Origin: Neoconidiobolus thromboides FSU 785
Lineage: Eukaryota; Entomophthoromycota; Entomophthoromycetes; Entomophthorales; Neoconidiobolaceae
DNA: 64,000 bases
Assembly (NCBI GenBank): GCA_025603075.1
Contig: MU626317.1
Span: 1-64,000, forward strand
Direction of reading: 5' to 3'
A model generated the notes under the pieces. It made no database searches. It saw only the letters and a program-made list of their open reading frames with translations, and was not told the DNA's origin. Of this stretch, positions 1-64,000 are shown in pieces (position 1 is the first letter of the stretch; each line of letters begins with the position of its first letter). Position numbers and translations under genes: made by a program.

Positions 1-105
1 ATAGGGATGTATTTTTGTGTTTAAGAATTTTACTAAGAATTTTTCCGCTTAAATAGGGCTTAAAAAATGGAGAAAATAATGAAATCAAAAAAAACACTCC
101 CATAT
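1..105 (+). mobile_element. Short inverted-repeat element (MITE), copy 1
   Basis: Reads GGGATGTATTTTTGTGTTTA at the left and ends AACACTCCCATAT; lies at the window edge, so its left flank is unseen. Consensus orientation is defined here as the one beginning GGGGATGTATTTTTGTG. Confidence 0.85.
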
Positions 106-298
106 TTTATTTATATTATGAGTAAATGAGCAAAACCTTTCAAGTGTCTAAATACTAAATATGTCAATATTTAATAATACTTGAGGTTTCAGTATAATGT
201 ATAGGATTTTAGTGATAATACTAAGATTTTAGGTTACTTATAAGCTTTGTTTAAATAAGAAATATTTAACTCGATATTTTTAAAATACTTAAGTTATA

Positions 299-400
299 AA
301 ATGAGAATGTTTTTTTTGACTTCATCACTTTTTCTATCTTTTAAGCGCTATTTAGGCGGAAAAATTATTAGGAAAATCCTTAAATACAAAACACATCACC
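299..400 (-). mobile_element. MITE copy 2, degraded ends
   Basis: Core TTTTAAGCGCTATTTAGGCGG is intact, but both ends have lost the GGGG/CCCC runs (atgagaatg and acacatcacc), so this is an older copy. Confidence 0.8.
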
Positions 401-950
401 AAATAATTAATAGCTATGTTTTATAAAAAATAAGCATTTAAAGCATAACTGTACATATACCAGCAGTTTTCAAAATGTTTAGTTTATATCTGGTTTAGAT
501 AATAGATATTTTATAAGGCAACTTAAAATCATTTAAAGTGCTATTATTAGATATAATATAAATATATTTTTTATTAATAATTATATTTATGTAACCATAA
601 TTAATAAGGTTTGCTTTGGATATTTAAATTTAAAACACTTAATAGTAATGTAATTATACTTAATTATATTTGGCATAGTTTTAACCCTCATAAATTTTGA
701 ATTTTTTTAAAATAGGTAGAGTGTTGATAAGCAATAGCAAATTATTGAAAACATTATTATTATTTAAACTTTTATCAATGTAATTAATACAATTTTTTTT
801 AATTCAGTTTAATTCTTTAGGTTATGTAAACAAAATTCTTGATTTTTGATTTTTGATTATTTAAATAACATTATAAATATTATTATGTGGATTTACAAAA
901 AAATTAAGTATAAATTAACGATAAATAGTTTTTATATTATGAAATCTAGT

Positions 951-1360
951 ACTCAGTGGTTGGATTCAAAAGGTCTTGGTTCATGTAACTAAGATAGGGT
1001 TGAGTTATGAAGGATAGATAGTATGCAATAGGCTACGGAGTATGTAAGACGAATAGAATAGACAATACTACTGTAAAATCCATGTAAAATACTACCAGAA
1101 AGATTTAGTGACTTTGTTAAAGGTACAATATACAATATCAGGAAATAATTCAACTAAAAAGCCTGGAGTTATCATGTTGAAGAATCTCCTTTATACTTCA
1201 ATAAGTATGAGTATTAAAGTGGGGAGGTAGTGTCTTTCAGAATTGTATGACAAGAATTTTCATAGAAAGCCAAAATAAAAGCTCGGGATTGATTGTGCCT
1301 GAATTCGAGAACACAACAATTAAGTCCTTGTTATGTTATAATCAATTATAGAGCTGACAA
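951..1360 (+). pseudogene. Possible decayed Ty1/copia-like pol fragment
   Basis: A stretch visibly richer in G and C than its surroundings. Reading frames interrupted by stops give TQWLDSKGLGSCN (compare the W-x-L-D-S-G of copia proteases) near 951-990 and, in another frame, MLKNLLYTSISMSIKVG near 1174-1224 (compare the LxNVLYxPxLSxSLxSV region before integrase). The rest is unreadable. No long terminal repeats are seen. Weak evidence from short motifs only. Confidence 0.3.
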
Positions 1361-1461
1361 AGTGATATTTCATATGCATAAAATATTAAAACATCAGTAT
1401 AATTTTTAGTGTTTTTTATAAAATTTTTATATTTGCTTTTATTATTTAACTTTAAAAAAAG

Positions 1462-1568
1462 TATAGGGGGACGTATTTTTGTGTTTAAGAATTTTACTAA
1501 GAATTTTTCCGCTCAAATGTGGTTAAAAGATAGAAAAAATAATGAAGCCAAAAAAAACATCCCCATAG
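1462..1568 (+). mobile_element. MITE copy 3
   Basis: Begins TATAGGGGGACG and ends CATCCCCATAG; interior AAGAATTTTACTAAGAATTT then CCGCTCAAATG. It produces a spurious 62-codon open frame. Confidence 0.9.
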
Positions 1569-2065
1569 CTTTCTTGGCCTTTACTTTAATTTCATAAAAC
1601 CAGTATGTAAAACGAACTTAATAATATTATTAGATTTATAAATAGTATATAAATAGTTTATAATATTTAATATGCTAAAATAAAGAGCTGAAATAGCAGT
1701 TCTTCCCTCTGGAGTTATAAATATAAAAATTTAATTAACTAGAATTTAGAACTATTTTAGATTTAAAAAAAATCAATTTTTTTAACAAATTAAGAGTATT
1801 AAAGAAACTTTTTCCTAATTAATAATGATAATAATTTGTTTTTTTAAATTACTAAAAAATCTACTTATTATAAGTAGTCAGGTTTTATTTTAATATACAT
1901 ATTTTATCCTTATTATCAAAAATAAGAATAAAAATAACCTGATATAAAGTAAATAATTGTTGAAGTTTTCATATATTTTATAACTGATGGGATTATTAAG
2001 CTTTTATTTGAATTTAATAAACTGATTAAAAATGATTTTTTAAAATAATAGTTATTAAAATAAAA

Positions 2066-2172
2066 ATATAAGGATATTTTTTTTGGGTTCATCACTTTTT
2101 CCATTTTTTAAGTACTATTTGAGTGGAAAAAATTAATCAAAATTTTAAACTTAAAGGTATATCCTTTTATAT
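2066..2172 (-). mobile_element. MITE copy 4, diverged
   Basis: Left half (ttcatcactttttccatttttt, aagtactatttgagtgg) is clear; the right half is altered (aaaattttaaacttaaagg), ending tatccttttatat. Confidence 0.75.
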
Positions 2173-2327
2173 GGTAATTTATATTAAAATCAATCAAATT
2201 GTTATTACTACTGTTTTAGTATTGTTCAAAAGCAAAAACATTACTATCAAAAGCATATATAGGAGTAGCATTAAAATGTATATTTTTTATAATAAACTTT
2301 GGCATTTCAGCTTGATTTAAAGTTTTA

Positions 2328-2429
2328 ATATGGGGATGTATTTTTTTAAGAATTTTACTAACAATATTTTTGCTCAAATAGCGCTTAAAAAATAAAAGAA
2401 GTGATGAAACCAAAAAAATCACACTATAT
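2328..2429 (+). mobile_element. MITE copy 5
   Basis: Begins ATATGGGGATG, core CTCAAATAGCGCTTAAAAAA, ends ATCACACTATAT; about 5 bp shorter than most copies through a deletion of the GTGTTT step. Confidence 0.85.
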
Positions 2430-2635
2430 CTAATTTAATTAAATAACAAGGTTTTTATTATTATTATCACTTATATTATATTTAAAATTAGCCAGTTATT
2501 AATAAATAATGTTTAAGCAGGTGTCAAATGTTTTTAAGATAAAGAACAAAGATATTGTTTTTTACAAAAAATAAGTAATAGCGTTAAAATGTATTTTTAT
2601 TTCTAGTTATATTTTTCATTTTTTGTATATATTAA

Positions 2636-2734
2636 TATAAAGGTATTTTTTTAATTTCATACTTCTTCCATTTTTTAAACACTATTTAAATGGAAAGGTT
2701 ATCAGTAGAATTCTTAAAAAATACCTCCCTATAC
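2636..2734 (-). mobile_element. MITE copy 6, diverged
   Basis: Ends AATACCTCCCTATA; the core reads AAACACTATTTAAATGG, a weakened version of the usual AAGCGCTATTTGAGCGG. Confidence 0.75.
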
Positions 2735-3001
2735 AATAATAACAAAATAATACTAATTTTATATTTTATTATAATTTTTGATATTATTTATAAATAAATC
2801 CATATCATTTTAGAAAATAAACAATATTTTATTAAAGTTATCATAGTAGTAGTAGTCACGAATAAACAGGTCGTGTTCTTAATTTACTATTAAGTTTGAG
2901 TGGCTTAAACTGACAAATCAAAATAACTCCTAAATTATTAAAAATGCCCCATAAAATTAATAAGGTTTGCTTTTCTTCTAAAAAATAGCAGTAATAGTTA
3001 A

Positions 3002-6000
3002 ATGCCAGAAACTGAAAAAACGCCTTTGGTTTCCAAGGCAGCCATAAGAAAGTATCGAAGTATCCAATCATCTTCTCGAAATAAACAGAAGGGAAGCTTG
3101 ATGCGAAGTAGGACCACTACTGTCAACAAAATTCAATATCGCAAACCAAAGACTTTTAACTCTTTTGATGATGATTCTTCCAGTACAAAATCAGTACCAA
3201 TTAAAGAGAGTACCATCAGGGAGTTAGCGTATGAGAGCTGGAAAGAATCTGCTCATAAAGTTTTTGAAAACTGGGAAGATATGGGACAGAAACCTACTTT
3301 GCGTCAGCGACTTGCTTTTTATTTGGATACTTCTAATGTTGGAAGATACTGGGATCTCTTAGATTTTACTATTGGATTTCTATTTGCTTCTATTTATATT
3401 TGGGTAATTAAGTTCGTTTTTATTCCACTTTATTCTAACATCCTGTAGAATACTCAATATGCTAACCTAGATGGCAAAGATCAAAAAATTCTACCTTTGC
3501 CTCATTTTACTGGATTATTTCTTGGATTATTATTATTGCTTCAATGGTTACCCAGGCTTTATGTTTCTTCAGACATCCTTGAAGAACTTACGAAGCCTTT
3601 TTCTCTACTTACTCTGATTTCAACCATTCCACCAATTGCCATTTTAGCTTGTGATTATTTTATTACTAGCATTAACTTAACAAAGACCTATATGCTTAGT
3701 GGAGGTTTTGTAAGTATTTAATATTATATTATCATTCTTTTTATAGCTTGTTTTAGGCCTACCTATACCCATTTCGTTTCATGAGGCTTCATTATTCTCT
3801 CGTTAAACTCCTTATTCCAGTTAAAAATTCATTTTTTAACTTATCCATGCTGGCTAAAAAAACCATACAGCTTTGTAATCTAATTCTTATTAATTAATTA
3901 AAATTAACTTTTTTAGGCTCAACCATCTTGGCTACCATTTTATTCACTACGTCTATTATCCATATTACAACGATTAAAGAATTGAAGCCAGAAGATGTAA
4001 CTTCACCTTCAGATATACCAACTTTTTTTGACGTCTTCTTTTTCACAGCAGGTAAATAATTAACAAATAAGTATTGTATATTTATTTGACTATTGAAAAA
4101 GTTAGTAGTACTTCTGGTTTTAGCTCAAAAATAGCAGCAAAGAACGTGATAACTAGACTTGTTATTCTTTATATAATGGTAGCTGGAGCTTTATTCTTAC
4201 CTGGTAAGATCAGTGAGCTCTTATCCATTTTGAATAAGCGCTCAGTTTATGATAAGCCTTTTGAAGCTGAGTCAAATGAACAACATATCCTTGTTGTTGG
4301 TGATTTTGATTTTAACTCTTTATTTGAATTTTTGAGAGAATTTTTCTGTGAAGATCATGGTCTCCAAACTATGAATTCTACTATAGTTATTCTTAATCCT
4401 AAAGAGCCATCCGAAGAAATAATCGGAATTCTTAATGATCCAGCATATCACTCTCGTGTTCAATATGTAAAAGGAACACCAACTTCATTCCGTAGTTTAA
4501 CCAAAGCACAAGCCTCTAGAGCTAAAGCATGTTTTGTTCTTACTGATAAATTTTCCAAAAGCGATGATCATGACTCTGATGCAATTTCGGTAATGTTGGC
4601 TTTGGCAATTAAAAGGTTTAATAAGAATATCAAGCTTTATGCACAAGTTAGTCTTCCAGAAAATAAGCCTCATTTCAATCAATTAGCTCGTCAAGTAATT
4701 TGCGTCCAAGAGCTACGCTTTGGTATGACTGCACAGAATTTATTGAATCCTGGATTTTCTACTCTTTTATATTTACTTTCCACTTCATTAACTGAAACTA
4801 CTTGTACCGAGCTCTCCTTATCTTTGAAACTTAAGCCCGAGCTTAGTTGGTTAAAAGAGTATATTGATGGAGCTTCTCATGAAATTTATTCAATCAATTT
4901 TGCTGAATGTTTTGTTGGAATGAAGTTTATCGATGTTGCCGAAATGATTTATCGCTATTTTGGAATTACTCTATTTGCTATTGGCCTCTCTGGTCAAAAG
5001 TCTAGCAGTACTTACAAACGTAAAATTTATCTAAATCCTCATTCCTATAAAATTGTTGGTACTGAAACTGGGTTCATCATGTCATCATCTGCTTATGATG
5101 CCAATCGAATTTCTAAACTAGGTGAAAAGGGAGCCCCATTCGATGAACATTCTTGCCTCTACTCTGAAGACATCAATTATTATTTCGAGGATGGTAAGAG
5201 CACTACCAAATCTACTCCAAAATCTACTCCAAAATCTACTCCAAAATCTGCTGAAATTGCTCCTGAAGCTGTAAAATCTGATAGTCCTATACAAACTCCA
5301 ATCCCATTAGAAAGAACTGAAACTAAAGCGTCAGCTACCGAATCTATGGATAAAGTTAAAAAGAACTTAGTGCTTGACTCTGGTGATAATTCTGAGGACG
5401 AAACTAAAAAGGAAGCACCTAGCAATATTGCAGATCCTTTCTTTAATCTTGGCACTCCATTTGATAACGATATTAGCTCAGAAATTACAGAAGTGGGTAA
5501 TCTTTCAGTTCAGGAAAGAAACATTGCTCAAGTTGTTTCTGAAATGATGAAAGAAAACAGCTATTTTGATGACCTTGGTGCAATTAATCATCTTTCTGGC
5601 CATGTAGTAGTTTGTGATAACTCTGATGTTTTCCCTAAATCTATGGATTATTTTGTAGGCACCCTTCGTGGACCTCATTTAAGTCAACAAATACCAATTG
5701 TTATTCTATCTAAAGCCGCACCAAACCCTCGTCAACGTTATGTGTTAGAGCAATTTGGAGACGTATATTTTATTCAAGGCTCTGCTCTTTCTCGTAAGAT
5801 CCTTTTTTCAGCTGGGATATCCCGTGCCAAGAAAGCTGTTGTACTTTGTGATGATAAAGCCTCAGCTACCTCAAATCCTCGTACTGCCGATGCCTCTTCA
5901 TTGTTGATTGTTTTAAACATAGAATCCATGGCTTTAGATCCTGATTTTTTCGTAGTTGTTGAATTCATTCATAGAGAGAACATGAAATTTGTTGGTGCTG

Positions 6001-6518
6001 GAGAAACTATTCCAGCTTCTGAAACTTATGCACAGGCTTTATTAAGGCCTTCCTTTATGGCTGGTCATGTCAATTCACCTTGTATGATGGAACCGGTTAT
6101 CTGTCAAACTTACTATGACGACTTTATTATTGATGTCCTTGATCGTTTAATTTTTGATCCCTATCTTGATTCATGGCGTAAAGTACAAGATGATTCCGTA
6201 GCTACACCATCCGTAAATGGCAAAATGGAAGATATTCCTATTACCCATGTTTTCACTTTAGAGTTACCTGAAATCTTTATTGGTAAGTTTAGTAAATAAT
6301 TATTTTACTATTTTTAATTAATTCATTTAGGTCGCCCTTATTACCATTTAGTTTCTTGGTTAATGAAGTTTAAGAATTGCGTGCCATTAGGCTTATACCG
6401 TACACGTATCCATCGTAACCGTCAAATCTCTTATGCTATTCCTAATCCTTCATCTCAACTTATTCTTATGGAGAAAGATAAGATCTATATCATTGCAGAA
6501 CAAAAACCAACCATTTAA
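3002..6518 (+). CDS. BK/Slo-like potassium channel with two RCK domains
   Basis: Six-transmembrane cation channel with a large cytosolic gating ring, related to Ca2+-activated K+ channels (Slo/KCNMA). Phase-consistent exons are 3002-3709, 3757-3874, 3917-4051, 4102-6282 and 6331-6518, about 1100 codons. The order is a basic N-terminus, S1 (DFTIGFLFASIYIWVIKF), S2-S3, an S4-like YLYPFRFMRLHYS, pore and S6, then RCK1 (ILVVGDFDFNSLFEFL, ELRFGMTAQNLLNPG), a linker with three TPKS repeats, and RCK2 (HVVVCDNSDVFPKSM). Two oddities: the selectivity-filter position reads TSGFSS instead of TVGYGD, and an in-frame TAG lies at 3446-3448 between S1 and S2 and no in-frame GT-AG intron removes it without also deleting S1 or S2. 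No poly-Asp 'calcium bowl' is visible. Family assignment is secure from RCK1; function as a K+ channel is not. Confidence 0.8.
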
Positions 6519-7004
6519 CGATAGTTCAAGGATTGTTTTTATTTTGAAATGCTAATTCCATTGAAACTATGTTATTATTTGGGTTTTATTCACCTAATTA
6601 AATGTTATCTCAGTATTAATTTCTTATTCAAATTTGTTTTTAATTTTGGTTATACTTTTCAGCTTAATACTAATATTATAGCTAAATGTAATTGTGATAG
6701 AAAATATTACAAATTTGACTAAATAGTTAAATTTTTAGCTACGTATAAAATAGATTACATTAAAAACAAGTTCCTTCCAGCTAAAATCATATTATAAAAA
6801 TTACTGTAGTACGCTTATTACAGTAGCTCATGTACAAGTTTGATTTTCACTGCTTTGAGTCCATCATAGTACTCATAAATAGCTTTTGATGTCATAAATA
6901 AAGAATCCTTTATATAAAAAATCAATATACGCTTCAATAATTTTTTACTTTTTATAATTAATTTAACTAAAAATAAAATGCTAGAAATTAATAGAACCAA
7001 AGAG
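6519..7004. other. Intergenic, tail-to-tail
   Basis: Shared 3' region of the BK-like and CGI121 genes. A 60-codon minus-strand frame at 6818-7000 directly follows the CGI121 stop and shows no recognisable feature. Confidence 0.6.
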
Positions 7005-7775
7005 TTAAAGGTGCCATTTCATAGCCATAGTGCTGATAACTGAGTTTAAAATCGCCGGGTCTTCATTTTCAATTTCACTTAACGAAGCTAAATTATAAAC
7101 CTAAAGCTATAAATAACTTGCTTATAATAGTAACTTATCCAATACCTTTCTTAAAACTTTATAATCCGTTAACTTTTTAATCTCTATATCTATGTCTTCG
7201 TTTTGAATAGGGGTACTTTGAAAAACTGGACTTAACATCTTTTCCATCTTTTGGTTGTTAATTAATTATTTGAAATAATTATTAAATTTACCTGTTTTAA
7301 ACTTAATTGATCCCTATCTTTGTTGTTAACTTTGATGACTATTATAGGGCGCGGGTTATCATTTAATCCAAAGAACTGAAAGCCTTCGTTTATCTATTTT
7401 ATTTGTTTATAAAACGCTAACAAAACTTAATTTAAAAGTACCTTTGTAGTAGGATTTAAACAATAAATAATTTCACTCTCAATGCTTCTAGTTTTCATTT
7501 TTTTAAAACTACAATTTCTTAACGCTCTACAGACAGCAGCTTTTAAATGAAATAAGTTGATTATCTTTCAACACTAGTTAGTATCACTTTTTATTGCTAT
7601 ATATTAACTCATTAGATAATCAAAAACATACCATATCCGCTCTCACTAAAACAAATGCAACCTCATTTTCCAATACCTTAGGTAATATCTCTTTTTTTCC
7701 TAAAGTTACATGGTCATAAAGTAGCACATTAACCACTTTATTTTCTCCATTGATATCGAAATTTAAACTTAACAT
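7005..7775 (-). CDS. CGI121: CGI121/TPRKB, KEOPS complex subunit
   Basis: Small subunit of the KEOPS/EKC complex, which makes t6A in ANN-decoding tRNAs; it binds the Bud32 kinase and contacts tRNA. Exons on the minus strand are 7775-7632, 7564-7442, 7393-7292, 7247-7146 and 7100-7005, all phase 0, giving 188 residues, the usual family size. Supporting blocks are VAFVLVRADM near residue 40, KKMKTRSIESEIIYCLNP (the R-T-x-x-x-E-I-x-x-x-L-x-P signature) near residue 75, INEGFQFFGLND, and VYNLASLSEIE near the C-terminus, closely matching the yeast and human pattern. The first splice uses an A-rich acceptor (gttgaaag), chosen because it restores the conserved helix before AVCRAL. It is convergent with the BK-like channel gene. 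Confidence 0.85.
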
Positions 7776-7986
7776 TTTAAAATAAGCTCTTTGTTTTAAA
7801 GGCAATGAAAAAAATAAAAATAGAAACTAGCTAATAAAATATTTCACTTTGACTTTATTAATTTCATCATTATCAAAAATCAAAAACCAAAAATCAAATT
7901 AAATCAAATTCCTATATTTTGCTTAAGCTTTATGCTATGATAAACTATAATTTTATTATGTTATCAGTAAGTTCTATTTTTTACTT

Positions 7987-9146
7987 CTATTTTTTAGTAA
8001 TAAGTTCACTATCAAACACTTCTCCTTCCATTGGGATCTCTTTTTTCAAAGTAGCAAGCTTAGAATCCTTATGAATATCCAACCACATAATTGACATATC
8101 ATTAAAAGCATTGGGCTCTTCTTTCAACTCACTAAAAAGGTCACAGCAAAGTAGATTCTCTTGATTAAGGTAATCTAAGTTAAGAGCAATAAGTCAAATA
8201 AATAAAATCACATTATCAAAAAAAGGATATAGTTAATATAGCAGGCGCTACTTTTTTAAGTTTGGTTTGAGGATGACTGTAATGATTAGAGCGTAGTTTA
8301 ATTTATTTATTTGAGCTTACTTCAGGTAATAATTTGTAAGGTCATTGCCAATAATATACACTTTTTTTAAAAGGTTTATTTCCCAGTTTGAGGATAATAC
8401 ATTCTCATATAATAACATAGGACAGTGTGGCATATAAAATAGAGTTCCTTCTTTTACCGCACGTTTTCCTTCCTTTATTTGTTAATTCAGTTTGCTCTAT
8501 TTAGGGACTAATTACCTCATTTTTTTCTAAAATTTGAAATCCATAATCATTTAGGATTGTTTCTTCATCTTCAGTAAGGGGCAAAGGGTCATAATATTGT
8601 ATACTGTTTACTACCTAAAAATTGAATTATTTTGTATTTAAGGTAGAGGTCTTAATACTTTAAACTCTTGTTTAATGCTCAATAAAAAAGCTAGCTGCCA
8701 ACGTGATAAGCTTGATTCTATTATTGAGCCAAGTCCATAGCAAATTATATCCAGTTTTAATAAATGTTCCTTTTTTATAACTTTAGATACTTTCTCTATT
8801 TTAAAACCATGAGTATTGTTGATTCTTTTGTTTAAATGTAATTATGTACCCTTACAATCTAACATAAAACTATTGTTTTCTCCTGTAATTAAATTTATCC
8901 TATTTAATATAATTAGTTATAACGCTTTGATTCTATTAAATCCAAATACTACCTTTTTTCTTCAATATCTTCTTTTAGCCAAACTACATCCCTAGGTTTA
9001 TTAATATCAGCTTTATTCTTTCTTATATTTACAATAAAACCTCCATTATCTTCTAGTGTATCTTCCTCTACTACTTGTTCCTTTTTCTTATTCTTTCGAT
9101 TCTTCTTATTTTCAATAAATTTATATCTAAATCCTTTAGTTTCCAT
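7987..9146 (-). CDS. SRR1-domain protein
   Basis: SRR1-like family protein. The plant member acts in light and clock signalling; fungal members are linked to heme or division control, and the biochemical activity is unknown. Exons read confidently are 9146-8953, 8899-8850, 8795-8659, 8614-8516 and 8472-8321. The 3' part contains one or two more, ending with a TAG at 7987-7989 after SELITKK, but its splice sites are not settled. Domain evidence: LDIICYGLGSIIESSLSRWQ, YYDPLPLTEDEETIL, KEGTLFYMPHCP, YIIGNDLTNYY and the late FNDMSIMWLD. The N-terminus is Lys/Glu-rich (KNRKNKKKEQ). It is divergent from CWC27, with about 130 bp between the two ATGs, so they probably share a promoter region. Confidence 0.75.
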
Positions 9147-9275
9147 GATTGTTGTAAATTATTGATAATAGTGAAACAACTTCTATTTAAAAAAACTAAT
9201 GGCTTTAAAAAGTCAATTTTTGTTCTTTAAATTTCAATAATTTAAAAACAGTTTATTTTTGAACAATTCTTTTTA

Positions 9276-10967
9276 ATGGCAAGCATATACACATTAGAAC
9301 CACCAACAAGGTAATCTTAGATATAACTGATAAAATAAAATGACTCAGCTTTTAAAGTGGTAAAGTAATCTTGATAACTTCTGTTGGGGATATTGAAGTA
9401 GAATTATGGTGTAAAGAGTGTCCATTGGCGTGTCGAAACTTTATACAATTATGTTTAGAAGGTTATTATGACAACACCATATTTCATAGAGTAGTACCAG
9501 GCTTTATTGTCCAAGGCGGAGACCCTTCAGGCTCTGGGAATGGTAGGCTCACTTTAATTATAACTAGTAAAGTAGAAATTAATATTTAGGTGGTATGTCA
9601 ATCTATGGAGAAGCATTTAAAGATGAGTTTCATTCAAGATTGAAGTTTAATCGAAGAGGTTTATTGGCAATGGCAAATACTGGAGAAAAAAATGATAACA
9701 ATTCCCAATTCTTTTTCACATTGGATAAAACACCAGAGTTACAATTAAAAAATACATTGTTTGGAAAGGTAAATTTAGATCAAATATTTTAGTCGAATTT
9801 GATTAATATATAATTAGATAGAAGGCACAACTCTTTATAACATGCTAAAAATAGGGGAAGGGGAAGTAGAGGGACCTGATAGTGATCAACCAGTTTATCC
9901 AGTTAAATTGATTTCAACCAAAGTTATTTTGAATCCATATGATGATTTAGTATTAAGGGATATATATAAAGAAGAGGCAAAAAGTGAGGCAAAAACAAAG
10001 AAGATAACAAAAAAAAAAAAGAGGTAAAACTAATTGATAATCTATTGAAAGTACTTACCTTTAATTATTATAGAAATATTAATCTTCTATCTTTTTCAGA
10101 AGATGTTGAGGAAATTCAAGGAGTAAGTGGCGGAATGAAATCTTCTCATGAGTTACTAACAAATGATCCAACATTATCAAAAGAAAAAGTCAAATCTGAA
10201 AAAGAAAGCCCGCGTATAACAAAGCAACCAAGAAGTGAAGCAGCTAAAGAAGGTAAAGATACATTAATTAACTAATAGTAATGATATTTATTTGTTAATC
10301 AAATAGCTGAAGTAAAGGAGAAGGAAACAGAAAATAAGGAAGTAAAGCGCAGAAGTAAAATCGAACAAAGGAAAGAGGAAACACAACTACAAATTGAAAA
10401 ATTAGAAAGGGATATCAAAGAGTTGAATAATTCAAAGAGGAAAGAAGATATTAAAGAGGATAAGAAAAAAGAAATAAGTGGAAAAGAAACACTTAAGCAA
10501 ACTATTGAAATGTATAAGAAAAAAAACCAAATCAAATTAAAAGATAAGAAAAAGAATTCTGAATTTGTAAGAATTAATAAGAACTTTATTTTATAACTAA
10601 ATTAATTAAATCACTTTAGGTATTTGATAAATTATTACAATTTCAAAGTAAGTTAAATGATATCCAACCAATAAAGGAAGATAAAGTTAAAGGAGAAGAA
10701 GAGGAACAATTGTGTAGATTACATTCATTAGTTAATTGTGAATCATGTGAGGCCTTTGATAAAACATTTGAAAAAGGAATGCAAAAAGAAAAGACGATGA
10801 ATGAATCTGGATGGTTAGCTCATAAATTAAGTTTTCCAATAGAGAAGAAAGTAGGCGGGGATAAATTTGACGATTATGAAGTCATTGATCCAAAGTTATT
10901 AGCTGCTGGGCCTATTGATAAGGAATTGGAACGCAAAAAAAACTATGATAAAAAAGCAAAATATTAA
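9276..10967 (+). CDS. CWC27: CWC27-type spliceosomal cyclophilin (peptidyl-prolyl isomerase)
   Basis: Nuclear cyclophilin of the activated spliceosome, a CWC22 partner. Exons are 9276-9310, 9358-9542, 9590-9768, 9818-10023, 10074-10252, 10307-10566 and 10621-10967, about 463 residues. The cyclophilin fold fills the first half: IELW-type start (IEVELWCKECPLACRNFIQL), FHRVVPGFIVQGGDPSGSGN, FKDEFHSRLKFNRRGLLAMA, NSQFFFTL, TLFGK. The central part is Lys/Glu-rich and coiled, with the family motif INLLSFSEDVEE and SSHELLTNDP. The C-terminus carries WLAHKLSF and DDYEVIDP, matching CWC27 and not other cyclophilins. The active-site position equivalent to cyclophilin A Trp121 appears to be within the family's Glu-type substitution, so isomerase activity may be low; that last point is from family knowledge. 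Confidence 0.9.
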
Positions 10968-12257
10968 ATTAATACAAAATTGGTATATAATTACTTTTAA
11001 TTATTTATTTAAATTATGATAAAACACTATCTTTTTAAATGATGTTTTTTACTAAGACTAATAACGAGAGAATGTAATGTAATATAATATCAGGTTATGT
11101 TTTTTTATATTAAAAAAACATGTCAGTTTTAATCTTGATTATATTGTTAATATATTTAATTATTATAATCTTAGTTTATAGGTAAATTATATGTATGGGG
11201 ATGTTTTTTTTAGTTTAATTACTTTTTCCATCTTTTAAGCACTATTTGAGTGAAAAGATTATCAGTAAAATTCTTAAACAAAAAATACATCCCCATATCA
11301 AGTAGTAAAAAAATTTATTGTAACTTAAATTTGATCTTAATAGCGCTTCACTGCGTTTTTTTCATATTTAACATTGTTATAACTTAATTACACATTACAC
11401 ATTATACTAGTTTAATGTGTTTAGTTTTTTTATAAACTGTAAAAGTAAAACAAAATAAAGTAAAATAAAATAAAATAAAACTTTAATATGACTTACTATG
11501 AGCATGAAACCTAAAGGGCTGTATTACCTGAAGCATTTTTTTAAATTTTAAATAAAATTTATCAAAATATTAAAAATTAAGGTAAATATTTTTGTAAAGT
11601 AAAAATAAAATTGAATATTAGAAATTGAATAAACTAAAACAAAACCAAATGGTATATAAAATTAATATTAAGTTTTATACTGTAATTAAAATGACAATAA
11701 AATATTAATTTCTACAATTTTTGTATTTTTATATTTTAAATTGACCACACGTTTGCCGTAAGCTTTTAAAACTATTTTACGACTTTTGATTTAGATAACA
11801 GATTATCTTATTTTTAGAACATCTTACAATTTTAATATTAAAAACCGGTATTTTTAAGTTAAATAGGTACTTGGTTTAATCTTCAAATAAATCAGAAAGT
11901 ATTTATATTACTATTATAACTATATTGTTAATTTCATAACATAATATAATATAACTAATTTAATATTAATTTAAAATATTATTTAAACTCAATTTATTTA
12001 AAATGTAAAAGAATAAAAAATAACATCATCAAAAAGAATAATTTATACTTAACAAATAGAAATCTTTGATTAGATTGAAATTTTAATTTGTTTTAGATCG
12101 TTTGATAGAATCAATCTCTCGATCTGGGTGGATTTAACTTAAAAAGTAATACAATCACAACTTGAATTTAATTTAGACGTAATCAAAAACATTACATTTA
12201 AAACTATTTACTTTTTAATCTTTTTATAACTTTTATCAGTTTGATATTATTTAAATC
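10968..12257. other. Intergenic region upstream of ferrochelatase
   Basis: Holds MITE copy 7 and short A-rich repeats (AAATAAAATAAAATAAAAC near 11470). The ferrochelatase promoter must lie here, but no motif stands out. Confidence 0.6.
11193..11299 (-). mobile_element. MITE copy 7
   Basis: Lies between CWC27 and ferrochelatase. Begins GTATGGGGATGTTTTTTTTA and ends ATACATCCCCATAT, both ends well kept. Confidence 0.9.
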
Positions 12258-13595
12258 ATGTCCTATCTATTACGTAGCTTAAACAAAAGTTTGTATACTA
12301 CTAGTAAGCTTTTATTGTACTACTTTAACTTGATAAACATAAACTAACATCTCTTTTTACCTACTTCAGTCCCTCAAAGATATTTTTCTAGAGCTTTAGC
12401 TACTACTTTAAACACCAATGGTCCTTCTTCAAAAGGGTAAGTCAACCTCATTTATAACTTAACTCAAATATTGACATCTCCTTTTAGTCCTACTGGAGTG
12501 TTATTATTAAACTTAGGTGGCCCCTCCAATTTAGAAGAAGTGAATCCATTCCTTACCCGATTATTTTCAGATCCCGAATTGATTCCAATTCCCTTTCAAA
12601 AATATGCAGCACCATTAATAGCTAAAAGACGTACTCCACAGATCAAAGAACAATATGCTAAAATTGGCGGAGGTTCTCCCATTTTAAGTTGGACTGAAAA
12701 GCAAGGTAATGAAATGGTCAAGTTATTAGATCAATTATCACCAGAAACAGCTCCACATAAACCATATATTGCTTTCCGTTATGCACCCCCTTTGACAGAA
12801 GATACGTTGAAGCAGATTCAAAACGATGGTGTTAAAAGAGTCATCGCTTTCACACAGTACCCTCAATATTCTTGTTCTACCACAGGTTCTTCAATTACTG
12901 AATTATATCGAAGAATTCAAGAATTTAATTTACAGGATAAAATTGAATGGAGTGTTATTGATCGTTGGCCCACTCATTCTGGTTTAATTGAAGCATTTGC
13001 AGATAGAATTCAAAAAAAATTATTAGAATATTCGGAAGAAGATAGAAAGGAAGCCGTAATTTTGTTTTCAGCTCATTCTTTACCAATGAAAGTAGTTAAT
13101 CGTGGTGATACTTATCCTGCAGAAGTTGGAGCTACGGTGAATAGAGTTATGAAAAAATTAAATTTTTCTCATCCTTATCGTCTAGTTTGGCAAAGTCAAG
13201 TAGGTCCTTCTACTTGGCTAGGTCCTCAAACGAATGATGTTATTCAAGAAATGGGCAAAAAGGGGCATAAAAATTTGTTATTAGTACCTATTGCATTTAC
13301 TTCAGATCATATTGAAACATTATTTGAATTAGATTTAGAATATGGTGAAGAGGCAATTCATAATGGGGTTACTGGTTTTAAAAGAGCTGAATCTTTAAAT
13401 GATAGTCCCATTTTCATTAAAGCATTAGCTAATATTGTTAATGACCATATCAAAAATGGATTTCCATTTAGTAATCAATTGGCTTTACGTTGTCCTGGTT
13501 GTACTAATGAACAATGTCATTTATCAAAACAATTTTTTAAAAAAATTGCTCATCCTATTACTCCATCGAATCCTACTAAAGTTATTGAATTATAA
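12258..13595 (+). CDS. HEM15: Ferrochelatase, mitochondrial
   Basis: Inserts Fe2+ into protoporphyrin IX, the last step of heme synthesis, at the inner mitochondrial membrane. Exons are 12258-12303, 12370-12436 and 12488-13595, about 406 residues. The first 37 residues form a basic, hydroxyl-rich presequence (MSYLLRSLNKSLYTT...). The mature part opens with GVLLLNLGGPSNLEEV. The catalytic His lies in LFSAHSLPMK and acidic residues follow in FTSDHIETLFELDLEYGEE. The extreme C-terminus has CPGCTNEQC, a C-x2-C-x4-C, and YSCSTTGSS supplies a fourth Cys. These are the four [2Fe-2S] ligand positions of animal ferrochelatase, so an iron-sulfur form is likely. It is convergent with the CLASP gene; a short inverted-repeat element sits about 75 bp after the stop. 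Confidence 0.95.
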
Positions 13596-13667
13596 TATAT
13601 ATAAATATTCATCAAATTATTATTAAAGATTATTTAAATAAACAAATAAGCATAATAAAATATAATA

Positions 13668-13775
13668 TATATGGAGGTGTTTTTTTTGGTTTCCTCACTT
13701 TTCCGTTTTTAAAGCACTATTTAAGTGAAAAAGTTGCTAGTAAAATTCTTAAACAAAAAAATACATCCCCATATA
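13668..13775 (-). mobile_element. MITE copy 8, between convergent genes
   Basis: About 75 bp after the ferrochelatase stop and 145 bp after the CLASP stop, so probably within one or both 3' UTRs. Ends AAAATACATCCCCATATA. Confidence 0.9.
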
Positions 13776-13921
13776 TTAAATTAAATAAACATGTTTTAAT
13801 TTAGTTTAATTAATAGGTAAATATATAACAATAACAATAAATAATAATAATAAAATCAAACGTTCACTTTTTTATAGTAATTAATATGTAAAAAATAAAA
13901 TTAAAAAATTGAAGAACTAAA

Positions 13922-16900
13922 TTAATAAGCCTCTTCATATAACTGTATTAAATTGAGTTGGGCAGGAGATAGTTTTGGAAAAAAAGATAAGATATCCATT
14001 TCAGGATCTAATTGCTCTTTAACTGCTAAAACTAAAGAAAGAGCATGATGTCTTACTTCAGTACTTAAATGCATGAATCCTGAGATAACTAAAGAATTTA
14101 AATCGGGTTGAATTAATTCCAAATCATTAGTAGTAGCCCTTATAACTGCTTTTGTTAATACCATAAAACCAGAAGTAATAGGTATAGCTAAATTATCAAA
14201 CTCAGGTAATCTACCTTTAGTAATTAATAAACCCGCCTGTAGCCATTTAATTGAAATTAAAAGACAACGATTTAAATCTAAATGTTTAGAGAAGGCCATT
14301 AAGGCATCTTCTGAAGCACTGTCGATTTCACGAGGTGAATTTTTACGACAATCAATTAAAATAGAAAATATTTCAGAAGCATAAGCGTTGGCTAGAGGAG
14401 CTTGATACGTTATTAAATTCTCTAATAATCTTACATAAGGCAATTTAAATTCCCAGGGCATGGAAGGGAATTGTAATGATCTTACTGTTATTTTAACTAA
14501 TTTATCAAAGTTATTTTCCGTTTTCCATAATTCGATCCATTGAGGATCTGAAGAGGATGGTGTCTCTTTTGAAAAATGATCTAATCTTAAAAAATCAGAT
14601 GAAGAAGATTTACTATCTGGTCGTAATTTATCAATTAATTTAACTAACAATTCCACTCTTTCATTAAAGCTTTTTTCTATAATAAACAAATAAATAAATA
14701 GATAAACAATGGTATTATTATAACTTACCTTTCTTCTCCCCATCATTTTCCTTTGAATATTCCGTTGATACTTCTGAATTATTATCCTGGTTTTTATCTC
14801 CATCGTTTAATTTCCTCTCAATTTCTTGATTTAACCCTAATTCAAATTTAACGTGCTTATCCTTAATTTCTTTAACTTCATTATTAATACTGCTATTACT
14901 ATTTTCCTAATAAAAAACAACAACATATATAAGTAAACATATTTTTATAATAATATATATAATTTACTTCTTCTATCATATTCAATTGTTTTTTATCTCC
15001 TTCCAATCTTGATTTATTTTTATTCCTATTTAATGGAAATTCTAAATTAGCGATACCACTAATATTTTCATACTCTGATGGCATTTCCATGGATGTACGA
15101 CATCTTATTGGTGGGATAGATCTCATATTAATACTACTATTATTTCCACTTCGATTATTTCCGTTACTATTATCATTGCTGTTATTGTTACTATTATTTA
15201 CACTCCCATTTTTAAATTTATCCAAATCCAATTTAGTATGATTATTTAACAAAAAGGTAGTTGGTCGCCCATTTCTTTTATTTTCATTTACTGTTAATTT
15301 TAATTTGTCTATATTATTATTCATTAAATTTTGACTTAATGTAGCACCCAAAGCAACAGATTTAGGCCTTGCTTTTATGGATGTATCGTTATTAGTATTA
15401 GTTATCCTACCTACTAAATTACTAGTGTTGTTCTTTAGTTTATTTGTTTCTGCCTTTACTGTATTCGAAGCGATTCCATTTGATTTCGTTAATCCCATTA
15501 TTGAACCATTTCTAGATATTGATGAGTTATTACTTTTGATACTTGAACTTGAAGGTGGCCGGCTAACTGTTTTTATGTTTCTAATGTTTTCATTAATACC
15601 ATACATAGTTCTTCTGTTATTAGATAAAATGGGGGATTTGGTATTATTAATTTCCTTTTTAATTGTATTGTTTTCATTTTTCACTGTTAAATTTGCATTT
15701 GTTTTTGAAGACATTAATGTAGTCAAGGGCCTTGGTTTACGTAATATAGTATCTTTATTAGCTGTTGTCATTGTATTAGTTAAATTATTTCTAGGGGTAA
15801 GTGAGATATTACTACTCGATGTAAATGTATTTAAATTGGGCTTTCTAATTAAATTGAATTTGGTTTCATTTAATTGACTATTGTTAGTATTTCCTCTTGT
15901 GGTATTAAATCGACTCATAGAAGTAGAAGGCCTTGAATTAATTTTTGAATTAATTGATTGAGATACTGATTCAGGTTTAAATATCATTGATTTTCTATTA
16001 GATATAGACTTTAAATTCCTATTGATATTATTGGATGAACTAGTATTAGTGCTAATACTAGATGTCCTTGATAAATCTAAACTATTACTATTTGAATCTT
16101 CTTTTAATAATTGTTTCCTAATACTAATATCATAGGAATTTAACATATCTTTAGCTTCCAAGGTCCAAATACTACTAAATGTTTTGAATATTTGTCTAGA
16201 TAAATCACGTACTTTAGTATTTGCATCACTTAATCCTTTTTTAATTGCTTTAATTACTAATTCTTTCCCTATTAACAAACCCTTCTTTTCAAATAGCTTT
16301 GTTTTGGTATGTCCATGTCTCTTTAGAAATATTAATAGGTAGTTAGCTGAATATCCTCTTAATTGTACACTTTTATCATCCATTGCAGTACAAATTAGAC
16401 TCAATATTTTTAAAGAATAGTTAGTATTGGCTAAAAATCGATTACTTGTTGAATAAGCTGCTTCTGCAATTAATTTCTTGCTTGAAGAGGAACTTTTTAG
16501 TAAAGTTTGAAATAAAGTATAGGCAAATGGATCTAGACTATTTTCAGGTAAAAAATGACACAAATCAAAGATTAAATTAAAACAAGAGATTTGCAATGTA
16601 GTTCTAACACTTAACATAGTTATCGGTAATATTTCCATAAATTCTTTTAAAAATAACATAATACTATTAAATTCTAATTCAATTGAATTACCCCTTATTA
16701 ATTTTCTTAATTTTAATAGATTTTTATCTCTTAATTCCCAATTGACTTCTGTTTCTTTACCTTCAAATGATTTTAATATGGAATCTAATTGATTATTTAA
16801 ATCTTGTTGATCATAAATATTAATACTCTGCAAATTTTCAATTGAATCCAAAATAATTAAATTGATTGATTGAGAAGAGGAAGAACCTAAATTATTAGTA

Positions 16901-17000
16901 GATACTTTACTAGTTGTAGATAATGTTGGTGATGTAAATGTTTCAGTTGTATTACGTGATAATTCATGTCCATCAAATAATCCTTTTAATCCTTCAGGTA

Positions 17001-17066
<66 letters not shown>

Positions 17067-18067
17067 TTTCATTATTTTCATTTATACTATTTTGTTTACT
17101 TGAATCAATTAATTTATTATTAATCTGATCCAAAAATCCTTTTTTTAAGGTACTTTTATTGACATTTCGATTTAATGAATTACGTGATTCTTTAGAATGA
17201 ATTCTATTTAAATATTAATTCTATTATTAATTAATTTATTATTATTATAAATTAAATCTTACGTAAATTGTTCTAATAATATTAATTTTGCTTTCTCTCT
17301 GACTGGTTCATTTGAATCCTCTACTAAATTAATAACTACCGAAGTTAATTTATATAATGGAAATTCGTTAGACTGTAAAGAACATTTTTGACCCCAAATT
17401 AATACCTGATTTAAATACTCATCATTAATTTCTATCAAATATAAAATAATTTAAAGAATATATGAATTTACCTGTTCTCTAACCCTCCAATTTTTATGAT
17501 AAAATCCACTATTAATAATAATCTTCAAAAACTCTTCTTTTGCTTTAATTAATCCAGTACCATAATTAACATTAACTTTATCCACATTATCATTTAATTC
17601 AAACCACATATTAGTTAAACATTTTACTCCACTTTCTCTTATTCTCTCTTTACTATCTGCTAATCGATCTAATATATTTAATAAAAATATTGATAAATAA
17701 GATTTCAACGGTTTTTGATGTTGAATTAAAAAATTTAGTAAGATCGAAACTAGTTCTATTGACTTAATACTGAGATTAATAATAGAGGCTTTAATACATA
17801 TTGGTAATTGTTTAATAACGGTGTCAATAGCTATTGTCTATTAAAGAAAGTTAATTAAAATGCTGTTTGTGAAATACTAATTAAAATTACTTGATATTCT
17901 ATCTCTTCTTTTAGTAGTTCAGTTAACTTATCGATAGCTTGTAATTTATTATCAGGATCTAAAATAAAAAATAAAACATATACATTAAGATTCTAATATT
18001 ACAATAAAGTATATTATTAGTTACCATTTTTCACCAATTCTTTAATAATATTATCTAGTTTTGACAT
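13922..18067 (-). CDS. CLASP-family microtubule-associated protein (STU1-like)
   Basis: Promotes microtubule rescue and stability at plus ends, kinetochores and the spindle through TOG/HEAT domains. Minus-strand exons are 18067-18025, 17958-17891, 17837-17472, 17405-17263, 17203-14968, 14906-14729 and 14676-13922, 1262 residues, phases consistent. An N-terminal TOG array includes NWHWRVREQ-like NWRVREQVLIW. A second TOG-type region follows (LLKLRKLIRGNSIELE, TLQISCFNLIFDL, LISICTAMDDKSVQLRG-like). A long Ser/Asn/basic linker is typical of the microtubule-binding segment. The C-terminal HEAT region includes SSEDALMAFSKHLD-like sequence and VRHHALSLVLAVKEQLDPE. A run of about 20 Asn near residue 230 comes from an (AAT)n tract. 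STU1 is an apt name if the species is a fungus, but I did not establish one-to-one orthology. Confidence 0.85.
17001..17064. repeat. (ATT/AAT)n microsatellite inside CLASP
   Basis: About 21 tandem ATT units on the plus strand, read on the minus strand as a poly-Asn run in the linker between TOG-like regions. Pure units suggest recent slippage and probable length polymorphism. Confidence 0.9.
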
Positions 18068-18462
18068 GCAAATATATATAGAGTTTAAATGAAGCAAGTT
18101 ATTAAGCCTTTGTTTTTACAATTCAATTTTGTATTCCAAATTCAAGTTTCCACTTTTAATTAAACCAGTTGATATTTTATTGGTCAATTGATTGTTAATG
18201 ACTTGAAATTTATAAGCCATTTTTTAAAAGTGAATTAAGAACTTGAAAATTTATGGTGCTTATATAATAATAACAAATTAATTGAAAAATCCAAATTGAA
18301 TTTTAGCAATAGAAACTATTCTAATACGTCTAAATCTCTGATTTTTTGACTTATTTTAATATTTAAAATCCGTATAAAATATATATGAAAATCACTAATA
18401 TTTAATATATTATTGAATATTATTTATTATATAAAAACTCAATGAAATCAACTTGTAATTAA
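18068..18462. other. Intergenic between CLASP start and dolichol kinase end
   Basis: Both genes point the same way (minus). Nothing beyond AT-rich sequence is visible. Confidence 0.6.
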
Positions 18463-20604
18463 TTAACAAAATAATAAAATGGTAGAAAACAAATACAGCG
18501 GCAGTATTAAATTATCATTTTGATAACTCCAAGCTTCTAATAAACCTAATAATAATATTAATTAATTAGACTATCTAAAAGACATTTATAATAATTCTTA
18601 CCATTTAAAACAGATATTAAAATAATAGCAAATAACTAAAAAAATATTAATAAATATTAACAAATATCAATAGGAATGAAAGATAAGGTATCTCGACTTA
18701 CCCTTTCTATTTGCCAACAAATCTGTGGCTCAATTAACAAAAAAGAAGCTAACAATGCTAGTATAAATCCCACTGTCCCTTTAATTGTTTTATTTGATCC
18801 CACCCATTTAGTTTTTCCAAATTTTTTACCAATAATTGAAGCCTAAAAAGTAAAATAAAAATATTCATTAATACTCTTTCTTCATTTTTCCTTATTAAAA
18901 TAAAAATTTACCGCTGCGTCAGCTAAACCTAGTACTAATATTCCTGATAAACTACAAGCAATGCTATCTTCTTTTAACCAAATTGGTAATGCACAACCCA
19001 ATAATAAATAAACATGAGCAAAAATTAAATTGCCCGTATCCTTATCATCCGTAAAATGAATTAAGTAATTATTTAATACTTTATCAAAGGGTAAGATTTT
19101 AAAATATCTTATATATTCTAATAATAGAAACAAACTTAAGGCAATGGAGAATGCTACATATAATAATTTTTTCTATTTAGAAATAAAAATTAATACGTGT
19201 AGTTATACAATATATGTGATTGACTTACATCAATAAAATAACCCGGTATAAATAATAAAGTTGCTAATCCATGAAAATATTTTCGTCGATTATTTAATGA
19301 GTTAGATTCTAATACAATTTGACTATAAATAACTCCAATTAAAATAGCAATTATCCAATAAATTATTAATAATTGGGCTGATGGATTTTTTAATATATAA
19401 TTAAAGATCCTAACAAATAATAAATAAATAATAAATAAATAATATAAATATTACCATAAAAAAGGATTTAATTTTAATCCCATATTTAAAAATGGAAATA
19501 TAATAAAACCAATACCTCCACTTAATATCATATAAAATAATAAACTATTGATTATTTTATTCTTATTTTTCATTAACATACAATTCATTGTAAATATTAC
19601 TCCAATAATTAACATACCAATAACAACTCCATTTAATATAATAATCTCTTCACTTAAATTTAATAATATTATATTATTACTTTTAATCAACTATTGAAAA
19701 TAAAATACAATTTAATTTCTAATTAATTTTGTATAATAAATAACTTAAAACTTACTATCATGTACCCTTGGATAGTTAAAAAAGATAAAGCTTGAGCTAA
19801 TATACTTAACTCAGCTAATGTAAATGAAGTTGGTATTAAATTTAATATTAAATATTGAACCATATGAAACAAGGTAATGGAACTTAATATTAGATAACTT
19901 TCTATAAAAAAATTTAAAATTATTTAAAAACCTTTTAAATTTGAATATAATTTTATACTTACTTTTAATAAATATTTGTTGTAGCATATCATTAAACCAA
20001 AGCTTACTAATTATTAATAAGATTATACTTAATGAATATGGAAGTTTCATTTGTTTTAAAATAACATGAGTCAATATAGTAAATCCGTTAATAATTGTCA
20101 ATAATAATAAATCCGTCCATATTGCTGATGCTAGAATTAATTAAAAGTTTTACATTTAAAAAACGGATAAAGTTTTTAATTTCAATACTTACTTGAGTTG
20201 ACTATTAATTTGGAACTAGCTATTAAAGTTGGTAATAAAGTAGCTAATAATAAACCGCTATCTACCTGAAATCTGAGTAATTGAAAAATAATGAGTACTT
20301 CTGAATTTAATTGAAACAGAGTTTGATACTTTACCTATATTGTTTTTTTTCACTAAAAAGTAATTGAACAAATGGTTGATTTCTTACGGTTAATAAAAAT
20401 GTCAATCCAGAAAGTATTATTAAGCTAAGATAAGCTAATAAAATTATCGTTATTATTACTATTCATTTGTTATGATACTGATTTCCAAGACTTACCATCA
20501 TTAATAAAATTGTTTATTGAACTATTTAATTTCCATAATTTTAAATAAGAATAACCACAAGTTAATAAGATTAATCCAGCTTCTAAAGGAATTGTTGAAT
20601 TCAT
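18463..20604 (-). CDS. SEC59: Dolichol kinase (SEC59/DOLK family)
   Basis: CTP-dependent phosphorylation of dolichol in the ER membrane, which supplies dolichyl phosphate for N-glycosylation, GPI anchors and O-mannosylation. The start is MNSTIPLEAGLILLTCGYSY at 20604 and the first exon runs to 20496. There are eight or so hydrophobic exons. The diagnostic C-terminal part is read clearly: FKILPFDKVLNNYLIHFTDD, LIFAHVYLLLGCALPIWL, LSGILVLGLADAA (19133-18911), then ASIIGKKFGKTKWVGSNKTI, and the last exon LLEAWSYQNDNLILPLYLF ending in TAA at 18463-18465. These match the CTP-binding and C-terminal signatures of dolichol kinases. Splice sites around 20330-20440 (end of exon 2) and in the middle are not settled; one candidate needs a GTGAAA donor. 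Multiple short introns carry extreme AT content. Confidence 0.8.
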
Positions 20605-21028
20605 TATCAATTATCAATTATTATTATTATCTCTCAGATAATAATGTTTTTTGATTATTAAAATTAAAAAATTATTCTTATTTATATTATTATTTTATAA
20701 ACTAAACTTGCTCGGTTTCAATTTCCTTTGAAAATTTAAAATTAGAATTTGCTATCTAAATTTAATTATCAATTTTAAGCCTTGAATTGAAAGATAAGCC
20801 CAGTAACTCTCCACATTAACCGAAAATCAACTCATTTTAAAATTTCTAAAAATATATATTAAATCAAAGTTAAATAACTGTATTTAAAACTAATAAGTAG
20901 ATATAATAAAACATATCATAATTATTCTTATATCAACCTTTAAATAACTACTCAAAAAAACGAAACTAGTATTTTTCTATTTCTCTTTTTTTATTAAAAA
21001 AATCAAACTTCTTCTTTTCTTCTACTTC
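20605..21028. other. Intergenic between dolichol kinase and MSS51
   Basis: About 420 bp, AT-rich, no element or open frame; contains the dolichol kinase promoter. Confidence 0.6.
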
Positions 21029-22381
21029 TTATGCCAAAATTTCATACCTTTTACCACGAATCCCCATAATAGAATGATTAGCATTTAAAGTCATTCGAAT
21101 ATCTTGTAAATTAAGGTCTGCTTTTAAGGATCTAAAAGGATTTAATTTAGGTTCTAACAACCAATCAATTTCATCCTTATATTCTTCTTTTAATACATTA
21201 ACATCATTATTAATATCATTAGAATCATAGCCTGTAATAAATATTGGACATTTAGTTTCCAATAATAATTCTAAACTTGGCTTCCAACCTTCTTTAGTTA
21301 AAGGATACCCAATACCTGGATGAAATAAAAAGAATACATCTCTATACGGATCAAAAGGAATGGCTTCTTTATAATACTCATGAAATTTGCCTGTGAAATA
21401 ATTAAATGATAAATGCGGATTAATGGGCACTTTATTAGGTACACCTGGAGGTGGTGCTGTTTCAGGTCCAATGAAATGTAAACTAAAGCTTAAATTGGGA
21501 AATAAATAGCATAATTGTAAATAAGCATAAGGTGGTAATTGACCTTCTGCTCTAGCTCCCAATATAAAAATACGCATTTGTTCCTTTTCTGCTTTCATAT
21601 TATTGATATGTTGTTCCATAGTATAATGAATAGCTGCCATAGACCTTTGTCCTTCATAGCTTAGACCTTGTTTTCCTGGACGATGAGGACCAAATGGATG
21701 AATACAAGAGGCAATAGTTAATGGATAAGTTAATATTTTACTTACATGTCTAGCTTGTCTTGCCTCATCTACCGCTTTAAAATTTCTAGTAACAAAAAAA
21801 GTATCCCAAGAAGTTAAATTAATGGTTGCTTCTGGTCCTAATACTGTTGGAAATTTAAATTCTGGAAAATTTCTACCCGATCTTAAATCATGTTCATCTT
21901 CATTGATCTCTTTTAATATTGAACAGTACTTTGAGTGTGATGATTTTCCAGAATTATAATGCTCTTCACTGCAGTGGGTTGGCATACCACAATCAGGACA
22001 AGTGTGATTTGGTCTTTTACTTTTTGAAATGCTTTCTTCTGTTACTAAAGTAGGTGTTGGACCCTCTTCATGTACGCAAGTTGGACATAATCCATGATCT
22101 TTAATTAAATTACCACGTACTTTAATTTCTGGAATGGGGGAATTTAAAAATGGATGAAATAAATTGTCTTTAGTTAAAATGGGTACTTTTACTTCTTCCT
22201 CTTTTGGTTTGCTTTTTTTACTGAATAAATTCCAAAATAAATTCGGTTTGTTGGTGGAAAATGACTTTTGTTTTTGAGTTTTTAATAGTTTAATGGAATG
22301 TGATTGAAATACTCGTAAACCCATACTTCCTCGATAGACTTGAGTACACGTTTTAAAATGAGTTGGTAACATTATTTTCAA
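21029..22381 (-). CDS. MSS51: MSS51-like mitochondrial translation/assembly factor
   Basis: In yeast Mss51 activates translation of the mitochondrial COX1 mRNA and couples it to cytochrome oxidase assembly. Single exon of 450 codons; a second ATG three codons in (MLPTHF) is also possible. The first ~45 residues are basic with few acids (MLPTHFKTCTQVYRGSMGLR), fitting a mitochondrial presequence. A Cys-rich block follows: CPTC near residue 100, then CPDCGMPTHCSEEHY and H-x4-C, which fits the heme-responsive CPx and MYND-like zinc finger of the family. The C-terminal half has LNLTSWDTFFVTRNF-like sequence and FHPGIGYPLTKEGWKPSL, typical of MSS51. No introns, unlike most neighbours. Confidence 0.85.
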   Translation of the reverse strand: MKIMLPTHFKTCTQVYRGSMGLRVFQSHSIKLLKTQKQKSFSTNKPNLFWNLFSKKSKPKEEEVKVPILTKDNLFHPFLNSPIPEIKVRGNLIKDHGLCPTCVHEEGPTPTLVTEESISKSKRPNHTCPDCGMPTHCSEEHYNSGKSSHSKYCSILKEINEDEHDLRSGRNFPEFKFPTVLGPEATINLTSWDTFFVTRNFKAVDEARQARHVSKILTYPLTIASCIHPFGPHRPGKQGLSYEGQRSMAAIHYTMEQHINNMKAEKEQMRIFILGARAEGQLPPYAYLQLCYLFPNLSFSLHFIGPETAPPPGVPNKVPINPHLSFNYFTGKFHEYYKEAIPFDPYRDVFFLFHPGIGYPLTKEGWKPSLELLLETKCPIFITGYDSNDINNDVNVLKEEYKDEIDWLLEPKLNPFRSLKADLNLQDIRMTLNANHSIMGIRGKRYEILA

Positions 22382-22677
22382 ACTAAAAAACTCATATTAT
22401 TATTTTAATGAAAGATAGCACTAATTCTAAATACCTTAATTTTGTAAAAATAAAATACCAAATTAACTATTATTATTTCTATTATTTCGTTAATTATAAT
22501 AAAAAAAGATTATTAATAATAGTTAAAATTATAAAAAAAATAATTTTTTAGAAACTTTGATTTTTGCATTTTATTTATTTTTCTCGATTTTAAAAAACAC
22601 TTACGATTCAATCAACCAATAATATACAAGGAAATAATATCAAAATCTAAAACCAATCCATTATAAATAATATAAAT

Positions 22678-24283
22678 TTATCTTTTATTACTAAATAATT
22701 GAATCATTTCTTCATATACCATATTAATATTTTGATTATTTTTTTCATGAGTTAATGAATTATTATTATTATATATAACAGTATAACAATTAAATGTTAA
22801 TACTTTTTGATTTTCGTCAAATACTTCACTATTATCTTTCAACGTTATAGCTATTAAAAAGGAATCCTAATAAGAATATTATAAACAAGAATAGTTGAAA
22901 TAATTAAATAAATAAACTTACTTTTTCTTGTAATAGGAACCAAGTTTTAAAACTGATAATACCATTTGTTGGTGAGATTTTAAAGAAGTTTCTTAATATT
23001 CTTGGGTTAAATTGATATTCATTATTATTAATTTCATAGTTCATAGTCTCTTTTTCATTAATAAAATCATCAATATTAATTTGATTTTCACTAATAAAGA
23101 CTTGTTTTTTTAACTAAAATATATTAATTAATTAATTATTACTATTATTAAAAATAAAAACTTACTTGATCAATTAAATAAACTGAAAATCCGTGTTGCT
23201 TAATTAAATAAGTACCATCATGTGGACTAATAAACTTGGCTGTTAAGATTACTTTAAGCTAATGAATAAAATATTAGATAATATAAATAAGTAATATAAA
23301 TAAATAATATAAATAAATAATATAAATAATATAAATAATATAAATAAATAATATAAACAAATAATATAAATAATATAAATAAGTAATATAAATAATATAG
23401 ATAAATAATAAACTTACCCTTAAAAAATAAGGAGATAAAATAGACCATGACTCAGAATAGATCCTATTGGGATGTAATACTAAAGGTGAAAATATAATAT
23501 CTTTATTTATTATTGTTAAATAATTCTCATTCATAGTTTCCAAATCATAGCAAGTACTTAGTCTATTTTTATTAATATTCTATCTTAAAAAATTATTATC
23601 AATTTACTTCTCTTTTACATTATTATTAATTTTTTGAATCTAGGTTAATATTAAATAACAATAATAGCAATAAACTAAAATAAATTACACTAATAGTCGT
23701 ATTTTCATTATTTACTTTTTCATAAGTTTCAAAAGATAAACTAAATAGAACATTAGGTATTGGAAGAGCACCAGTATTATTAAATTTTATAGTTAAAATT
23801 GGTATATCTTTATTATTATCTGTTTCTATCTTTGATTCTAAAAGGATTAAAAATAATGTAATTAAATGAAAATAAGATTTACCTATAGATAAACTTGATA
23901 ATAGAAAAGTTTCTAAAATTTTGGACATGGTAAAAGTAATTTCACTTGTTTTCTGTAAATTACTTGTCAAGGCCTAAGTGATTGTTTTTATTATTATATA
24001 TCTTAATTGCAAAATAACACTTACTTGATATCCTTTTGCAAAATTATTTTGAGTAGTTATTAATACATTTTTTAAATTATTAAATTCCGTTGTATCGATA
24101 TCTCTTTTTATAAATTTAATTTCTATTTTTGATTCAAATGAAATCGATTTTACCCATCCACTATCTTTTTAATTTCTTCATCAAGTTCATCTATAATTAA
24201 TATTTTATTTTATTTTATTATTCTATATTTTATATTCTATATCAATTACTTTTTATATTGCTTAATTCTTCTTTTTGATTCAT
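22678..24283 (-). CDS. Unrecognised 349-residue protein, eight exons
   Basis: I do not recognise this gene. Exons on the minus strand are 24283-24250, 24164-24025, 23973-23883, 23837-23689, 23579-23418, 23258-23166, 23113-22922 and 22866-22678; all phases agree and the product starts MNQKEELSNIKNSGWVKS. The N-terminal third looks helical. The middle looks like beta-strand repeats (PILTIKFNNTGALPIPNVLF, then DIIFSPLVLHPNRIYSESW), the spacing of an immunoglobulin-like or adaptin-ear-like sandwich. Next come LKVILTAKFISPHDGTYLIK and a C-terminal FKTWFLLQEKDSFLIAITLK. There is no signal peptide or membrane segment. Intron 1 uses an A-rich acceptor (attaaaaag), and intron 5 is filled with an AT microsatellite. 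It is divergent from the bHLH gene, with about 155 bp between ATGs. Confidence 0.6.
23277..23410. repeat. AT-rich microsatellite (ATAAATAAT-type) filling an intron
   Basis: Imperfect tandem units of taatataaataa/taatataaataagt over about 130 bp, lying within intron 5 of the unrecognised gene and expanding it to about 160 bp, against 40-70 bp for its other introns. Confidence 0.85.
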
Positions 24284-24439
24284 TTTGTTAAAAAATAATA
24301 ACTAAATTCCAACTTCTTTTACTAAAATAGCAGTAATAAACTTCAACCAATTAGAAATATACTGTAATTCGAATTGAATGCTATGTTCTATAGCACAACA
24401 CATCACTAATTTTTTGTATTAGCTTTTATTTTATTTAAA

Positions 24440-25056
24440 ATGGAAGATAATAACAACAATACTAGTATAACTACAATTGAGGATAATATAAATGATAATA
24501 AAATAAATAATGAAGATAATAATAGTATAAGTAATACTGAGAATAACAATGATAATAATACTCCCAACGAAACTAATGATATATCTGGTAAACTAGAATC
24601 ATATTCACATTTCATAATACTAACTACTTTTCCAAAAAGAATCAAAAAACAGAACAAAAAAGAACAAAGGACGAGTAGATCCTTCACGTCGAGCTCATTT
24701 AACACCCAATGTAGCGGGTAATTATCGGGGTAAAAAAGCAGCGGATGAGTTATTAACAGATTCTCAAAAAAAATTACATCATATAGCTTCTGAACAAAAA
24801 AGAAGAAGGAATATTAAATTAGGTTATGATAGGTTAACAGATTTGGTACCTAATTTAGAAATTAAAAAAAAAGTAGCTCAACCTTCAGAAACTTGTGTGT
24901 TACAAGAGTGTAAGTGATTCTTCATTTTGATTAGAAGATTATATATTAATGATCGTCTATTTAGCTGTCGATTATCTAAGGTATTTAATTGAGAAAAAAG
25001 AAGAGTTATTGGGTGAAATTGAAACACTTGATCAAAGATCAAATGAAAGTAATTGA
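24440..25056 (+). CDS. bHLH transcription factor
   Basis: Exons are 24440-24587, 24640-24909 and 24965-25056, 169 residues. The N-terminus is Asn/Asp/Glu-rich and low-complexity. The basic helix-loop-helix domain covers roughly residues 91-155: basic region HHIASEQKRRRNIKLGYDRL (the H..E..RR DNA-contact pattern for E-boxes), loop at VPNLEIKKKVAQPSE, helix 2 at CVLQESVDYLRYLIEKKEEL. It resembles the INO4/MLX-like group, which act as heterodimer partners, but the specific orthologue is not established. Both introns are short; intron 1 ends in an A-rich acceptor (ccaaaaag). It shares a divergent promoter with the unrecognised gene. Confidence 0.85.
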
Positions 25057-25416
25057 GGAAGCATTTTAAACGAGGATGAGAATGTTTAATAAACTAAGTT
25101 ATTAATTGAAATTTGTTCATAATTTATGTATAACTTTAAATGTTTTGTTCGATTTTTTTAAGTTAACAAATATAAGTATATTTGCTTAAAAATGATGAAA
25201 ATTGATAGCACTATACCTTTTTTAATAGTTAAGTTATTGTAGTTAAATTAAAAAACTTAATTGAAATATACAATTTTTTTCATATTTGAATTCTTATGAT
25301 CTTACATAACTTTACGCAATTAATGCCAAAACTAAAAATAAAATCACTCATTTATGCCGTTTATCTTTAATTTAAATAAATCAAGATTATAATAAAAAGC
25401 GTAACAATTAGCTAAC
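25057..25416. other. Intergenic between bHLH gene and NTF2
   Basis: Tail-to-tail spacer of 360 bp with no further feature. Confidence 0.6.
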
Positions 25417-25951
25417 TTAACCCAAATTAAGACGGAAAATATCGTTATGGACATAATAACCAGCAGCATCTTTAGCCAAAAAGAAAGTTTGTGAAAATCC
25501 AAGGGGATTACTTTCTTCATCAACCTTATGAAAATATAAATACTCGCTTCAAAAAAAATAAAATTTATAATAAACTTACAGCAAGTAAACCAGTAACCGA
25601 AATAATAATGCTTTCTCCAGCGACACTTGGTTGTGGGTCAAAAGTAGAGATTTTATGTTGGACTTTTTGGAATGGTAAGCTCTATTTTAAAACCATAAAC
25701 TCTATAGTCAAAAAAAAACACATTAAATAACTTACGGTTAGTTTCTCAGTGATACCAGCGATACTAGAAAATTGTTGACCTTCAAAAGTTAACATAGAGC
25801 TTTCCCTCTATGAAAAATTATATATAAATTATAATCAACTCGATATAAAAATAAAACTTACGTAAAGGGAAGCCAGTTTACTTCTATCAGTGTCAAAAGT
25901 ATTATAATAAAATTCAACAAATTGTTGAGCTACAGTAGCAAAATCACCCAT
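25417..25951 (-). CDS. NTF2: Nuclear transport factor 2
   Basis: Carries RanGDP into the nucleus through FG nucleoporins. Exons are 25951-25862, 25807-25736, 25681-25580 and 25524-25417, 123 residues, the family's standard size. Landmarks: [17 protein letters not shown] and LASLY near the N-terminus, [57 protein letters not shown] and [20 protein letters not shown] at the C-terminus. The RanGDP-contacting acidic residues (the DEE stretch and the ND before IFRL) are kept. All introns are phase 0. Confidence 0.95.
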
Positions 25952-26243
25952 TTTTATTTAATTTTAAAAAAAACAATTCCTTGATTACTAAAGTTTTTCA
26001 AATTTGTTAATTCATACGAATTTTTTAATGGGATCCTTTTTATTATTAAAATTAAAGCTATGATCTTAATTTTAATTGGACAATTAAAATGGATTTTAGT
26101 TTTAATTGATGTTCTATTTTACTTAGCTACACACGCTTATTAAACTAAAAAATAATTAAAACTCGCCAATAAAATTCAACTATTTTTAAGCTACAAAAAA
26201 TTTAAAAAAATTTAAAAATGTTTATAAACTAATAAACATAATA

Positions 26244-27650
26244 ATGATTCATAACAGTCAAGAAGACAATTACTATTTAATAGAAGCTATTCAAATATTA
26301 AACGAAAGAAAGAACCACATTTATCAATTAGTAGAGGAATGGGAACACCAAATAATTAGCAGCAGTATTAATAACAATCAAACTTATTTATTAGAAGACC
26401 CAACCATTTCGTTATTAACAGGTATTGAACGTTTAAAGCAGCATTTAAATAAAGAAGCACAACATTTGTCTTATTTGCTAGAAAACGAAGATTCAATATA
26501 TCCTTATCATTTAACATGTTCCAATTTACCTTATTTAGAAGCCGTTTATTTAGCAGCCAAAAATCAACAAGGTTTAGTTACTTTGTTTAAAACATTTAGT
26601 TATAATATAAAAATTGATGGAGAGATAATCAATGAAAAGATAACAATTGATATTATTGCTAATCATGGTTTAGATTGGATTAAAGTATCAGCAAGAAACA
26701 CTAAGTATTTGATATCTCAATCTAAGATTGTGAATGAAGAAGAGGAAATGGAAGAGATGGGAGACGATAATACAGAACTAAGTGAGATTGAAAACAAAGC
26801 ATATCAAATGAAGTGTGCAGCTATAGAAAACCAAATCCATTTTAAGATACCTAATATTAAATTTAGTTTTTTAAATATTAATTTCAATCAACCTTATTAT
26901 TTTCCGTTAATTAATAAATTATTACAACTTAATATTATACCAGAAAAAATTAATTCAAATCCTTCATCTACTCTCTCTTTAAGTGATAAAACCAATTTAT
27001 CTACTGAATATTTAAATTTAGATTGTACTACTTTAATTGCTCTTGCTTCTGAATTAACAAATAGTTATAATACTACTAATAATCAATTATCTAACTTAAA
27101 GGTGGAACATTATAATCAAATGAATGCATTAAAAATACAAATAGAAAGTGAATTAAAGAAGCCATTGATGCCTATTTTAATTCATTTATTGAAAGGTCAT
27201 CAGCTTACTACAACTCGAGAATGTTATGAACGTTTTTTTTCAATTGTAAGTACAATTGCTGGAGAAAAAGAGAAGTTACGTGCTAATATTTTGTTTCGTC
27301 ATTATCATCAAGATAATGAATTAATTCATCAAGATACTTTAATGCTACCAAATGATCCATTTTTAAATTTTAAATTAGTTACTAATCAATCTCATGCTTA
27401 TTCTATTGAAGTTTTAGATAACATTATTGACCCTAACTTTGAACATTTTTTATCTTTAAATTTTCATAAATTATATACTTCATTTCATATGTTAGTATTT
27501 GGTTCAGCTTATCAAAGGAAAATGTCCACAATTACGGCAAATACTTGGATTACTAGAGCTTTATTAGATAAAGCTCCTTATTTAAAAGATACTAATTTTA
27601 TTTTATTACATGAACCTCGTTCTTTTGTTGAAAATAAGCTAAAATTTTGA
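26244..27650 (+). CDS. DUF1308 protein (C7orf25-like)
   Basis: Single-exon gene of 468 codons. The C-terminal half carries the family segment LNLDCTTLIALASELTNSYN followed by LKKPLMPILIHLL, then LVTNQSHAYSIEVLDNII and FTSFHMLVFGSAYQRKMSTI-like sequence ending WITRALLDKAPYL, which fit DUF1308 proteins such as human C7orf25. The molecular function of the family is unknown; a PIN-like nuclease fold has been discussed, and that is not visible here directly. The N-terminal half is predicted helical, with an acidic insert (EEEEMEEMGDDNTE) near residue 175. It is convergent with the large regulator gene, with about 140 bp between the stop codons. Confidence 0.7.
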   Translation: MIHNSQEDNYYLIEAIQILNERKNHIYQLVEEWEHQIISSSINNNQTYLLEDPTISLLTGIERLKQHLNKEAQHLSYLLENEDSIYPYHLTCSNLPYLEAVYLAAKNQQGLVTLFKTFSYNIKIDGEIINEKITIDIIANHGLDWIKVSARNTKYLISQSKIVNEEEEMEEMGDDNTELSEIENKAYQMKCAAIENQIHFKIPNIKFSFLNINFNQPYYFPLINKLLQLNIIPEKINSNPSSTLSLSDKTNLSTEYLNLDCTTLIALASELTNSYNTTNNQLSNLKVEHYNQMNALKIQIESELKKPLMPILIHLLKGHQLTTTRECYERFFSIVSTIAGEKEKLRANILFRHYHQDNELIHQDTLMLPNDPFLNFKLVTNQSHAYSIEVLDNIIDPNFEHFLSLNFHKLYTSFHMLVFGSAYQRKMSTITANTWITRALLDKAPYLKDTNFILLHEPRSFVENKLKF

Positions 27651-27793
27651 TCACTTTAATCAGTTAGATCATTTGGTAGTAATGGTAATAGTATACTTTT
27701 CTTTTTTTATTGTTTTTAATAAAAATATAACATATTAAATTCCAAAATTGTGTTTTAATTTTTAAAAAAAATGAAATAAATTTAATAAAAGAA

Positions 27794-30700
27794 CTATTGC
27801 TGATAATTCTGTCCAGGTGGTGGTGGATAAGGTGCATTAGGATCATGATAAGGTTGTTGATACCCTTGCATAGGATGCTGTACGTAATTACCATCTTGAT
27901 ATTGATGGGGTGCATAATTCGGATTCATATTTGGATAGTTTTGATTAGGATCATAATATCCTTGATTTGGAACCTGTCCATAAATCGGTTGTCCATGTTG
28001 TTGTTGATTTCCATATTGTTCATTGGAATAAACTTGGCCTTGCATTTGATCTATATAAGGTTGATTTGGCGGCGCATGTGTATAACTTGGGTTGCCTTGT
28101 TGATCAACGCTACTAAGAGGTGCTTGAGGTTGGTGATAATTGCTAGGATGACCATAACTGCCTTGAGAACTTCCATGCGACATTGGATAACTATGCATTT
28201 GAGGATGAGGATAACCTTGAGGTGGTAAATGGCTTTGTTGATAACCGCTTTGTGAAGGTTGATAGTTACTATAAGTTGGTTGTTGTGATGTACCAGATTG
28301 AGAGCCTTGATAATTACCATATTCTGATTGCTTCGTTGTAGCAGGTTGAGCTTGACTGTTTGATTGAGCTTTGGTTTGACTTTGTTTTTGCGAAGTGGTT
28401 TTGGATTTAGGTTGTGTTGGTGTTTTTGTTTGTGGGGATGAGGTTTGATATGAGGCAGACGAGTTTTGTGTCTTTGAGTTTGGTGATACTTCAGTAGTAT
28501 TGTGCTGTGTTGTAGGATGACTTTGATTAGTATTTAATTCTTCAACTTGGCCTGGGTTAGAACTATATTGTTGTGCACCTCCTATAACTGTTTCAATGAA
28601 TTGATCTGATATACCTGTTGGAAGGTTCATTAAATTCTCTGGGTTAAATATACCCATCGGAATATCTTGTCCAAAGTTTTGATAACCTGGTCCATCCATA
28701 GCTGAACGGTTATTCCCAAGGGCATTTGCCATTAGCATTGGATTGTTGAAATCAGCATTTGATCCTGCGAGGGCATGTAAAGCATTTCCTAAATTTAAGT
28801 TGTAAGTTCCATTTTGGCTCATAGCTGCAAGCTCATTGAGAGTTTGTGGATCAATGCCACCGGAATTCATACCAAACATGGCTTGTGTACTTGCCATTGC
28901 GGTGGAGAATAAAGAATCATTATTAGAATTAGATCCATTATTGGAAGTAGGAGGTTGTACGTTTTTCTTTTTGAACATTTCTGGAAGTTTAACTTTTTGG
29001 TGCTCAGCCATACCTGTAATAACAGTCATACAATAACGACCATTTTCACTGTATTTGGCAAATTTGTTCAAGGTTGTTAAACAAGATAAAAATAAAGAGT
29101 ACCATTGTTCAGAACCTTTAGAGCCGTCAGCTGATCCTTGTTGTCCTTGAGCTGAATTAGAGACTGAACTGACTTTGATCTTATGTAAAAAGACAAAAGC
29201 ACTTACATATAACGGGAAATATTTAAATGAGAGTCCGTGAACTGCATAAAAAGAATCAAAACGCGTCATAATACGAACGATTTCTGTAGCAGCATTAACT
29301 GTATCTCCCATCAAGTTAGTATCAGTAACTCTGAATAAACCGTCAGTGTGACATAAGACTTGCCCAACGATGATAGCAGTATGGTAAAAGGAGTGTAAGA
29401 ACGGGATAAGATACATCTCTGCATAGCAATTTTTAAGGTTAGAGATATCCTCAGGTGGTGATTCTGGAAGTTTCTTTAAGCTAGGTGGAAGTGATTTGAA
29501 CCAATTTTTGAGAGAAACCAAACAATCATGAGCTCTTGTAGCACGATCTTGAAGATTTGACTTAAGTTTTACAGAAGTAAGTAATCTGTTTAATTTTCCT
29601 ACAATTTGACCGAGTTTAGACATAGCAATAAAAACTAAGGTACAAGGGATCTCATCCGGATCATCTTCATCATCTGCAAGCGTAGGAAGTTTGACATCGC
29701 ATAATTCTTGTTGAATTGAAAGTGGACGGCCTAACATTGTAGAATATAAGGTATCTAAAACAAAACATCCCCACCATGTCTTTTTACGAATTTCTTGTTC
29801 AACAGGTTCAAAAGCACCATTTAAAAGATTCTCGCAATCCTTATGCAACCCCAACTCCATAGCCATACGTGTAGCCATACCAGAATAAAGCCATACATTG
29901 TTAGAAACAGTAGTACGATGGTGATAAAGAGTCATGAGGAGTAAAGCTTGAATGGTGAATATCTCTGCTTCAGAGAAACATTCATCAAGACATTTCTTTG
30001 CTTGTGCTTCAAACTCCTCGGCTACTTCCTCATGGGATTTGTCTTTAAGTTGAGGGAAGTAGTTATAACTTTTTTCATTGGTATAAAAAATAGCAATCGC
30101 AAAAATAACGTTTAAAAGGAGAGCGGGTAGTTTCCCTAAATCAAATTGAGACATAATAGTTGGCTTGTGAAGTACTGGGAAGAAAGGGTAATGATAGCGG
30201 AAATACAAGTCTAAAAGATGACGCTTTGCAGCAGTTGATAATACGATCTCATCTTTTGGGGGTGCTAAATCATCTTCAATATGCGTTTCTTGTAAAAGCA
30301 CAGCAAGCTTTTCACATATATCTTGAGTTTCCTTGTTAGTTGATCCAAGAAGAGATCCTGGGAAGCAGCCATAATAAAATACGTTATCTGGACAAGTACG
30401 ATCTCCAACCCAAATTCCATTCAAATCATCTTCCTCCTCATAAGGTGGTGAAGAGAAACGATTAGAATCAGACGGTTGTTGGGATGACTCATTTTCTACT
30501 GAACTTAAATTTGGGGAAGAGGAACTATTAATATTACCAAAATTGGGAGGAAGTGCACTAGCAAAATTTTGACCTAAAAAATTTAAATTGCCTGCTTCTG
30601 AAAATACAGCATTATTGAAATCTTGTTCCGATACACCTTCTAAAGAAGAGAAAAAGGGAAAGAAGTTAGAAGTAGGGTTATTTGGAGCAGGTCCTTGAGT

Positions 30701-31003
30701 TCTTGGTTGGGACGAGGTTGGTTGGCTTTGAAAGTTAGGTATGTTTAAAGAAGGGTTTTGCTGCGAGTAAGAAGCACTCGATGTATTTGTTTGAGGATAG
30801 CCTTGGGAGCCTGTAGGATTAGATGAACTTGATGTATTAGGTGCATTAGCTTGCGCTGCATGATTTTGAGCATAGTTAAATAAAGACTGCGCACTTATAC
30901 AATGCCCACAGAAATAGCTTTGATCCATAGAAGGGAACTGATGGCAAGATCTACATAGGGGACCATTACTACCTGATGAGTTATTTGAGTTGGATTGATT
31001 CAT
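27794..31003 (-). CDS. Fungal-specific transcription factor domain protein without a Zn2Cys6 cluster
   Basis: Single-exon regulator of 1069 residues. Residues ~210-620 form the fungal-specific middle homology domain found in Zn2Cys6 regulators: LLDLYFRYHYPFFPVLHKPT, ALLLMTLYHHRTTVSNNVWL, ATRMAMELGLHKDCENL, KTWWGCFVLDTLYSTMLGRP. The expected C6 cluster (CxxCRxRKxxC...) is absent. Instead residues 17-35 hold a C-x2-C-x11-C-x2-C pair that could bind one zinc. The last 300 residues are rich in Gln, Ser, Tyr, Pro and Gly (PYHDPNAPYPPPPGQNYQQ at the end), a prion-like activation or condensate-type tail. How it contacts DNA, if it does, is unclear; it may act as a cofactor. Confidence 0.8.
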   Translation of the reverse strand: MNQSNSNNSSGSNGPLCRSCHQFPSMDQSYFCGHCISAQSLFNYAQNHAAQANAPNTSSSSNPTGSQGYPQTNTSSASYSQQNPSLNIPNFQSQPTSSQPRTQGPAPNNPTSNFFPFFSSLEGVSEQDFNNAVFSEAGNLNFLGQNFASALPPNFGNINSSSSPNLSSVENESSQQPSDSNRFSSPPYEEEDDLNGIWVGDRTCPDNVFYYGCFPGSLLGSTNKETQDICEKLAVLLQETHIEDDLAPPKDEIVLSTAAKRHLLDLYFRYHYPFFPVLHKPTIMSQFDLGKLPALLLNVIFAIAIFYTNEKSYNYFPQLKDKSHEEVAEEFEAQAKKCLDECFSEAEIFTIQALLLMTLYHHRTTVSNNVWLYSGMATRMAMELGLHKDCENLLNGAFEPVEQEIRKKTWWGCFVLDTLYSTMLGRPLSIQQELCDVKLPTLADDEDDPDEIPCTLVFIAMSKLGQIVGKLNRLLTSVKLKSNLQDRATRAHDCLVSLKNWFKSLPPSLKKLPESPPEDISNLKNCYAEMYLIPFLHSFYHTAIIVGQVLCHTDGLFRVTDTNLMGDTVNAATEIVRIMTRFDSFYAVHGLSFKYFPLYVSAFVFLHKIKVSSVSNSAQGQQGSADGSKGSEQWYSLFLSCLTTLNKFAKYSENGRYCMTVITGMAEHQKVKLPEMFKKKNVQPPTSNNGSNSNNDSLFSTAMASTQAMFGMNSGGIDPQTLNELAAMSQNGTYNLNLGNALHALAGSNADFNNPMLMANALGNNRSAMDGPGYQNFGQDIPMGIFNPENLMNLPTGISDQFIETVIGGAQQYSSNPGQVEELNTNQSHPTTQHNTTEVSPNSKTQNSSASYQTSSPQTKTPTQPKSKTTSQKQSQTKAQSNSQAQPATTKQSEYGNYQGSQSGTSQQPTYSNYQPSQSGYQQSHLPPQGYPHPQMHSYPMSHGSSQGSYGHPSNYHQPQAPLSSVDQQGNPSYTHAPPNQPYIDQMQGQVYSNEQYGNQQQHGQPIYGQVPNQGYYDPNQNYPNMNPNYAPHQYQDGNYVQHPMQGYQQPYHDPNAPYPPPPGQNYQQ

Positions 31004-32396
31004 CTTTATATGTTTAAATTAAAAGAGAAATTAATATATAAAATATTTGAAACTAACATTAAATTCATTTGCTTTTGCACAATCAAACCAATCATTTTAC
31101 GATCATTTTAGTTTAACTAAAAATGAGCTTAAAAATACAGTATTCAAAATGATAAAGTAAGTCGAATGTAAGCAAAATAAGTATCAAATATACTAATATA
31201 TGATGATTTATGCTATATTACTGCTATTACTTCATAAATAGTAGTTTAATATGTATTTACTTGTTGATAGTTTATGTTTGTTAGTAAAAAAAATTATTTA
31301 GTTTGCTTATTTTTTTTATGAATTCAATATACCTTTGATTGGCTCCATTAGCATTTATTTATGCAAGGAATATGCTTATGATGACAAATAGAACAGCTTA
31401 CAGCTGGTCCAGATCAGTTTCGAAAAAAAAGGTTTATTTTAAGTAAAAGCTTGGTCTAAAATACTGTAAAAATCAAGTCAAACTTGAAGTTAGTTTTTGT
31501 TATATTTTAAGAAAATATTGTTTGTAAGTTAAATTAGCTTTTCCTTATGCTTATTGTGATGCTTTTAACCGATAACTGTTTTTATCCTCTTAAATTTAAA
31601 ATGTGAAAAAGTCTCAGATGTTCCAGCTTTCTTTTATTTTAAACTCTACAGCTAATATTTTATATTTTAATATATTTTTAACAAATAGAGATTTGGTATT
31701 GATTATATAAGAGCAAGATATTATAATAGTAGTAAAAACAATAATGAGAATATATCAGATTATATTTGTATAAATAATCTTCAAGTTTAGATTACAAACC
31801 TCAATGTAAATCAAGCCTTTTTAAGCGACAAGCTTTAAAAAAACTAGTCAATTAAATGACTTTTTAAAATTATCACTTTTTTTAAAATTAAGCTGGACAG
31901 CTGTAACTAAAAAAGCTTGGGTTTTTGGGTTAGAAATGTCACTTCAAATGAGGCTCTGTTAAGCTTTGGTATAAAATTATTAGCTTAATTACGCCATCAA
32001 GATTGTTTGTGTTTATGATATAAAATTACTAATATTTTATTGTTATACTATCTGAAAAGAAAAACATTAGTAATCGGAAGGTTTATGTTTATTAACAAAC
32101 CTTTTTTATAATACTTCAATACTACCAAAGTATCGAATTTTATCGATTTACACTTTGTTTCATTTCTAAAACTTTTTTAATTTAAACTGTACTTAAAAAG
32201 CTACCATTTTATTTAATATATCTGGATAGAATATTGCTGCCATGATTACATTAAAATAATAAATCATAGTCAATAATACTCTAATAAAGTAGATACAATT
32301 TAAAAAGCTTAATAAAAATATAAATTATTAGAATACCAATAATTTTATTAATAAATATAAAATTACAATCAAAAATTTCAACTAGATCAAAAAAAT
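31004..32396. other. Large intergenic region upstream of the fungal-domain regulator
   Basis: 1.4 kb without coding sequence or known repeats; the length suits an extended promoter of the regulator. Confidence 0.6.
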
Positions 32397-32500
32397 ACTA
32401 GGGGTGTGTTTTATATTTGAGAATTTTACTAACAATTTTTCTACTCAAATAGCGCTTAAAAGATAGAAAAAATAATGAAGCCAAAAAAAAACACCCATTA
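32397..32500 (+). mobile_element. MITE copy 9, abutting the RNase gene
   Basis: Begins ACTAGGGGTGTG and ends AACACCCATTA; its last bases form the TAA stop codon of the RNase II family gene on the minus strand. Confidence 0.88.
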
Positions 32501-35500
32501 TTGAATTTTGTCTTTATGATCTATTGAAATCGGTCTTATTGGAGCAATATCAATAGTAGGAAGCAACTTGTTTAAATCCACTTTAATTTTAACATCAATG
32601 GTATCTAAAAGGGCCAAGTTTTGCACAATGCTCTTTAGTTGACCATTATCTTTATTACTATCTACTATAGTTTCCTCTTCTTTGGTATCAGAATCCTTTT
32701 TATTGTTATCTGACTTATTTCTTGTGTTTCTGTTCTTTTCTACATTATCTTTCCATTTTAATAAAAGGCTTTTCTCTTGAACTTTAAATCCATCCAATGG
32801 TAAATCTTTGAAGTAAATTCGGGAGTCTATAGCATACTTTGATACTACTACAAACATATATTCTTCATTAAAGTCAATGATTTTCGCTTTTTCCATTACT
32901 TCAACCAACTTGGATTCTTTATTTTCCCTATTCTTATTCATCGTACTAAGAAAGTGAGCTAAATAAAGTACAATACTTTGATCTTGAACTTTACGGGACC
33001 TATCTTTTTGCAAATTACAACGATTAGCAATCATTGATAATTCAATCTCATCCAACTCATATTTTTTATTTCCAAGTAAAGAGCTAAGCTGTCTATGAAC
33101 TACTAAATCAGGATATCTTCGAATTGGTGATGTAAAATGAGTATACAATGGCATGTTGAGTGCATAATGATGTGGATTGATGTCCTTATTAAAACCAAGA
33201 CATAAGTATTTTGCTCGTTGCATTGGTCTAATTACCAATAGCCTAAATGCCTCTAAAACTTCTGGGTTGCTGTTTTGACTAAGGGACTTTTGGAAAGCTT
33301 GAGACGAAGATATATCAAGATCAATATCATATTTACTAGCTGTCTTGATTAATTCTTCCATCCCCTTTTCATTAGGTGGAGGATGATGTCTTAGAAAAGC
33401 TAATTCTGGGAGTTCTTTGACCAATATTTCTGCAACAGAGCGATTTGCTAATAGCATGAATTCTTCAATAAGTCGAGTAGCATCACTAGATTTATAAATT
33501 TCGCAAGAGCTTGGCATTCCAGCATCATCAAGTTTAAAGGATAATTTTAATGAACTCATTTCTAATGAACCCTCATCAAATCTCTCTGTACGAAGCTTTT
33601 TAGATAAATTATACAGCAGCAGTATGTTTTCTTCCATTCGAGAGCAATTAATCCCTGGCTGAGGTACAACTAAATCTTGATTTAAATGCCCACCATCGAT
33701 AACTTTTTGCACTTGATCATAACTTAATTTAGCACATGAACGTATCAATGATTTAAAATAGCTAGTTTCTAATACTTTTCCATTGGCATCTATTTTCCAT
33801 GTAAATGAAAATGCTAACCTATCTTTATGGGGCACAAGAGAACATAGTTCATCACAAAGTTGGCGTGGAAGCATTGGTATATTCCTTTCTACCATATAAA
33901 TTGTGGTTGCTCTATTCTTGGCTTCTAGATCAAGCATACTTCCTTGAGGTACAAAAGGGCTTACATCAGCTATATGAACTCCTACATGAAATAGGCCATC
34001 TTCTAAACTTTCGATTGAAACAGCATCATCTAAATCCCTAGCTGTAGGAGGATCAATAGTAAAAATACACTTTTCTCTAAGGTCTTTTCTGTTTTCAAAA
34101 TACTCACCGCCAACTGCATATATATCTGATGGTAGACTAGAAATTATCTTTTCATCGAAATCAGATGCATCTACGCCATTTTCAGTCAGGATAGAATTGG
34201 AACCACAGTCTATCTTACTTATTTCGCCCATAATACCGTTTAATTCGCCTAAAGGATTCTTCTGTAGGCTAGACCAATGGCTAATTTTAACAGAAAAGCA
34301 TGTTTTGTAAAGCAAATTAGGATCTTCAAGGTACTTTTTAGGTAAACTTAAAGTGTGAACAATGATAAGGGGTGCCCTAGAATCAAATGGTTTAAATTCC
34401 AACATTTTTGGTAATTTTCCTTGCTGGCTTTTATCTTTATTCTTCGAACTATTGTTCCCCATTTTAGCATCAGAAGTAGATGGCTCTTCATTGCTACTCT
34501 CATTATCTAGTTTTAAGTCTTGATTATTTTTGGTTTTCTCTTTTGTGTTTTGTTTTGGTTCTTTGAAGACGCCTACAAAAATCCTGCTATGAACTTGCTT
34601 TGCTATTGAAACCACTTCCCCAGCATCCAAATCCCTTTCAATTATGCTTTTAGGTACGTCATTATTGCCTTTAAAGAGTTTTTCCTTTTCCTCTTGAGTT
34701 AACAATTTAATAATAACATCATCGCCTTCAAGTGCTCTATTATAATGCTTTACTCCCATAATAAAAATATCGTCTTTTCTTCCATCTATAACGACGTACC
34801 CATGCTTTCGATTGAACGAACTAATTCTTAATTTACCAGAAAAGTAAAGACCCTTTTCAATATCACTTTTTAATGACTCAGGATCCAAATGTTTAGAATA
34901 ATAGCTTGAATCAGTAGATTTTCTAGAGTCGTTAATCTTTTTTCCCTTTTTGGTAGCTTTGGTTATTAATTGGATTTCAGTTTTAGCATCGAGTATAACT
35001 TCGTTTAATGAATATTTTAATACTTCATGATCTGTCTCAGTTTTAATCAAGTTCGCACTTTTCTGATCAAACTCTACCGATTTTGTTTTTGTTTCACTAA
35101 CATCTTTGTCCTTAACCTTTGAGATTTTGTCTTTATCTGTAATGTAAATTAGTATATAAATTTAAAAGTTATAATTTATCTTACTTTGGTGTTTTTTAAT
35201 ATTTAAGGCTGACTTTTCATTAAAGTTTGTATCTTTTCTGTCATTATTTTCATTTACTGATTTATTGTTCAAATCTTTATTACTAACTGTGGAGCTGGAA
35301 TTAGATTTTAAGCTGTGTGCAGTATCCACCGGTATTTTACTTTCAGCCTTCTTTCTTTCTACTATTTCAACTAAATATTTATTATATATATAAATGTAAA
35401 AAACATAATGTATTACTTTTATTAATTACAGCTTGAAGTTTTCCATCTCTAACTTCAAATTGTTTTTTACTGCTTCTTTTTGCTTTATTTAATTCTCCAT

Positions 35501-35921
35501 AATCAAACTTTACTTTAGAGTAATCTTGAAGGCCATTCCCCCTCTTACCTATTTATCATGTTAGTTTTTATATCTGAATATTCACTTTTTATTAAAATTC
35601 AATGGCAACTTAATTTCAATTTAATGATATTTAGTTTAATTAATTACCTTTATTATACTTCACATTATCACGCGTATTCGGTAATCTAGTTTGTTGTGGT
35701 TTGATCGAGAGCGTTTCTAATCTTTTCTCTAAATCAGTGTTTTCATTATTGGAAGTGCTCATAGGCGTAGATTGTAGCAATTCAAACGAACCTGCTTCAT
35801 ACTTCAGTCCTTGGTCGATATTCTGTAATGATTCAAAAGAGAATGCTTCAACCTTTTTTTCTTTATCACTTTCTCGTAACAAATCAAAAGCTGGAATAAA
35901 TGTATCTGTCATTCGACTCAT
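32498..35921 (-). CDS. RNase II/R family exoribonuclease (Dis3L2/Ssd1-like)
   Basis: 3'-5' exoribonuclease of the RNB family, cytoplasmic by analogy. Exons are 35921-35648, 35548-35417, 35370-35185 and 35136-32498, about 1076 residues. The N-terminal ~260 residues are disordered and charged. Cold-shock domains follow (YFSGKLRISSFNRKHGYVVI; ALEGDDVIIKLL, AGEVVSI). The RNB core has FTIDPPTARDLDDAVS, keeping all four catalytic acidic positions, then GVHIADVSPFVPQGS, RNIPMLPRQLCDELCSL and HFTSPIRRYPDLVVHRQL. An S1-like region ends the protein. No PIN domain, so it is Dis3L2/Ssd1 type rather than Dis3. Yeast Ssd1 has lost activity; this one should be active by its motif. The stop codon lies at the very end of an adjoining inverted-repeat element. 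Confidence 0.88.
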
Positions 35922-37304
35922 TAAATAAGAATAATAAATAATTTTATAAAAAACAAAGAATAAACTGTTAAATTTTGATTTTATGAACCTTTTATCATTG
36001 ATTACAAAGTTATTGCTGAGTCACTAAGCAATTATAGTGCTTTTTGCAGCTACCAACTACGCCTGTTGCAAGTTTTCTAAAACTAAATAAACTGCATATT
36101 TAAACCAAATTCATGTCAAAATTCGTTTAAACAAATAGGGTTTGAAATTTATTATAAAAATTACCGCTAAGCAAGTCTCAAAAGAATTTAATAGTTGTAT
36201 ATTGTTAATGCCATTAAATCGGATTTATTAATGAGATCTTTGTTTTTTGTACTTAATATGGGGATGTATTTTTGTGTTTAAGAATTTTACTAATAATTTT
36301 TCCACTCAAATGATGCTTAAAAGATGGAAAAAGTAATGAAGCCAAAAAAAACACTCCCATATATTTAAATTAAATCAATATAATTACTAAATCTATGTCA
36401 ACAAAACCACACCTTTTTTTAAAATGATCGAGTAAAAAATAATAGTGAAAGTTAAAATAAAAAAATATTTATCCAACCGTTTTTTCTATTAGATATGATC
36501 ACTTAAGGTTATAATTGTTTAACTTAATAACTTAGACCCTATATTTCGTTTTTGCTTAAATTATTTTTTAAATAATTACGAGTAGTTAATATGATTGCTT
36601 ATTTCTATAATTTAACTGAAGATTTTTGATATTCTATAAACAGTGAACAAAATATAAATAAAAACATTACATAATTTTATTATTTTTGGGCTAAGCGAAA
36701 GCTATTTTAACTTGTTAAATAACAATTGTGGGCCTTTTTCTTAGTAAATTTTACATTTAATTAAATAAATGAAATGTATTTATACAATAACTGTAATAAA
36801 ATAATTAATAGAACCTTAGTTTTATCTTTAAAAAATCTATTGATTACAAATCAAACTTTTTAATATTTTCGCAGTCACTAGTAATTTTAGGAAATATTTC
36901 ATAAAGGAAAATTACGTGAATTTGGTTCTTTTTAGTTTCATGGTAAAATAGGCTGAATTTTGTATTAAAGTTTTTCATATTTAGCTGCTGGTCTCTATTC
37001 ATAAATAATTGGGAAAAAAACTAATTTTAATAGCATTTTAATAGAATGCTATTATTTCTTATAGGCAGTAATCTTTTTTGATAAATTTAGTCTAAACTTA
37101 CAATTTAAGATAAAATACTTATAATAAATATACTTTTGTTTGCAACATTTAATAATATTTAAATGTAAACTTGAAGTTTGAAATTTGAAGTTTATTTGGC
37201 ATAGGGATCTAGGCCCTTAAAAAATAATAACGAGAAAGGATGTGCTCTATAAAGCTATTAGTGAATGCAAAAAAGGACAGGTAGCTGGTTGAACTGAAAG
37301 CTAT
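35922..37304. other. Intergenic between RNase and C2H2 genes
   Basis: Contains MITE copy 10 only. No gene-like open frame. Confidence 0.6.
36256..36363 (+). mobile_element. MITE copy 10
   Basis: Near-consensus copy between the RNase gene and the C2H2 factor: ATATGGGGATGTATTTTTGT at the left, AACACTCCCATATA at the right. Confidence 0.92.
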
Positions 37305-38291
37305 TTAAGAGCTAATCTCTTTGCTTTTTAACATGGTGGCTTCACTGGTTCCAAGGCTAGTAGAAAGGATAACACACTTCTTTCTTGCTGAATGTCTCCT
37401 CTGTGCATCTTTACGTGAAAAGCGACGTTTACAGCTTGGACAAGCAAATGGTTTGATTTGAGTGTGGACTAATAAATGACGATTTAAATCCTGCTTACGA
37501 CGGAAAGCATTACCACACTGGTCACAGCTAAAGGCTCTAGTTTCGGAGTGGGTGGTGGCATGTGATTTTAAATTAAATACGGAATAAAATACTTTGCCGC
37601 AGTTATCTTCAAGGCATGTAAATGTACGATTTTCAGGATCTCTAGAAAAATGTAGAACTCTGCCGCTACCATCGCTCAATGGTAAAGGTGATATATTACC
37701 AGATTTATCAATACGATCTTGTTGGTAAGTTTGAGCCATGGTACTAGAATTACGCCCTGTGTGGCTTGGTGTAGTTGAGCTATCATAACTTATTTTACTA
37801 TTCAAAGATCCAGCTTCATATTTTGATTTACATAACTCGAGTTTGTTAACTAAACATTGGTAAAATAAATCTACATTTGAATGTTGATTTTGCGTTGGTG
37901 TAACAGAATCAAACTCAAAAGAATCAGGAGGTGAGCATGGAGAGTAGCTTTTAAATGAAGAACAGTAGGCTAAAATATCTAGCTTAGTATGATTGTTATT
38001 GGATAACGGTTCGTCCATAAATTGATTAGCTAATGATATTTCGTTAAGAGTATGATATTGACTTGGACTATGAGGGGTATGAATCAAGCTCGGCGTCATT
38101 GTATCATTTTGTAATGGTGACGAGTTGACGTTCGACTTATTGGTATAATATAAGTTACTATTTAAAGGTGGAAGAGAATCGTCCAATGGGGGGCATTGAA
38201 AAGAATCAATAGAAGGAATAATAGTATAGTAAGGCTCAGGGGAGTTAAAAGGAACCATTAATATCTTTGAGTTTGGTTTGTTTGTAAGCAT
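37305..38291 (-). CDS. C2H2 zinc-finger transcription factor
   Basis: Single exon, 328 residues. The N-terminal two thirds are Ser/Pro/Asn-rich and disordered. Three tandem fingers occupy roughly residues 220-305: CLEDNCGKVF...HATTH (C-x4-C, H-x3-H), CDQCGNAFRRKQDLNRH...H (C-x2-C, H-x3-H), and CPSCKRRFSRKDAQRRH, which ends H-x5-C, making a C2HC variant. Linkers (HSETRAF, HTQIKPF) are TGEKP-like, fitting DNA binding. The fungal arrangement of C-terminal fingers is common in stress and morphology regulators, but I cannot assign an orthologue. It faces a 2.9-kb upstream region without genes. Confidence 0.85.
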   Translation of the reverse strand: MLTNKPNSKILMVPFNSPEPYYTIIPSIDSFQCPPLDDSLPPLNSNLYYTNKSNVNSSPLQNDTMTPSLIHTPHSPSQYHTLNEISLANQFMDEPLSNNNHTKLDILAYCSSFKSYSPCSPPDSFEFDSVTPTQNQHSNVDLFYQCLVNKLELCKSKYEAGSLNSKISYDSSTTPSHTGRNSSTMAQTYQQDRIDKSGNISPLPLSDGSGRVLHFSRDPENRTFTCLEDNCGKVFYSVFNLKSHATTHSETRAFSCDQCGNAFRRKQDLNRHLLVHTQIKPFACPSCKRRFSRKDAQRRHSARKKCVILSTSLGTSEATMLKSKEISS

Positions 38292-41211
38292 GGTTGTTTT
38301 AAAAAGATAAACTAATCAAAAAATAAAATTGTGGCTTAAATAAGGTCGCTTTTATAAAAAAACTGGAATTATAATTTGAGATAATGAGGCTATACAACTA
38401 AAATTGGGATAGTTAAGTTGAGTGATAATATTTAAGGGAGTCTATGAAATCTATACTACAAAAAAAGGGATGGTTTATATTATCAAGCGATAAATTTATA
38501 TTATTTCTAATAATGGGTTGTAAGTATAAATAATGTAAATATGGGGGATCTATAAATAAGATAACAATATGTAACAAAAACGGATCTATAAAGTAAAGAA
38601 ATGATATTGAAAATGGCTGCTTAAATCATATTGGGATCTTGAAAGAATAAATATTGTACCAATCATTTATCAATATTTTATTCAACTTTAATAGCAATTG
38701 GGGTACTGCAAGCTCAAGTCTAAGCCATAATTTAGAAGCTATTATTTGAATTGTGGCTTAAATTCAAGAGTTAATTTGAATCTGAGGCTCTCCCTTGGAT
38801 TATTAATGGGATTTAACTGTACATCAATTATTTCCTCCAATTAAACAGCATAAAAATGAAATTTAGTTTTAATTACTTTAAAATTACACAATTGCTTAGA
38901 GAATATTCCAAATATCGTAACTTGATTGGATATTCATTCAGTCAGGGTAACCTGGCTTATTTAATTTAAATGAAAACTATTATTGGCTAATTTCGCCATC
39001 TTCATTAATATAACCCAATCAAAATTTAGATATTGTTATGCCTGATTATAACATCATTTATCAAAATAAAGCTAATTTACTTTATTTGGGATTATTTAAG
39101 TCCGCTGAATGATTAAATAGATCATAGCTTTTATTTAAAGATCATGTTTAAAGCACTGGTCAATCTATTTTCAATAAATAAAAAGGGAGAAGTAAACCTT
39201 AGATAACAGAAGTTATAATTAGACACCATTTTATAAATATTACTCAAAAGCCTTTCTTTATATAAAACTTAAATCAGAATTGTCAATTAATTTATATGCA
39301 CCCACTTCGGATAACAATTCCATTGTTGAGTGGCACTAATTTAAGTTGAAATCATTTTTTGTTATTCTAAATTTTAATTAGAATAAATATTGGTTTTAAA
39401 AGTTATAGAATATTCCAATGGGTATTATAATGATTTATTCATCTTTGAAATCAAAATTTGACACTGCGATATTTTTTATAAAGCTACTCTACTACTGGTT
39501 CGATTTAAACATAACTTGGGCATTTTCGTTTTTGTACTTAGTGAATATAAAAATAGACAAAAATTATTATAATTAAACTCAGAAAATATAATTCACAATT
39601 GCCCATGTTATGTTTAAATCAAATCAGAAGTACGTTTTGTAGAGAATTTATAACCTTTATTCGAGTACCTATTATTGATTGTATACTTGTTATTACCAAA
39701 AATCAATGACAATATACTTTAAGTATATATTATGATATTAGCAAAGTGTTTCTTGATTATCATTATTTTGTTTTTTTATTTTAACTAAAGCTTAAGAAAT
39801 ATTTTGATCTTAATATCGATCTGAGATGTTTTTCAGCATTTTGTCAACTTTTTATGTGGCATAAAGTGTTAAAAATATCAGATAGACCATAAAACGCTGT
39901 CGATTTATAGTTTTGCAAAAATTGACTTTAAATATGAATCTAAAAGATCAGTTTATAATATAAATATAAGTGAAACAAGATCAACTTTCTATAAAAAAAA
40001 ACATCGAATAAACTCTGCTTTTAATTTTTAATATAGAATATAAGCTTTAACACGCATCTTGATAAAATTATAGGTCCTAATTTTTAGACTATATAATGAA
40101 TTCAGAATAAAAGTTACTTTTTCCATCCATTTGTTACAGATCAAGTATCTTTTGACTATAGTGTATATCAGAGGATTTTAGAAAAAGATTTTTTTGTGAA
40201 GTTTTTTATTTAACTATATGATTGATAATGTATATGTATATCCATATACTATACTATAACTATTTATTTTTATATATAACACCAATATTCATAATAGAAT
40301 AGCTATCCAGAAGATATAAGAAAAAAAGTTAAATTCATAAGTTTACTAGTATTAGTTTATTATAATATTAATGATTTCAAAATTATTTGGAATTGTGTTA
40401 GAATACGGTGCTTAAAGATTTATTGATAAATGTGGCGGAAACATTGTTTTTATATTTTTATTGTAAATTTTGTGTTAGAACTTAGTTTCAAATATACACA
40501 AAATCAAAATGTGTTTTAGTTATAATTGCTAAGCCAATACAGTTTACTTTTTAAATATAGTTAAAATAGCTCTAATATAACTTAAAAGCCCACTTTGATT
40601 TATAATAATTGTACTGTTTATTAAAAGAAAAAAACGAGCAACTAAAGTAGATATTTAAATAATATTATATATCGATACTGGGTAAGAGCAGGACAATCGA
40701 TGTACACTATAAGACTTTATTTTTGAAAAGAGAAATTTTTTCCAACACAAAAGAATAAAATAAAAAATTTATTTAACTTAATTCAAATATTTTATAACAA
40801 CATTTAGTTGATTTCAAATAATTCACACTTAAAAGAACAAATGAAAGGGTGAATCCACAAAATTAAGGAGAGTTTCGGATAAACTTATAATGGAATTAGA
40901 TAAGAAATTAAGTGACAAGGGAGTATATAATATTTATAATAATGTGCTATGGAACAACACATTGGGATGGAAAATTACAATTCCTTAGTAATATAAAGGA
41001 ACTCTTAATTACATGATTCCTTTAATTAGTAAAGGTTTAAACCGATACACAAATGGTATATATCAGAATTATGCTTAGGATATTAATTTAGCATGGGCAA
41101 TTAATGATCATTAACTAGAATTTATAATGTTTCACTGATTTACTTTAATTGGTAGGCACAGTTGTATAAAATTATAAATACGAAGCCTTAAATTATTTTT
41201 TTATATTAAAA
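38292..41211. other. 2.9-kb gene-free region
   Basis: Lies between the divergent C2H2 and hydrolase genes. The only structure is copy A of the second inverted-repeat family; no copies of the main MITE. Confidence 0.65.
39493..39633. mobile_element. Second inverted-repeat element family, copy A
   Basis: About 140 bp. The left arm GATTTAAACATAACTTGGGC is mirrored by the right arm GCCCATGTTATGTTTAAATC, both continuing inward to CATTTTCG and CAATTGTG-type sequence. Unrelated to the main MITE in its arms. Confidence 0.75.
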
Positions 41212-42650
41212 ATGTTAAAAAATAATAATAGCAATAATAATAATAGCAATAATAATAATAGCAATAACAATAATAGCATAGTCGAAGAGAAGCAGTTTAA
41301 AATATTAGAAGAAGAATATGAAAGCAATTTATTAAAGGCGTTTAACAAAGAAGGGAAATGCTACTTGGATGATAAAAATTACTTAAGTTATCGAATCTAT
41401 GGCAATGGTAAAAATAAGCTTTTATTTATAATGGGTTTAAACGCTACTGGCTCTCATTGGGGTTATCAAGCCAAATATTTTGGCAATTTAGAAGACTATC
41501 AAGTATGTACTTTTGATAATAGGGGTATTGGTACAAGTTCATGTCCACCTGGTCCATATACGTAATAATACTTGTTTACTTTTTATTTATTTATTTATTT
41601 ATTTCTTTTAGTACTTCTCTTTTAGCCAATGATGCATTAGCATTGTTAAACCATCTGGAATGGAATGACAATGTTAATTTAATAGGAGTATCTATGGGAG
41701 GTATGATTGCACAGCTTATGGCATTAAAACAAACTCAACGTTTTAATTCAGTAACATTCACAAGCACTTATAACTCAGCAGCCTTAGTAGTACCAACCAC
41801 TGAAGATATTCAAATATTTTTTAAAATGTTAAGTAGAACTCGCACAAAAATGATGCGTCCACTAATTAAAGTATGTTTTCCTAAGCCATGGTTAAAAGAA
41901 GAGATATTACCTGGTTTAAGTAATTTTCAATTTTTATTATCAACATTAAAAAAATTCGATTTTGATAATTCAGAACGCTATTCAATGGGAGAATATTGGC
42001 AAGCTATCGCAGCATTATTGCATAATATACCACCTTACCGTTTAAAGCAAATTAAAAAAAGTGGGATAAAGACATTAGTATTACATGGTACTAAAGATAA
42101 AATAATAAGGCCAACTTATGGCACCTTACTATCATCAATATTATCATGCCCGTTAATCCAGTTTAAAAATTCAGGTCATATGTTGATGATTGAAAGAGGA
42201 ATAGAGTATAATTTAATCCTAAGAGCACACATTGAAGGAAAAGAATTAAATCATTACCTTCAACTTGAGAATAGGGAGATTGATAATAAGAACTTAATAT
42301 TAGTAAATGGAGTCGAAAATAAAAAGCTAGAAGAAGAAAGTAACAAATTATGCAACGAGCATAAACCTGAAAAATCATGGTTAAACAAATTATTTCATTT
42401 CAAAAAGAATAACGATTCAATCGAGTTATTAAATAACAACGATCACAGTGATTTCCATGAGGATACTGATAACGATAATGTACTTGACGATAATAATAAA
42501 TCTCCAAACTTAAAAATCGAAAAGAGTTTATCATCACCGATTCCTGAAAATGGCCCTTTCACAATATTAAATAGAAGATCAAAATCCTTTTTTTCGGCTA
42601 ATAATTTCAATGAGTTTTTGCAAAATTATTTAAGTACAAAGCAACATTAA
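41212..42650 (+). CDS. Alpha/beta hydrolase
   Basis: Exons are 41212-41561 and 41612-42650, about 462 residues. The alpha/beta-hydrolase core spans residues ~45-330: oxyanion-type LLFIMGLNATGSHWGYQ, DNRGIGTSSCPPGPY, nucleophile elbow GVSMGG (Ser), an acid in VLHGTKDKII (Asp), and catalytic His in FKNSGHMLMIERG. The substrate is not predictable; the nearest general group is lipase/esterase-like hydrolases of the 3-oxoadipate enol-lactonase type. The N-terminus holds an imperfect Asn/Ser repeat (NNNS units, from tandem AGC AAT AAT AAT AAT). The C-terminal ~130 residues are acidic and low-complexity. No signal peptide or membrane segment is apparent, so a cytosolic location is likely. Confidence 0.8.
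41215..41277. repeat. Asn/Ser-coding minisatellite in the hydrolase gene
   Basis: Four near-identical 15-bp units (aataataataatagc type) at the start of the coding sequence, read as NNNNS repeats in a disordered N-terminal tail. Confidence 0.8.
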
Positions 42651-42689
42651 CCAATATAAATAAATTAAAATATATCTTTTTATTATATT

Positions 42690-44426
42690 TTAAATTAAAA
42701 ATGGTGAATCAATTACTGAATGTCCTACGGCTACTCCACCTTCATTACTAGAGTCCAATTTAGTACGTAACAAATGGCCACCAGATTTATTAATTAAACT
42801 TTGGTCATCATTGGATGGCAAATAAATTCCATAAATCCCTAATTCACTCACAAAGTTCCCCTTTAAGGCTGGTATTCCAAATCTTAAACCTAAATTGTTA
42901 TTATGAAATTTAGGCGGTAAAATTTTATCCATCAATATATAAGCTTTCTTTTCTTCTTCATTTAATTTGTTTAATTGTATTAAAATATCTTCACCATAAT
43001 AATTATTGCCTCCGCCTTCTCTTGATGGCTTCATTACATAATTTTTGACTTTTTTAGCTATTGAATTTAAGCTACTTTCATCTACTGGATATAACCCTGT
43101 AAAACATTGTTGAATGTTGTTAAAATCATTTTCATTTTTAATAAACCTAGAATAAGATAAAGGTAAATATTTATAGCATGATATTAATAATAAATTACTT
43201 TTTTAATATATCTTTATCAGCTAATACCTGTTGTATTTTCTTAGAGCCAACCAGTTGGTATGCTAAGTTTGGACATTTATAAGCATAACTTGACTCTAAT
43301 AACTTTCTTGCTAACCATTCATTGTTACTTGGGTAGTCATTTGGACTATATCCTGAGCGAAAATAAATTACACTAATCTCGTTACCATCAATTATTAATT
43401 TATTGTTATCAGCTTCATTAATTTTAGCTTGTTTATAAACATCACTTAATGTTTTTCTTATAACTTTAATTGAATATCTATAAAACAATAAATAAATAAA
43501 AAGTATAAAAGTTAAGAATGATATTACTTTTCAAATAACTCCAACTCAATATGTCTTTGGTCAAAAATATTACGCTCGTTAGGTTGAACAACAAATAAAA
43601 TGACTGAACTAAGATTAAATTAATAAATATGACTATATAAATATTAAACTAATATTACTCCTTATTGTTGTATAATTCGTGTGTTTTTGCTAATCCATCA
43701 ACAATCGAAGTTAATGCTGAGTTATCTGGTATTTCGCCTTGTTCTTTAGGGAACAAGTTGAAATAATTATCTGTTCTTTCTGAGAGGAACCTACATAAAG
43801 AATATAAATAAAGAACACAAATAAACAAAATAGACTTACTTATGTAGTTTTGTAGTTTTTGAGCTTAAAGCAGCAAATGAGGAGGCAATAGTGTTTAATT
43901 CTACTTGATACAACTTAAATTTGTCTTTTTCAGTTTTAAAAAATTGAATAACATCTTGAGTGTTATTGATTTCCTTATTTAAAGTATCTTCATAATGTAA
44001 CAAATAATCGGAACGATGAATACCCAATCTTCTGTTGATATTTTGATTATTATATAATTCCTTATAAATGAATATTAAATTTTTTAAAAAGTCATCGACT
44101 TCTACTAATGGTTCCAAAGTATTTAATAAAAATTCTTGATCTAAAGATATTTTATCTACCATCTCATTAAATATAGTTTGTATTTTAATAGAATGCTCAA
44201 ATAACTCTTTTGGAAATGGTGTTGGATAAAGGGTTGTCGGAGCTGGAGTTGACAATGAAACTAACCCGATTTCTTTTTGAACAACGTTGGATACAATGTT
44301 AGTAATATCTTCATTGTTTTGATTGTTTTCAGTTAATGGGTAAGGAGGTAATATAGTCAATCCGTTACTAAAGCAATAGAGCTGATTTAATTCGATCAAT
44401 TGGTTTTCTTGTTGCTGACTTAACAT
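42690..44426 (-). CDS. GSH2: Glutathione synthetase
   Basis: ATP-dependent ligation of gamma-glutamylcysteine and glycine, the second step of glutathione synthesis, in the cytosol. The ATG used is at 44426 (MLSQQQENQLIELNQLYCF); about six exons run to the stop at 42690, the first being 44426-43840 and the last starting near 43145. Landmarks: IGIHRSDYLLHY-like (RLGIHRSDYLLH, substrate contact), VVQPNERNIFDQRHIELEL, VIYFRSGYSPNDYPSNNEWL, the glycine-rich ATP-grasp loop VMKPSREGGGNNYYGEDI, YILMDKI, SELGIYGIYL, and the terminal LLRTKLDSSNEGGVAVGHSV. This is the eukaryotic (not bacterial GshB) type, about 490 residues as expected. It is tail-to-tail with the hydrolase, only about 40 bp between stops. 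Confidence 0.92.
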
Positions 44427-44896
44427 ATTTATAGTTTGTAATAGCAAAAAATAAATTTAAAGGTGTATAATTTATACTTATTGCTATTATGCTATTAGTA
44501 AAACAAATTTCGAAAATCAATAACCCTAATTTTCAGCCAATTAAATTTAGCAATATACATTAGTATTATTAATCCACTATAATTAAGATTCTATAGCATT
44601 CCCCCAAACAATTATACCTGCTTTATAAAGAACTATTTTAAAAACATTTTATAGTTAAAATTTCATATTAATAATGTGAAGCTTAATTTTCGAACTTTCA
44701 TAGCCATTTATCTGTATTGTTTATTCCTCCCAATTAATTATCCCCTACTAATATCGCCGAACATCTTGATCCTCAATATAAATTTGCTTAAATCACCTAA
44801 TATTTTGAATCTTTGTTTAACATATCACCTTTATTAACTTGGTTTTTTTCTAAATTAGCTAGAAGCTTAAATGATAACACACTTAAATACTAAAAG

Positions 44897-45003
44897 ATAT
44901 GAGGATGTTTTTTGGCTTTGTTATTTTTTCCATCTTTTAAATCCTATTTGAACAGAAAAATTGTTAGTAAAATTCTTAGACACAAAAATACATCCTCATA
45001 TAT
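44897..45003 (-). mobile_element. MITE copy 11 (cluster start)
   Basis: Ends ATACATCCTCATATA; the CCTC variant is shared with copies 17 and 20, which may mark a subfamily. Confidence 0.9.
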
Positions 45004-45030
45004 TATTCTTATAAAAAATAGAATTTGTTT

Positions 45031-45138
45031 ATACTGGAGTGTTTTTTTTGGTTTCATCACTTTCTCTGTTTTTAGATGTTATTTGAATGGAAAAATTGTT
45101 AGTAAGATTCTTGAACAAAAAAACGCATCCTTCTATAT
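45031..45138 (-). mobile_element. MITE copy 12
   Basis: Only 28 bp after copy 11 and in the same orientation. Ends are diverged (TACTGGAGTG and CATCCTTCTATA). Confidence 0.85.
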
Positions 45139-45330
45139 AATTACTCCCAGTGAATCTAATAAATAAGGAAGCTAATGTGTACTTACTTTTTATTTCATGG
45201 TTTTGAATGATATATTCTATCAGTTTTACAATCTTTTCAAGCTTTACTTCTTTATCTTTATATAAATAATGACTTAATAAATAATGGCATTTAAATAACA
45301 AGTTAACAAACAATAATTGATTATTTCTAT

Positions 45331-45438
45331 TATACGGGAGTGTTTTTTTTAACTTCGTTGTTTTTTCCATTTTTTAAGCGCTATTTAAGCGGAAAATTTG
45401 TTAGTAAAATTCTTAAATATAAAAACACATCCCCATAC
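45331..45438 (-). mobile_element. MITE copy 13
   Basis: Begins TACGGGAGTG and ends ACATCCCCATA; the core AAGCGCTATTTAAGCGG is nearly consensus. Confidence 0.9.
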
Positions 45439-45658
45439 TTTAGTACACGTCTAAAGTTATCAAATTCTCAGCACTAGCTTCTCAATTTACAATAGCAACA
45501 AAAAGCCAATTCACTCTATAAAGTAGACATATACTAACCTTAAATAAAAACTATATGATTTAGTTTTAAGTTTCCATTTTTGATAAGTTATTTAAAATTA
45601 TTTACTAACTTACATATTATTTAAAAAAAACAATATTTTGAAAAATGACTATAAAATA

Positions 45659-45767
45659 TATATGGGGATGTATTTTTGTGTTTAAGAGCTTTACTAATAA
45701 TTTTTCCACTCAAATAGCGCTTAAAGGATGGAAAAAGTAATGAAGCCAAAAAATACATCCCCATATA
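45659..45767 (+). mobile_element. MITE copy 14
   Basis: Both ends perfect (TATATGGGGATG and CATCCCCATATA), giving the cleanest terminal inverted repeats in the window, with a TATA-rich flank. Confidence 0.93.
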
Positions 45768-45805
45768 TTAGTTTATAAAAACTTAAGTGATAGTATCAAA
45801 CTTAA

Positions 45806-45913
45806 GATATGGGGATGTATTTTTGTGTTTAAGAATTTTACTAACAAATTTTCCGCTTGAATAGCGCTTAAAAGGTGAAAAAAGTAATGAAATCAAAAAA
45901 ATTATCCCCATAT
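45806..45913 (+). mobile_element. MITE copy 15
   Basis: 39 bp after copy 14, same orientation; right end TTATCCCCATATA. Confidence 0.9.
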
Positions 45914-46110
45914 AAATAAGTAGATAGTTTTAAATTTTACAATAAAATTATAGCAGATAATAGTGATTATTACAAAAAGTAGTCAAAAATTAACTATTAT
46001 TTTAAATAACTTTATAATAATATCATTGTTAAATAAATGGAAAATAGTTTTTTTTAGTTAAAATATCATCTATTATAAATTTAATCTCAATTCAATTATA
46101 AATAAAAAGT

Positions 46111-46217
46111 ATATGGGGGTGTTTTTTTCAACTCCATTACTTTTTCTATTTTTTAAGCACTATTTGAGCAGAAAATTTGTTAGTAAAGTTCTTGAACACA
46201 AAAATACATCCCCATAT
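46111..46217 (-). mobile_element. MITE copy 16
   Basis: Begins ATATGGGGGTG and ends ATACATCCCCATAT, flanked by unremarkable AT-rich sequence. Confidence 0.92.
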
Positions 46218-46868
46218 GTTTAAAACTATACTATTACATCATCATTTTACTTTTAATATTTTGTTTTATTTAGTTATTTTTAAATATAAAAAGGATGGGG
46301 TTACTTACTACTTTATGTAAAATATAGGATGCTGTATAGGTATTAGGAGTTTAAGAGTAGTGTTAGATCATTATTTTTACTAAAGGGCTTAGTCATTAGC
46401 TTTCATATATTGTAAATAAATTAATTGATAATTATTAATAAAAATAACAAAGATAATAAAAGTAAGATAAGAATTACTATTATTTATACAAAATTGAACT
46501 ACTATATTTGAGATTAATTTCAAATGTATCTACTAAATATAGTCAACTTAATTAATTAATTCATTAAACTAATAGTTTAGTCCAAGTTAACTAAAACACT
46601 TGACACTATCCAGTTTATAAATGTGACATAGCACATGCTATCATCTCACCTTAACTTTATTTATGTTGAAATTAAACTCAGAATTATAATTGATATTCAA
46701 ACCAAGTAATAAAAGAAAACTCGACTCCAGTTATCAAATCAGTTTAGTTTCTAAAGGACTAGTTAATCCAAATAGTTATCAAACTATAAATTCAGTTTTA
46801 ATTTCAATCAAAATAATTCAATAGCATCTAGTTTATAAGTGTATTATAACATCATATTACTTTAAATC

Positions 46869-46973
46869 TATTTGGAGATATTTTTTTGGCTTCATTACTT
46901 TTTCCATTTAAGTATTATTTGAGCGGAAAAATTGTTAATAAAATTGTTAAATACAAAAATACATCCTCATTTA
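46869..46973 (-). mobile_element. MITE copy 17
   Basis: Left end diverged (ATTTGGAGATATTTTTTT), an internal 5-bp deletion before AAGTATTATTTGAGCGG, right end ACATCCTCATTTA. Confidence 0.82.
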
Positions 46974-47473
46974 TTTTGATAAATAATATTTTTATTTTAA
47001 TGTATTCAAATTCCCAAAAGGAAGATAAATCCCAATTGATAATCAAGGGAGGGTTGACTTCAATTTAAAAGTATGAGCATGAGTTTGAATAAAAGCTCAG
47101 GTGTGATAAAAAAGTAAGTAAAAAAACAAGTCCAAGACAAGTGGGATTTTGGGAAAAATTTTAAGTATCAATTCCATCAATGTACTTATTGCATTATCAT
47201 CTTGTATCAATCTATTTCATTTAATATTAAAATCCCTTTTTTTAGATTGATTTTAAATCAAATTCAATATTCAATTTTAAACTAAGGGATAAAATTTAAT
47301 ATCTTAAATTTAGCTTAAAATAAGGCTTAGCTAGTAAAAAAACAAGAATTTTCAAAACTTCACGTATCAAGCTCATCAACGTTATTATGATATTATCATT
47401 TCAGTGTTGATGTAAAAAAATTCAAGTAAAATTTTTATCAAATGTAGTAATTGTAGTTTTCTCTCAAATTTCA

Positions 47474-47582
47474 ATATTTGGGGATGTATTTTTACGTTTA
47501 ATAGTTTTACTAATAATTTTTCTACTCAAATAGCGCTTAAAAAATAGAAAAAGTAATAACGCCAAAAAAAAGATCTCCATTT
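47474..47582 (+). mobile_element. MITE copy 18 (cluster end)
   Basis: Begins ATATTTGGGGATG and ends AAGATCTCCATTTT; right end altered, core CTCAAATAGCGCTTAAAA intact. Confidence 0.87.
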
Positions 47583-47734
47583 TCTATCAAAATTGAAAAT
47601 AGCCTATATAGTACTATCCTAACCACGAAAATCATGACAGATAATCCACCTTTTTTAGAATGTATTAGTTTAAGCTCGATATCTTGGTAAATTAAATTCA
47701 ATCCATTCCAAAATTTCGCTTTATTTCTATTACT

Positions 47735-47868
47735 GTTGATTCAGTTTTAACATTATATGGGCATTTTACTTTTGTATTTTTAGACTTGGCTCATGGTGGT
47801 TTTTCCTATTTCTTCATTTAATAAATAGAAAGTTCAAAATGCCCATATGATGTTAAAATTGAGTCAAT
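47735..47868. mobile_element. Second inverted-repeat element family, copy B
   Basis: About 134 bp. Left arm TGATTCAGTTTTAACATTAT then ATGGGCATTTT; right arm AAAATGCCCATATGATGTTAAAATTGAGTCA when read forward, its reverse complement (about 32 bp, three mismatches). Same TTTAAACAT/GGGCATTTT layout as copy A. Confidence 0.8.
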
Positions 47869-48122
47869 AATGTTCATTTTCCAAAATCATTTATAAATTT
47901 TTCCATGGCCTAAAAGTGATCAAATAAAGGAATCACTTTATAGCTTAATTAAGGGAAATTCTAGAACTTGGAGAATAAAATAAGTCATTAATAAAATTCA
48001 AATCTTCTTGAAATAAATGAAAGAAAAGGGTTTATAAGGAGATTAAATTCCACTTTCTATTGATTCGAATCTTAATTTAACTTACTCGAACTGTCACTAC
48101 AAAATCAAGCTCCTGTTAAACA

Positions 48123-49521
48123 ATGAAATTCGGTAAAAAAATTCAAGAAGAAGTAGAAACCATGGGTCCGAAATGGCAGGCCCATGCTATCCCGTATAAA
48201 AAGTTAAAAAAAGCAATTAAACATGATAGTCCATCCAGCACCAATTATGCTCAACTTTCACCTTTATTTACAAATCTTTGGATAGATCATTTAGATCAAG
48301 CAAATACAATTACGGAAGAATTTATAAAAGAGGAGGGAGAAGGAAGGATGGATGATAAAGATTTCTATCATTTATTATTAAAATCCTTAAATCAATTAAA
48401 ACTATTTCTTAATGAAGCATTTGAAGATACAAAATTAAGGATACTTCATTTAAAAGAGGAGCTATTTGAGGCTACTAACCCATTTCAAAAAGATGTCGTT
48501 GTTTGGTAAATTTTTTAGTTCAGTTTTAAAGTAATGAGGTTTTAACAATTTAACTTTTTTTAAAAATTATTTAGGAGAGAAATCTTTGAATTATATAAAC
48601 AATCCCCAATATGGCAAATTAACTCAATACAAGATTTACATGGTATACGGTATTTAGATATGAAATGTCAATATGATTTATTTTTAAAACAATTATTAAA
48701 GTTAGAAAAAGTAAGTATTTATTCTTTAATTATATTATATTATTTTTATTTCCATTTTTATTAGACAAAAAAATTTGATAATAATCATTCCAAAGAAGCA
48801 TTATTAAAGTTTTTAGAGGTAAATTCCATATTGTATTATCAAGTGTTAAATGTTGACTAAATCTAACCAGACTAATCAACAAATCTTATCATTAATAAAA
48901 TTTTGTGAATTAAATCAAACAGCTGCTATTAAAATATTAAAAAAATTTAATAAAGCCACCACATTAAAGTAAGTTAATTCTTGTTCCCATCTCTTTAGCC
49001 AATCAAAAAATTTAATCTTTTTTATTTTTTAGTTTAACGAACACATTAATAAAAAAAGATAGCTCATTATTATTATATTGTCCGAAAGAATTAACTATTC
49101 AATGGTATGAGTTAATTGAAACTATACTACCTAATATTGAGGATTTTTCATGCCCAATTTGTTTAGGTAAGTTAACTCATTCTAATCCTATATTATCATA
49201 ATATAATATACCTTTTAATTTTAATTAGAAATCATATGGAAACCAACCAGGTTATCTTGTGGACACACTTTTTGTCATTGGTGTTGTATTCAATCTCAAG
49301 TACAACGAAAAAGAGATTGTCCCTTATGTCGATGTAGTGGTGCAATGTTAAAAGTAGATGAAAGAGGGACGGATAAAGCATTAGAAAATTATTTAAAATT
49401 GTATTTTCCAAGGGAGGTTAAAGTGAAAAGAAAACAACAGGAAAAAGAAATGATGTTATGTGAAGTTAGTAATATCCGTGGGGGTGAATTTATGATTAAT
49501 AATGGATGTTGTTTGATGTAA
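48123..49521 (+). CDS. SPX-RING protein (probable E3 ubiquitin ligase)
   Basis: Exons are 48123-48505, 48575-48710, 48765-48818, 48871-48968, 49033-49166 and 49229-49521, about 365 residues. The N-terminus is an SPX domain, which in other proteins binds inositol pyrophosphates: MKFGKKIQEEVETMGPKW, AHAIPYKKLKKAIKH, FYHLLLKSLNQLKLFLN and the helix FCELNQTAAIKILKKFNKAT with the usual basic surface. The C-terminus has a C3HC4 RING: CPICLEIIWKPTRLSCGHTF then HWCC and DCPLC. This SPX+RING order is known from fungi and is linked to phosphate homeostasis, by analogy. The upstream 3.6 kb holds only repeats. Confidence 0.9.
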
Positions 49522-49927
49522 GAGGAGAGATCAAAAAGGATCATACATTTTTTATTGCATTTTTAAAAGTCATGTTATATTAATTAGATAATTAAAAACA
49601 ATCAATTATAAATGAAATGATTAAAGTTTAAAAATAAAATTTTGTTATATATTTATATATTTATATATTTATTTATTTATTTAGCATTATTGAATATTAT
49701 TTTTAATATTTATTAAATTTAAGCCACCTCCATTTTTAATAATCTTTTCGAAATTAAACAATCTCTATTAACCAATCAAATCTATTTTATACTTCTAAAT
49801 TTACCAATAAAATAAGATTACATCTCGAATTGTAAGAATTTTAAATCTTAAAAAATAGAAGTCAGCTTGACTAATTTGAATTCATTAAAATATAAAAATC
49901 GCTTTATTTTAACTAAAAACAATAGTG
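49522..49927. other. Intergenic upstream of the spermidine-synthase-like gene
   Basis: Includes an ATATATTTATATATTTATTT tract near 49645-49683; otherwise featureless. Confidence 0.6.
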
Positions 49928-51748
49928 ATGGCAATACGAGCACGTAACAAAAAAAAGAGTAATTTAGGAGACAGTGTCCATGACAGTACCAATGATTCTA
50001 TTGAAGTTAGTGAGCTTGATATAAGCAAAAAAGTGATTGTAGGTTGTCCAGGAGATGCTTTTTCCTTTATTGAATTATTATGTTTCACAATGATTTTACC
50101 TTTATTCACTACTTACATTGGTTCTTCGATTTATCTTTATTCACCAAAATTAATTGAACCATACCATGGCAATTTCTTTCCTTACTATTTTTATAACTTA
50201 AGTGTTGGTATAATAATATTATTAGGTATATTATTAGGTATAATTTATGAAGCTAAATTCTTATTTCATTTACCTGCTAATATTGGAAGAATTGGTTTAG
50301 CATTAGTTTTATCACCCATTTATACGGACTTAATAGCTAGACAATCTATGATTTTAGGGCCTTATTTAAGTGTTCAATTATCTTACTTATTACCAGTATA
50401 TATACCTTTATTATGTTGTTCATGGATTAATAGTAGTTTATTTTTAAAAAATTGTACTTTTTTTAAAAATGCAGATACTTTAAATCATTCTATTACTTTA
50501 TTTGTAATTCATATGGCTACTTTAATTATGGGATTAAGTTTATTAACTACATTTCCATTGATCTATTCATTTACTAATTTAACATGTTATGGTTTGTTAA
50601 TTAATGGTCTTATTTCAGCTTTGATTTTATATCTTCTCAATCTCACTTTACTTCAGAACTTAAGACCTACAACTTATGATAAAGTATTAGTACCAACAGT
50701 TATTATTTGTATTTTATTAGCTACAATATCAAGACATGCTCAATGTTCCAGTGGATTATCGGAAAAACATTTAGATATAAATAAACCAATGGTAAATGGA
50801 TTTATACCTTTAGCACGTACTGAGTCAATTACTGGATGGATTACAGTAGATGAAGAAAAAGCAAGAGAAATACGCGTATTACGTAGTGGTCATTCAATTA
50901 TTGGTGGTATTTATCCTAATTATCAAGAAAGTATATTTGGCACTTTTTATTATATGGAAACAATTAAATTTTTATTACCTTATAAATCTACAGAAGAAAG
51001 AGGTAATGTATTACAAATCGGATTAGGTATTGGTGTATCAGCAAAGGATTTAATTGAGGATGATTATAAAGTAGACATAATTGAAATTGATCCCATAGTT
51101 TATAATTACTCAAGAACTTATTTTGAATTACCAGAACCTAATAAAGTATATTTAGAAGATGGTAGAACAGTATTAGAAAATAAAATTAAAGGTTCCAGCT
51201 ATGATTTTATATTACATGATGTATTTACAGGTGGTACAGTACCCTCTACCTTATTTTCAATTGAAGCATTACAGTTATGTAAATACGCTATGAAACCAGA
51301 TGGTGTATTAGTACTCAATTTTGTTGGCGGTATTCTCGGTCCTTATAATATGGCTTTTGAAATGGTAGCTACTACATTAAGAGCTGTATTTCCTTATATG
51401 AGATTATTTACGGAAGATTTTAAAGATAATGAAGAAGAAGTAGTTTCTAATTTGATTAATTTAGTCTTCTTTGTTTCTGATAAACCAATTGAATTTGATT
51501 TACCACCTATTAGTCCAACCTATAGATCTATTAAAGAACATGCTATTACTCATATGGAAAAATATGAAGTTAAGTTGGAAAAATACTTACCTCAATTAAC
51601 TAAAGATTTGGAGTTAATTGATAAATATCATAGTATGGTAGTTACTGATAAAGATAACAAATTAAATCAAGTTCAACATCATTCAGCTTATGAACATTGG
51701 TATAAAATGAAAGAGTTATTTCCATTAGAATATTGGGTGAAATATTAA
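49928..51748 (+). CDS. Membrane-anchored spermidine-synthase-like protein
   Basis: Single exon, 606 codons from the ATG at 49928. Seven or eight hydrophobic segments fill roughly residues 40-280 (LCFTMILPLFTTYIGSSIYL, YNLSVGIIILLGILLGIIYE, TLFVIHMATLIMGLSLLTTF and others). The C-terminal half is a Rossmann-type methyltransferase/aminopropyltransferase domain: VLQIGLGIGVSAKDLI (SAM/dcSAM site), VDIIEIDPIVYNYS, YLEDGRTVL and YDFILHDVFTGGTVPSTLFS. The acidic IDP and DGR positions match spermidine synthases, while the true gatekeeper residues are unclear, so the substrate may differ. Fungal fusions of this kind exist and are uncharacterised. The 5' region up to 49522 is AT repeats. Confidence 0.75.
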   Translation: MAIRARNKKKSNLGDSVHDSTNDSIEVSELDISKKVIVGCPGDAFSFIELLCFTMILPLFTTYIGSSIYLYSPKLIEPYHGNFFPYYFYNLSVGIIILLGILLGIIYEAKFLFHLPANIGRIGLALVLSPIYTDLIARQSMILGPYLSVQLSYLLPVYIPLLCCSWINSSLFLKNCTFFKNADTLNHSITLFVIHMATLIMGLSLLTTFPLIYSFTNLTCYGLLINGLISALILYLLNLTLLQNLRPTTYDKVLVPTVIICILLATISRHAQCSSGLSEKHLDINKPMVNGFIPLARTESITGWITVDEEKAREIRVLRSGHSIIGGIYPNYQESIFGTFYYMETIKFLLPYKSTEERGNVLQIGLGIGVSAKDLIEDDYKVDIIEIDPIVYNYSRTYFELPEPNKVYLEDGRTVLENKIKGSSYDFILHDVFTGGTVPSTLFSIEALQLCKYAMKPDGVLVLNFVGGILGPYNMAFEMVATTLRAVFPYMRLFTEDFKDNEEEVVSNLINLVFFVSDKPIEFDLPPISPTYRSIKEHAITHMEKYEVKLEKYLPQLTKDLELIDKYHSMVVTDKDNKLNQVQHHSAYEHWYKMKELFPLEYWVKY

Positions 51749-51929
51749 ATCAATTTCAAATATATGAAAATATTCAAATCATATAATAGCAGAAAGTTTT
51801 AAGAAAGTTTCAAAAATCAATTGCTCATTTTCTTGTTACTTTTTAATAAAAATAAACTTTATTTTTTAATTACTTTTTAGCTGATTCTTTTGATTTTATT
51901 TGACTTTTCTATTTTTTATAAGTTTAAAA

Positions 51930-53572
51930 ATGAACTATCAAGATAGTAGTACTTCCTCTGATGATGATAACAATTTCAAGATCAAACAATTAGAAAAAAG
52001 GGAATTGAAATTAATAAGTAGGATTAATGAAATAGAGGGTCGAATATTAAAAATTGAAACACAGAATGAAAAAAAGAGTGAAACTAAGGATATAGAATTA
52101 GATACTGAGGTGTCTTTGAATTATGGTAATTATTTTATATTAAAATTGAACTTAAATAAAAGAAAAAAGAAAAGAAGAAATAAAAGAAAATGTAGCAAAT
52201 AAACTATAACAATTAATTTTTATAGATGATATTGATTGGAAACAATATGAAGCACCTCAATGGTGTGTCCCAATTAAAGCTAATGTATTAGAATTCGAAT
52301 GGAAAGTAAGCAAACATTTCACTAGAAACTTTCAATTCATTTTATTAATTTGTTTTTATCAATTATTTTCATTTATTGAATTCTTAATTAGTTACTTTCT
52401 AATTACTGTAAATTTGATGTTATATTAATGGATCCACCTTGGCAATTAGCTACTCATGCACCTACTCGAGGGGTAAGAGTTTAACTAATTATTTTCATTA
52501 TAAAAAAGAAGACAAAAAAAATATAGTCGATTCTTTTAATTAACTAATTTACAAATATCTTAATTATTCTTCATTTAATTTGATTTCAAATTAAAAATAT
52601 CAAATTTACTTTTTTTAAAGGTAGCTATAGGATATCAACAATTACCAGATACATTAATAGAGTCTTTACCAATTAACGATTTACAAGATAATGGGTTTAT
52701 ATTTATTTGGGTTATTAATAATAAGTATGTTAAAGCATTTGAATTAATGAAACAATGGGGTTATGAGTAAGTTTTTAGTAATATAGAAATAATATATTAT
52801 AATAATATAAATAACAACATATTAATAATAAGCGACTAATAGTTTATTATTATGATTTTGTTTCAATCCAAATTATTCAATTCTTTCTATTATTTTGTTT
52901 GAATTTTAATATGAATTTTATTAGATATGTTGATGATATTACTTGGGTAAAACAAACAGTAAATCGTAGGATGGCCAAAGGTCATGGCTTTTATTTACAA
53001 CATGCAAAAGAAACTTGTTTAGTTGGAAAAAAGGTAAATAGAATAAAAATTATGAATATAGAATATGATTCTAATATCAAATTAATATATAACAACAATT
53101 TAATAACAAGTTATATAGAATCTATTCTATATGATAATGTGATGACGATATCGGATAATGATAATAATATTGATTCTATTTTAGGGAAAAGATCCACCAC
53201 AATGTAAACGGTTAATCGGTAGTGATGTGATTTATTCCGAAAGAAGGGGTCAAAGTCAAAAACCTATTCAACTATATGAAATGATTGAAGAATTAGTACC
53301 TAATGGTAAGTAATAATAACAAATAATAATAATACATTATTAATATAGGTTGATATATGGGGCTGTTTTTTTTGGTTTCATTATTTTTCCATTTTTTAAG
53401 CACTATTTGAGTGGAAAATTTGTTAGTAAAATTCTGAAATATATAAATACATCCCCATATATTGTTTTTATGATAATGTTAGATTAATTTGATTTTAGGT
53501 AAATATTTAGAAATCTTTGGAAGAAAAAATAATTTAAGAGATTATTGGGTTACTATTGGTAATGAACTTTAA
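51930..53572 (+). CDS. MT-A70 family adenine methyltransferase, MTA1-like (candidate DNA 6mA enzyme)
   Basis: Exons are 51930-52125, 52226-52305, 52392-52472, 52621-52766, 52925-53033, 53185-53305 and 53499-53572; phases agree and the product is 268 residues. The MT-A70 core starts at residue ~100 with FDVILMDPPWQLATHAPTRG and then VAIGYQQLPDTLIESLPIND, FIFIWVINNKYVKAFELMKQ, GYEYVDDITWVKQTVNRR, FYLQHAKETCLVGKKG, QKPIQLYEMIEELVP and LEIFGRKNN. The catalytic DPPW is intact. A TRG-x-x-IGY segment after it differs from METTL3/IME4 (which has a YGT there) and from METTL14 (which lacks DPPW). The combination fits MTA1, the enzyme reported in ciliates, green algae and basal fungi to methylate DNA adenine with a partner. 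Intron 6 is expanded by an inserted repeat element. Confidence 0.7.
53353..53461 (-). mobile_element. MITE copy 19, inside an intron
   Basis: Lies within intron 6 (53306-53498) of the MTA1-like methyltransferase gene. Begins ATATATGGGGCTG and ends ATACATCCCCATATA, both ends intact. Confidence 0.93.
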
Positions 53573-53678
53573 TAACAATAATAAAATAAAATATATACAT
53601 ATATATAACACAAATAAACAATAAACATTTTAAAATATATAAATAAAATTAACACTTATTCATTTATTTCATTTCAAT

Positions 53679-55811
53679 TTATAATTTAGCTTTAGTATTT
53701 TGAATACTAAATTCCCCTTTAAAATCTTTTTCATTATAAATTTCCCAATCTTGTGCAATTGGTGAAAGAATTAATCCATCAGGAATACCAAAACCTTCAA
53801 TATAAGTTAACGCTTGTTTAGATACAAGTTCCACTTGTTGATTTAAGAGACTAGATAATTGTCTAGCTTGATTTGGATGAATAAATTCATGACTCATTAA
53901 ATAAGTTAAATCCGATTCTAAAGTAGATAATATGTAGACTTTACATAACTCTTTTAAGGCAAGTCTGAATAAATTAAATTAGTATCTATAGCAACATAAC
54001 AAAATATTCCGATTTTACCTAGTTTCTTTAGATACACTTTGATCTTCAATAGTACGAATAAATTCTAATAAACTAAAGTATTCTCCATAAGCTTTAGATA
54101 AATTTTGAATTAAATCTGATTCTTCTTTCATCCAAATTTGGAAGATATCTTTACCCTCTTTTCTCTTTTGTACAGTGATTTCGCCAAGCTAATTTAAAAA
54201 AAATCAGTATTACTTCCATAACTCTTTTCTTATATTCAAAGAACTTACTTGTTTAGCTCTATTAGCAAATCTCAAATTCATAAAATCGACCAAATCTTCC
54301 AATTTATCTACTTTCCAATTTTGTGGATTGGATTTATTATTAAACGGAGTAAATTGGAATTTCTTTTGTTTAATATCTTCAATCAATTCTTTAGCTGTCT
54401 TTTGCATTAAAACTGCATTATCACCTTCCGCAGTGATACCAGCATGAGAAAATCCAATAATGGATGCAAATGTAGAATGTTGTAAATAACCTTGACCACC
54501 ACATCTTTCTCTACAAATAGAACCACAGCGTTCTGCATTCCAAGTCACTAAAGGTTTAATAGCACAACATAAGCGTATGATCTCGGAATAAGGACGTCCT
54601 TCTGGCTTAACCCATACTTTTTTAGCATGATTTAAACCAAATTGTAATGCATATGTACGGGCTAATAATGGAATTAAAGCTTTTTGTTGAAGTTGAAATT
54701 CAAGGATTGGGGTATCTGATTTTCCTGAACGACCAGCAGCCAAACGGGTAGCAGCATAACGTAATGCAATAGTTAAAGCCAATTTAGCACCCGAAGAATT
54801 CATAGAAGCAATACATAGACGACCAGTTAAAAGTTGATCAGCTACTTTAATAAATCGATTTCTACGACCTGCAATTTCCGAAGTATAAATACCATCAGCA
54901 GAAACATCGGAATATTTATTTAATAAATTAATTCTTGGTATACGAACATGATCAAATTTTAATAAAGCATTATCTACTCCATCTAAATCTAATTTATTAC
55001 CCATTTCACGAATAGTTACTCCAGGACAAACTTCATTATTGGGACCATCTCTAATTTTGACAATAAAGCAATGAATCCCTTCTTGTTTTCCTTTAACTTC
55101 AAGTTGAGCAAATACAATGGCATATTTAGCATGTTTAGCCCCATTAGTAATCCAAAATTTTTGACTTTTAGTGGAGGGACTATGAATTATAAATTCTTGT
55201 GTTTTTTCATCGTAAACTGAGGTAGTTTCCATTTCAATAGCATTATTACCATACCCTAATTCAGTTAATGCAAAACATCCAGTCGCATCCATATTGTTCA
55301 CTTCTTTTAATATATCAGCATGACGTTCAGTACCTAATTTTACTAAGGTGCCACCAAACTAAAAAAAGTTTAAATATTATAAAAGATAAAATAAAGTATA
55401 TAAAGCTTACAAGATTATAATGAACGGTAAGTTTAGTAGTTGAAGAACCGTTAACTAAACCAGCGGTTTCATGAACTAAAATCAAAGATTGATTAATCAA
55501 ATTAATCATTTATCACAATTAGTTAACTTACTAGCTAATACATTCAATGGATTTTCGATAAAATCAGTCACTTTAATAAATTTATTTTTACCAATTGCTT
55601 TTAATTGTTCAAAAGCTTGTTCCTGTTTTTCATGTTGTAAGCAATTGAATTTAGGAGCAAACAAATGAATATTTTCTTGCATAAAAGCTTTTAATCGTAG
55701 TCGATTTTCACGGTTATCAAAATCTAAAATTTCATTGATTTCTTGGGCATTGAAGCCAGCAGCATCAAATCGTGGTCGATTGTTGATAAAAGCAGATGAG
55801 GACGGATACAT
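53679..55811 (-). CDS. Peroxisomal acyl-CoA oxidase
   Basis: First step of peroxisomal beta-oxidation: FAD-dependent oxidation of acyl-CoA to trans-2-enoyl-CoA, giving H2O2. Exons are 55811-55532, 55475-55411, 55358-54249, 54188-54019 and 53964-53679, about 636 residues. Landmarks: [41 protein letters not shown] (FAD/substrate region), [40 protein letters not shown], the Arg/Gly-rich [14 protein letters not shown]-type stretch, and [18 protein letters not shown]. The C-terminal tripeptide is AKL (TKAKL), a peroxisomal PTS1 signal. The size is near the usual 640-700. It is convergent with the MTA1-like gene, with about 105 bp between stops. Confidence 0.93.
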
Positions 55812-56754
55812 TTTTTGTAAATTTAAAATTTTAGATGTTTGGCTTTTAAAACCCCTTTTATACTTTTAAATAGCTCTTTTTTTCACACCAACTTTTAAAA
55901 CGTGACTGGAATTTATAGGTGGTTTTATTTGCCATAATATTTAGTTGACGTATTTTAAAGGGTCAATTAATTTGATATTTTGAATTTTGAATTAGAATGT
56001 ATGAATGTTTATTACTATATATTGTAATAAAATTGATAATAACAAATAATATTATATTATTTATTATCAATAATTGATAGTATATTTTAACTTCAATTAC
56101 CTCATTGGTTTAAATTTTGTTTTTTTTGTATAAATAAAACTTCTTTTTAACCCCAATTTTTTGCCCAAAATTTAGTTCAATTATACTTTTGGAATTAAAA
56201 TTCACATGGATTTTCATTCTTTTTTAAAAGAATCGAAATTCAAATAAACTTTAATTCTTGAATACGTCAAGTAAAGACAATGACTTCTGACAGTAATACT
56301 TATACCGTTTTAATAGTTATGGTGCTATCTAAAGCCCGTTAGATCTTGAAAATTCATTCAAAAGATTAATTAATGGCTTAAGTTCTTATTATGAATTTTC
56401 AAATATTTTTTAGTTGAGCTTTTTTGACAGATTAATTATTTTTTTGAAATTCAAACTTAACCGCTTATTTTTAAAGAATTCATTTCATGTTAATTGCAGT
56501 CACACACTAAATCAATTGAATTTAATACCGAATAAATCAATAATATTTAACATGCTAGAACTGGTTTTTACTAGTAAAATAATTTACATCAAATAATATT
56601 AAATTCAACAATCTTTTTTACATAAATAAGTTATTCCACTATATTGCTTAATACTTGAATTGATTTCTTTGTTCTTTTAATATAGTAAATCTCATTCAAT
56701 TTTTATTGTCTAAGTACTACAATGAATAGCCAGATTTCTCTATTACTTAATTAC

Positions 56755-56862
56755 AATATGAGGATGTTTTTTTGGCTTCATTACTTTTTCCATCTTTTAA
56801 GCACTACTTGAGTGGAAAATTTGTTAGTGGAATTCTTGAATACAAAAATACATCCTCATATA
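56755..56862 (-). mobile_element. MITE copy 20
   Basis: Begins ATATGAGGATG and ends ACATCCTCATATA; symmetric CCTC/GAGG ends that co-vary, as expected if both ends are copied from each other or selected together. Confidence 0.9.
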
Positions 56863-57447
56863 GATTCTTAAAAAATTGTTTTACAGCATTGTTTTTTTGT
56901 AAACACCATCTTTAACATTGAAAAGAGAATTATTGGCTACTTTTGAGTCAATAGAAATAAGTGTGGAAGACATTTCAATTCTATATTGTAAACAGTAGTT
57001 GCTGAAACTTATTTAAAAACATAGCTATGCAATTATTTTAGTGATGTTATTTAAACTATTAAAAAAAAGTAATTTTTCATAAAGTATTATTTAAAGTTGA
57101 TTTTATTCTATCAATGAGTTTGACTCAATTTATTCCTATAAAAGTAGTTTAAACTATGGTTGAAAGTCCTCTTCATTTTTCTTTAGACAACTCTTGTTAG
57201 TTTTTTCTTTATTCATTTTAATAGAAAATAGACATCCTCAACATTGAATTGTTAAAAGTAATAATGAAATCTTAATTAAATTGAACCTATTTTTAATCTA
57301 ACTGAAAAATAAATGAAATCTTTATTTTAAAATTTGAAAACACTAAATGAAATAAAATAGAATAATATTGTAAAATTTACGATATTCAAAAAATTAAATT
57401 CTTTTTTAATAAATTCTCAATTGTATTAAGTATTAGATTTATTTTAC

Positions 57448-57552
57448 TATATGGGGATGTTTTTTTTGGTTTCATTGCTTTTTCCTCTTAAGCGCTATTT
57501 GAGCAGAAAGATTATAGCAAAATTCTTAAACAAAAAAATACATCCCCATATA
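57448..57552 (-). mobile_element. MITE copy 21
   Basis: Begins ATATGGGGATGTTTTTTTTG and ends ATACATCCCCATATA; a few bases missing in the middle (TTTTTCCTCTTAAGCGC). About 440 bp upstream of the LPMO-like gene. Confidence 0.9.
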
Positions 57553-57993
57553 TTAAAAATAATTATGAAATGAATTTTTGTATTCAAACATAAAAAGCTA
57601 TTTGAGTTTGACTAGTGTTTATTTTGTTTAAAAATAATGATATTAAAACAATGATATAATAAACTACTATTGATTGTGATATAATTCAGATCTTAAAATT
57701 AATTACGAAAAAGTAAGTAAAGTAATTGAGACTAAAAAACTTTATGATTTATCTAATAAAAAAACTTCCCTCTAAAAACAGTAACGATAAATTAAAATAT
57801 CAAAATTTTACGTTGCAGTTTAAAATGGCGCTTTTACTAAAAAAAAATTCAAAAAAGTAGTCAATTTCGATCTACGTCTAACTGTTAAATTTCCGAAATT
57901 TTAAAAAAACTCAAAGTAAACCAATTCATAGACCTATCCTTTATCTTTCTTGTAAATAATCTTTATCTTTTATTTATTCATACTTTAATTAAT

Positions 57994-59270
57994 ATGTTAA
58001 AATACTATTTCTTAATTCCGATATTCATATTAGCCACTTCCGCTCATATGGAAATGCGCTTACCCCCACCTAGAAGATCAAAATACAACAGTGATTATCA
58101 AGCATTGGGAGATATCGATAATGATATGCCTGCACCTTTGGGTGATGATGTAAGTTTAATTGTTATTTATATCTACAAACTTAATAACCTTTCATTTAGT
58201 TCCCATTCCCATGTCGAGCCACAAAGCCCGGCCCAGTATATAAAAAATACAAAGCAGGTGAAATGATGGACATCACTTTAGGAGGTAATGCCCCTCACAA
58301 TGGCGGGCATTGTCAATTTGCTCTAAGTTATGATGGAGGAGAAAAATGGATAGTTATACATACTATAGTAAGGAATTGTATGCCCTCAAAAACAGGGCCA
58401 ATAGAATTTAAATATCAAGTCCAGTTACCACCTGAAGCACCACCTAGTGATAGCGTAGTATTTTCTTGGAATTGGATCAATGCTAGTGGTGAAAGAGAAT
58501 TTTATCAAAATTGTATTGATATAGCGATTGAAGGGGATCCCACTAGTAAAGGAGTAAAAGGCAAAGAATTATTAGTGGTTAATTTACCTGGTTTTCCTAC
58601 CATTGAAGAATTTGGTCGTCCTGGTTCTTATGATGGTCATAAATTATTGGATTCTAGAAAAAATATTACAATGGCTAAAGATGGTAGTATTACTCCTACT
58701 ACAGAAGATAGTAAGCCCCCTCCACCCCCGCCAGCTGCTGCTTCCACTACTCAAGCCCCACCACCTCCTCCTACAACTGCTGCTTCTTCAAAACCTCCTG
58801 CTGTATCCGTTTCAATTATTACAGTTACTACTACTATTGTTGTTACTGTTAATGCTAAAACCACACCAACAGCAGGTTATGGAATAGATATGTCTAATCA
58901 GCAAGACGAAAGTCTAAGTAAGCCGGTGCAGGAAATTATTAGAAATGAAGTGAGTGGAGAATCAATCCCAAGTTTTAGTCAAAAACAAGAGGAAGCTAAT
59001 AATATGGGGATTACGAACCATAACAATAATGTGAATGATGGTATGAATATGAACAATAGTATGAATGAAAATAATAGCAATAACATGAATAGTAATAGTG
59101 ATAGCAATAATAATGGGATATTAATAATGAGCCCAGAAATTGAAGTGAAAAAACAAGTAGAAAAAGAACTAAGCAAAAATGAAGGAAGTGGATTAGTTCG
59201 ATTAAATAATAGTGTACTAAAAGGTAGTATCAAGAATTCGACTTGGTATAATAATTTTACACAAATTTAA
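57994..59270 (+). CDS. Secreted LPMO-like copper protein with disordered tail
   Basis: Exons are 57994-58149 and 58200-59270, 408 residues. A signal peptide (LKYYFLIPIFILATSA) ends just before His19, giving a mature N-terminal HMEMRLPPPRRSKYN. In LPMOs an N-terminal His forms half of the copper-binding brace; the second His is probably in GGNAPHNGGHCQFALSYDGG and an axial aromatic in GEREFYQNC. Conserved Cys pairs (FPCRATKPG, HCQF, NCMPS, NCIDI) fit a disulfide-bonded beta sandwich. This matches an LPMO-like family common in fungi, with the substrate untested. Residues ~240-408 are Pro/Thr-rich then Asn/Met-rich; a Cys- or GPI-type end is not apparent. Neighbouring genes give no functional hint. 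Confidence 0.75.
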
Positions 59271-59392
59271 ATAACTTTCATTAATAGCAACTTTTATTCA
59301 TCAAATTAAATCTTAACTTTTTTTTATAAAAATTAATTTTTTAAATTTAAATTTTTAACTTTTTTAAATTTTATTACTTTTTAATATAAGCA

Positions 59393-60252
59393 ATGTTTCT
59401 CCTCTCCCGTCTAAAAGATACCATACAAATAGAACCTGTCAATCTAAATATTGATTTTAGTTTAGCTTTGATCAATGAAATTAATAAAAAATATTGCAAC
59501 CGAGTAAATTTAATTTATAGTCACATAATCTCAACCAATTAAACTTCAAATTCAAGGTCATCCACAACGTCGGCCTTTGTATCACACTTTTTGATGTTAT
59601 AGAACAACAGGATGCTTATTTATATCATAGTGATGGCTGTTCTTATGTTAAAGGTAAGTAAATAGATTCTACTTTTTAATATAATAATTAACTAAACAAA
59701 AGAAAATTAAAAGTTGAGTTTCGAATGATAGTATTCCGTCCTTTTATTGGGGAAGTAATCACTGGTAAAGTGAAGTCTATGTCAGATAAGGGTATAAAAA
59801 GTAACGAATTTATCATTTTTATTTTATATTTAGTTTAATTCAATTTTAATAGTAAGCCTTGGTTTCTTTGATGATATAGAAATTTTACCAAACTTATTAC
59901 ATGAAGGAACAAAATTGTAAGATTTTTAAATAGACTAAGTTTTAAATCGGTTAGTCTAACTTTACCATTTTATAGCCATACAGATACCCAAGTATATATA
60001 TGGTGTAATGAACATGGAAATTATGAGTGGGAGAAAGGTGAAGAGGTGAAGGTTAAAGTGGAAAAAGAAATATTTTTTGATGCTAAAAGTACGCCCAATC
60101 AACAGGAAAGTTTAGATGAATTTGTTAAATCTTCACCGTATCAATTAGTGGTAAGTTATTTATTTTCTCAAAGATGTTCTGGGTTTAAATTGAATCCTTT
60201 TTTTTAGTGCTCCGCTTTTGAAAGTGGCTATGGGCTCACTAGTTGGTGGTAA
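59393..60252 (+). CDS. RPC25: RNA polymerase III subunit RPC8
   Basis: Stalk subunit of RNA polymerase III (yeast Rpc25/human POLR3H), partner of Rpc17, needed for initiation. Exons are 59393-59503, 59557-59653, 59714-59800, 59853-59916, 59976-60150 and 60208-60252, 192 residues, near the usual ~205. Landmarks: MFLLSRLKDTIQIEPVNLNI, NVGLCITLFDVIEQQDAYLY, VEFRMIVFRPFIGEVITGKV, SDKGIKISLGFFDDIEILP, QVYIWCNEHGNYEW and the terminal SAFESGYGLTSWW, which ends like the human protein's GLLSWW. Five introns, some under 60 bp, and A-rich acceptors at two of them. Confidence 0.93.
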
Positions 60253-61305
60253 ATTGATATTCAATATAGAATGTTATTATTATTATAGAAGCTTATTTTT
60301 TTGACGCTGTAAAGACTTTTAATGAGCATTTTTTGGCTTTTCCAAGATTGAATTTTATTCAAATAAAAATGTATTATTCTGCTATAAAGTCACTATTTTC
60401 AAACTACGTTTATTGAATAAAGGTAAATATGCAAATCCTTTTTCCTTTTATGTTTTAATCCTTTTTAAGTATAAATTTGAAAAATTAGGTGAAATTTTGA
60501 GCAAAAAAATACTAGTTTAAATCTTATATAAATCTTTAGATTTATTTTAATGAAATTGTAATTTTTTTGAACTGTTTATATCAAATTATTCAGACCCTAA
60601 TCTAATATAATTAATCAGCTTTTATAATTTTACAATTTTGTAATAATTTCCAACTTGTTCACAAATAAACATTTTTCATTAGATAAATATGAAGTTATAA
60701 ATTTTTTACAATTTTTACTAAAGCTGAAATTATTTTTCTTTAAGCTAACTTTTTGGTATTTTAAGCTCAAAATCAAGGAATTTTCTAATTGTAGCAACAG
60801 ATGTTAATAAATTGATACTCCCAGAAGTTAAAATAAACATAGTTAAGAAATAAATTTGACGCTTACCTGATAATAAAGAAAGATTGAAAAGACTTAGTTA
60901 AATAAAACATGCCTTGTGATAAAGTTAATTTTATTTCAAATAAGCTTAATTTTGTACATTAACATATGGGGGATGTATTTTGGTGTTTAAGAATTTTACT
61001 AACAAATTTTCTGTTCAAATAGCGCCTAAAAGAAAAATAATGAAGCCAAAAAAACACCCTCATTTAATGAAGATGTACAAGTACTCATTCTCATTATTTG
61101 GTAGTAAGATTTTGAAAAAGTCATAACAAATCATTGTAATTAGTTAATTGTTTTATATTATATTGTTTTATAATTTTAATGAATCCAAAAAGTTTATATT
61201 TATTAGAATTTAATATTATATTCCTAGTATTAATTAAAAAAAATTAAAAATTGCTGTTTAATATGAAAAATATTTAAAAAAGCTCTAGTTTATTAATTTA
61301 GCAAC
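60253..61305. other. Intergenic between RPC8 and PRP8
   Basis: Tail-to-tail spacer of about 1 kb with MITE copy 22; nothing else found. Confidence 0.65.
60962..61066 (+). mobile_element. MITE copy 22
   Basis: Between RPC8 and the PRP8 3' end. Begins ACATATGGGGGATG and ends AACACCCTCATTTA, with a short deletion in AAAAGAAAAATAATG. Confidence 0.88.
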
Positions 61306-64000
61306 CTAACTAAGCATATCTTCTCTATCAACCACATTATTATTCATATTACTTCCATCTTCCAATTGTGAAAAGTTCAAGTAATGAGCAGGTCTATGAC
61401 GTTCGTCATAAAATGGTAAAGGTACTTCTAAGCTAAGATGATATTCCTTATCAGGCTGATGAGAAGCACCCTGGAAATTATAATTCCAAATTGAATCAAC
61501 AGGTGAAAGGAAAAATCCGAAAAACTTGTCTGAAAGTAACATTTGAATACGCTCATAATGGGTTGGTAAGTATCCTGCTGGGTTAGTACCGCTTAGATCT
61601 TTGTTGGATGCTCCCCACTCATTACCTGATGGCGTTACTTTGTAACAAGTGAGTGAACAAGAACCTGGCGTAAATGCACAGGTAATAATTACTGAAGTAT
61701 CGATATCCCAACCTGGATAAGAGCCAAGTAATTTAGCATGTGTAGTAACGTCTTGTGGTGAAAGATGGGGTAGCTCATTTGGTAGAGTATGGATCCAGCC
61801 TAAAGGTTCAAGGTCATTCAGCTGCTCATGTTCTGGTGGATTATTTGGAAGATGCACCATTTGGTGAGTACCCCATTGAGGCACCATAACTATGGAACGG
61901 ATCTCTTTAACTTGTGGATTATCTTTTGGCGAAACACCATACAAAAATCCTGAAATTTGAGTTCGAAGATCAGAAATTATAATAAAACGCTTAAGTAAGT
62001 TTTTAGGCAACACATAAGTATACCCTGAATCCTTTAGATCATCACTAGCAACAAAGATGTGTTGGGTTCTCAATTGGAGATTGGTAGATGAAATAGCTCT
62101 TACTCTCCAATCTGTTTTAGAAGAAAAGGTTTGAGTTTCATACCCAGTTGTGGTAGTAGTAATAATTTCGTCTCCATGAATATTATGAGTTTTAGTGGTC
62201 ACTGCCGTCAGTTGGCTTTGTTCTTTAGCTTGCTTTTCGATTTCAGCAATTTGTTGACGTTGAAGCGAAGGAGCTGAAATTTCCATACCAAGGATAATAT
62301 CACGGATTTCAGGTTGAGTCAAAGAAGCAACGTTAACATTATTCTTTTTACCATAGTCTGCAAGGATAAGATCTTTTAAGGCAACCTCCACCTTAATCCA
62401 TTCATCATCTGGTAAAGTGGGCCAGATATGATGTGCTTCAGTGATTGTATTCTTATCAGGACGAAGAATCATTTTAGTCTTATCATTATTCACATGAAGT
62501 GCTCTTAAAATCAAAATCAAACGGAAGAAAGCAGTATATGAGGAAATCGTCGTTAGGAAATTATCATAAAGATTAAACAGACACATCATTGGCTCATTCG
62601 CTTTAAGGATAAGATCTCCAAACTTCTCTACTTTAAGACAAGCTTGGAAAGGTAATTGTAACTCAGAACCTTTGATCACAATATTGGGGAAATCTAAAAG
62701 ATGAACCTCAAGTGGATCCAACATACCCTTACGAGTAACAATGATTTGTCTTGGTTGTTCTTCCACTGGAAGTGAACGAATAAGAGCAGCTACTTCTTCA
62801 GCAGTCTTCCACTTGGCTAATTGGCCAAGACGTTTTTGTCCAGCCCATACCGAAGTATGAATAATCTTAAGGAAGAGATCACCATTACGTGGGTTGAAAA
62901 TAAAGATAGCACCATTGATAGGTTTTGTGGTTAAATTACCTTCAAATGTCTTATGGATGGTAACGCGATAAACATTAGTATCATCCACAAACCAAATAAT
63001 TTGATTTGAGAATAATTCACCGTAATTTGTTGAGTTAAGGTATGGTTCGGTTGGTTCAGATGAATACAATTGCACACCTTTACGAATACGTTCACGGAGT
63101 ACATAGAGAGCAGGATTAGCTTTAATAATCTTACCCATGGCTTGCTGTGTAAGTGGCTTAAGCCCAGGGAACCAATTACCATAAGCAGAATAGAGATTGT
63201 AAGCAAGATCAACACCAATCATCATACCAGTAGGTGAAGGATAGATACTCATATTATCTGTAGTATAATCTAAGAACTTGGCACGAGTGTAACGTTCAAC
63301 ATCATGAGAGTCAAAGTCACCCCAGCGTAATTGGATATCAATCCAGAATTTTTGAATAGTACCATTATCCATTGAATCTTTATTATCATTCAAAAGGGAA
63401 GGTCTGGATACACCCCATTTATAACTAGCAAACAAGAGAATATCCGCACATGAACTGTTCATTTTATAACTTTTACGTGGATGGATCGTTTCTTTTTGTA
63501 CTGACTCAATTTGCAAGGCTTCGGATTCTTGGTCAAACACTTGCACCATATCCATCACCAATGCTTCGTGGATTTTTTGCCACAAATGTGCACGGAAAAT
63601 TTGAATCAAGGAAATTTTAAGTGTTGGGATTTTACCATGCATAAAAATACCTGTTAAATCAAGTTGTACTTGGAAACCAACATACACATTTGAATTGTGG
63701 ACAACGGCATTATTACCAAGTAAAAAGAGCTTGTCGGAATCCTCGTCTAAAGTTATACCACAATATTGGCCTAGAGTTCCAGCTGTTTTAACAACATTAA
63801 ATCTATATTCAACTGGTAAATATTGAACAGCGATTGGGGCCTCCCTGCGTTTGCGATCAATTGATGAGAGACTGAGTACTTTAGTTAAAGCACTGCAAGG
63901 CACAAACGTTACGCAGGACTTAAAGCCATTATTAGTTTCATGATTTGAAACAGAATATTTGATACCAAGGGAGCGAGCTAAAGCTAAGGCACCAGTAACA
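61306..64000 (-). CDS. PRP8: PRP8 spliceosomal core protein, C-terminal part (partial, intein-bearing)
   Basis: Largest and most conserved spliceosome protein; the 3' end is at 61306 and the coding sequence continues past the window end. The extein from 63693 down codes for about 795 residues: [80 protein letters not shown], the RNase-H-like and Jab1/MPN domains, and a terminal HRPAHYLNF then DREDMLS before TAG. It matches human PRPF8 nearly residue for residue in long blocks. No introns appear in this stretch. The upstream 307 bp belong to an intein (own entry). The first extein residue is Ser where most eukaryotes have Ala (TINR-ANVYVGF), the nucleophile splicing needs. Confidence 0.97.
63694..64000 (-). 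other. C-terminal part of a PRP8 intein (protein intron)
   Basis: In frame with PRP8 and directly before extein Ser. Read from the window edge: [15 protein letters not shown], the segment that follows the second LAGLIDADG motif of homing endonucleases; then about 50 residues ending [20 protein letters not shown] and NNAVVHN, which are intein blocks F (YYGITLxxDxDxxFLL in the yeast VMA intein) and G (VVHN). The penultimate His and terminal Asn needed for Asn cyclisation are present, and the +1 residue is Ser. About 102 intein residues are visible; the N-terminal splicing block and first endonuclease half lie outside the window. The intein therefore is probably a full one with an endonuclease, not a mini-intein. 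Confidence 0.88.

Follow-up and report, generated by a model that had tools for sequence, protein, structure and literature searches.

A probable MTA1 gene in the entomophthoralean fungus Neoconidiobolus thromboides, with MTA9 and p1 homologues in the same genome

Results

A seven-exon gene encodes a protein with an intact MT-A70 domain

The window, that is, the whole stretch of 64,000 nucleotides analysed (positions 1 to 64,000 of contig MU626317.1 of N. thromboides FSU 785), contains a gene that we assign to MTA1, with the following features:

51930-53572, forward strand: MTA1 gene, seven exons, 268 aa
51930-52125, forward strand: exon 1, start codon, N-terminal part and predicted amphipathic helix (about residues 17-43)
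52226-52305, forward strand: exon 2, DIDWKQYEAPQWCVPIKANVLEFEWK, conserved lead-in before the methyltransferase domain
52392-52472, forward strand: exon 3, FDVILMDPPWQLATHAPTRG, catalytic DPPW; the MT-A70 match starts at residue 100
52621-52766, forward strand: exon 4, MT-A70 domain (VAIGYQQL ... WGY)
52925-53033, forward strand: exon 5, MT-A70 domain (VDDITWVKQTVNRRMAKGHGFYLQHAKETCLVGKK)
53185-53305, forward strand: exon 6, MT-A70 domain (SDVIYSERRGQSQKP ...)
53499-53572, forward strand: exon 7, YLEIFGRKNNLRDYWVTIGNEL and stop codon; SAM-binding loops (RKNN, NEL)

The six introns found in the window sequence, of 86-193 bp, are all of the GT-AG type, and the coding sequence of 807 bases, stop codon included, is in frame and ends with TAA. 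An earlier note on this DNA had described a protein of 268 residues with an intact DPPW motif, and both statements agree with the gene model: the spliced coding sequence of seven exons translates to 268 amino acids, and DPPW is unbroken at residues 106-109, followed directly by THAPTRGVAIGYQQL as that note had it. The Pfam MT-A70 profile matched residues 100-267 over its full length (6.1e-38, 130.9 bits); as the cut-off of this profile is 23.9 bits, a chance match is excluded. The same note held that the protein has little beyond the catalytic domain. This holds only in part, since an amphipathic helix, kept in the relatives, is predicted in the N-terminal part.

The gene is flanked upstream by a frame that we take to be spermidine-synthase-like (49925-51748, forward strand) and downstream by a presumably acyl-CoA-oxidase-like frame (54210-55301, reverse strand); both neighbours look unrelated to DNA methylation.

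The public protein model lacks the predicted N-terminal helix

The NCBI protein P0081 of N. thromboides FSU 785 (164 aa) is 100% identical to residues 105-268 of the window protein, an identity that spans 61% of the latter. It starts at MDPPW, from an ATG inside exon 3, so that the first two exons and the beginning of the third (51930-52427) are left out. In this public model the protein begins at the catalytic motif, and the first 104 residues, including the N-terminal helix expected to hold the p1 subunit, are missing from it. Residues 1-104 are nevertheless supported by conservation, since the Entomophthora muscae protein P0001 shares the DIDWKQYEAP-WC-PIKANVL lead-in and has a comparable helix-like stretch at its N-terminal end.

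The amphipathic helix predicted at residues 17-43 of the window protein has a moment of up to 0.62, and two of its residues, L21 and E25, are invariant across 16 aligned sequences. A structural model of the E. muscae orthologue, weak overall (mean pLDDT 66.4, pTM 0.57, 28 sequences), places a helix at its residues 25-59 with a local pLDDT of about 95. In Tetrahymena, a Helical domain sets MTA1 apart and grips p1 through a leucine-zipper-like face (PMC9174199, in part). We propose that the helix predicted from exon 1 is the counterpart of this domain.

The protein is nearer to MTA1 than to METTL3

At the level of sequence, the window protein resembles Tetrahymena MTA1 much more closely than it does METTL3. 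Its best PDB matches were chains recognised by their titles as Tetrahymena MTA1 (5e-71, 242 bits), whereas METTL3 gave 1.1e-33 and 120 bits; METTL14, the METTL4 relative 7cv6 and MTA9 scored 58, 26 and 24 bits, respectively. Identical residues amounted to 110 of the 193 aligned with Tetrahymena MTA1, against 73 of 181 with human METTL3. Over the 179 columns of a three-way alignment, the window protein agreed with MTA1 and not METTL3 in 46, and with METTL3 and not MTA1 in 15. The stretches RGVAI, WVKQTVN...AKGHGFYLQHAKE and SERRGQSQKP are of the MTA1 type, the METTL3 ones being absent. The MTA1 identity advanced in the earlier note is supported by these comparisons.

The database relatives considered were the best 120 of 897. 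The top-scoring one was E. muscae P0001 (70% identity over 98% of the query), and those named by organism are, from our reading of the names, early-diverging fungi. A Foldseek search with the weak E. muscae model placed Tetrahymena MTA1 chains at ranks 1-18, ahead of the first METTL3; many of its alignments had a high rmsd (5.6-19 Angstrom), and we give this result little weight.

The trees were built from hand-picked rows, comprising 14 of the 120 best MTA1 relatives and, out of 120 MTA9 relatives, 12 in a tree of 34 rows and 6 in a tree of 24 rows, the latter leaving out METTL14 and METTL4; one row, P0208, is presumably Creolimax, judging from its EukProt code. Long branches were flagged for METTL4, METTL14, METTL3 and MTA9-B pieces. 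In the 34-row tree the window row was sister to E. muscae (100/97), the MTA9 rows (99/98) and the METTL4 rows (99/95) formed separate supported branches, and the MTA1 rows lay on one side of a branch supported at 47/47, with a single METTL3 row in the tree. In the 24-row tree a pairing of the window protein with human METTL3 was rejected (p-AU 0.0066); the single long METTL3 row fell in the open MTA1 fork, and the test failed to reject either MTA1 as one clade (p 0.457) or fungal MTA1 joined with METTL3 without Tetrahymena (p 0.38). Holding a single METTL3 sequence, the trees do not themselves resolve the split between MTA1 and METTL3. In the MT-A70 trees suggested in the earlier note as a check, the METTL3 pairing was rejected, and MTA1 was set apart from the one METTL3 row at only 47/47. 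The family assignment rests on the scores, the diagnostic columns and the partners; the tree agrees and is not decisive alone.

Most SAM contacts are retained and p2 side-chain contacts are changed

Excerpts of PMC9174199 list eleven SAM contacts of Tetrahymena MTA1 (D182, V183, D209, K334, E353, F355, R357, N359, N360, N370 and E371). Ten of these are identical in the window protein, the exception being D182, a residue whose change to alanine abolishes activity in Tetrahymena (PMC9174199, in part). This position is N in the window protein and in 111 of the best 120 of 897 relatives, and D in 8; in this count the P0081 row has no positions before DPPW, its protein model being short. Nine of the ten side-chain SAM contacts are preserved in the best 120 fungal relatives.

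SAM binding by Tetrahymena MTA1 needs p2, which opens the SAM pocket. On MTA1, p2 is touched by the side chains of D174, Q195, H198 and R358, and the substitution R358A abolishes SAM binding (PMC9174199, in part). In the window protein D174 is replaced by Q, Q195 by C and R358 by K, and H198 falls inside a deletion. The lysine at the R358 position is found in all 120 of the best 120 of 897 relatives and in 49/49 after clustering at 80% identity; in these 49 the H198 position always lies in the deletion and Q is never found at position 195 (0/49). The D174 position has E in 97 and D in 4 of the best 120 of 897. The main-chain contacts with p2 reported for Tetrahymena are S176, P178, C180 and L372 (PMC9174199, in part). 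Of these, P178 and L372 are unchanged, whereas serine stands at position 176 in 35/120 and K or R at position 180 in 118/120 of the best 120 of 897 relatives; changes at these four positions tell little, since the contact there is made by the main chain. As the fungal rows belong to one lineage, the residue changes in them are not independent events.

MTA9 and p1 homologues are encoded elsewhere in the genome

The earlier note expected partners of the enzyme, an MTA9-like protein together with p1 and p2, elsewhere in the genome. Two of these are present:

C204, 20351-21962, strand not stated: MTA9 homologue, with DPPL replacing DPPW, from the PF05063 genome search
C23, 97923-96737, reverse strand: p1 homologue (locus L036), eight exons, 266 aa

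The search of the 23.1 Mb assembly with PF05063 gave three matches on two contigs. It missed the window gene, for which the shortness of the exons is the probable cause; the protein-level search did find this gene. The best PDB matches of the C204 protein were the Tetrahymena chain 8xyl_B and Paramecium MTA9 (7f4s_D). The former is annotated 'Methyltransferase MT, putative', and from our reading of the structure titles it corresponds to MTA9-B. The C204 protein fell inside the MTA9 branch (99/98), with rows of Massospora and Entomophthora as its nearest, and the same strain has an MTA9 record, P0121. The search for MTA9 that the earlier note had called for thus returned a homologue.

The p1 subunit was sought among the 34 PF00249 Myb-like matches in the genome (30 as loci), of which five loci were examined closely (L036, L038, L039, L041 and L043). 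Residues 18-159 of the L036 protein on C23 matched the p1 subunit of Tetrahymena MTA1c (1e-36, 130 bits), and in the reverse search with Tetrahymena p1 this gene came first at 1.4e-14, the next match being at 0.055. L041 is presumably Bdp1-like, and L043 we take to be a trihelix-like protein. L039, on C353, carries Myb and ZZ domains, is related to ZZZ3 and was rejected as p1. As a separate observation, this fungal protein has an N-terminal helix-like stretch along with its Myb and ZZ domains and matches animal ZZZ3; its matches at E <= 0.001 were the record of the strain itself and six more, of which five come from bivalve molluscs, to judge from the names.

The searches for p2, METTL3, METTL14 and MetB-type genes differ in power. 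An 84-residue stretch of Tetrahymena p2, a weak query used without a positive control, had no match in the genome at E up to 10. Human METTL3 matched only one exon each of the window gene and of MTA9, and human METTL14, a query likewise lacking a positive control, had no match in the genome. The PF02384 profile for MetB-type genes, positive in 13 of 14 control genomes (the 13 being bacteria and archaea), had no match in the genome in six frames. A METTL4 relative is present on C236; its best solved match was 7cv6 (68.9 bits), titled 'Methyltransferase-like protein 2' and presumably Arabidopsis METTL4. In the 34-row tree these two proteins, both on long branches, formed the separate METTL4 branch mentioned above. 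As the METTL3 and METTL14 queries found no genes of their own, the mRNA m6A writer may have been lost in N. thromboides, the METTL14 result coming from a query without a positive control.

Discussion

Our analysis establishes the gene and the family to which it belongs and shows that MTA9 and p1 are encoded in the same genome, and we consider it very probable that the window gene is MTA1 (AMT1), the catalytic subunit of an MTA1c that, together with MTA9 and p1, methylates adenine at ApT. From the relatives we infer how such a complex would assemble, which DNA substrate it would use, its ApT specificity and the genomic distribution of its product. MTA1 would provide catalysis, MTA9 would be a structural partner and p1 would bind DNA. 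Through its MT-A70 domain MTA1 most likely pairs with the catalytically degenerate MTA9 from C204, and its N-terminal helix would hold p1, the Myb-like DNA-binding subunit from C23. The conserved contact residues of MTA1 would bind SAM, and the MTA1-MTA9-p1 complex would methylate adenine at ApT to give 6mA. Such methylation would probably be symmetric and lie close to the 5' ends of active genes, the pattern reported in other organisms that have the enzyme. We propose 6mA at ApT as the product by analogy with ciliates and with Mucor; in the latter, all symmetric 6mA sites disappear when mta1 or p1 is deleted (PMC11258239, in part).

Among the alternatives, we regard it as very improbable that the gene is METTL3/IME4, the mRNA m6A writer of N. 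thromboides. The MT-A70 family and the DPPW motif are common to both enzymes, among solved structures METTL3 ranks second to MTA1 as a relative, many of the best 120 relatives carry the UniRef label 'mRNA m(6)A methyltransferase', and a separate METTL3 was not found in the genome with the human query. Against this, the METTL3 score is half that of MTA1 (120 vs 242 bits), the pairing with human METTL3 was rejected in the 24-row tree, and the three diagnostic stretches are of the MTA1 type. The window protein also lacks the CCCH zinc fingers of METTL3, as it has no cysteine before residue 79. In addition, p1, described only alongside AMT1 in the portion of PMC12695648 consulted, is present in the genome, and METTL14, the partner of METTL3, was not found there with a query that had no positive control. 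An identity with a METTL4/DAMT-1-type enzyme, which would equally have the MT-A70 fold and DPPW, is hardly conceivable, given that 7cv6 scores only 26 bits against the window protein and that a separate METTL4 relative exists on C236, in its own branch with 7cv6 (99/95).

A different proposal accepts an MTA1 orthologue and supposes that its DNA-methylating role has been lost, or that its expression is too low to matter, as in a low-6mA lineage. The asparagine at the D182 position speaks for it. However, the reading frame, the splice sites and 10/11 SAM contacts are intact, MTA9 and p1 are both retained, and the window protein sits on a short terminal branch (0.18 changes per column), so that we judge a loss of function to be unlikely and favor an MTA1 that is active in DNA methylation.

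Within this preferred reading, fungal MTA1 might be independent of the p2 activator, with SAM being bound by MTA1-MTA9-p1 alone. In the fungal relatives the p2-contacting side chains of MTA1 are changed, while most of the side-chain SAM contacts stay. On the other hand, replacing R by K or D by E is a mild change, the main-chain contacts P178 and L372 persist and S176 is still S in 35/120 of the best 120 of 897 relatives. We therefore put this idea forward only tentatively and hold it to be doubtful. If true, a three-part MTA1-MTA9-p1 complex that binds SAM by itself would represent a simplified variant of MTA1c; the absence of p2, if real, would raise the question of how fungal MTA1c binds SAM.

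The nearest solved counterpart, MTA1 (AMT1) of Tetrahymena thermophila (PDB 7f4l, 7yi8 and 8xyl), has DPPW, like the window protein, and an N-terminal helix before the methyltransferase domain, where one is predicted in the window protein. It is longer (372-378 aa in the full-length PDB chains vs 268 aa) and differs at D182 and at the p2-contact side chains described above. E. muscae P0001 resembles the window protein in length, predicted N-terminal helix and lead-in, the differences being only those of general divergence. Human METTL3 shares the MT-A70 fold and DPPW but has the zinc fingers that the window protein lacks.

Among fungi, the Mta1c of Mucor lusitanicus and Rhizopus microsporus consists of Mta1, Mta9 and P1, and the same three components are found in the genome of N. 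thromboides. The parts of PMC11258239 consulted report that no p2 homologue was found in Mucor, in line with our p2 query; they also report metB in Mucor, whereas PF02384 had no match in N. thromboides. Across eukaryotes, AMT1 and AMT6/7 have matching distributions, and neither p1 nor p2 occurs without AMT1 (PMC12695648, in part). The earlier note was right that MTA1 occurs in basal fungi, MTA1c of early-diverging fungi being already published and reviewed (PMC11258239, PMC12695648 and PMC13297926, each in part), and for this reason its presence in N. thromboides is less surprising than that note held. Among the papers listed under the species name, none was, judging mainly by title, an account of 6mA or MTA1c for N. 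thromboides. We regard the gene as genuine but as an expected addition to a known family; with it, the MTA1-MTA9-p1 set now reaches an entomophthoralean fungus.

Apparent PRP8 inteins at the end of the window

Apart from the methyltransferase, a PRP8 gene lies at the end of the window (61306-64000, reverse strand) and continues on C60 (61000-70500); its single open frame spans at least 3064 residues. A literature search on Prp8 intein and Conidiobolus found no paper on these terms. The frame appears to carry four inteins, as judged by eye from Hint-type starts and HN-C/S ends, and Pfam identified Hom_end_hint in three stretches and a homing endonuclease in two. The C-terminal part of the last intein falls within the window; this intein ends in NAVVHN and is followed by SNVYVGFQ.
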